From Alphaproteobacteria bacterium (lineage in GTDB: Bacteria; Pseudomonadota; Alphaproteobacteria; TMED109), in NCBI GenBank assembly GCA_022824395.1, contig JAJDZX010000012.1, positions 1 to 35,898 on the forward strand: a DNA stretch of 35,898 nucleotides. The letters run 5' to 3'. The notes under the pieces were generated by a model. That model searched no databases. It worked only from the letters and a program-made list of their open reading frames with translations, and was not told where the DNA came from. The first letter of the stretch is position 1; each line of letters starts with the position of its first letter. Made by a program: the position numbers and the translations under genes. Shown one piece after another: positions 1 to 35,898 of the stretch.

Positions 1-1
1 T

Positions 2-40
2 GTGCAGGACGAGTTGCTCGCAATGCTCGCAGGCGCCTGA
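2..40 (+). CDS. C-terminal end of an unidentified protein (partial)
   Basis: An open frame enters from the left edge and stops with TGA at 38-40; the visible end reads VQDELLAMLAGA. Twelve residues are too few to assign a family, and in DNA this GC-rich the frame could be chance. The only support is that the frame ends just before a clear inverted repeat (52-118), which would suit the 3' end of a gene or element. Function unknown. Confidence 0.25.
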   Translation: MQDELLAMLAGA

Positions 41-51
41 ACCCACCAAAC

Positions 52-136
52 TTATGGGAACCTGATCCGTACCCAATCCCTTGAGAAACAACAACCGAAG
101 CGGCTCAGGTTCCCATAATCATAAGGTTCTCATAAC
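52..136. repeat. 14-bp perfect inverted repeat plus a third degenerate copy
   Basis: TTATGGGAACCTGA at 52-65 is the exact reverse complement of TCAGGTTCCCATAA at 105-118; the arms extend to 17 of 18 matches. A third copy, AGGTTCTCATAA, starts at 125 with one mismatch, spaced as a direct repeat of the right arm. The 39-nt loop is long for an intrinsic terminator and no T-run follows. Paired inverted arms with an extra direct copy resemble binding sites of a site-specific recombinase or a repressor. Which of these it is cannot be told from the sequence. Confidence 0.7.
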
Positions 137-410
137 CGCCACATCAGCCTGCGCGGCCTGGAGAAAGTGCAGGGCGAGTGAGACCTCGTGTGCCAGGCGT
201 TAAACATCCGGCGGAAGAAGGGTCTGGTCAGCGCGTAGCGGCTGTCGAAGACACGTCGGCGCCGGTCCGGTCCTGACGCTGAACCGCCGTCGACGATCCG
301 GGCGCCAATTGTCCAGAACGCCGCCGTGATCGGCTCGGGCGGCGGCGCTACCAACGGATCGTGCCCTTGCGCATCACGCGGGGTTCGACCGGCATGCTGT
401 CATGGCACAG
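137..410. other. No supported gene
   Basis: Short open frames occur on both strands, but none has a recognisable ribosome binding site, motif or natural-looking composition. I see no RNA gene here. Confidence 0.5.
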
Positions 411-428
411 CGCCGGGCGCGCCCGGCG
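411..428. terminator. 18-bp perfect GC palindrome downstream of the barrel gene
   Basis: CGCCGGGCGCGCCCGGCG is its own reverse complement. It lies 22 bp beyond the stop codon of the minus-strand barrel fragment. It could act as a transcription terminator hairpin, but there is no U-tract, so a rho-independent role is only a guess. Confidence 0.35.
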
Positions 429-450
429 GCACGCCCGGCCGCCCTGCAGC

Positions 451-1196
451 TCAGAAGCGGGCCTTGAGGTCAAGCCGGATCGCGTGCTCCGGTTCCGCGT
501 CGCCGCCCGCCGCCTCGCGCCGCGTCGCGTCGACACGCAACTCGAACGCGGAGCCGCCGCCCACGGGGTTCAGCCGCCAGCCGACGCCGTAGTCGCGGCT
601 GCCGTCCGAGAGGCCGATGCCCAGCTCCGGCGTCATCGTGAGCCGGTCGCCGAACGCACCCGTCCCGTAGCCGAACTTCGCCTCGAAGCGGCGCTGATCG
701 AACCCGGCGTCGCTGGCCGCGAGCCTCGTCGGCGCGCCGTTCGTGAACAGCGCGTTCACGCCGCCCACAGCCGAAGCCCCCAGCGTCTGGGTCAGCGTCA
801 GCGACGGCCCGCGGTCCGAACCCGGCGCTGGATCCCAGGCAAACGCGCCCGAGAGGCCGCGCTCGCGGAACCCGTCCGCCTCGTGGGTCAGCAGGCCGCG
901 CGCCTTGAGCTCGGCCGCGATCCCGCTCGCCGGGTCCGACCAGGCGAGCCCGGCGCCGGCCTCGAGGCCAAGCCCGGTCTCGGCGTCGCCGCCGTCGTGG
1001 CGGAGCCCGACCTCCAGCGTGGGCGTCAGCGTCCCGCCGCCCCCGGTCTCGATGCCGCGCCACGTGCCCTCCAGCCCGAGCCGGAGCCGGTTCACATCAG
1101 CGTCCGAAGCCGCGAGCTGCCCGCCGGCGCCGTCGTGCGCGGCGTCGGAGGACATGCGCAGCAACAGCCCGTCGGCCTTGCCTGCAACAAGGACCG
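451..1196 (-). pseudogene. Autotransporter beta-barrel, C-terminal part only
   Basis: About 245 residues of a type V (autotransporter) outer-membrane barrel can be read on the minus strand, ending LDLKARF with the terminal aromatic residue needed for outer-membrane insertion. Alternating amphipathic strands are clear (RLRLGLEG, LTPTLEVGLRHDGGDAETG, FEAKFGYGTGAFG, YGVGWRLNP). Family members normally have a longer barrel preceded by a large passenger. Here coherent sequence stops at about VLVAGKADG (near 1196), so roughly the first half of the barrel is missing. Upstream in the minus frame is only the antisense of plus-strand Calx-beta repeats. No start codon, signal peptide or RBS belongs to it. 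I infer that it is the detached 3' end of the gene whose passenger lies at 1203-3175, left on the opposite strand by a rearrangement. The frame itself carries no internal stops. Confidence 0.8.
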
Positions 1197-1202
1197 CTGC
1201 AG

Positions 1203-2274
1203 CTTCACCTCCGCCGACGCCACCGCCACGACCGGCACCCCCCTGTCGGTGCTGTCGGTGGACTCGCCCAGCGTCCAGGAGGGCGACAGCGGCACGACGC
1301 CGATGACCTTCACCTTCACCCTGTCCCCGGCCAGCACCCAGACGGTGTCGGTAAGCATCACGGCCGGCGCCGGGGGATCTACGGCGACCTTCGGCGTGGA
1401 CTTCGAACAAGTGGATACCGTGCTGACCTTCAACCCGGGCGAGACGAGCAAGACGCTCGTCGTGCCCGTGATCGGCGATACCGACGTGGAGGAAGACGAG
1501 ACTGTCCTCCTTGGGATGGGTCCGCTCGTCAACGCGACGTTCGACTCCAACCTCCAAAGACAAGGCAATTTGGCGTTCGTCGAGGGCACCATCGTCAACG
1601 ACGACGCGCCGCCGGTGCTGTCGGTGAACTCGCCCCGCGTGACGGAGGGCGACAGCGGCACGACGCCGATGACGTTCACCTTCACCCTGTCCCCGGCCAG
1701 CGGCCGGACGGTGACGCTGGACACCACGATTGGCCATTCAAGCCAGACAGCCAGGGAGGACGAGGACTACATCCCCGCGCCCGGTCCGACACTGACGTTC
1801 GCGCCGGGCGAGACGAGCAAGACGGTCACCTTGCAGGTGGTCGGCGACACTGAAATCGAGGACGAGGAGACGGTGCGGCTTGTGCTCTTGCTGACCAACG
1901 CGCAGCTCGCGGCCGACATCATTGCTCATCCTGGCAATCTCAATTTGAGATTTGCAGAAGGCACGATCCTCGACGACGACGGCGAGGACGCCGGTGGCTC
2001 CGATGACGCCGACGGCGCCCGCATCTCCGCGACCGACCCCTCGCCGCTCACGGAAGACAAGCTGAACGGCGCGAAGGTCACCGTGGAGTTCGTGGGCCGG
2101 CCGCACCGGGGCTGGGAGCCCAACCTGCTGGTCAGCCAGTTCACCGCGAGCGGCGTCCCCGGCGTGTCGGTGAGCGCCGTCGAGCGCCTGTCGGACCGCC
2201 GGGCGCGGCTCACGCTGGCCTATGACGACACCGACTTCGACGAGGACCGGACGCTGCACGTCCGCATCCGCGCC
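1203..2274 (+). pseudogene. Autotransporter/adhesin passenger fragment with two Calx-beta domains
   Basis: The plus frame encodes two Calx-beta repeats. The first is about 1240-1605 (SVDSPSVQEGDSG, GETSKTLVV, DEDETV-type acidic turn, GTIVNDD). The second is about 1618-1975 (SVNSPRVTEGDSG, GETSKTVTL, GTILDDD). A further surface-protein module follows from about 2005 (ISATDPSPLTEDKLNGAKVTVEF, ending TLHVRIRA at 2274). Such modules bind calcium and occur in secreted adhesins. The two repeats share about 57 bp almost identical in DNA (1279-1335 and 1645-1701, 366 bp apart, one mismatch seen), so they could recombine. There is no signal peptide or plausible start: upstream is the antisense of the barrel. 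An open frame can be traced back to 361, but that part is a shadow. After 2274 sense coding resumes only if 2275-2715 is turned over. Confidence 0.8.
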
Positions 2275-2715
2275 CTGCAGCGCGACGGTGATCGTGGCGC
2301 CGTTCAGGTTCGCGCCCGTGAGCTCCGCCGGCTCGGTGCCGGCAATGCGGTACTCGAACGCCGGCGGCGTCGCCCGCGCCTCCTCAGAGGGCGGCCCGTC
2401 CGGGGCCTTGTGCCTCGTGGCGATGACCCGGACCGTGACCTCCTTGCCGGGATCCAGGCCGGGGATGGTGTAGCTCGTGCGCGAGCCCCGCGCACTCTTG
2501 AGCTCGCGCCAGCCGCCGTCCGGGCCCTTCCACTGCACCCGGTAGCGGTTGCGGTCCAGGTTCTCCCTTGCGGTCGGCACCGCGTCCCACTTCACGTGAA
2601 CCCGCTGCGGCCCGGGCGTCAGGCGCACGTTCTCCACCTGCGCCGGCGGCGCTTCCACCACCGCCTGCACGCGCGTTGCGGCGGTGATGTGGCCGCCGTA
2701 GTTGTAGGCGATCCC
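2275..2715 (-). other. Exactly inverted 441-bp (147-codon) Fn3 module within the passenger
   Basis: On the minus strand this segment encodes GIAYNYGGH, then a fibronectin type III domain (PPAQVENVRLTPGPQ, KWDAV, RYRVQWKG, SYTIPGLDPGKEVTVRVIAT, ATPPA), then the start of a repeated surface module (YRIAGTEPAELTGANLNGA, ending ITVALQ). Flanking sense sequence is on the plus strand. Reversing exactly 2275-2715 joins VRIRA to GIAYN and VALQ to GEWNA in one frame. The second junction rebuilds a module parallel to the one at about 2005-2274. The flanks are CGCGCC (2269-2274) and GGCGAG (2716-2721), a 5/6 inverted match. In the present orientation the plus frame also stays open, giving an arginine-rich 147-residue stretch with no domain character. 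Confidence 0.8.
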
Positions 2716-3175
2716 GGCGAGTGGAACGCCTTGGCGGGGCCGGGCATCCACGGGTCGCGGCACCGCGTGAAGCTCGAGCTGTCGGGCATCGACACCCACG
2801 TCTGGGTGGAGCGGCTGGAAAGACTCTCGGACTCCGAGGCGCGGGTCGTGCTGGGCCACCGGGGGCCCTTCGTCACGGACCGCGGCGACCTCACGATCAC
2901 CCTCTACGGGGACACCCACAGCTGGAACGAGGACGTCGCCGTCACCTTGCCGGTGAAGGCGCCCGGACAGACCGGCGGCCTGCGCGTCGCGGAGGTCACC
3001 GACAACACGATCACGGTGGCGTGGGACGAGGTCGAGGGCAATGAGGTCTACTACCAGGTGCGCTGGAAGGAGAGCGCATCGGAGGGCGGCTGGCGCGCGA
3101 ACTGGACGCGCCTGTACTGGCACCCGAAGGCCGGCGCCGCTGTTCGGGATGCGGGTATGCGGACGCGGGCGGCCC
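2716..3175 (+). pseudogene. Autotransporter passenger fragment, surface module plus partial Fn3
   Basis: The plus frame resumes sense coding at GEWNALAGPGIHG. It continues through VERLERLSDSEARVVLGH, a close parallel of VERLSDRRARLTLAY in the module ending at 2274, and enters a second fibronectin III domain (GGLRVAEVTDNTITVAWDEV, YYQVRWKES, GGWRANWTRLYW). Coherence fades around GMRTR (about 3170), before the conserved SYTIPGL strand expected next, and a stop follows at 3199-3201. So the domain is truncated, and the rest of the passenger and the barrel are not attached. With the inverted module restored it continues the fragment at 1203-2274. Taken with the barrel at 451-1196, it fits one former gene broken by inversion and deletion. 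Confidence 0.75.
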
Positions 3176-3203
3176 CCCCGTCACGGGAGGTTCGGGCTTG
3201 AGG

Positions 3204-3542
3204 TCAGCACGACGTGGCGAGGCGGCCGTCGCAATTGTGGAGAGCGCTGACCCAGTTCATGAACACCTGCACGTCTTGATTCCACTGCAGGGCGTTGTTT
3301 GCCTTGGGGCAGTACACCGAGAATTGGCACTTGTAGTTGTCCGTCACCCACGAGGTGCTCTGGGGGGTGTAGCACGACTGGGAGGCGCTGCTCTTGTCCC
3401 ATTCGTCCGTGCACTGCTGAATCAGGTCCTGAATGGCATCGGCTGCCGGACGGTCGGGCGTCCCGGCCAGCACGAGGGCAAAGGCGATGGCGGAAAGCGC
3501 CGTGCAGACCCGACGTCTCGAGAGAAATGAACGAACCGACAT
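3204..3542 (-). CDS. Small secreted protein with six cysteines
   Basis: This is a 112-residue protein. The chosen ATG at 3540-3542 is preceded by GGGAG about ten bases upstream and gives a classical signal peptide: SVRSFLSRRR, then a hydrophobic core (VCTALSAIAFALVLAG), with cleavage likely near the following PAADA. The mature part of about 80 residues has six cysteines (QQC, SQSC, YKC, VYC, HNC, TSC), which would suit three disulfides, and it is rich in Trp, Asn and Gln. A longer frame runs to 3770, but its extra N-terminus looks non-natural. I do not recognise the family. It could be an exported binding or defence protein of the periplasm or medium; that is a guess from form only. It lies next to the broken autotransporter, reading towards it. 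Confidence 0.7.
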   Translation of the reverse strand: MSVRSFLSRRRVCTALSAIAFALVLAGTPDRPAADAIQDLIQQCTDEWDKSSASQSCYTPQSTSWVTDNYKCQFSVYCPKANNALQWNQDVQVFMNWVSALHNCDGRLATSC

Positions 3543-3944
3543 GAGATGTCTCCCGGCGTGTGAAGGGATCTTTGGTACCGGTCGATGGCAACCGCCGTTG
3601 CTCGCAAGGACCGATGGAATGGGCCAAGTCCGGTCGGCATTGAAATCCTCGATGTCCGCCGCCTCCCTGGCCATGCCGCGCCCGGTCGGAACCGGGGGGA
3701 GATGGCTGGCGCGCCGTGCGCCAGCGGCCGGCCCACGACATTCCCGCGTCGCCGGGGCGGCAGTCGCCATCCTGCCCTATCGTAGAATAACATGTGTTAA
3801 AGTATCGTGTTGATCTCGGATGTATGATGTGTTTTTGATAAATGCTGGCCTGATCTCCCCCGCGGCACGCCGCAGATGGAGAGTGCCCGCTCAGTGAGTC
3901 GTGCAAACTGACCCCTGGTCCTCACGGCAGCCAGCGAGAAGGAA
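3543..3944. promoter_or_regulatory. Divergent intergenic region with an AT-rich core
   Basis: No gene is supported. The sequence at about 3778-3845 is markedly AT-rich compared with its surroundings (AATAACATGTGTTAAAGTAT and neighbouring runs). It sits between the divergent secreted-protein and lipoprotein genes, so it probably holds promoters for one or both. I could not fix a single -35/-10 pair. Confidence 0.4.
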
Positions 3945-4361
3945 ATGCGAGCGATAGCGGCCGGATTCCTAGCCGTGGTCCTGTCGGGCTGTCTGGCCAG
4001 CCAGGGCTCGATGGTCGGCTATGGCGGCTCCGAGGAGGGGGATTTCCGGGCCGACGAGGTACGGGTGTTCCTGCACTGGGACTACACTTGGATACGGGAC
4101 GACGGGCGCCCCAGGATCACGCAGTTCACGCCGGACAGTCTGTTTCTGACCGACAGTATCTGGGGCACCGAGATCGAATCCATCGAGGGGGCGCTCGCCA
4201 ACCGGATCAATGAGGTCAGGAACAGCGAGACCCGCGTGCTGATGGTGCAACTCGTGGACGGCACGGTGCTCCTGGTCGCCCGGGGCAGGGCATTGAGGGC
4301 GCTCCCGCGCGAGCACATCAGGAACGTGTTCTTCGGCTGGGAGGCGGCCGGGCCGATCTGA
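3945..4361 (+). CDS. Putative lipoprotein of unknown function
   Basis: This is a 138-residue protein starting at ATG 3945 behind GAGAAGGA. The N-terminus, MRAIAAGFLAVVLSGCLASQ, is a lipoprotein signal peptide with lipobox LSGC, so the mature protein should begin with a lipidated cysteine at residue 16 and sit in a membrane facing the periplasm. The rest is soluble and acidic, with a segment (FTPDSLFLTDSIWGTEIESIEGAL) and a beta-rich end (RVLMVQLVDGTVLLVARG). I recognise no domain. It stands alone on this strand. Confidence 0.7.
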   Translation: MRAIAAGFLAVVLSGCLASQGSMVGYGGSEEGDFRADEVRVFLHWDYTWIRDDGRPRITQFTPDSLFLTDSIWGTEIESIEGALANRINEVRNSETRVLMVQLVDGTVLLVARGRALRALPREHIRNVFFGWEAAGPI

Positions 4362-4678
4362 TCCACCCCCACCGCAACGGCCCGCGCGGCCTCCGAGGCT
4401 CCCGTAGAAGGACTTGCAGCTCGTGCAGTGAGCCATCCCGGCCCTGGCTCCGTGAGAGAGGCCGTCAACCGGCACAGGAGCAAGGTGAATTGACCAAATG
4501 ACGACAACATGCCCGCGACATGCTGGCGGGAACGCAGGGATCAGGCGGCGCTCCCTGTGGCGCGATGACCGGGGCTGGGCACCCCAAAACCAGACGGCGC
4601 CCGTCCCGGGACCGTTCGCTCCCGCAGCTTCCCCGTCCTGCCTTTTTCCGACTGCGCAATTTCCGTATCGGAGGGATC
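4362..4678. other. No supported gene; leader of the toxin-antitoxin module
   Basis: Overlapping frames here have unnatural compositions. The last bases, CGGAGGGA at 4669-4676, are a good Shine-Dalgarno for the GTG at 4679. TTGACC at about 4490 could be part of a promoter, but no matching -10 is clear. Confidence 0.4.
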
Positions 4679-5001
4679 GTGCGGTTCATTGAGGCATCGA
4701 CATTCACGAGGCAACTGCCACGACTTATCGACGACGACGGCTACGCCGCGCTGCAGGCGTTCCCGAGCGTGCATCCGGAGGCGGGCGACGTGATCCGGGG
4801 CACCGACGCGGCCTCCGCAAGATCCGCTGGGCGATGCCCGGTCGAGGAAAGCGCGGCGGGCGCCGGATCATCTACTACTGGTTCGCGAAGGAGATGCACA
4901 TCTACCTGCTTGCCGTGTACGCCAAGGGCGAGAAGGACGACCTGACCGCCGCCGAGCGCGACGCGTGGCGAAGGGCCGTGGAGGCAATCGACAATGACTG
5001 A
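4679..5001 (+). pseudogene. RelE/HigB-type toxin gene, frameshifted
   Basis: From GTG 4679 (SD CGGAGGGA) the first frame reads VRFIEASTFTRQLPRLIDDD and on to GDVIRGT. Near 4800-4815 coding switches to another frame, GLRKIRWAMPGRGKRGG, then RRIIYYWFAKEMHIYLLAVY and AKGEKDDLTAAERDAWRRA, ending TGA 4999-5001. The joined product of about 106 residues has the layout of RelE-superfamily mRNA interferases: a Leu-Arg-Lys-Ile-Arg strand, a glycine-arginine loop, YYW strands and a terminal helix. The family would read G-T-G-G-L-R-K; here two extra bases sit in GGCACCGACGCGGCC. The unshifted product has only the first third. It is either an inactivated toxin or a sequencing error. Its end overlaps the start of the antitoxin gene by eight bases. 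Confidence 0.75.
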
Positions 5002-5308
5002 ACGCAACATCGCCGCCGAGGTCCTCGAGGGCTTGCGCGAAGTCCGCGAGCACCGTGTCGGCAAGCGCACATTGAAGACCGTGCGCGTCGAACCGCGGAC
5101 CCTCCCCCAGCTCACGCCAGAGGCCATCCGCGGCGTCCGCCACCGCCTGGACGTTTCCAGGGCGGTCTTCGCGCACATGATCCGCGTCCCCGTCCGCACG
5201 GTCGAGCGCTGGGAGCAGGGCCGGTCGACTCCCCCCGAATCGGCCGCGGCCCTCATCCTCATGACGCAGAAGTACCCGGACACGTTCGAGCGCCTAGGCT
5301 CCCTGTAG
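4994..5308 (+). CDS. HigA/NadS-type antitoxin with helix-turn-helix
   Basis: This is a 104-residue protein starting at ATG 4994 inside the end of the toxin frame, the toxin-first order typical of HigBA-like modules. The N-terminal 45 residues (MTERNIAAEVLEGLREVREH) are charged and helical. The C-terminal part is an HTH domain: LTPEAIRGVRHRLDVSRAVFAHMI, then RVPVRTVERWEQGRS as the recognition helix, then PPESAAALILM. It should neutralise the neighbouring toxin and repress its own operon. It is intact, while its toxin carries a frameshift. Confidence 0.8.
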   Translation: MTERNIAAEVLEGLREVREHRVGKRTLKTVRVEPRTLPQLTPEAIRGVRHRLDVSRAVFAHMIRVPVRTVERWEQGRSTPPESAAALILMTQKYPDTFERLGSL

Positions 5309-5465
5309 CTCGCCCGGACCCGTTCGACCAGTCGGCGAGACGCGAATCCATTCCAACCTGGGCCGCTGAGCGCACGCACGGCAATTGATGGTGGGGTTTT
5401 CAGATTGTTTGATGGTGGTGATGCGGTGTCTGGGTGAGCCGCACGAGCGACGCGTTCCCGCGGGC

Positions 5466-5870
5466 TCATCGGGTCCGGAGGAGTATCTCGTTCCGGCCCC
5501 TGGCGCGCCATGGGCGCAGCCTGATCACCCTCGGATCGTTGCCGGCGAGACGACGGGCGGCACGGTCCCCGGCGGTGTCGGCATCGTAGGCAAAGACGAT
5601 GCGCGTCGGTTTCCAGTCCTCGATCGAGGCCGGGATCGAGCTGGCGAGAGCGGCGGTGGAGGCGACGACGGCGCCGTGCTCGCGGGCGCCCTCGATGCGC
5701 AGGCTTCGGGCGGAGATGGCGTCGACGGCGCTCTCGGTGGGGAGGAGCCATGCGGGCCGGTGCCGGTCGCGGGACAGCCAGAAGCCGCGACGCGCCTTGC
5801 GCGGGCCGGGCGCCAGGCCCCCTGAGGGCCGACCGTTGGCCTGCGGCGCGGCGCCGTCGATGGCCATGGC
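5466..5870 (-). pseudogene. Toprim (DUF3991-like) protein, C-terminal remnant
   Basis: On the minus strand, natural sequence runs from about GGLAPGPRKARRGFWLSRD through TESAVDAISARSL and ASTAALASSIP to RIVFAYDADTAGDRAARRL and NEILLR, ending TGA at 5466-5468. This is the C-terminal Toprim half of plasmid- and ICE-type DUF3991/Toprim primase-like proteins: the glutamate in TESA and the DAD of the second acidic motif are kept. The N-terminal CHC2/DUF3991 part is missing. Upstream of about 5870 the frame degenerates and no start codon fits. It is a relic of an integrated plasmid or conjugative element, and agrees with the toxin-antitoxin modules around it. Confidence 0.65.
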
Positions 5871-6102
5871 CCCGGTACGACGCCCCGGCCATGGCAATGG
5901 TAGAATCGCCCGGCGCAGGGCACCGGACACCTGGCTGCCCTGGGACGGCGCCTCGCAGCTCGTGCACAGGCCGCGTGGTCGCCGTGGATACCGAACGTTC
6001 GCACCCGGCACAGCCCGGGTGACGGCGTCGGGAACCGGTCCTGCCGCGTGGGGCGCATGCGTGGCGGGGCGGTTATCCGGCGCGCTTGCCGGGAAGGAGA
6101 CA

Positions 6103-6477
6103 ATGAAGCACAACCTGACCCTGGTGATCCTGACTCCGGAACAGATTGCGCGAGCCAAGGAGGCGAACGGAAGTCGAAAGGGCATCACGCACGCCCTCGT
6201 TTGCGGACCCTATGGCCAGATGTTCGGAACGGAGCGGCAGTGCCTCAAGTACTTCACGGTCTGGGATCCGGACCACCGGATCGAGGTCGCGCCGGGCCAG
6301 TTCCGGGCGCTGTTTGCAGACCTGTTCGACAAGGCGGTGAAGACGACCGCGTTTGCCATCAGCGACTACCGGACGACACCCGACCTGGGCGCGCGACTGA
6401 TGGAGGCCTCAGGCACCGCCCTGCGCGAGGCGCCTCCCGCCCGAGGACTGTTCGGCAGGCTTTTCGCAGGAAACTGA
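6103..6477 (+). CDS. Conserved-looking hypothetical protein, 124 residues
   Basis: It starts at ATG 6103 with an ideal GAAGGAGA Shine-Dalgarno seven bases upstream; the in-frame extension back to 5599 is antisense shadow. The protein looks soluble and natural (LTLVILTPEQIARAKEANG, ITHALVCGPYGQMFGTERQC, WDPDHRIEVAPGQFRALFAD), with a flexible C-terminus (APPARGLFGRLFAGN). It has no signal peptide and no membrane segment. I do not recognise the family. Neighbours are a decayed Toprim gene and a HupE-like gene, neither suggesting a role. Confidence 0.65.
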   Translation: MKHNLTLVILTPEQIARAKEANGSRKGITHALVCGPYGQMFGTERQCLKYFTVWDPDHRIEVAPGQFRALFADLFDKAVKTTAFAISDYRTTPDLGARLMEASGTALREAPPARGLFGRLFAGN

Positions 6478-6614
6478 CAGCGTAGGCGCCGGTGCTGCCG
6501 CTGGGCACGCCAATGGCTCGCAGGGTCGCGACGGCGATATGCCCGCGACGTGCTACGCCTGTGTCGTCCACTCCCGGCCGCCGATATACCGGCGCCGTGC
6601 CGCCACGGCCCTGA

Positions 6615-7760
6615 TCAGGCGAGCACCGTGCGCTCGACAAACCACCACGCCCCGATCGCCGCGATCAGGACCGACGCCGGGTTCGTGATCACGGTCCGGT
6701 ACCAGTCCTTGTGACGGAACCAGAGACCGGCCACCAGGAAGCAGCCGGCGATCACGGCAAGCTGCCCGAGCTCGACACCGACGTTGAAGGCGACCAGGCC
6801 GGTCACGAATTCCGCGGGCGCCAGCCCGATGTCGGTCAGAACCCCGGCAAAGCCCAGCCCGTGCAGGAGACCGAACCCGAACACGATCCCGGGCCGCCAG
6901 CGCTGCAGGCGGCTCGTGACCGCGTTCTCGATGCCGATGTAGACGATGGACGCGGCGATCAGGGGCTCGACGATCGACGGCGACAGGCTGACGATGCCGA
7001 GCATGGCGAGCGCCAGCGTGATCGAGTGCGCAACCGTAAAGGCCGTCACCTGCCACACGAGGGTCGAGAGCCGCGTGCTGAGGAGGTAGAGCCCGATCAC
7101 GAACAGGATGTGGTCGAGGCCCTTCGGCAGGATGTGCGTGAAGCCGATCACCAGGTAGTCGCGGAAGATCTCGGGGACGTTCCGGCGGATCTGGCCGGCG
7201 ATGGGGATCGCATCGCTGGCAACGCCGTTCTGCAGAAACTCGGTGAAGACCGGGGGATCGCCCGCGTTCGCGCCCGGGACCCGAATCACGGCCGCGCCGA
7301 ATTCCGCATCCCAAGCCCAGGTCAGGCTCGCCGCCCCGGGCGGTAGCGCGCCGCCGAGGACGATCCGGGAGAGGCGCGGGAACCCGGTATCCCCCACCGT
7401 GGGCACCTGCACATCGAGGATTGCCGGCTCCAGCCGCGTGTCGCCGGCGCTCAGCATGACGCCGTCCAGGAACTGCTCGGAAAACCCGTCGAACGCGCGG
7501 CGCAAGCCGTCCGGCGGGAGGCTGCGGAGCCCCGCATACTCGGCGGCGCCGGGCGCTTCGGACGTGTCGCTGTGCTCGGGCCCGATACCGGCCAGCAGGG
7601 CTTCCAGGTTGAGTTCGATCGAGACCTCGTAGCCGCCCGAACGGTCGACAGAGAGATCGGCGACCGCCGGCCTGACTTCGTGCGCCCAGGCGTTCGTCGA
7701 CAGCGGCAGAAGCGCCAGCAAGGCGAGCATCGCGGCCGGATGGAGTACGCCTCGAACCAT
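6615..7760 (-). CDS. HupE/UreJ-family membrane protein
   Basis: This is a 381-residue protein. A signal peptide (MLALLALLPLSTNAWAHE) is followed by a periplasmic beta-rich region of about 170 residues. Then come six or more membrane segments with the signature FTHILPKGLDHILFVIGLYLL, histidines in FTVAHSITLALAMLG, and GFGLLHGLGFAG. This is the second HupE_UreJ type, with a long N-terminal domain. HupE/UreJ proteins are linked to nickel uptake for hydrogenase or urease, but this long form is often found without those enzymes. No hydrogenase or urease genes are seen here, so the substrate is unknown. AGGA lies four bases before the ATG. Confidence 0.8.
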   Translation of the reverse strand: MVRGVLHPAAMLALLALLPLSTNAWAHEVRPAVADLSVDRSGGYEVSIELNLEALLAGIGPEHSDTSEAPGAAEYAGLRSLPPDGLRRAFDGFSEQFLDGVMLSAGDTRLEPAILDVQVPTVGDTGFPRLSRIVLGGALPPGAASLTWAWDAEFGAAVIRVPGANAGDPPVFTEFLQNGVASDAIPIAGQIRRNVPEIFRDYLVIGFTHILPKGLDHILFVIGLYLLSTRLSTLVWQVTAFTVAHSITLALAMLGIVSLSPSIVEPLIAASIVYIGIENAVTSRLQRWRPGIVFGFGLLHGLGFAGVLTDIGLAPAEFVTGLVAFNVGVELGQLAVIAGCFLVAGLWFRHKDWYRTVITNPASVLIAAIGAWWFVERTVLA

Positions 7761-8002
7761 GTCCTGGATGACCTCCAGTCGACGGATACCACCTCACTCT
7801 AGCGTACGTGACGGTGGGAGGGTTCCCCTGTATGGACCTTGAGGCGCCGCCTCTGGTTCAGATGCTGGTCAAGGCGGGGCGCGGGTAGCAGGGGCCAGGG
7901 CGGCGCCGATTGGACGCGGCCGTTCCGGGGGTTCGTTCGGTATCCGGAGGATGGCACACACGCAATCACCCTCCCGCCGACGCAATTCCCAGCGGCTGGC
8001 CA

Positions 8003-8305
8003 CTAGCTGACTTGCCGGATGCTCAGGCGCACACCCAGGGAGTTGATGACACCAAGCAGCGTCGACAGGCGCGGGTCGCCATTCTCGGACAGAGCCTTGT
8101 AGAGCCCCTGGCGGGTGACGTCGGCATCCTTGGCCAGTTCGCTCATCCCGCGAGCCCGGGCGAGCGTGGAGAGCGCCTGCTTGATGTAGGCGGCATCACC
8201 CGTCTCGAAAGCCGCGGCCAGATACTCGGCCTGCGCTTCGGGTGAATCCAGGTACTCGGCTGCATCATGGCGGCTCACCGCAAGGTCAGCTTTGTCGAAG
8301 GCCAT
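8003..8305 (-). CDS. Addiction-module antidote protein (HI1420-like)
   Basis: This is a 100-residue protein beginning MAFDKADLAVSRHDAAEYLD. It has the hallmark layout of the HI1420 antidote family: a short N-terminal helix, a segment EAQAEYLAAAFETGDAAYIKQAL, and an HTH (LARARGMSELAKDADVTRQGLYKALSEN, then GDPRLSTLLGVINSLGVRLS). It should bind the toxin and the module's operator. Its start lies 20 bases inside the end of the toxin gene, so the two are translationally linked. Order is toxin first, as usual for this type. The frame is intact. Confidence 0.85.
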   Translation of the reverse strand: MAFDKADLAVSRHDAAEYLDSPEAQAEYLAAAFETGDAAYIKQALSTLARARGMSELAKDADVTRQGLYKALSENGDPRLSTLLGVINSLGVRLSIRQVS

Positions 8306-8596
8306 TCTGCAGCTCCTTTGCCATGTTCCGGGCGCGCTCCATGTCGCGCTTCTGCGTGTCCTTGTGGCCACCGCACAGGAGGATCAACACGAATTGGCGC
8401 TTCAAGAAATACCGGCGGTAGCCGGGCCCATAGTCGAGACGAAGCTCTCCCAGGCCGGTGTCGGCAAGGTTCTTGACGCCCCCAAGGTGGCCGTGTTCCA
8501 GCCGTTGCGCGCGCGACGCAATCCGCGCCGCGGCGCGGGGTCCGGCAGCTTTCGCAACCACTTGTGGAGCCATGCGGTCTTCCGGACTTCAAGCAT
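8286..8596 (-). pseudogene. HI1419-like (RelE/ParE superfamily) toxin gene, frameshifted
   Basis: From ATG 8594-8596 one frame gives MLEVRKTAWLHKWLRKLPDP, the expected N-terminus of this family. The rest, RAAARIASRAQRLEHGHLGG and VKNLADTGLGELRLDYGPGY, then RRYFLKRQFVLILLCGGHKD ending at 8286, is in another frame. The switch is within about 8523-8555, where a perfect 16-bp palindrome (CCGCGCCGCGGCGCGG, 8523-8538) lies. A 95-residue frame starting at ATG 8571-8573 exists (MAPQVVAKAAGP), but its first 12 residues do not fit the family. A strong promoter places transcription start at 8596, supporting the MLEV start. The gene may be dead, may use frameshifting, or the assembly may have an indel at the palindrome. 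Confidence 0.75.
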
Positions 8597-8602
8597 ATGA
8601 CA

Positions 8603-8631
8603 ACTATAGTTTACATCCCAGTTACTGTCAA
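8603..8631 (-). promoter_or_regulatory. Near-consensus sigma-70 promoter of the toxin-antidote module
   Basis: On the minus strand TTGACA (8626-8631) is followed by a 17-bp spacer and TATAGT (8603-8608). The expected start, seven bases beyond the -10, is 8596, the A of the toxin ATG, so the mRNA would be leaderless. The -10 is inside the palindrome AACTATAGTT (8602-8611), a possible antidote operator. Confidence 0.75.
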
Positions 8632-8639
8632 TACGTATG

Positions 8640-9177
8640 GAGCCGACGCTGCCCGACGGCCGCTTGATCCTGCTTGACAGCAACCGCCGGACGCGTCGCG
8701 AGCGCGCGCCACAGACGGCTCGGCGAACTGCGTTTCCGGCACCTCGGTGAGCCGCGAAGCGGGCTCAATGGGAAAGGGAGGCGCCTTGGTGCGATCGCTC
8801 GACGACCCCACGCCTCCGCCAGCGGGCACCCGCCGACATCGCGAGGCATCTGCAGGGCCTCGTCAGTGCTGGCGCAACAGCCGGCGGCAGCCAGCTTCCG
8901 GGCCCGGCGGAACCGTCCAAGGCGGATACCGGCATGATCCGTCGCGTCCCGGGAGCGCCGGTATTCGCGCTCGTCCGGAGCCGACGGGCTCAAGCCCTCG
9001 GTCTCCATCGGGCAATGGCCCCGGTACCACACCCCGGCCGTCGACGGCACCGCAAGGGGCATTACGCAGACCGCGCGCCACTTGGCGCCTTCGCAGCACC
9101 GAGCTGCTATCCCATACTTCCATCGGGAGGGGATCTGGAACCCGGCAGCCCACTGGGACCGTGCACTTCCAGGCGGG
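8640..9177. other. No supported gene
   Basis: All six frames give Arg/Pro/Gly-rich shadow translations or broken frames. A 25-bp stretch at 9016-9040 matches 5866-5890 at 23 positions, next to the Toprim remnant, so degenerate element DNA is possible. I see no RNA gene. Confidence 0.4.
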
Positions 9178-9804
9178 TTACGCCGTGGGCGGGCAACTCG
9201 CCGCCGACTGCTTCTTTCGGGCCGCACGAGTGAGCAAGGCGTCTGCGATTACGCAAAGCAGCAGGACGACGATGATCGCCACTACGTGATATCCCGAACG
9301 GATGAAGTTCGCTGCAGTCGCCGGCGCCCAGAGAAACGAAGGAATTCCCACGAGAGCCAAGATCAGGAAAACAGGGCCTTGCACTCGTCCAGCCTGTGCC
9401 AACACAGGGTCGCCGAGCCTGCCGATATTCGTGTGTATCACGGCAACGAGGAGCCAGAGTCCCATCAGGAGGGACACCATGGCAACCAATGCGGCGGTGA
9501 GTCCGTCTGCTTCGATTGAAAACAAGCCTGCAATTCCGTCGAGTGTCCCCTTGTCCACTCGAGCGACCTGCAATCCAATCCAGACGACCGCACCAAGCTT
9601 CAGTGTGAAGAGAAGCCGGTACCACTTCAGCTCTTCCTGGATGGCAACCGTAGGATCTTTCTGCTCCGACGGCGTAACTGCGGATGATTTTGGCGATTCG
9701 TTCTTGGCAAATCGTTTCGATCGGGCGGTCTCAGCAGCGTTACCTCTGCGAGGCACCAATCCGCCCCTCAGGGATATTCTGCGCTCGTGTGCAGGACCGG
9801 TCAC
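9178..9804 (-). CDS. Predicted four-helix membrane protein of unknown function
   Basis: Up to 208 residues. An N-terminal hydrophilic region of about 60 residues is followed by four hydrophobic segments: FTLKLGAVVWIGLQVA; LTAALVAMVSLLMGLWLLVA; GPVFLILALVGIPSFLW; and YHVVAIIVVLLLCVIADALL. It ends in a basic tail (RAARKKQS). The reported start is a GTG at 9802-9804 with a weak ribosome site; a GTG in LVPRRGN is also possible, so the N-terminus is uncertain. GC content is lower than in the metabolic genes of the window, in keeping with acquired DNA. I recognise no family, and neighbours are toxin-antitoxin genes. Confidence 0.6.
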   Translation of the reverse strand: MTGPAHERRISLRGGLVPRRGNAAETARSKRFAKNESPKSSAVTPSEQKDPTVAIQEELKWYRLLFTLKLGAVVWIGLQVARVDKGTLDGIAGLFSIEADGLTAALVAMVSLLMGLWLLVAVIHTNIGRLGDPVLAQAGRVQGPVFLILALVGIPSFLWAPATAANFIRSGYHVVAIIVVLLLCVIADALLTRAARKKQSAASCPPTA

Positions 9805-9957
9805 GCCCGGCGGCCTGAAAGCACCGCCGGGGTTGGACTGCCGGTTGGTTCCGGAGGCGACCGGCGATCATCGGCCACGGGGTCTGGAGAACGCAGGTGG
9901 CGGGCCAGCTCGATGCGTTCGAAGCCGAATGGTGATCGCGCCACCCGCACGCCCCCG

Positions 9958-10302
9958 CTACGGCGCCCCGTACAGGCAGGCGTCCAGAATGGCGAGAGCC
10001 TCGTTAAGAACAGGTGCGGGCGCCTTTTCGACGAATCGGGCCCTGCGGCTGGCGCAATCGACGGACTTGATCTGCTCCACCATGATGTAACCGGTCAGGG
10101 ACGACGCGTCCGGCACCGGAACATGAAAAGGAATGTCCCTGAACGTACTGGTGATCGGGCACACCATGGCGAGCCCCGTATGGCGGTTGAACAGCGTGTT
10201 GCTGACCACCAGGGCCGGGCGGCGCCCCCGCTGCTCCCGCCCGGCCTGCGGGTCGAACGTCAGGATCACGAAATCCCCCTTCTCCGGAACATAGCGGGCC
10301 AC
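9958..10302 (-). CDS. mazF: MazF/PemK-family endoribonuclease toxin
   Basis: This is a 114-residue protein starting at GTG 10300-10302, directly after the TAG of the antitoxin gene with no spacer, so coupled translation is likely. The motif set is typical of MazF: an N-terminal strand ending in GDFVILTFDPQAGREQRG, then RRPALVVSNTLFNRHTGLAM, PITST, and a late MVEQIKSVDCASR. The RRPALVVS segment and the PITST strand form the active-site region in known members. It should cleave mRNA at specific sites when its partner is lost. It is the only complete toxin among the three modules here. Confidence 0.85.
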   Translation of the reverse strand: MARYVPEKGDFVILTFDPQAGREQRGRRPALVVSNTLFNRHTGLAMVCPITSTFRDIPFHVPVPDASSLTGYIMVEQIKSVDCASRRARFVEKAPAPVLNEALAILDACLYGAP

Positions 10303-10551
10303 CTACCAGAGCTCCTTGCCAGCCGGCGGCCCCCAGTCGAGCTCCTCCGGCCGGTACTCCCCGGGCATTTTCGACACCAGATCCTTCAGGTCGTACCTGC
10401 CCCTGATTCTCGATACGGGTTCGACGATGATCCGTCCGCTCCTGGCCGTCACATCGACCTCGTCGCCCACGTGGATGCCGGCTTCGTCCAATAGCGCCTT
10501 CGCGACCCGCAGCCCCTGGCTGTTGCCCCATTTCTGAACCTTGGTCAGCAT
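10303..10551 (-). CDS. mazE: MazE-type AbrB-fold antitoxin
   Basis: This is an 82-residue protein. The first 50 residues are a swapped-hairpin AbrB/MazE DNA-binding domain: MLTKVQKWGNSQGLRVAKAL, then GDEVDVTARSGRIIVEP. The rest (YDLKDLVSKMPGEYRPEELD, then WGPPAGKELW) is the acidic, flexible tail that wraps the toxin. Antitoxin-first order with the toxin gene immediately downstream is the normal MazEF arrangement. The start is ATG 10549-10551, with a GGAGG nearby. An imperfect palindrome upstream (10565-10590) is a likely autoregulatory site. Confidence 0.85.
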   Translation of the reverse strand: MLTKVQKWGNSQGLRVAKALLDEAGIHVGDEVDVTARSGRIIVEPVSRIRGRYDLKDLVSKMPGEYRPEELDWGPPAGKELW

Positions 10552-10564
10552 CGTCCACCTCCAG

Positions 10565-10590
10565 GCAGGTATATCCCATGTATAGCCTGC
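10565..10590 (-). promoter_or_regulatory. Imperfect palindrome and likely promoter of the mazEF pair
   Basis: GCAGG at 10565 and CCTGC ending at 10590 flank TATA-rich half sites. On the minus strand a TATACA -10 lies about 18 bases from TTGCGT. A MazE-MazF complex would be expected to bind here; this is inference from position and symmetry. Confidence 0.45.
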
Positions 10591-10875
10591 ACCAGAACAC
10601 GAACGCAACGCCGAAGCTGGGTTCGATCCTCCGGGCTCCCATCCGGAACGGACGGGCATCCGCATCGAGTGCTGGTCGCGAGCCCGGCCCCTGCCTGACG
10701 CTCTTGCCCCGAACCCGGCAGGCGGCGGCGGCGGGCCGCTGCCTCTCAGCGCCAACCATGGCCAAGAAATGCTCCAACCCAAGGTTCCGTGCGCCGTGGC
10801 AAGGTCGCACGGAACTTCGGACCAACAGCCACGCGCCTGCTCAGGGGTACCCCCGGTGCAAATCCGGGCAATGAG
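10591..10875. other. Intergenic; hairpin at 10784-10815
   Basis: No gene is supported. GTTCCGTGCG (10784-10793) and CGCACGGAAC (10806-10815) form a perfect 10-bp stem with a 12-nt loop. It lies beyond the end of the peroxidase-like gene and may help end its transcript, though no T-run follows. Confidence 0.45.
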
Positions 10876-11514
10876 CTAGCGGGCGAGTGCGTGATACTCC
10901 GGGTTCGGGAGCATGCCGGTCGCGGCGGCGATCCGGTTCGACATGTTGAAGAAGCCCGCCACCTCGGCCACCTCCAGGATCGTGCGGTCGTCGCACCCGG
11001 CCGCCCGGAGCGCCTCCCGGTCGGGCTCGTCCATGCTCGCCGGATCCGTCGTCAGCTTCGCCGCGAAGTCGAGGATCGCCCGATGCCTGGGCGACAGGTC
11101 GGCGGCCCGGTAGTTGAACGCAATCGCCTCGGCCAGGATGGGATCGCCGGTGACCTCCCGCAGAGCGGCCCCGTGCGCGACCAGGCAGTAGAAGCACCGG
11201 TTGATGCTCGAAACCAGCACCGCGATCATCTCGCGCTCCGCCTTCGACAGGCTGCCGTCGCCCAGCATCAGGCGGTTGTAGCTGTCGGCGAAGGTACGCA
11301 GCCGCTCGGAATCCAGGGCGTTCGCGCTGATCACGTTGGGGATCAGTCCCAGGCGCTCCCGACAGACGGCGATGTATCGCTTCAGGCCGTCGTCGAGCGC
11401 GTCGAACTGCGGTTCGAGCGCCAGTTCCCAGACCTTGTCCGGGTCCCGCATGCCCCGGCTGTCAAGGCTCTCCGGCGGCGCGGTGGTGGCGTGCACCTCA
11501 CGAGCTTCAGTCAC
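10876..11514 (-). CDS. AhpD-like peroxidase-related enzyme
   Basis: This is a 212-residue protein of the carboxymuconolactone decarboxylase/AhpD superfamily, peroxidase-related subgroup. The redox signature is plain: [13 protein letters not shown], a CxxC with the downstream histidine used for proton relay. Other family features are [45 protein letters not shown] and [15 protein letters not shown]. It probably reduces peroxides using a thiol partner; the physiological partner is unknown. It starts with GTG (11512-11514) and overlaps the end of aroC by eight bases, so it is the last gene of a fabI-aroC transcript. The intact CxxC suggests it is active. Confidence 0.8.
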
Positions 11515-12646
11515 GGGGTTTCCTTCCCTTTTGGTCTGCAGTCAGTGGCGTTCCCGCCCAGGCGGGGTGGCCCGCGCCCACCAGCCCGCGGTGGCGGATC
11601 AGGTGATCGGCGAGGACCAGCGCCAGCATCGCCTCGCCGATTGGCACTGCGCGGATGCCCACGCACGGGTCGTGCCGGCCCTGGGTTGTGATCTCGGCAT
11701 CGTTGCCGTCCCGGTCCACGGTGCGGCGCGGCTGCGGAATCGAGCTCGTCGGCTTGACCGCGAAGCGGACGACGACCGGCTGACCCGACGAGATCCCGCC
11801 GAGTATCCCCCCGGCGTTGTTCGAGAGGAACGTGACCTCGCCGGGGCCGGGGCCCGCGCGCATCTCATCGGCGTGCTCGATCCCCGTCTGCGCGGCCGCC
11901 GCGAACCCGGCCCCGATCTCGACCCCCTTGACCGCGTTGATGCTCATCATCGCGCGGGCAAGATCGGCGTCGAGCCGGTCGTAGACCGGTTCGCCGAGGC
12001 CGGCGGGGACGTTCTCCGCCTGGACCTCGATCACCGCCCCGCAGGACGACCGGTCGCGCCGCACGTCGTCCAGGTAGCCCGCCCAGGCGTCCACGCTCTC
12101 CGGGTCCGGGCAGAAGAAGGGATTGCGTCCCACCGCCTCCCAGTCCCACCGGTCTCGGTCGATCGCCAGGGGGCCCAGCTGCACCAGCGCGCCGCGGACG
12201 GAGGTCGGCGCGATGACCTTCTTCGCGACTGCGCCGGCCGCCACGCGCATCGCCGTCTCTCGCGCGGACGACCGCCCCCCGCCCCGGTGATCGCGGATGC
12301 CGTACTTCTTCCAGTACGTGTAGTCCGCATGCGCCGGGCGGAACACCGTGCGGTGCCGCTCGTAGTCGCTCGAGCGCGCGTCCTGGTTCTGGATCACCAT
12401 CGCGAGCGGCGTGCCGGTGGTGCGGCCCTCGAACACGCCCGACTCGATGCGGACGGTGTCCGGCTCCCGGCGCTGGCTCGTGTGGCGCGAGGTCCCCGGC
12501 CGCCGCCGGTCGAGGTCGCGCTGGATGTCCGCCTCGGCCAGCGGGATGCCCGGCGGCACGCCGTCCAGCACGCAGCCGATCGCCGGCCCGTGGCTTTCGC
12601 CCCACGTCGACAGGCGAAAGGCGGTTCCGAAGGAGTTGCCGGCCAT
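11507..12646 (-). CDS. aroC: Chorismate synthase
   Basis: AroC converts 5-enolpyruvylshikimate-3-phosphate to chorismate, the last shikimate step, using reduced FMN. The 379-residue length is normal. Signatures are [20 protein letters not shown] with the conserved [22 protein letters not shown]; the [20 protein letters not shown] stretch with catalytic and FMN-contact histidines and arginines; and [20 protein letters not shown] near the C-terminus. It lies 20 bp after fabI on the same strand. It ends inside the start of the peroxidase-like gene, indicating a compact operon. The first shikimate enzyme is encoded at 32066-33442. Confidence 0.97.
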
Positions 12647-12666
12647 GCGACCCCCGATTCCGGCGG

Positions 12667-13500
12667 CTAGACGGTCGCGATATCGGGGGCGTCAACCGCC
12701 TTCATGCCGACCACATGGTAGCCGCTGTCGACGTGCACGACCTCGCCGGTCGTGCCCCGGCCGAGGTCGGACAGGAGATACAGGGCGGCCCCGCCGATGT
12801 CGTCTTGGTCCGTGTTCCGTTTCAGCGGCGAGTTGTACTCGTTCCACTTCAGGATGTAGCGGAAGTCGCCGATCCCGGACGCGGCCAGGGTCCTCATCGG
12901 CCCCGCCGAGATCGCGTTGACCCGCACCTGCGCATCGCCGAGGTCGACCGCGAGATAGCGGACGCTCGCCTCGAGCGCGGCCTTGGCGACGCCCATCACG
13001 TTGTAGTGCGGCACCACGCGCTCGGCCCCGATGTAGGTGAGCGTGAGGACGCTGCCGCCGGGGCCGATGTGCCGCGCGGCGGCCCGGGTCGCTTCCGTCA
13101 GCGAGTAGCAGGAGATCTCCAGCGTCCTGAGAAAGTTGGCGCGGGTGGTGTCCACGTACCGGCCCGTGAGCTCGGTCTTGTCCGAGAATGCCACCGCATG
13201 TACCAGAAAATCCAGCCCGCCCAGGCGATCTGCCGCCTGATCCACCGTGGCGTCGAGCGCCCCTTCCTCTCCGACGTCGCACGGCAGGACGATGTCCGAC
13301 CCGGCGCGTTCCGCCAGCGGGCGGACCCGCTTCAGCAGGGCCTCGCCCTGGTAGGTGAACGCGAGGCGCGCCCCGTGCGCGGCGACGGCGCGGGCGACGC
13401 CCCAGGCCAGCGAGCGCTCGTTGGCGACGCCGAGGACCAGCCCGCGGCGCCCGGCCATCAGCGGCCCAGCGGCCGTGGTCACAAGCCCAGTCTCGGGCAT
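12667..13500 (-). CDS. fabI: Enoyl-ACP reductase (NADH), FabI type
   Basis: This enzyme of type II fatty-acid synthesis reduces trans-2-enoyl-ACP, acting in the cytoplasm. The 277-residue SDR has the FabI form of the nucleotide site ([13 protein letters not shown] in place of the usual TGxxxGxG). It also has [34 protein letters not shown], and the divergent catalytic set in [21 protein letters not shown], where Tyr and Lys are spaced Y-x6-[19 protein letters not shown] follows. I chose the ATG at 13498-13500 with GAGGG upstream; an ATG at about 13458 is possible. It heads the fabI-aroC operon and is divergent from mtnA. Confidence 0.95.
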
Positions 13501-13581
13501 CGGAAAACCCTCGGTGGGCAAAATTCGCGCCTCCATCCTAATCTGGCCCCCCCTTGCGTCAACGATCGGGATCCCGCCGCA

Positions 13582-14691
13582 ATGCCGGTTGAATCGCCTT
13601 CCCCAAATCGCACCATCTGGCGCTCCCCCGATGCGGCCGCGGTCGAGATCATCGACCAGACCCGCCTGCCGGCGGCGCTGGAGACCTGCCGCCTCACGTC
13701 GCTCGAGGACGCGGCCCACGCCATCCGCACCATGCAGGTGCGCGGTGCCCCGCTGATCGGCGTGACCGCCGCGTACGGGGTCGCGCTGGGCTTGGCCGAG
13801 CGGGCCGACGACGACGCGCTGGCCGCCGTCGTCACCACCCTCGCCGGCACCCGACCGACCGGACGGGACCTCTTCACGGTCCTCGCGAAGATGCAGGCCG
13901 CCCTCGCGGATCTTCCCCCGGCGGAGCGCCCGTCGGCGGCCTGGCCGCTGGCGGACGGCCTGGCGGAGGCATGCGTGCGCACGTGCCGCGCGATCGGCCG
14001 GCACGGCGCGGAACTCATCGAGCGCATCGCCGAGGACAAGAAGGGGGGCCCGGTGAACGTGCTCACCCACTGCAACGCGGGGTGGCTGGCGACCGTCGAA
14101 TGGGGCACCGCGCTCGCCCCCGTCTACGTCGCCGCCGAGCGCGGCTGCGACATCCATGTCTGGGTCGGGGAAACCCGGCCCCGCAACCAGGGTGCGGCCC
14201 TCACGTGCTGGGAACTCGGTTCGGGCGGCATTCCCCACACCCTCACCGTCGACAGCGCGACCGGCTACCTCATGTCGGAAGCCCGGGTGGACCTCGCGAT
14301 CACGGGCGCCGACCGGGTGCTGCGCGACGGCACCGTGTGCAACAAGATCGGCACCTACATGAAGGCGCTCGCCGCTAAGGACAACGATGTGCCGTTCTAC
14401 GTGGCGGTGCCGGAATCGACGGTCGACCGCACGACGACGCCCGGCCCGCGCGCCATCCCGATCGAGGAGCGGGACGCCGGGGAAGTGCTGCGGGCGAGCG
14501 GGCGGAACGCTGCCGGTGCGCATGATTCGATCGCGGTCGCCCCCCTGGCCACCGCCGCCTTCAACCCGGCGTTCGACGTGACCCCGCCCCACCTGGTCCA
14601 CGGCCTCGTGACCGAGGCCGGCGTGGGACCCGCGACCCCGGAGGGCATCGAGGCCCTGTTCGGCCCCGCGCCGGAAGGGCACCCGGCGTGA
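13582..14691 (+). CDS. mtnA: S-methyl-5-thioribose-1-phosphate isomerase
   Basis: MtnA isomerises methylthioribose-1-phosphate to methylthioribulose-1-phosphate in methionine salvage, and can also act on 5-deoxyribose-1-phosphate. This is a 369-residue member of the eIF-2B-like family. It shows RTMQVRGAPLIGVTAAYGVA, the catalytic cysteine in VNVLTHCNAGWLAT, ETRPRNQGAALTCWEL, and the catalytic aspartate in LAITGADRVLRDGTV, followed by NKIGTYMKALAAKDNDVPFY and PESTVD. The next gene starts within its stop codon (GTGA overlap). That pairs it with an aldolase/dehydrogenase rather than with mtnBCD, none of which is seen here. Confidence 0.95.
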   Translation: MPVESPSPNRTIWRSPDAAAVEIIDQTRLPAALETCRLTSLEDAAHAIRTMQVRGAPLIGVTAAYGVALGLAERADDDALAAVVTTLAGTRPTGRDLFTVLAKMQAALADLPPAERPSAAWPLADGLAEACVRTCRAIGRHGAELIERIAEDKKGGPVNVLTHCNAGWLATVEWGTALAPVYVAAERGCDIHVWVGETRPRNQGAALTCWELGSGGIPHTLTVDSATGYLMSEARVDLAITGADRVLRDGTVCNKIGTYMKALAAKDNDVPFYVAVPESTVDRTTTPGPRAIPIEERDAGEVLRASGRNAAGAHDSIAVAPLATAAFNPAFDVTPPHLVHGLVTEAGVGPATPEGIEALFGPAPEGHPA

Positions 14692-16739
14692 AGAACCGCT
14701 GGCAAGAGGCCGACGCGGCGGCCCTGGTCAGGCGGCTGCGGCGACGCAGCGTCGGCGAGGCCCTCGCACTTCGCGTGTACTCGAGCCGCCTGCTTGGCAG
14801 CGACCCGCGCCTGGTGCTCCACGGCGGCGGCAACACGTCGGTGAAGGTATCCCGGCGCGGCGCGCGGACGGACGCTCCCGAGGTCCTCCACGTCAAGGGA
14901 AGCGGCTGGGACATGGCGGCGATCGAGCCGGAGGGCCTGCCCGGGGTCGAACTGGCGCCGCTCCGGGCCCTTCGGGCGCGCGCGGCACTGTCCGACGTGG
15001 CGATGGTGCAGGCCCACCGCGCGTACCTGCTGGACCCCTCCGCCCCCTCGCCCTCCGTCGAGACCCTGCTCCACGCGTTCCTCCCGCACACGTACATCGA
15101 CCACACCCACGCCAATGCGGTGCTGGCGGTCACCAACCAGCCCGACGGGGCCGCGCGGGCCCGGGCGATCTGGGGAGACCGCGTCGGCATCGTGCCCTAC
15201 GTGATGCCCGGTTTCCGGCTCGCCAAGGCCTGCGCCGCGATCTACGAGGAAGCGCCCGACGTCGAGGGACTCATCCTGCTGGCGCACGGGATCTTCACGT
15301 TCGGCCCGACGGCGCGCATCGCCTACGACCGGATGATCAGCCTGGTGAGCGCCGCCGAACGTGCAATCGCCCACAAACAGCGTTCGGCGCGGCCGGTCCG
15401 GTCGCGGCCGCCGCCTGATCGCGCCGTGTCCGCCGCCGCCCCGGTGCTGCGGGGCCTCCTCTGCCGGGCGCTGGATCCCGACCGGACCGGGCGCCCGGCC
15501 CGCCGGCTGGTGCTCGTGCAACGCGCCAGTGCCCGAGCGCGTTGGCTTGCCGACCATCCCGATCTCGCGACCGGGCCGGTGACGCCCGACCACGTGCTCA
15601 GGACCAAGCCGCGCCCCCTGGTCGTCCCTGACCACGGACGGGCTGCCGGCACGCCCGGTTACCGATGTTCAGCATTGTCTGCAATAAATTCGTACACAGA
15701 TGATTATCGGTCCTATCTCAAGGCACACGCAGAACGGGCCGACGGACCGGTGACGCCGCTGGATCCCGCGCCACGGGTGCTGCTGGCACCCGGCCTCGGC
15801 GTCTTTGCGGCCGGCCCCAGCCGCCGGGCCGCCGACATCGCCGCGGACTTGGCCGAGACCACGGCCGAGGTGGTCCGGGCGGCAGATGCGCTCGGAGCCT
15901 TCCAGGCATTGCCCGAAGCAGACCTGTTCGACGTCGAGTACTGGCCGCTCGAGCAGGCGAAGCTCGGCACCCGCCGACCGCTCCCGTTCGAGGGCCACGT
16001 GGTGGTCGTCACCGGCGGCGGCGGCGCCATCGGACGGGCCACCGCGCAGGCCTTCCGCGCCGAGGGCGCCGAGGTGGTGGTGCTCGACCGGGACCGGCGC
16101 GCGCTCGAACAGGCGGCGACGGAGTCCGGGGCTCTGCCGGTCGAGACGGATCTCACCCGTCCGGACAGCGTGGTGCAGGCCTTCGACCGGATCGTCCGGA
16201 CCTTCGGCGGTCTCGACGTCGTGGTCTCGAACGCGGGCGTCGCCTATGCCGGCGCCATCGCCGATGTCGACGAGGCGACATTGCGCGAGAGCTTCGAGGT
16301 GAACTTCTTCGCGCATCAGCGCGTGGCACAGGCCGCGCTCGCCGTGTTCCGGGCGCAGGGCATTGGTGGGTGCCTGCTCTTCAACGTGTCCAAGCAGGCG
16401 ATCTATCCGGGGCCGAAGCTCGGCGCCTACGCCACCGCGAAGGCGGCGACGCTGGCCCTGATGCGCCAGTACGCGCTGGAGTGCGGCGGCGAAGGCATTC
16501 GCGTCAACGCGGTCAACCCGGACCGGATCCGAAGCGGCATCCTCGACGATGCCATGATCAGGGCACGCGCCAGGGAGCGGAATTTGAGCGTGGACGACTA
16601 CATGGCCGGCAACCTGCTGGGCGAGGAAGTACAGGCGGCGGACGTCGCGCGGGCCTTCGTCCTGCTCGCGCGCCAGGAGCGGACGACGGCCGCCGTGCTC
16701 ACGGTGGACGGCGGCAACCTTGCAGCGGCGGTGCGCTGA
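14688..16739 (+). CDS. Bifunctional class II aldolase / short-chain dehydrogenase
   Basis: This is a 683-residue fusion. Residues about 1-230 are a zinc class II (AraD/FucA-type) aldolase: LVLHGGGNTSVK, HVKGSGWDMA, the metal histidines in HTYIDHTHANAV, and LAHGIFTFG. A linker region of about 200 residues includes YTDDYRSYLKAHAER. From about residue 435 comes an SDR: VVVVTGGGGAIGRATAQAFR, VVSNAGVAYAG, and catalytic Ser and YATAK in NVSKQAIYPGPKLGAYATAK. Similar fusions are annotated as rhamnulose-phosphate aldolase/alcohol dehydrogenase. Here the GTGA overlap with mtnA points instead to methylthioribulose-1-phosphate or 5-deoxyribulose-1-phosphate. Cleavage would give DHAP and an aldehyde that the SDR reduces or oxidises. 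Substrate is inference. A short AT-rich patch lies at about 15660-15725. Confidence 0.85.
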   Translation: MKNRWQEADAAALVRRLRRRSVGEALALRVYSSRLLGSDPRLVLHGGGNTSVKVSRRGARTDAPEVLHVKGSGWDMAAIEPEGLPGVELAPLRALRARAALSDVAMVQAHRAYLLDPSAPSPSVETLLHAFLPHTYIDHTHANAVLAVTNQPDGAARARAIWGDRVGIVPYVMPGFRLAKACAAIYEEAPDVEGLILLAHGIFTFGPTARIAYDRMISLVSAAERAIAHKQRSARPVRSRPPPDRAVSAAAPVLRGLLCRALDPDRTGRPARRLVLVQRASARARWLADHPDLATGPVTPDHVLRTKPRPLVVPDHGRAAGTPGYRCSALSAINSYTDDYRSYLKAHAERADGPVTPLDPAPRVLLAPGLGVFAAGPSRRAADIAADLAETTAEVVRAADALGAFQALPEADLFDVEYWPLEQAKLGTRRPLPFEGHVVVVTGGGGAIGRATAQAFRAEGAEVVVLDRDRRALEQAATESGALPVETDLTRPDSVVQAFDRIVRTFGGLDVVVSNAGVAYAGAIADVDEATLRESFEVNFFAHQRVAQAALAVFRAQGIGGCLLFNVSKQAIYPGPKLGAYATAKAATLALMRQYALECGGEGIRVNAVNPDRIRSGILDDAMIRARARERNLSVDDYMAGNLLGEEVQAADVARAFVLLARQERTTAAVLTVDGGNLAAAVR

Positions 16740-16823
16740 CCATGCAGGTTAGGATTGGGTAGAAGTCGGGTAGACAAATCGGAGTGTCTAACCAAATGTC
16801 CAAGCACTCCTGACCATGCAGGT
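16736..16823. repeat. 14-bp direct repeat flanking a 60-bp insert
   Basis: CTGACCATGCAGGT occurs at 16736-16749, spanning the stop codon of the aldolase/dehydrogenase gene, and again at 16810-16823, spanning the ATG of the next gene. Between them are 60 bp, less GC-rich than the neighbours, containing TAGACA/TGTCTA as a small inverted repeat. Removing one copy plus the insert would leave the stop and the start two bases apart. Confidence 0.8.
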
Positions 16824-17826
16824 ATGGGAACTCACGGCCTGGTCCCGCGACGGCCTGCGGCGGACGGAACGCCCCGATCCGGCGCCCGGCCCGGGCGAGG
16901 TCGTCGTCGGGATCGAGGCGGCGTCACTCAACTACCGCGATCTCGTGATGGTCAACGGCGGCTACGGCCGCGCGGGCGGTGCCCTGCCCGTCGTGCCGCT
17001 GTCCGACGGGGCCGGGCGAATCGTCGCGGTCGGTGACGGGGTCGACCCGGCGCTGGCCGGGCAGCTCGTGGTCCCCTCGTTCTTCCAGTACTGGCGGAGC
17101 GGGCGCTTTCCTCCCGACGCCCTGACCGGCGCGCTCGGCGGGCCGCTCGACGGGGTCCTGCAGGAGCGGATGCTCCTCGACGCGGGCGGCGTGGTCGCCG
17201 CTCCCAGGGGCTGGACCGCCCAGGAGGCCAGCACGCTGCCGTGCGCGGCGATCACCGCCTGGAGCGCCGTCGCGGTGTTGGCCCGGACCCGGCCCGGCGA
17301 CGTGGTCGTCGTGGAGGGGACGGGCGGGGTCGCCTGCTTTGCCGTCCAGTTCGCGCACCTGTGTGGCGCGCACGTCGTCGTGGTGTCCTCGAGCGATGCC
17401 AAGCTCGCGGCCGTCCAGCGCCTGGGCGCCGATACGCTGATCAACTACCGGCGCACCCCGCAATGGGGCAAGGCAGTCCGCGCCGACGTGCGGGAGGCCG
17501 ACCTGGTGATCGAGCTGGGTGGCGCGGAGACGCTCGGCCAGGCGCTCCGGGCGGTGCGGCCGGGCGGAACCATCGCGCTGATCGGCGTGCTGTCCGGCGG
17601 CCTGGCCGAGCTTCCGCTCGGGCCGGCGGTCACCCGGGAAATCCGCTTCCAGTCGGTCACCTGCGGATCACGCGATGATCTCAGGGACATGGTCCGGGCC
17701 ATCGATGCGAGCACCATCCGGCCGATGATCGACCGGACCTATCCGTTCGAAGCCCTTCCCGACGCCTTCGACCGGCTGGAGGCAGCCGCACACGTCGGCA
17801 AGATCTGCGTCAGCGGGGTGGCGTAG
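16816..17826 (+). CDS. Zinc-independent MDR oxidoreductase (quinone reductase/ADH-like)
   Basis: This is a 336-residue member of the medium-chain dehydrogenase/reductase superfamily. The N-terminal GroES-like part has ASLNYRDLVMVNGGYG and VVPLSDGAGRIVAVG. The Rossmann part has VVVVEGTGGVACFAVQFAHL and IALIGVLSGG. The cysteine and glutamate zinc ligands of classical alcohol dehydrogenases are absent, so a NADPH enone or quinone reductase type is more likely. It shares FFQYWRSG and LPCAAITAW with the paralogue at 21980-22996. It is downstream of the aldolase/dehydrogenase gene; without the 74-bp duplication and insert it would be tightly coupled to it. Confidence 0.8.
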   Translation: MQVWELTAWSRDGLRRTERPDPAPGPGEVVVGIEAASLNYRDLVMVNGGYGRAGGALPVVPLSDGAGRIVAVGDGVDPALAGQLVVPSFFQYWRSGRFPPDALTGALGGPLDGVLQERMLLDAGGVVAAPRGWTAQEASTLPCAAITAWSAVAVLARTRPGDVVVVEGTGGVACFAVQFAHLCGAHVVVVSSSDAKLAAVQRLGADTLINYRRTPQWGKAVRADVREADLVIELGGAETLGQALRAVRPGGTIALIGVLSGGLAELPLGPAVTREIRFQSVTCGSRDDLRDMVRAIDASTIRPMIDRTYPFEALPDAFDRLEAAAHVGKICVSGVA

Positions 17827-17877
17827 CCAGGAACGCCTGCCCCGTCCGGGCGCAAGTTCTCGGCGCCCAGGCGTACC

Positions 17878-17903
17878 CGGCCCGGCGGACCCCCGCCGGG
17901 CCG
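17878..17903. terminator. Strong GC hairpin between convergent genes
   Basis: CGGCCCGGCGG (17878-17888) and CCGCCGGGCCG (17893-17903) form a perfect 11-bp stem with a 4-nt loop. It lies between the ends of two convergent genes, where a bidirectional terminator is expected. No T-run is present. Confidence 0.65.
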
Positions 17904-17926
17904 CGACCCCGCCGCAGGGCGCGCCG

Positions 17927-18790
17927 TCATCCCTCGAAGACGACGTAGGTGCGGATCTCGATGCTCTCGCGCGCCGGCGCGCCCGGATCCTGGCTTGCCA
18001 GCTGGAAGGCGCCGTGCGGGGTAAACCTGGCGCACCTGTCGAGGCTGTCCCAGCCCTTGATGAGCAGGACCTCGCCCCGTTCCATCTCCGGCACCCAGTA
18101 CCAGCGCTGCCCTTCCCCGTGCGCCAGCTGGTAGATCTCCCCGACCCGATCGGGGAACCGCTGGTCGGTGGCGATGAGTTCGGACGGCCGCACGCTGCCG
18201 GCATCCGCGAGCGCCAGCGGGCTGCGGCGCACCGGACCCCGGATGGGGCGCCAGACGTTGATCTGCATGATGCGCCCGCCTGCCGCAAGGACCCGGTCGA
18301 CCTCGTCCTGTCCCAGCACGTCGGCCGCCCGTTTCGGTCCGGACGTCACGGTGTAGTCGACATGGACTCGGTCGGCGGGCGGCCGGGCGCCGTCCGGTTT
18401 GGCAGCACCTGCCGCCTCGTCGGACCGGCGGGTGTGATCGAACACGGCCACGCGGTCTGCCCCGGTGACCCGCTTGATGAGCGCCTCGACCTCGCGGTTG
18501 TACTCGGCCGCCAGCGCTGCGTCGTCGTAGAGGTCGTCAACCGCGGTCTCGTGGGCCACCAGCAGGAACCCCTGCCGATCCAGGGACAGCTGATCGGCGA
18601 TCTGGCGCATGTCGCGCACGTTGACGACGCGGGCTTCCGTCTCGAAGTAGACCTTCGGCAGGCCCCCGGTCAGCGCCGAGCTGTCGAAATACGGCTTCGT
18701 GTCCTGCGGCACGATGAAGGTCAGCGCGCTGCGGACGTCGTTCGGCGCCGCCGTGCCGGAGGTGACGGACGAAGGGTTGCGTTCGGGCAT
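17927..18790 (-). CDS. CmcJ/NvfI-family (GA4 desaturase-like) protein
   Basis: This is a 287-residue protein. Family traits are a start region with LTFIVPQDTKPYFDSSALT, VNVRDMRQIADQLSLDRQGF, the HETAVDDLYDD segment, FDHTRRSD, HVDYTVTSGPKRAADVL, NVWRPIRGPVRRSPLALADA, IYQLAHGEGQRWYWVPEMER, and KGWDSLDRCARFTPHGAF. HxD-type histidines and the late RFTPH arginine/histidine suit an Fe(II)/2-oxoglutarate-like oxygenase fold. Members include the cephamycin methoxylation component CmcJ and fungal AsaB, but most bacterial members have unknown substrates. I chose ATG 18788-18790 with AAGGA just upstream; an in-frame start at 18832 gives a poor Pro-rich extension. No biosynthetic cluster is visible around it. 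Confidence 0.75.
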   Translation of the reverse strand: MPERNPSSVTSGTAAPNDVRSALTFIVPQDTKPYFDSSALTGGLPKVYFETEARVVNVRDMRQIADQLSLDRQGFLLVAHETAVDDLYDDAALAAEYNREVEALIKRVTGADRVAVFDHTRRSDEAAGAAKPDGARPPADRVHVDYTVTSGPKRAADVLGQDEVDRVLAAGGRIMQINVWRPIRGPVRRSPLALADAGSVRPSELIATDQRFPDRVGEIYQLAHGEGQRWYWVPEMERGEVLLIKGWDSLDRCARFTPHGAFQLASQDPGAPARESIEIRTYVVFEG

Positions 18791-18945
18791 GGGTCCTTGG
18801 CTCCCGCATGCTGGCGGCGGCGGTGCCGGCATCAGCTCCGGATGCCCCGTTCGCCGTGACGCGGCGGCACTGGGCAGACCGGCGCCTTCCGGCGGTGCAG
18901 TGGAGTTGGCGCGGCCCCGGGTTCGGGGCCACGGACTCTAGTCGA

Positions 18946-19494
18946 TCAGCTCGATCCTGCGGACGGGCGCCGGTGTCCCTTCCGGCCCAGCCCGAACCGC
19001 TTGGCGGCCTCCGACCGCCGCTTCGAGTAGTTCTCGGCCACCATCGGGTAGTCGGGCGGCAGTCCCCACTTCTGCCGGTAATCTGCGGGCGTCATTCCGT
19101 AGTTGGTGTTCAGGTAGCGTTTCAGCATCTTGAGCTGCTTCCCGTCCTCGAGACAGACGATGTAGTCGGGCGTGATCGACGCAGCGATGGGAACCGCGGG
19201 ATCGCCGGACGGGCGCCCCGGTCGGCGCGCGGACTTGGCAGGCCCCGGCTCCGGCGCCCCGGTCGCCTGCGGATCGGCCTTGCGCGGTCGGCCGGGTCCG
19301 CGCTTCTCGGTGGTCGGCGCATCTGCCGCCGCCTCTGCGGCCGCTGCCGGTGCGTCCGAAATCGAACGGAGGGATTTGTGTACCGCCTCAATTAAGTCTG
19401 GTAGCTGGGCTGCCCCGATCGTGTTGTTGCCGAGGTAAGCGGCAACAATGTCGCCAGTTATCTCTACGGTTGACTTCGATGCACTATCCGCCAT
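18946..19494 (-). CDS. mucR: Ros/MucR-family transcriptional regulator with AT-hook-like linker
   Basis: This is a 182-residue protein. The N-terminal 45 residues (ITGDIVAAYLGNNTIGAAQL, PDLIEAVHKSL) are the MucR oligomerisation region. The C-terminus (DYIVCLEDGKQLKMLKRYLN, TNYGMTPADYRQKWGLPPDY, PMVAENYSKRRSEAAKRFGL) is the DNA-binding domain. Between lies a long Ala/Pro linker with two AT-hook-like cores, KRGPGRPRK and RRPGRPSG. In typical MucR the zinc-finger positions are Cys-x2-Asp and two histidines (KRHLxTH); here both histidines are replaced (KRYLNTN), so zinc binding as known is unlikely. Members silence AT-rich and virulence genes and repress themselves; the AT-rich upstream region suits this. 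The start is ATG 19494 with AAGGAA upstream. Confidence 0.85.
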   Translation of the reverse strand: MADSASKSTVEITGDIVAAYLGNNTIGAAQLPDLIEAVHKSLRSISDAPAAAAEAAADAPTTEKRGPGRPRKADPQATGAPEPGPAKSARRPGRPSGDPAVPIAASITPDYIVCLEDGKQLKMLKRYLNTNYGMTPADYRQKWGLPPDYPMVAENYSKRRSEAAKRFGLGRKGHRRPSAGSS

Positions 19495-19904
19495 GGAAAA
19501 TGGTTCCTTCAATGAACATGCGCTGAGTGTAGGGTGCCCAATACGTGAGCTGCACCAAGCAATATACAATTTACTATACCTGAATCCAAAGGATTTTTGC
19601 GCCAGTAGAAAAATGTATCCTGATCAGTTGGATAGGTTTTAGTGAAGGACTCTTGTACCTGCATGCCGGCCCGCAGGACACCCACACTGCCGGGAAGTAG
19701 TTGCGGGTAATGTTATTTCAACCGGTCAACTTGGCGGCAATTGGCGTAGTTTGTCGGCCTGCTGCCCATCTTGACCGTTTCCGCTGGTCACCGTTGTCTT
19801 CCGACTCGCGCCCGCCCGGTCGGGGCCGGACGGGGCCGGGGCCATGCCGTGCCCGACGTATACTGTCCAGTTGTTCCTGATCTTCCTGTTCTTGCGATCC
19901 TGCG
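19495..19904. promoter_or_regulatory. Divergent promoter region of the MucR-type gene and amidohydrolase
   Basis: No gene is supported in these 410 bp. The region at about 19555-19640 is strongly AT-rich (AATATACAATTTACTATACC and onward). That is the kind of site MucR proteins bind, so autoregulation is plausible. A TATACT at about 19859 could be the -10 of the plus-strand amidohydrolase gene. No clear -35 was fixed for either. Confidence 0.45.
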
Positions 19905-21197
19905 ATGACTTCTCTGTCGACCGACTCCCCGCCATCCAACGTCGAACTGTCCGTCAACGCCGAACGCCTGCTCGCCAGCCTCGCGACCATGGCCGAACTC
20001 GGCGCGACGCCCAAGGGCGGCGTCAACCGGCAGACCCTCACCGACCTCGACCGCGAGGCGCGCGACCTGTTTCGCACATGGTGCGGTGAAGCCGGACTGA
20101 CCGTCCGCGTGGACGAGATGGGGAACCTGTTCGCCCGGCGCGCGGGCCGGGACGAGGGGCGCGACCCCGTCCAGACGGGCAGTCACCTCGACACGCAGCC
20201 CACCGGCGGGCGCTACGACGGGGCGCTCGGGGTGCTGGCCGGCCTCGAGGTCATGCGGGCGCTGAACGACGCCGACTATGTGACCGAGGCCCCGCTCGAA
20301 CTGGTGATGTGGACCAACGAGGAGGGCTGCCGGTTCGCGCCGGCGATGATGGGATCCGGAGTCCACGCCGGCCTGCACGATCGCGACGCCATGATGGAGG
20401 TGCAGGATCCCGACGGCCACCGGCTGGGCGAAGAGCTTCGGCGCATCGGCTATCAGGGGTCCATCCCCTGCACCCATCGCGAGAATCCGACCGGGGCGCT
20501 GATCGAACTCCACATCGAACAGGGCCCGCTGCTCGAGGACGAGGGGATCGCCATCGGGGTCGTGACCGGTGGCCAGGCGCAGCGCTGGTACGAGATCGAA
20601 CTCGTCGGCATGGAGTCGCATGCAGGCACGACCCCGATGCCGGTTCGCCGGGACGCGCTGGTCGCGGCCGCGGACATCGTGCGCGCGGTGCGGACCCTGG
20701 GCCGGGAGTTTGCGCCGGACGCAAGGACCACTTGCGGCGTCCTCCAGGCCCGGCCGAATTCCAGGAACGTGATCCCGGGCTCCGCGTTCCTCACCGTCGA
20801 CATGCGTCATCCGGACGCGACAGTATTGGCGACGATGGATGCCGCCTTGCGCGCGGCCGCCGACCGCTCCGCCAGCGAGGAAACGGTGACGTGCGAAATC
20901 CGGCAGATTCTCGACGTTCCGGCCGTACCGTTCGATGCCCGGGTCGTCGAGGCAGTGCGGTCGGCATCCGCCGGCCTGGCGTACTCGCACCGCGACATCA
21001 TCAGCGGGGCCGGTCACGACGCGATGAACGTGGCGCGGGTCGCTCCGGCCGGGATGGTGTTCATCCCCTGCGTCGACGGCATCAGTCACAACGAGATCGA
21101 GAACGCGCTTCCCGACGACATCGTGAGGGGCGCGAACGTCCTGCTGCGGGCCCTGGTCGACCTTGCCGAGCGACCGCCCCTGAACACCGGGGCGTGA
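19905..21197 (+). CDS. M20-family Zn amidohydrolase (N-carbamoyl amino acid / allantoate type)
   Basis: This 430-residue peptidase M20-like hydrolase cleaves C-N bonds of ureido or carbamoyl compounds, such as N-carbamoyl-L-amino acids, beta-ureidopropionate or allantoate. Metal and catalytic motifs are visible in order: GSHLDTQPTGGRYDGALGV (His, Asp), WTNEEGCRF (Glu-Glu), IELHIEQGP (His), a dimerisation domain with GMESHAGTTPMPVRRDAL, NVIPGSAFLTVDMRHPD, and the last ligand in SGAGHDAM followed by GISHNE. The start at 19905 has no clear SD, but conserved sequence (NAERLLASLATMAEL) begins soon after. Neighbouring genes do not fix the substrate; pyrimidine or purine catabolism genes are absent here. 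Confidence 0.9.
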   Translation: MTSLSTDSPPSNVELSVNAERLLASLATMAELGATPKGGVNRQTLTDLDREARDLFRTWCGEAGLTVRVDEMGNLFARRAGRDEGRDPVQTGSHLDTQPTGGRYDGALGVLAGLEVMRALNDADYVTEAPLELVMWTNEEGCRFAPAMMGSGVHAGLHDRDAMMEVQDPDGHRLGEELRRIGYQGSIPCTHRENPTGALIELHIEQGPLLEDEGIAIGVVTGGQAQRWYEIELVGMESHAGTTPMPVRRDALVAAADIVRAVRTLGREFAPDARTTCGVLQARPNSRNVIPGSAFLTVDMRHPDATVLATMDAALRAAADRSASEETVTCEIRQILDVPAVPFDARVVEAVRSASAGLAYSHRDIISGAGHDAMNVARVAPAGMVFIPCVDGISHNEIENALPDDIVRGANVLLRALVDLAERPPLNTGA

Positions 21198-21337
21198 AGC
21201 ATCCGCCGCCGCGGTCTCGGAAGAGGCGCACGAGAATCGCTCCGGCGTGCGCGAGACCTCGGCCGGACCCTTGCTTTCTGCCGAAATGACACCACATTGC
21301 ACGATGCGCGCCGCCCGCCGAACCGAAGTCTTCCTGC

Positions 21338-21979
21338 ATGAACAATCCATGGACCCCCGAGCGGGTAAAGAGGCTCACTGAGCTCTGGCTGTCGGGCTGC
21401 ACCCGCGCCCAGGTCGCCGCGGACCTCGGTCCGCCCATCACGGAATCGGCGGTCAAGGGGAAGGTGCGGCGACTCGGCCTGAAACGGGACGGCGCCGCCG
21501 CCCCGAAGCGGGATGCCGCCGGGCCCCGACCGAAACGGCGCGTCGCCACGCCGGCGGCCGACGCCGGAGGGCGGAAGCGCGCACCCTCTCGCGCCGACGA
21601 CGGACCCGCCCGGCCCGCGGCGGCGTCTTCGGCCGAAGATTCCGCCGCCGCCAACGCCCAGGCATCGGCCCCGGAGGACGCCGCCGGCGAAGTCGCCCGC
21701 CGGGGCGACGGCTTGCCCGAGCAACCGCCCGCGTCCGCCGCCGAGGACCACTCCCCTGCCGACGGCGACGCCGCCGCTGCCGCCTCCGCGTCCGCCGCGG
21801 ACGGCAGTGCCGAACGCGCGGAACCGCGGCCGTTCCGCTTTCCCGGCTACAACGAGTGCCATTGGCCGCACGGCGAACCCGACAACCCCGACTTCGGTTT
21901 CTGCCTCGCACCCGCCGCGCCCGGCAAGTCGTACTGCGACGAGCACGCCGAGCAGGCCTACCGCAAGAAGGGCAGCTAG
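21338..21979 (+). CDS. gcrA: GcrA cell-cycle regulator
   Basis: GcrA works with sigma-70 at promoters with methylated GANTC sites and controls the alphaproteobacterial cell cycle. The 213-residue protein has the N-terminal DNA-binding region (PWTPERVKRLTELWLSGCTR, VAADLGPPITESAVKGKVRR, LGLKR) and the C-terminal sigma-interacting domain (PGYNECHWPHGEPDNPDFGF, C, then YCDEHAEQAYRKKG) with its conserved Cys/His set. Between them is an unusually long Ala/Pro-rich low-complexity linker of about 100 residues, partly basic at its start. Its TAG is immediately followed by the ATG of an oxidoreductase gene, so the two are probably co-translated. Confidence 0.93.
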   Translation: MNNPWTPERVKRLTELWLSGCTRAQVAADLGPPITESAVKGKVRRLGLKRDGAAAPKRDAAGPRPKRRVATPAADAGGRKRAPSRADDGPARPAAASSAEDSAAANAQASAPEDAAGEVARRGDGLPEQPPASAAEDHSPADGDAAAAASASAADGSAERAEPRPFRFPGYNECHWPHGEPDNPDFGFCLAPAAPGKSYCDEHAEQAYRKKGS

Positions 21980-22996
21980 ATGACAGCTTCCATTCGCGCC
22001 TGGCAGATCGAGGGCGAGGGCGGCATCGACGCCCTGGCACTCGTGGAGCGCCCGCGCCCCGAGCCGGGTCCCGGTGAAGTCCTGGTTCGCATGACGGCGA
22101 ACTCGATCAACTACCGCGACCTCGCCACCATTCGGGATCCGCTGTCGCGCGGCTTCCCGCTGCCGAGGATCCCGAACTCGGACGGGGCCGGCATCGTCGA
22201 GGCGGTCGGACCGGGCGTCACCACCGCGACCCCGGGCGACGCGGTGACCACCACGTTCTTCCAGGACTGGGAGGACGGCGGCTGCACGCCGGCGGCCATG
22301 GCGAGCGCCCTGGGCGGCGCCCGCGAAGGCGTCCTGGCCGAGTACGCGGTGCTGGACGCCGGGGGCGTGCTCCCGCAGGTCCCCCACCTTTCCGGCGAGG
22401 AGGCGGCCTGCCTCCCCTGCGCGGCCCTGACCGCCTGGAACGCGATCTTCGAGACGGCCGAGCTCCGGCCCGGCGATACCGTCCTCTTGCTGGGGACGGG
22501 CGGGGTATCGATGTTCGCGCTGCAGTTCGCCGCCACCGCGGGCATCCGGGCCATCGTCACCTCCTCCTCGGACCGCAAGCTGGAGGAAGCGGCGGCGCTC
22601 GGAGCCGCCGGCACCATCAACTACCGGGACGTCGACGACTGGCCGGCGGCGGTGCGCGACCTCACGGAAGGACGCGGCGCGGACGGCGTGGTGGAAGTGG
22701 GCGGTCCCGGCACCCTGCAGAAATCGCTCGATGCCGTGCGCGTCGGCGGCGCCGTGGCCCTGATCGGGATCCTCACCGGCGGCACCATCGATCCGCTGCC
22801 GGTGATGCGGAAGTCCGTCCGCCTGAACGGCGTTTACGTCGGCAGCCGGCGCATGTTCCGGGACATGAACCGGGCCATCGAGAAACACGCCATCAAACCC
22901 CGCATCTCGGAGGTCGTGCCGTTCGACGACGCCCGGGAAGCCTATCGCCTCATGGCGACCCAGCAGCACATGGGCAAGATCGCCATCAGGTTCTGA
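21980..22996 (+). CDS. Zinc-independent MDR oxidoreductase, paralogue of 16816-17826
   Basis: This is a 338-residue MDR enzyme: SINYRDLATIRDP, IPNSDGAGIVEAVG, FFQDWEDGG, LPCAALTAWNAIF, VLLLGTGGVSMFALQFAA and VALIGILTGG, ending HMGKIAIRF. Classical zinc ligands are absent. It is closely parallel along its whole length to the protein at 16816-17826 (NYRDL, FFQxW, LPCAA, INYR, HxGKI), so the two are paralogues within 5 kb. Its ATG follows the gcrA stop without a gap. It is probably a NADPH-dependent enone, quinone or alcohol oxidoreductase; the substrate is unknown. Confidence 0.8.
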   Translation: MTASIRAWQIEGEGGIDALALVERPRPEPGPGEVLVRMTANSINYRDLATIRDPLSRGFPLPRIPNSDGAGIVEAVGPGVTTATPGDAVTTTFFQDWEDGGCTPAAMASALGGAREGVLAEYAVLDAGGVLPQVPHLSGEEAACLPCAALTAWNAIFETAELRPGDTVLLLGTGGVSMFALQFAATAGIRAIVTSSSDRKLEEAAALGAAGTINYRDVDDWPAAVRDLTEGRGADGVVEVGGPGTLQKSLDAVRVGGAVALIGILTGGTIDPLPVMRKSVRLNGVYVGSRRMFRDMNRAIEKHAIKPRISEVVPFDDAREAYRLMATQQHMGKIAIRF

Positions 22997-23032
22997 GCCC
23001 GGCCCTGGCGGCCGGTCCCGCGACCATCGACG

Positions 23033-23689
23033 TCAGAACTTGAACGCCGGAGGCCGGGCAAAGGCGGCGAGCGGCGGCACGGACGCATCGAACAGGTCCC
23101 GCTTGACCGGGGCCCCGTTCATGGCCTCCACGAGGACCACCCGGCCCGGTGCATCGGGCTCGGCCTCGACGGCCAGCAACCGCCCGCGCGGGCCGAGCTG
23201 GGCGATCAGTTCCTCCGGTGGCTCGGGCACCGCCCCGTGCACGAGGACGATGTCGTAGGGGGCGCCGTCGGGCCAGCCGCCCGGCAGCGGTCCCTGCACC
23301 ACGGCCGCATTGTCGGCGCCGAGTTCCGTGAGCGCCTCCTCGGCCTGGACCGCGAGCCCCTCGTCGCTTTCCAGCGCGATGACCGCGGAGGCCAGATGCC
23401 CCAGCACCGCTGCCGAGTAGCCCGAGGCCGTGCCCACATCCAGCACCACGTCGTCATAGCGGATGCGGGCTTCCTGGACCATCCGCGCGAACACCAGGGG
23501 GGCCGGCAGGTAACGCCCTCCTCCCAGGTGGAGATGTTCGTCGAGATAGGCGCGGGGCCGGGCCTGCTCGGGGACGAAGCGCTCGCGCGGCACCTTGGCG
23601 AACGCCTCGATCACCCGCCGGTCGGTCACCCGGTTCGGGAACAGCTGCCCGTCGATCATGTTCTTGCGCAATGCCGCAAAATCGGACAT
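23033..23689 (-). CDS. pcm: Protein-L-isoaspartate O-methyltransferase
   Basis: The enzyme methylates L-isoaspartyl residues of aged proteins with S-adenosylmethionine. The 218-residue protein has SDFAALRKNMIDGQL, VPRERFVPEQARPRAYLDEH, the SAM-binding DVVLDVGTASGYSAAVLGHL, and the acidic IALESDEGL. The class normally has a GxGSGY-type motif I; here it reads VGTASGY, which is common in the alphaproteobacterial Pcm/TolC-linked group. CGGAGG lies nine bases before ATG 23689, favouring it over the ATG at 23698. It converges with the oxidoreductase gene. Confidence 0.88.
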   Translation of the reverse strand: MSDFAALRKNMIDGQLFPNRVTDRRVIEAFAKVPRERFVPEQARPRAYLDEHLHLGGGRYLPAPLVFARMVQEARIRYDDVVLDVGTASGYSAAVLGHLASAVIALESDEGLAVQAEEALTELGADNAAVVQGPLPGGWPDGAPYDIVLVHGAVPEPPEELIAQLGPRGRLLAVEAEPDAPGRVVLVEAMNGAPVKRDLFDASVPPLAAFARPPAFKF

Positions 23690-23813
23690 GGCGTCCATCC
23701 TCCGCTGCCGCCGGACGTCTGCCGTCGTCCGCGCAGTCAGCACCTTCACCCGCGATTGTAGGCCCCCGCAGGTGCGTACGGGCACCTATCCCGATAGAGT
23801 GTGGCGCTCCCAA

Positions 23814-23887
23814 GGCCGGGTGGCAGAGTGGTTATGCAGAGGACTGCAAATCCTTGTAGGTCGGTTCAATTCCGACCCCGGCCTCCA
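23814..23887 (+). tRNA. tRNA-Cys (GCA)
   Basis: A full cloverleaf: acceptor GGCCGGG/CCCGGCC, D-arm GGCAGAGTGGTTATGC, anticodon stem-loop GGACTGCAAATCC with GCA, and T-arm GTCGGTTCAATTCCGAC. Discriminator T and encoded CCA follow. U73 is the usual Cys identity base. Confidence 0.97.
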
Positions 23888-23950
23888 CGCTCCCGAGCCT
23901 CTCCCGCCACGTTGCCCGCCGGCGGCATCCCGGCGGCGCCGGGTATCCGC

Positions 23951-24709
23951 CTACGGATCACCGGCGGCCAGGATCCGACGGAGCACCTTCTGGGCGTCGG
24001 CCCGCACTGCCGGGTCGAAGGCATCGGCGTGGCGGCCGAGCAGGCGAAGCATCAGCGCCTGTTCCTTCTCGACTGACGCCCTGATCGCCGCGGTGTCGGT
24101 GCCGCGGTCCTCCACCTCCGACCCCAGCGCGCCCAGCGCCGTTTCCGCCTGCTGCAACTCCGCGGCACTGACGTAGACGTCGTCCGCGCCGCTGCGCAAT
24201 CCCTGCAGAACCCGCAGCCGGAGCAGTTCGGCATAGGCGCCCCGGTACCGGGCCACCGTCAGCCGGTCGTCCGAGACTTCGCGCTGCGGTTCGCTTCGTG
24301 CCGACGGTTCCGGGCGCACCTGCACCAGGGCCGCCGTCTGCGCCGTGCGGTACAGGGCGGCAGCCCGTTCCACGTCGGCCGGGCCGCCGAGCCCGCGCGC
24401 CCACACGAAGGCGAAGTTTGCCGTCGCCTGCGCATGTCCGCGCTCGGCGGCCCGGGCAAACCACCGGCGGGCCGCCTCTGGTCCGCCAAATGCCTCGTCC
24501 TGCAGCGCCAGCCAGCCGAGGACGTTCTCGCAATCCGGATCGCCGTTCTCGGCCGCGTCGACGCACGCCCCGTGGGCCGCGGGCAGATCACCCGCCGCGA
24601 TCGCCGCCTGCGCGTCCGCATGGCCTGCCGTTCCCGCCTGCGGCCAGACGACGACGGCGAACAGGGCCATCGCCCCTCCGGATGCCGCGAATCCCCGTAC
24701 CGGAATCAT
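23951..24709 (-). CDS. Exported Sel1/TPR-like repeat protein
   Basis: This is a 252-residue protein from ATG 24709. An N-terminal hydrophobic signal (GFAASGGAMALFAVVVWPQA) suggests export. Then come Sel1-like helical repeats: AAHGACVDAAENGDPDCENV, LGWLALQDEAFGGPEAARRW, FARAAERGHAQATANFAFVW and ARGLGGPADVERAAALYRTA. The C-terminal half is helical and charged (ELLRLRVLQGLRSG, LQQAETALGALG), a possible coiled coil. Such proteins act as scaffolds in the envelope; no specific partner is indicated. The larger frame back to 25156 overlaps two tRNA genes and is not real. Confidence 0.7.
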   Translation of the reverse strand: MIPVRGFAASGGAMALFAVVVWPQAGTAGHADAQAAIAAGDLPAAHGACVDAAENGDPDCENVLGWLALQDEAFGGPEAARRWFARAAERGHAQATANFAFVWARGLGGPADVERAAALYRTAQTAALVQVRPEPSARSEPQREVSDDRLTVARYRGAYAELLRLRVLQGLRSGADDVYVSAAELQQAETALGALGSEVEDRGTDTAAIRASVEKEQALMLRLLGRHADAFDPAVRADAQKVLRRILAAGDP

Positions 24710-24838
24710 CCCGTTCCTGGCTTTCCCTGCCTGGGCGGCAACATGCCGGGTTTCCCGGAGCTCCCGGTCGAGGCACGGCGTCGCGCCGCCGGCGCACCTC
24801 GCAACGTGATCGACGGCTGCCACCCGATGCTGCGCCGA

Positions 24839-24913
24839 TGGTGGGCGGTACTGGGATCGAACCAGTGACCCCTCGCGTGTAAGACGAGCGCTCTTCCGCT
24901 GAGCTAACCGCCC
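24839..24913 (-). tRNA. tRNA-Val (UAC)
   Basis: On the minus strand the acceptor GGGCGGT/ACCGCCC, D-arm GCTCAGCGGAAGAGC, anticodon loop CTTACAC and T-arm CTGGTTCGATCCCAG form a cloverleaf, with ACCA encoded at the 3' end. The anticodon TAC reads valine codons. Confidence 0.96.
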
Positions 24914-24960
24914 GCAATCCCGGTTCGGCCAACTCTGGCCATCAGGGCCCGGACGACGCC

Positions 24961-25035
24961 TGGTGGGCGGTACTGGATTTGAACCAGTGACCCCTCGCGT
25001 GTGAAGCGAGTGCTCTCCCGCTGAGCTAACCGCCC
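24961..25035 (-). tRNA. tRNA-Val (CAC)
   Basis: The minus strand gives GGGCGGT/ACCGCCC, anticodon loop TTCACAC (CAC), T-arm CTGGTTCAAATCCAG and encoded ACCA. It is nearly identical to the tRNA-Val 47 bp away except around the anticodon, the T loop and a few stem positions, so the two probably arose by duplication. Confidence 0.95.
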
Positions 25036-25076
25036 CAGCGCCTGCCGAGCCCGCATGCCGGCTACAGAAGCCGGTT

Positions 25077-25760
25077 TTACCCGAGGACCCCCAATCGAAC
25101 AAGGAGATCGGGAATCTCGTCGAGCCGGTGGGCCACGAGATCGGCCCCCAGGCCATCGACGGGCTCCGAGGAATAGCCGAAACTTACCGCAATGGAGGGA
25201 ACCCCTGCGCGGCGGGCCGCCGTCACATCGGCACTGCTGTCCCCCACCATGACCGCGCGTTCCACGCGCCCTCCGGCCTGCTCGATGGCCGACGAGAGAT
25301 GCAGCGGGTCGGGCTTCCGGACGGCCAGGGAGTCGCCGCCGAGCACGGCGGCAAACCGGTCGCGGATGCCGAAGTACTTGAGGATGTCCTCGGCCATCCC
25401 GACCGGCTTGTTGGTGCAAAGCGCCATGCGGCACCCCTGTTCCCCCAGCGCCTGCAGCGTCGCTTCCGCACCCGGGAACAGGCGCGTCTCGGCGGTCATC
25501 CGGTCCACGTAGAGTTCAAGGAACCGGATGCGCAATCGCTCGACGGGGATCCCGTCGAGCCCGCCGGAGCGGCCGAACCCCCGCTGGATGAGCGCCACCG
25601 CCCCGTCGCCGACCATCGTGCGCACCTCCGGCAGCCTCACGGGCGGCCGCTCGTACTGGACCAGAAGGCGGTTGAGCGCCCCGGCCAGGTCCGGAGCGCT
25701 ATCGATCAGGGTTCCGTCAAGATCGAACACCACCGTGCACGGCGCATGCTGTGGTTTCAT
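25077..25760 (-). CDS. gph: Phosphoglycolate phosphatase (HAD superfamily)
   Basis: Gph dephosphorylates 2-phosphoglycolate formed in DNA repair or by Rubisco oxygenation. The 227-residue HAD hydrolase has motif I VVFDLDGTLIDSAPDL with the nucleophile and acid aspartates, MVGDGAVALIQRGFG in the cap, motif II in MALCTNKP, motif III lysine in AVRKPDPLHL, and motif IV VMVGDSSADVTAARRAG. The length is normal. It is divergent from glmU, across a 103-bp region containing a TACACT and a TGTACAC that may serve as promoter elements. Other HAD sugar-phosphatase activities cannot be excluded. Confidence 0.85.
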   Translation of the reverse strand: MKPQHAPCTVVFDLDGTLIDSAPDLAGALNRLLVQYERPPVRLPEVRTMVGDGAVALIQRGFGRSGGLDGIPVERLRIRFLELYVDRMTAETRLFPGAEATLQALGEQGCRMALCTNKPVGMAEDILKYFGIRDRFAAVLGGDSLAVRKPDPLHLSSAIEQAGGRVERAVMVGDSSADVTAARRAGVPSIAVSFGYSSEPVDGLGADLVAHRLDEIPDLLVRLGVLG

Positions 25761-25863
25761 GGACAGAATCGCTCCGCCGCAGGTACACTGAGGCCGTTGT
25801 ACACACTTTGCGCGTTGCCCATCGCGCGCACGGCCTGTGCCCGCTGCTCCAAAGGCTCACGCA

Positions 25864-27210
25864 ATGGTCGCACGCCCCCTCGCAGTCGCGGTACTCGCCG
25901 GCGGCGCCGGGCGCCGGATGCGCTCGCGCGTGCCGAAGCCGCTGCAGCCCGTGGCGGCCCGGCCGGCCATTCTCCACGTCCTGGCCGCCGCGACCGAGCT
26001 CGCGCCGGACGCCACCGTGGTCGTGCACGGGCCCGATGCCGACCCGCTGGTGACGGCGGTCCGGGCCGCCGCGCCGGGCACGCAGTTTGCCCTGCAGCCG
26101 GAGCCGCTGGGCACGGGCGACGCCGCCGAGGTCGCCCTCCGGGCACTCGGGGACTTCCCGGGCGATGTCGTCATCCTGTGCGCCGACGTGCCGCTGCTCT
26201 CGTCCGAGACGCTGGCGTCGCTCCGCGACCGCCTGCGCGACCCCGACCGCCCTGCCCTCGCCGTGCTCGGCTTCCGGCCCGGCGATCCCGGCGGGTACGG
26301 CCGCCTGCAGCTCCGTGAAGACGGCTATCTGAAGTCGATCGTCGAGGAGCGCGACGCCGACAGCGAGGTCCGGGCATCCAACCTGTGCAACGCGGGCGTG
26401 CTCGCGGCCGATGCTTCCGCCCTCGCCCCGTGGCTCGCGGCCATCGGCACGGCCAACGCGGCGGGCGAGCGGCAGCTGACGGACGTGGTCGCCAATGCCA
26501 ACGCTGCGGGCCGACCGGTAGCCTGGCTCGAGGGACCGGCGGAAGACCTCTTGGGCATCAACACGAGGGCCGACCTCGCCGCCTGCGAGGCCGCGCTGCA
26601 GGGGCGTCTGCGCCGCCGGGCGCTCGCGGCCGGAGCGAGCCTGGTGGACCCCGCGACGACCTGGTTCGCGTGGGATACGGTCCTGGCCGCCGATGTCCGG
26701 GTGGAGCCGCAGGTATTTTTCGGCCCCGGCGTCACGGTCGACGCCGGTACCGAGATCCTGGCGTTCTGCCATCTCGAGGGTGCGGTGATCGGCAAGGGGT
26801 GCCGGGTCGGCCCCTTCGCCCGGCTGCGCCGGGGCACGCGCCTGGAAGACGGGGCGCGCGTCGGGAACTTCGTCGAGGTGAAGAACGCCGTTATCGGGCC
26901 CGGCGCCAAGGCCAACCACCTCGCCTACATCGGCGACGGGACCGTCGGGGCCGAGGCCAACATCGGCGCCGGCACGATCTTCTGCAACTTCGACGGTGCC
27001 GAGAAGCACCACACGATCGTGGGCCCCGGCGCGTTCATCGGATCCAACACCGCCCTGGTGGCGCCGGTCCGCGTCGGCGACCGCGCGATCGTGGGCGCCG
27101 GCAGCACGATCACCCGCGACGTTCCGGATTCCGCGCTGGCGGTCGAGCGCGCCGCGACGCGGGTGCGGCCCGCCAGGGGTCGGCAGCGCCCCCCGCACCG
27201 CACCGGCTAG
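25864..27210 (+). CDS. glmU: Bifunctional GlcNAc-1-P uridyltransferase / GlcN-1-P acetyltransferase
   Basis: GlmU makes UDP-GlcNAc for peptidoglycan and LPS. The 448-residue protein has the N-terminal pyrophosphorylase signature (VAVLAGGAGRRMRSRVPKPL), QPEPLGTGDA, and CADVPLL with the metal aspartate. It then has SNLCNAGVLA, and a C-terminal left-handed beta-helix with hexapeptides (GVTVDAGTEI, GCRVGPFARLR) and the acetyltransferase site (NFVEVKNAVIGPGAKANHLA, YIGDGTVGAEANIGAGTIFC, NFDGAEKHHTIVG). I chose the ATG at 25864, right before the conserved first strand. glmS begins nine bases after its stop, so both are one operon for amino-sugar supply. Confidence 0.95.
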   Translation: MVARPLAVAVLAGGAGRRMRSRVPKPLQPVAARPAILHVLAAATELAPDATVVVHGPDADPLVTAVRAAAPGTQFALQPEPLGTGDAAEVALRALGDFPGDVVILCADVPLLSSETLASLRDRLRDPDRPALAVLGFRPGDPGGYGRLQLREDGYLKSIVEERDADSEVRASNLCNAGVLAADASALAPWLAAIGTANAAGERQLTDVVANANAAGRPVAWLEGPAEDLLGINTRADLAACEAALQGRLRRRALAAGASLVDPATTWFAWDTVLAADVRVEPQVFFGPGVTVDAGTEILAFCHLEGAVIGKGCRVGPFARLRRGTRLEDGARVGNFVEVKNAVIGPGAKANHLAYIGDGTVGAEANIGAGTIFCNFDGAEKHHTIVGPGAFIGSNTALVAPVRVGDRAIVGAGSTITRDVPDSALAVERAATRVRPARGRQRPPHRTG

Positions 27211-27219
27211 CTCCGCCAA

Positions 27220-29055
27220 ATGTGCGGAATCATCGGCGTGGTGGGCGCGACGGAACACGGTGCCGCGCCGCCCCTGCTCCACGGCCTCGAGCACCTCACC
27301 TACCGCGGCTATGACTCGTGCGGGATCGCCACGCTCGACAACGGGCGCGTGGAGCGCCGGCGGGCGGCGGGCCGGGTCGCCAATCTCCGGGCGGTGCTGG
27401 AGGAAGCCCCGATGGCGGGAGACACCGGCATCGCCCACACCCGCTGGGCCACGCACGGGGTTCCCAACGAGACGAACGCGCATCCGCACGGCAACGCCGA
27501 GGTCGCGATCGTGCACAACGGGATCATCGAGAACTTCTCGTCGCTTCGCGAAGAGCTCACGGCGGCCGGCCACGCCTTCGAGACCGACACCGATTCGGAG
27601 GCGATCGCCCACCTCATCGTCTTTCACCTCCGCCGGGGGCTGACGCCGGAAGCCGCGGCCGATGCGGCCTTTGCGCGCCTGAAGGGTGCGTTCGCGGTCG
27701 CCGCCATCATCGCGCGAGCACCGGGAAGCGTGTTCGTGGTGCGCCACGGCTGCCCGCTCACCATCGGCATCGGCGAGCGGGCGACCTGGATCGGCTCGGA
27801 CGCCCTCGCCCTCGCTCCGTTCACCGACCGCATCATCCATCTCGACGAAGGCGACCGGGCCACGGTCACGGTGTCCGGGGCCACCGTGCGCGGCGTGGAT
27901 GGCCAGCCGGTCGAACGGCCGCAGGTGACCTCCAGCATCGTGCCCACCGTCTTCGGCAAGGGCGGCTACCGGCACTACATGCAAAAGGAGATCCACGAAC
28001 AGCCGATCGTCATCGGCGATGCGCTACGGGCGTTGATCGACACCCGTGCGATGCGCGCGGAGGCGCCGGAGCTCCCGTTCCGCTTCGCGGACATCAATCG
28101 GCTCATCCTGGTGGGGTGCGGCACCTCGCACTATGCGGCAGGCGTCGCGCGTCACTGGTTCGAGGACCTGGCGCGGCTCCCCGTCGACGCGGATGTCGGG
28201 TCCGAGTTCCGGGACCGGCCCCTGCTGAGCGGTCCGGAGGGCAGCGCCGCTGCCATCCTGATTTCCCAGTCCGGCGAGACCGCGGACACCCTGGCGGCAC
28301 TCCGCGCGTTGCGCAGGCACGACGTCCCCACCGTGGCGCTCGTGAACATGACCTCCAGCACGATGGCCAACGAGGCGGACGCCGTCGTCCCCATCCACGC
28401 CGGGAGCGAGATCAGTGTTGCCTCGACGAAGGCGTTTACCGCACAGCTCGCGACCCTCGCCTGCCTGGCGCTCGCGGCCGGGCGGGACCGGGGGACGCTG
28501 GATCCCGGGCGCGAGGCGCGGCTCGCTGCGGAGCTCACCGCCGTGCCCGCCAAGATGGCGGACATCCTGGCCGCCCAGGGCCGCCTCCAGGAGATCGCCG
28601 CCGACCTCATCCGCGCCCCCAGCGTCCTGTACCTGGGACGGGGACCCGCCGCATCGGTCGCCCGTGAAGGCGCGCTCAAGATGAAGGAGATCTCCTACAT
28701 TCACGCGGAGGCGTACCCGATGGGCGAGCTGAAGCACGGCCCGCTGGCGCTGATCGACGAACACGTTCCGACGGTCGGGATCGTCCCGTCCGACCCCCAG
28801 TTCGCGAAGAACGCGGCCAATCTCGCAGAGGTGAATGCCCGGAACGGCCCCATCATCCTGGTGAGCGACGACGATGGGATCAGCGAGCTTGGCGAAACCG
28901 CGCGGCACACGATCAAGGTGCCGGCGTCGGATCCGTTCGTCGCGCCCCTCTTGTACGCACTCCCCCTCCAACTCCTGGCCTATCACGCGGCGGTGCTGAA
29001 GGGCACCGATGTCGACAACCCGCGCAACTTGGCGAAGACCGTGACCGTGTCCTAA
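27220..29055 (+). CDS. glmS: Glutamine-fructose-6-phosphate aminotransferase (isomerising)
   Basis: GlmS forms glucosamine-6-phosphate from fructose-6-phosphate and glutamine. It is 611 residues, as in the family. The N-terminal glutaminase begins MCGIIGVVG with Cys2 as nucleophile, then LEHLTYRGYDSCGIA, GIAHTRWATHG and HNGIIENF. Two SIS domains follow (LVGCGTSHYAAGVARHWFED, ISQSGETADTLAALR, then VLYLGRGPAASVAREGALKM). The conserved C-terminal tail is NLAKTVTVS. It directly follows glmU. No glmS ribozyme could fit in the nine-base gap. Confidence 0.97.
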   Translation: MCGIIGVVGATEHGAAPPLLHGLEHLTYRGYDSCGIATLDNGRVERRRAAGRVANLRAVLEEAPMAGDTGIAHTRWATHGVPNETNAHPHGNAEVAIVHNGIIENFSSLREELTAAGHAFETDTDSEAIAHLIVFHLRRGLTPEAAADAAFARLKGAFAVAAIIARAPGSVFVVRHGCPLTIGIGERATWIGSDALALAPFTDRIIHLDEGDRATVTVSGATVRGVDGQPVERPQVTSSIVPTVFGKGGYRHYMQKEIHEQPIVIGDALRALIDTRAMRAEAPELPFRFADINRLILVGCGTSHYAAGVARHWFEDLARLPVDADVGSEFRDRPLLSGPEGSAAAILISQSGETADTLAALRALRRHDVPTVALVNMTSSTMANEADAVVPIHAGSEISVASTKAFTAQLATLACLALAAGRDRGTLDPGREARLAAELTAVPAKMADILAAQGRLQEIAADLIRAPSVLYLGRGPAASVAREGALKMKEISYIHAEAYPMGELKHGPLALIDEHVPTVGIVPSDPQFAKNAANLAEVNARNGPIILVSDDDGISELGETARHTIKVPASDPFVAPLLYALPLQLLAYHAAVLKGTDVDNPRNLAKTVTVS

Positions 29056-29127
29056 ATCACCCCTGAGGCCACCTATACTCCCGGCCGGCGGACGGCCGCC
29101 CGGGCCGGTTCGCAGGAGAACACCAGC

Positions 29128-30606
29128 ATGGACATCGATCTCACCCGGCCGCTCATGGCCCTGCGCGATCCGGCGCTGTTCCGCCAGCAGGGCTGCATCG
29201 GCGGCGAATGGCAGGATGCCGATTCGGGAGACACGATCGCCATCAGCAATCCGGCCGACGGCCGTCCGGTCGGGACGATGCCGAAGATGGGCGCTGCCGA
29301 GACCGCCCGCGCCATCGACGCGGCCGAAGCCGCGTGGCCGGACTGGCGGGCCCGCACCGCCAAGGAGCGCAGCCAGATCATCCGGCGCTGGCATGACCTG
29401 ATCCTCGCGAACAGTGACGATCTCGCCCTGATCATGACCCTCGAGAACGGCAAGCCGCTGGCCGAATCCAAGGGGGAGATCGCCTACGCGTCCTGGTTCG
29501 TCGACTGGTTCGCCGAGGAAGGCAAGCGCGCGTACGGCCGCACGATCCCGAGCACCATGGGCGACCGGCGCATTCTCACGATCAAGCAGCCGGTCGGCGT
29601 GTGCGGGCTGATCACGCCGTGGAATTTCCCGGCGGCGATGATCACGCGCAAGGGCGCCCCGGCGCTCGCCGCGGGCTGCACCATGGTCATCAAGCCGGCC
29701 TCGGCCACGCCCTTCACGGCGACGGCTCTCGTCGAGCTGGCCCTCCGGGCCGGCGTGCCGCCCGGCGTCATGAACATCATCTCGGGCTCTTCCGGCCCGA
29801 TCGGCGACGAGCTCTGCACGAGCCCGAAGGTCCGGAAGATCTCGTTCACCGGCTCGACGGAGGTCGGCCGGACCCTGATTCAGAAGGCCGCCAGCACCAT
29901 CAAGAACGTCTCGATGGAACTGGGCGGGAACGCACCGCTCATCATCTTTGACGACGCCGATCTCGACGCCGCGGTCGAGGGCGCGATGGCCTGCAAGTAC
30001 CGGAACGGCGGGCAGACCTGCGTCTGCGCGAACCGCATCTTCGTGCAGGACGGGATCTACGACGCCTTCGCCGAGAAGTTCGCTGCGCAGGTGCGCGGCC
30101 TGGCGGTGGGCAACGGCCTCTCCGAAGGCACCGAAATCGGTCCGCTGATCGACCGGGGCGCGGTGGAGAAGGTCGAGGGCCACGTGAGCGACGCGGTCTC
30201 CGGAGGTGCTGTCGTCGCGGCCGGCGGCCAGCGCCACGAGCTCGGCGGCAACTTCTACCAGCCGACGGTCCTCACCGGGGTCAGCCGCACGATGCGGATC
30301 TTCCACGAGGAGACGTTCGGACCCGTGGCGCCGCTCATCCGGTTCTCGTCGGAGGCGGAAGTCATCGAGATGGCCAACGACACCTGCTTCGGCCTCGCCG
30401 GCTACTTCTACAGCCGGGACGTCGGCCGCATCTGGCGGGTGGCGGAGGCGCTCGAGTACGGGATGGTCGCGGTCAACGCCGGGATCCTGTCCTCCGAGGT
30501 CGCCCCCTTCGGCGGCGTGAAGGAATCGGGGCTGGGCCGCGAAGGCGCCCAGGAGGGCCTCGAGGAATACCTCGAGACCAAGTACCTGTGCCTGGCCGGG
30601 ATGTGA
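29128..30606 (+). CDS. gabD: NAD(P)-dependent succinate-semialdehyde dehydrogenase
   Basis: This 492-residue aldehyde dehydrogenase probably oxidises succinate semialdehyde to succinate in GABA and related catabolism. Visible: FRQQGCIGGEWQDADSG, the cofactor stretch VCGLITPWNFPAAMITRKGA, ISFTGSTEVGRTLI, the glutamate in MELGGNAPLIIFDDADLDAA, the catalytic cysteine in YRNGGQTCVCANRIFV, and EETFGPVAPLIRF. PFGGVKESGLGREGAQEGLE follows near the end. The pattern fits GabD well; related semialdehyde substrates are possible. GCAGGAGAA precedes the ATG. No GABA aminotransferase gene is adjacent; 72 bp separates it from glmS. Confidence 0.88.
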   Translation: MDIDLTRPLMALRDPALFRQQGCIGGEWQDADSGDTIAISNPADGRPVGTMPKMGAAETARAIDAAEAAWPDWRARTAKERSQIIRRWHDLILANSDDLALIMTLENGKPLAESKGEIAYASWFVDWFAEEGKRAYGRTIPSTMGDRRILTIKQPVGVCGLITPWNFPAAMITRKGAPALAAGCTMVIKPASATPFTATALVELALRAGVPPGVMNIISGSSGPIGDELCTSPKVRKISFTGSTEVGRTLIQKAASTIKNVSMELGGNAPLIIFDDADLDAAVEGAMACKYRNGGQTCVCANRIFVQDGIYDAFAEKFAAQVRGLAVGNGLSEGTEIGPLIDRGAVEKVEGHVSDAVSGGAVVAAGGQRHELGGNFYQPTVLTGVSRTMRIFHEETFGPVAPLIRFSSEAEVIEMANDTCFGLAGYFYSRDVGRIWRVAEALEYGMVAVNAGILSSEVAPFGGVKESGLGREGAQEGLEEYLETKYLCLAGM

Positions 30607-30636
30607 CCGTCAGCCACGGCCACGCCGGCTGAGCGC

Positions 30637-32016
30637 ATGCGCGCCCCCGAACCCTACGACCTCGTCGTCCTGGGGGCCGGCTCCGGCGGCGTGCGGGCGG
30701 CCCGGATCGCCGCCGGACACGGCGCGAAGGTCGCGATCTGCGAGAGCGACCGGGTGGGCGGCACCTGCGTGCTCAGGGGGTGCATTCCGAAGAAGTTCCT
30801 CGTCTACGCCGCGCATTACCGCGAGAGTTTCGCCGACGCCGCCGCGTACGGCTGGACGGTCGACAACGCCCGGCACGACTGGAATGCGCTCATCCGCGCC
30901 AAGGACGCGGAGCTCGACCGCCTGCACGGCATCTACTGCCGGCTCCTCGACGAGGCCGGCGTCGCCACCATCATGGGGCGCGCCGTCCTCCGGGACGCCC
31001 ACACGGTGCAGGTCGGCGGACGCCTGCTCCGCGCCGACCGGATCATCGTGGCCGTGGGCGGCTGGCCCAGGGTGCCGCCGTTTCCCGGGCACGATCTCGC
31101 GATCACCTCCAACGAGGCGCTCTCGCTTCCCGAGCGGCCGCAACGCGTCCTGGTCATCGGCGGCGGGTACATCGCCGTCGAGTTCGCCGGCATCTTCAAC
31201 GGGCTGGGTTCGGACGTCGTCCTCGCCTACCGGGGTGAGCAGATCCTCCGCGGTTTCGACCACGACGTGCGCGGCGCCCTCGCGCAAGAGCTTCGGGCGC
31301 ACGGCGTCGACGTGCGGGTCGGTCTGTCGCCCATCGCGATCCGGCGCCTGGAGCACGGCCTCGAGACCACCATGGGCGACGGCTCAACCTTCACGAGCGA
31401 TCAGGTCCTGGTCGCGACGGGGCGCGCGCCCAACACGGCCAACCTCGGGCTCGCGGAGGCCGGCGTCGAGCTCGCCGAGGATGGGTCGGTAGTCGTGAAT
31501 GACCAGCTGGCCTCGTCGGTGCCGCATATCCATGCGGTCGGTGACGTGACCAACCTCATGAACCTCACGCCGGTGGCCACGGCGCAGGGACACGCGCTGG
31601 CGGACACGCTGTTCGGCGGCTCGAACCGGACCGTGGACCTGCGCGCCGTGCCGTCCGCCGTGTTCTCGCAACCGCCGATCGCAACCGTCGGGGCGACCGA
31701 AGAGGAAGCCAGGGCTTCCGGCCGGCCCGTCGACATCTACCGGACCTCGTTCCGGGCCCTGCTGCATACGCTCACCGGCCGCGACAGCAAGGTCATGATG
31801 AAGCTCGTCGTCGACCGCGGGAACGGCCGCATCCTGGGCGCCCACATGGTGGGCGACGACGCTCCGGAGATCATGCAGACAGTCGCGGTGGCGATCCGCG
31901 CCGGGGCGACCAAGGCCGATTTCGATGCGACGATCGGGATTCATCCGACGACCGCCGAGGAGTTCGTCACGTTACGGACGCCGGTCGCGGAGAAAGAAGG
32001 TGCATTTGCCGGGTGA
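30637..32016 (+). CDS. gor: Glutathione-disulfide reductase
   Basis: This 459-residue FAD flavoenzyme reduces GSSG with NADPH. It has the FAD site YDLVVLGAGSGGVRAARIAA, the redox-active disulfide in VGGTCVLRGCIPKKFLV, the NADPH Rossmann motif VLVIGGGYIAVEFAGIFNGL with a following RG favouring NADPH, AVGDVTN for FAD, and the C-terminal active-site histidine in IGIHPTTAEEFVTL. The CVLRGC (CVxxxC) spacing is as in glutathione reductases. It lies 30 bp after gabD and 49 bp before the DAHP synthase gene, possibly in one transcript. Confidence 0.93.
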   Translation: MRAPEPYDLVVLGAGSGGVRAARIAAGHGAKVAICESDRVGGTCVLRGCIPKKFLVYAAHYRESFADAAAYGWTVDNARHDWNALIRAKDAELDRLHGIYCRLLDEAGVATIMGRAVLRDAHTVQVGGRLLRADRIIVAVGGWPRVPPFPGHDLAITSNEALSLPERPQRVLVIGGGYIAVEFAGIFNGLGSDVVLAYRGEQILRGFDHDVRGALAQELRAHGVDVRVGLSPIAIRRLEHGLETTMGDGSTFTSDQVLVATGRAPNTANLGLAEAGVELAEDGSVVVNDQLASSVPHIHAVGDVTNLMNLTPVATAQGHALADTLFGGSNRTVDLRAVPSAVFSQPPIATVGATEEEARASGRPVDIYRTSFRALLHTLTGRDSKVMMKLVVDRGNGRILGAHMVGDDAPEIMQTVAVAIRAGATKADFDATIGIHPTTAEEFVTLRTPVAEKEGAFAG

Positions 32017-32065
32017 ATTGGCAATACTTGAGCACTGATCCCCACCCCTCTCAGGAATGTAGCTG

Positions 32066-33442
32066 ATGACCGCTGCATGGTCGCCGGATAGCTGGCGCGC
32101 CCTTCCGGCCCGCCAGATGCCGGAATACAGTGATGGCGACACCCTGTCGCGAGTCGAAGGCGAGCTCGCGGCGCATCCGCCGCTCGTGTTCGGCGGCGAG
32201 ATCCGGAACCTGAAATCCCAGCTCGCAAACGCGGCGGAAGGCCGCGCGTTCGTGCTCCAGGGCGGCGACTGCGCGGAGAGTTTCGCGGAGTTCAGCGCCG
32301 ACAATCTGCGCGACACGTTCCGGGTCCTCCTCCAGATGGCCGTCGTGCTCACCTACAGCTCCCGGATGCCGGTCGTGAAGATCGGGCGGATCGCCGGGCA
32401 GTTTGCCAAGCCCCGCTCGGAGCCCATGGAAACGCAGGGCGACGTGACGCTCCCGATCTACCGGGGCGACATCATCAACGACATCGCATTCACGGAAACG
32501 GGGCGCGACCCTGACCCGACCCGCATGTTGAAGGCCTATTCGCAGGCCGCGGCGTCACTGAACCTGCTCCGGGCCTTCGCCCAGGGCGGCTACGCCGACC
32601 TCCAGAAGGTCCACCAGTGGACCCTCGACTTCGTGCGCGGCAGCGAGCAGGCGGAGCTCTACCAGAACTATGCCGACCGGATCGCCGACGCGATGGCGTT
32701 CATGGCGGCGATGGGGATCACCCCGGAGACCGCCCCGGTCACCCGGACGGTCGACTTCTTCACCAGCCACGAAGCGCTCCTGCTCCCCTACGAGCAGGCG
32801 CTGACGCGGGTCGACAGCCTCACCGACCAGTGGTACGGGTGCTCGGCGCACCTGCTCTGGGTCGGCGAGCGGACGCGAAACCCGGGTGAGGCCCACCTGG
32901 AATTCGTCCGGGGGGTCGGCAACCCCCTGGCCGTCAAGATCGGGCCCCGGACGGAACCAGACGATCTGATACGCCTGGCGGACATGCTGAACCCGGAGAA
33001 CGAGCCGGGACGGCTGACGTTCATCTCGCGCATGGGCGCCGACCAGGTCGCCGAGCATCTCCCCCCCTTGCTCCGCAAGACACGGGATGAAGGCCGGAGC
33101 GTGGTCTGGATCTGCGATCCCATGCACGGGAACACCTTCAAGTCCACGTCCGGCTACAAGACCCGGCGGCTCGAGCGGATCTGCACCGAGATTCGGGGAT
33201 TCTTCGACGCGCACCGCGCCGAAGGCACCCATCCGGGCGGCATCCACCTGGAGATGACCGGGCGGGACGTCACCGAGTGCGTGGGCGGCGTCCAGCGGAT
33301 CTCCGAGGAGAACCTCGGGCTCCGCTACCACACGCACTGCGATCCGCGCCTGAACGCGACGCAGGGCCTGGAAGTGGCGTTCCAGGTGGCTGAACTGCTG
33401 GGCAAGAACCACACGGGCTCCGACCTGCGGCGCGTCGCCTGA
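32066..33442 (+). CDS. Class II 3-deoxy-7-phosphoheptulonate (DAHP) synthase
   Basis: This enzyme joins phosphoenolpyruvate and erythrose-4-phosphate, the entry step to aromatic amino-acid synthesis. The 458-residue protein is of the plant-like type II family: [32 protein letters not shown] with the metal-binding cysteine, [16 protein letters not shown], the [10 protein letters not shown] and THSAHLLW-like region, [32 protein letters not shown], the glutamate of [15 protein letters not shown], and a final [17 protein letters not shown]. It is complete. It is the first shikimate enzyme; the last, aroC, is about 20 kb to the left. Confidence 0.95.
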
Positions 33443-33533
33443 ATCCTGCAGTCGACCCGGGCGCAAGCCGACCCTCCTGCGCAGACATCGGGGGGTCGCG
33501 CAAATCGCTGCACCCCTCTATCTTGGAGGACGT

Positions 33534-33609
33534 TCCGCGGTAGCTCAGTTGGTAGAGCAATCGGCTGTTAACCGATTGGTCGCAGGTTCGAGTCCTGCCC
33601 GCGGAGCCA
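33534..33609 (+). tRNA. tRNA-Asn (GUU), likely attachment site of an integrated element
   Basis: Cloverleaf: acceptor TCCGCGG/CCGCGGA, D-arm GCTCAGTTGGTAGAGC, anticodon loop CTGTTAA (GTT), T-arm GCAGGTTCGAGTCCTGC, discriminator G and encoded CCA. TATCTT about ten bases upstream could be its -10. An integrase gene starts 157 bp downstream in the same orientation, the classic arrangement of tRNA-integrated elements. Confidence 0.97.
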
Positions 33610-33689
33610 ATCCCCCTTCCCGACCGTTCCCTGATATCCCCATAAACCTCTTATTTCAAGCGGGTTTAAGGGGAATTTACGGGCTGACT

Positions 33690-33758
33690 GTTCCCACCCG
33701 ATCCACTACGTTCCCACACATTGATGTGGGAACGGATGTGGGAACGGATGTGGGAACG
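33690..33758. repeat. GTGGGAAC repeats upstream of the integrase gene
   Basis: Three perfect tandem copies of GATGTGGGAACG lie at 33723-33758. Two inverted copies of the core, GTTCCCAC, lie at 33690-33697 and 33710-33717. The second with the first direct copy makes a 10-bp inverted repeat, CGTTCCCACA/TGTGGGAACG. Such spaced copies between an attachment site and an integrase gene suit integrase arm-type or excisionase binding sites, or an operator. Confidence 0.7.
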
Positions 33759-33766
33759 CCCCAGTA

Positions 33767-34939
33767 ATGAGGACGCTGACCGAGGCCAGGGTGAGGGCCA
33801 TTTCCGAGCCGGGGCGCTATCGGGCCGCCCCCACCCTTTTTCTCTTCTGCAAGACATCCGGGGCGAAGTCCTGGGTGCAACGGGTGGTCGTGAACGGCAA
33901 GCGGCTGGAACTCGGCCTGGGGCCGTGGCCGGTGGTGACGCTGGCGAAGGCCCGACGGCGCGCTCACGAGAATCTCGTCCTGATCGAGGATGGCGGCGAC
34001 CCACTGGCGCAGAAGCGAAAGACGTCGGCACCCACCTTTCGGGAAGCGGCGCAGATCGTCTACGAGGCCAACCTGAAACGATGGAAGGCAGGACGCCACA
34101 CCGACCGGTGGTTGCAGGTCGTCGAGAAGTACGCCTGTCCCGTGTTCGGTGACAAGCCCGTCAACCAACTGGGCCTCGAGGACGTGCTCTCCGTCCTGGT
34201 TCCGATATGGACCAGCAAGCCCGAGACGGCGCGGAAGCTGCGGCAGCGGCTGCGGATCATTCTCGACTGGGCTGTGGCGCACGGACACGTCGAGCAGAAC
34301 TTCGCGGCCGATCCAATCCGCGGGGCCCTGCCGTCCATGCCTTCCGTCAAGGCGCACCACCGAACCCTGCACTATTCGGAAATCGGGCAGGCGATCGTGG
34401 CCGTGGACAATTCCGGGGCGAGCATGTCGGCCAAACTGCTGTGGCGGTTCTTGGTGCTGACGGCCGTGCGGGGTGGCGAAGCGAGGCAGGCTACCTGGGC
34501 CGAGATCGATTTTGACCAAAAACTGTGGCGCATTCCCGGCGAGCGCATGAAGTCCGGGAAGCCGCACGTGGTTCCCCTCTCGGATGCAGCGGCGAAAGTG
34601 CTGCGGGAAGCCGAATCATTGCGCGAGGACGGCGATCTTGTATTCCCCGGCACACGGAAGGGCCGTCCGCTGACTGACAGCACGCTCTCCAAGACCTTGC
34701 GGCTCGCAGGCGTCGGGATGGTTCCGCACGGTGCGCGCGCCATGTTCAGGACATGGGCCGACGAACGGACGAATGCGAGGCACGACGTGAAGGAGCAGGC
34801 ACTGGCGCACGCGGTGGGTAGCACGGTGGAGCGGAGCTACGCCAGATCCTCTCTGCTCGCACAACGGCGCGTACTCGTGCAGCAATGGGCGGATCACGTG
34901 ACCGGGACGAATTCAAAGGTGCTTCAGCTTCGCGCCTGA
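33767..34939 (+). CDS. P4-type tyrosine recombinase/integrase
   Basis: This 390-residue integrase should recombine the tRNA-Asn site with an element copy. The N-terminal arm-binding domain has the DUF4102-type pattern (LFLFCKTSGAKSWVQRVVVN, LGLGPWPVVTLAKARRRAHE). A core-binding domain follows (APTFREAAQIVYEANLKRWK). The catalytic domain starts with the first arginine in VLTAVRGGEARQATW. It continues through KSGKPHVVPLSD, the HxxR box in VPHGARAMFRTWADE, and the final His and Tyr in LAHAVGSTVERSYARS. All expected catalytic residues appear present. It starts just after the GTGGGAAC repeats, reading away from the tRNA. Confidence 0.93.
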   Translation: MRTLTEARVRAISEPGRYRAAPTLFLFCKTSGAKSWVQRVVVNGKRLELGLGPWPVVTLAKARRRAHENLVLIEDGGDPLAQKRKTSAPTFREAAQIVYEANLKRWKAGRHTDRWLQVVEKYACPVFGDKPVNQLGLEDVLSVLVPIWTSKPETARKLRQRLRIILDWAVAHGHVEQNFAADPIRGALPSMPSVKAHHRTLHYSEIGQAIVAVDNSGASMSAKLLWRFLVLTAVRGGEARQATWAEIDFDQKLWRIPGERMKSGKPHVVPLSDAAAKVLREAESLREDGDLVFPGTRKGRPLTDSTLSKTLRLAGVGMVPHGARAMFRTWADERTNARHDVKEQALAHAVGSTVERSYARSSLLAQRRVLVQQWADHVTGTNSKVLQLRA

Positions 34940-34969
34940 TGTCTTGAGCTCAGCGTGCGGGCATAAGCA

Positions 34970-35608
34970 GTGATGGTCGAGCCAAATGAGATCGTGAACG
35001 AGGCGATCGTGAATGCGGTGGCGCATCGCGACTATACGAATAACGGCAGCGTCCAGGTCATGCTGTTCTCCGATCGACTGGAAATCCGAAACCCCGGCCG
35101 ACTTCCACCTGCACTCACACCTGGCATGTCGCGCGTGGCACACGGCTCGGTGCCGCGCACTCCGCTGTTGGCGGAATCACTGTACCTTGCGGAGTACATC
35201 GAACGCATGGGAACAGGGACTCTGGACATGATCCGTCGATGCGCCGAAGCCGGCCTGCGGGAGCCCGGTTTCGCTGTTAAGGACGGTTTCGTGACAGTAC
35301 TTTGGCGGCCTGGTGCTGCGGTTCCCGAGGGACCTACCCCCGAAGTTACCCCCGAAGTTACCCCCGAAGTCGCAAGAATGTTGTCCGTGGTTCAGGGGGA
35401 GATGAGCCGCAAGGAGATCCAGGAGGCATTGGGGCTGGCGGACGAAAAACACTTCCGAGCGCGCTACCAGCAGCCCGCCATTGCGCACGGACTACTTGAA
35501 ATGACCATCCCTTCGAAGCCTCGTAGCAAACAGCAGAAATACCGACTCACAGACAAGGGGCGCGCCGCAATAGTCGACAGGACCAGATCGGACCGATCAG
35601 AGCATTAG
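34970..35608 (+). pseudogene. RecG-like/AlbA_2-type ATPase-fold protein, N-terminally truncated
   Basis: These 212 residues match the C-terminal half of a family often labelled ATP-dependent DNA helicase RecG-like or divergent AAA-4/HATPase_c_4 regulator. EIVNEAIVNAVAHRDYTNNG and LFSDRLEIRNPGRLP are the HATPase_c_4 core, followed by YLAEYIERMGTGTLDMIRRC. The linker has a triple P-E-V-T repeat encoded by 12-bp units. Then comes a winged-helix end (MSRKEIQEALGLADEKHFRA, KYRLTDKGRAAI). Full-length members begin with an AlbA_2 (Schlafen-like) domain of about 200 residues that is absent here. The first codon is an unconvincing GTG at 34970. It is probably a remnant within the integrated element. 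Confidence 0.65.
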
Positions 35609-35744
35609 ACCCTGCCGGCACCTCGGCATTTGCTTCCAGCCGAGTCGTCACACCGTCCGAGCGCCACTCTGCTGAAATCCGAGCGTCTCGGCGGGGACAA
35701 GCAGACCTTCGCCAAGATTGTGCAAGGGCTTGCCGCTGCTACAC
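35609..35744. other. No supported gene
   Basis: A 71-residue plus frame (35630-35845) crosses this stretch, but it shows no recognisable motif or ribosome site and overlaps the possible intron end. Confidence 0.35.
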
Positions 35745-35829
35745 CACGCCGAGGGACTATCGCGGTAGGGAACCGAGTTACCCCGGTCCCCCCGCGCAGA
35801 TCCGGACGGGCGCTGATCGCATCCGGCTC
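35745..35829 (-). mobile_element. Possible 3' end (domains V-VI) of a group II intron
   Basis: On the minus strand, 35799-35829 reads GAGCCGGATGCG, a short loop, then CGTCCGGATC, resembling the GAGC-starting domain V hairpin of bacterial group II introns. One pair is G-A where G-U is usual, and one stem position is mismatched. Beyond it are a G-run, a small stem around GGTAACTCGGT and TCCCTACCGCGA, the kind of sequence found at intron 3' ends. A minus frame entering from the right edge stops at 35835-35837 and could be the tail of its reverse transcriptase, but only 20 residues are visible. Assignment is from memory of such elements, so confidence is modest. Confidence 0.35.
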
Positions 35830-35898
35830 CTCCCTCAGGTCCTGACGACGAGGCGCTGGGCTGGCCACGGATGGCGGATGTTGGCCTTGGGCCAGTGG

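Follow-up and report, generated by a model that had tools for sequence, protein, structure and literature searches.

An inverted Fn3 module in an incomplete Fn3/Calx-beta surface-protein gene copy of an alphaproteobacterium, probably a one-off rearrangement

Close to one end of an alphaproteobacterial contig, an Fn3 module is encoded on the opposite strand to the coding sequence on either side of it, raising the question of whether a modular surface protein exchanges one of its domains by reversible DNA inversion, or whether a gene copy was rearranged once. The window analysed is the whole of contig C115 (35,898 bp) from a genome of 133 contigs and 92.85% completeness, and the left contig end is 2.3 kb away from the inversion site. 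The left part of the window is divided into the following features:

1–141, no strand: contig end identical to part of contig C106, relic-like, with 52–140 recurring on C31 and C33
454–1179, minus: C-terminal autotransporter-type anchor, last 242 codons, with the first ~172 residues missing (91% identity to G001:C40)
1180–2268, plus: left passenger, running from an Fn3 domain tail (ACNKDRCSFTS) through a pair of Calx-beta domains into a repeat module as far as VRI (Pfam, matches to P0050 and P0070)
2269–2718, minus: flipped piece of 150 codons, which closes one repeat module, spans a complete Fn3 domain and opens the repeat module that follows (Pfam fn3, homologues, codon usage, tblastn)
2719–3135 (end approximate), plus: right passenger, completing the second repeat module (EWNALAG...) and running through the first half of the Fn3 domain that follows (P0070 match, alignment)

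Strand and limits of the inverted module

The original prediction placed the module in sense on the minus strand and its flanks on the plus strand, and both Pfam and codon usage bear this out. The minus strand is open across 2275–2715 and matches Pfam fn3 (E 7.2e-9), while both flanks are coding on plus. The codon-usage score of 2269–2718 read on plus is −77, whereas 804 overlapping sense segments of 150 codons from three family genes all score −2.6 or higher (mean +84.5). Codon-usage models gave 199.9 with no inversion, 354.7 with the limits adopted here and 353.1 with those first predicted, and the best-fitting minus segment on codon usage alone was 2257–2715. The flip is therefore evident from codon usage, but the choice between the two sets of limits is left undecided by it and is made by homologues.

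Ten homologous proteins (P0002–P0005, P0050, P0066, P0070, P0082, P0093 and P0106) were examined, drawn from 18 proteins retrieved with the left flank, the module in its originally predicted limits and the right flank as query, and from the 120 listed of 1530 matches to a 645-residue passenger query. On this comparison we read the assembled sequence as carrying an inversion with limits at 2269–2718 (450 bp, 150 codons), which restores the joints VRI-AGIAYN on the left and LQGA-EWNA on the right. The closest homologue, P0082 (1941 aa, 78% identity over module and flanks), has IRI AGIAYN and LQGA EWEL at these positions, with both joints free of gaps. Across seven aligned homologues, the corrected query is gap-free at the left joint in six (P0070 has one gap) and at the right joint in all seven. 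With the limits first proposed, an exact flip of 441 bp at 2275–2715, the left joint has one residue too many relative to P0002 and P0004 and the right joint is one residue short relative to P0002–P0005. Of that proposal the inversion itself and the in-frame restoration of both ends are retained, as is its clean, two-ended character, the joints being gap-free against homologues once the limits are corrected; the exact limits and the joint residues VRIRA-GIAYN and VALQ-GEWNA are replaced. Limits of 2267–2720 would leave the product unchanged because TC/GA is common to both ends, so that the homologues pin the inversion to within 2 bp. CGCGCC and GGCGAG had also been named as a flanking inverted match, but with these limits CGCGCC (2269–2274) falls within the flipped piece and so does not form half of a flanking repeat.

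The module is in direct orientation in all ten homologues, with contiguous flanks; a search for direct copies in related genomes had been proposed as a check at the outset. P0002–P0005 carry it direct at identities of 62, 53, 43 and 44%, and P0050 and P0070 span 100% of the 645 passenger residues at 56 and 55% and both end in the anchor domain. A further public protein, P0020 (1038 aa), was retrieved by searching with the plus frame and aligns to the antisense of the right flank (residues 193–316), of the module (316–471) and of the left flank (473–794). It was considered as an independent flipped copy and rejected, as this colinear order is that of a further direct gene read antisense; P0020 is a predicted protein that represents a surface-protein gene read on the wrong strand. 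Arg-rich antisense frames of this kind can mislead annotation in GC-rich genomes.

The wider search covered several sequence sets. No near-identical copy in either orientation was present among the 7985–7997 candidates scored per protein search, a weak absence as candidates were restricted to lengths of about 358–1139, 520–1655 and 938–2985 aa. The module alone found no relative in public genome contigs, and viral contigs gave no match. A four-row alignment searched against named genomes matched one locus, on a Dehalococcoidia MAG contig (best segment 43%), where query residues 1–356 lie on one strand as the search reports it. Among 385 genomes of the class, matches at E ≤ 1e-8 occurred in the same genome and in G310 only. 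The literature listings covered include no entry that names this Fn3/Calx-beta family with an inversion.

A gene copy broken on both sides of the module

The locus encodes the Fn3 and Calx-beta passenger of an Fn3/Calx-beta surface protein, with some 650 codons on plus, Calx-beta being matched by Pfam in two stretches of 1198–2274 (E 1.3e-19). The left passenger corresponds to P0050 from residue 267 on and to P0070 residues 459–687; in blastp the passenger reaches back to residue 337 of P0070 and 267 of P0050, inside an Fn3 domain. At the other end, 2716–3150 gives a weak fn3 match (E 6e-4) below the curated cut-off. As judged from these alignments, the passenger fragment starts within one Fn3 domain and stops within another near 3135. 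The plus frame upstream of it, where an N-terminal signal would be sought, is the antisense of the anchor. Within the right passenger end, 51 bases (3089–3139) match C109:102882–102932 at 81%.

In intact relatives, the repeat modules and the Fn3 and Calx-beta domains that make up the passenger share one strand and one frame with the C-terminal anchor. Here, no complete autotransporter domain was found in frame with the passenger, the anchor being limited to 242 codons on the opposite strand. The DNA match of the anchor piece stops at 1180 or 1187. The whole 416-aa domain of G001:C40 matches PF03797 at residues 41–240 (E 3.7e-10), while the window piece at 454–1179 alone gives no PF03797 match; lacking the first ~172 residues, it lacks most, not all, of the PF03797 stretch. 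P0070 maps to the window (tblastn) as five pieces of alternating strand: residues 1800–2065 at 454–1242 minus, 460–600 at 1216–1611 plus, 459–687 at 1579–2265 plus, 691–840 at 2263–2709 minus and 844–968 at 2752–3129 plus. Its residues 1–458 and 1132–1443 have no match anywhere in the genome, and other parts of 969–1799 match only other, weaker genes of the genome. The beginning of the gene and some 830–850 residues between passenger and anchor are thus absent from the locus.

This arrangement is exceptional among relatives. Seven congeneric genomes contain 57 anchor matches and 49 Calx-beta matches, and in 17 of the 18 cases in which an anchor match has a Calx-beta match within 5 kb (these matches being pieces, two of which adjoin on G001:C52) the two share a strand, the sole exception being the window. 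The passenger, module and anchor frames contain no stop codon, and the anchor piece shows dN/dS of 0.21 against G001:C40 (dS 0.285) and 0.42 against the relic on G001:C55 (dS 0.163, the lowest value); any loss of function would therefore be recent. Short anchor-domain fragments were also found on contigs C16, C55, C66, C118, C41, C124 and C125 of the window's own genome, with an internal stop in those on C118 and C16, relics of this gene family being numerous there.

The corresponding locus in the congener G001, on its contig C55, holds both edges of the window locus (406–969 at 91%, 1037–1187 at 87% and 3872–4401 at 91%), with no passenger between them; its anchor is a shortened relic with internal deletions and the neighbour gene is present. 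Between passenger and right edge, the window encodes on minus (3204–3593) a small Cys-containing protein that is predicted to be secreted. It has ten matches including itself in two of the seven congeneric genomes, mostly ORFs of 124–147 aa (one of 222). As it shares 30% identity with part of an 824-aa anchor protein on G001:C34, it was considered as the lost start of the anchor gene, a candidate rejected because its relatives are mostly short ORFs.

The window and contig C106 start with exactly the same 141 bases, which suggests an assembler working with 141-base words. Window 52–140 recurs on C33 (98%) and 52–236 on C31 (89%), and this contig-end stretch may be an insertion-sequence-like relic. 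Positions 234–292 resemble DNA of C33 and 245–300 DNA of G001:C4, both of which also hold relatives of the small gene at 3204–3593, so that the left contig end (1–300) is a patchwork. Further into the window, a short protein at 4994–5308 has weak matches to MqsA antitoxin and to HTH, both below curated cut-offs, and sits behind another short frame; the two (4680–5308) are possibly a toxin-antitoxin pair. At the right end, 33534–35608 holds a tRNA-Asn followed by a tyrosine integrase (33767–34939, Phage_integrase E 4.7e-20) and a RecG-C/Fic-like_C protein (34970–35608); it probably marks where a genomic island begins or ends.

Alternative explanations

Shufflons, Hin/Gin-type switches and intragenic invertons are kinds of phase-variable DNA inversion, and a domain-flipping switch of antigenic or phase variation had been offered as one explanation of the locus. 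A recombinase would then flip the module to and fro, exchanging the Fn3 domain for another stretch, a reading to which we give very little credence. The plus frame is indeed open in both orientations, as predicted, but this is rejected as evidence for a switch because 77% of 150-codon windows in genes (5633/7330), and 79% in family genes (3183/4016), are open on the antisense strand. The genome does contain five matches to the Resolvase family, and a recombinase could act from a distance, but these matches sit on other contigs (C105, C8, C29, C63 and C39), and within the window the search for a recombinase yielded only the tRNA-linked tyrosine integrase 31 kb away. The corrected ends have only TC/GA in common, with no inverted repeat above chance: the longest shared run is 4 bp, which 90% of random pairs reach, and 27 of 60 bases match when the breakpoints are compared as an inverted repeat (mean 22.6; 7% of random pairs reach 27). 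A 79-nt inverted repeat of 71% identity (2019–2097/2272–2350), formed by two homologous module starts (ISATDP.. and YRIAGTEP..) that now face each other, was considered as the driver and rejected, as it would flip 2098–2271 instead. The proposed reversibility finds no counterpart in a second orientation from the same species among the candidates scored, nor was a flipped copy seen among the homologues examined (7985–7997 candidates scored, length-limited). No complete gene on which a switch could act was found: the passenger is encoded on one strand and the anchor on the other. Contrary to the idea of a switch that leaves the protein untruncated, the gene is already disrupted on either side of the module, so that flipping the module would not swap domains in a functional protein. 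The locus resembles invertons (PMC11892184) in having a short inverted stretch within a coding region. It differs from them in its lack of a flanking inverted repeat, a nearby recombinase, an observed second orientation and an intact gene.

That the joints stem from chimeric molecules or from misassembly near the contig end, the true gene being ordinary, is unlikely, even with several joints inside 2 kb and the contig end close by. Most chimeras formed during amplification are inverted sequences with deletions in between, and more than 70% are joined via 2–21 nt (PMC1855051). The joint at 1179/1180 fits this type; the 450-bp flip, which is reciprocal with no residue gained or lost at either end, is unlike inversions with deletion. 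Comparison of 1190–3150 with its own genome returned, besides itself, two internal matches at 74% and the 51-bp match at 81% on C109, so that no long repeat there explains the joints, and a search of the genome for the missing gene parts gave no close match at another site. In a variant that overlaps with our main reading, and that is possible though clearly not favoured, the passenger would derive from a different family gene and have been inserted in reverse, with only the anchor relic being ancestral. This variant would account for the passenger-free G001:C55, with its anchor relic and neighbour gene, and for the module's best congener match of 43% (same genome, C91) as opposed to 91% for the anchor. 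Against it, P0070 unites a passenger of the same order (55%) with an anchor 89% identical to that of the window, and a common origin of passenger and anchor is therefore equally likely.

A probable two-step rearrangement

We consider 2269–2718 to be probably a one-off (fossil) inversion inside an incomplete, scrambled and probably nonfunctional Fn3/Calx-beta gene copy. A single fossil inversion was the other option raised originally, and it agrees with the ten direct homologues and the colinear antisense reading of P0020. The union of passenger and anchor in one protein in P0050 and P0070, compared with their opposite strands here, further favours this reading; the stop-free frames, the dN/dS values, the breakpoint match, the contig-end site and the gene parts perhaps missing from a 93% complete assembly count against it. 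In such a scenario, the passenger block would have ended up inverted beside the anchor, with both its ends lost; a smaller inversion may then have turned 2269–2718 back, by end joining or template switching via 2 bp. The flipped module is the only passenger piece with the orientation of the anchor.

The locus is closest to Fn3/Calx-beta autotransporter proteins (PF00041, PF03160, PF03797), with the same modules in the same order and identities of 78% to P0082 (module and flanks), 55–56% to P0050 and P0070 (whole passenger) and up to 91% for the anchor (G001:C40), but its parts lie on alternating strands, and it lacks the start and middle of the gene as well as part of the anchor. Rearrangement of pseudogenes by illegitimate recombination is a known phenomenon, and the locus resembles such pseudogenes in its incomplete domains, in having several breakpoints within 2 kb and joints that share 2 bp, and in its decayed sister locus and the putative insertion-sequence-like relic nearby. 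It is unlike them in its stop-free frames, which would make the break recent. That giant surface-protein genes diversify by repeat-independent inversion of whole domains, and that the locus is a silent fragment caught mid-event, seems highly improbable.

A striking domain flip on one contig can thus be placed through homologues and the wider, already broken locus. The inversion, most likely fossil, is ordinary in kind and mildly instructive, and its importance would be much greater only if both orientations occurred in reads. If the joints are real, the locus would represent a well-defined and recent rearrangement in two steps, its ends sharing no more than 2 bp, and an example of decay in large repeat-module surface genes.
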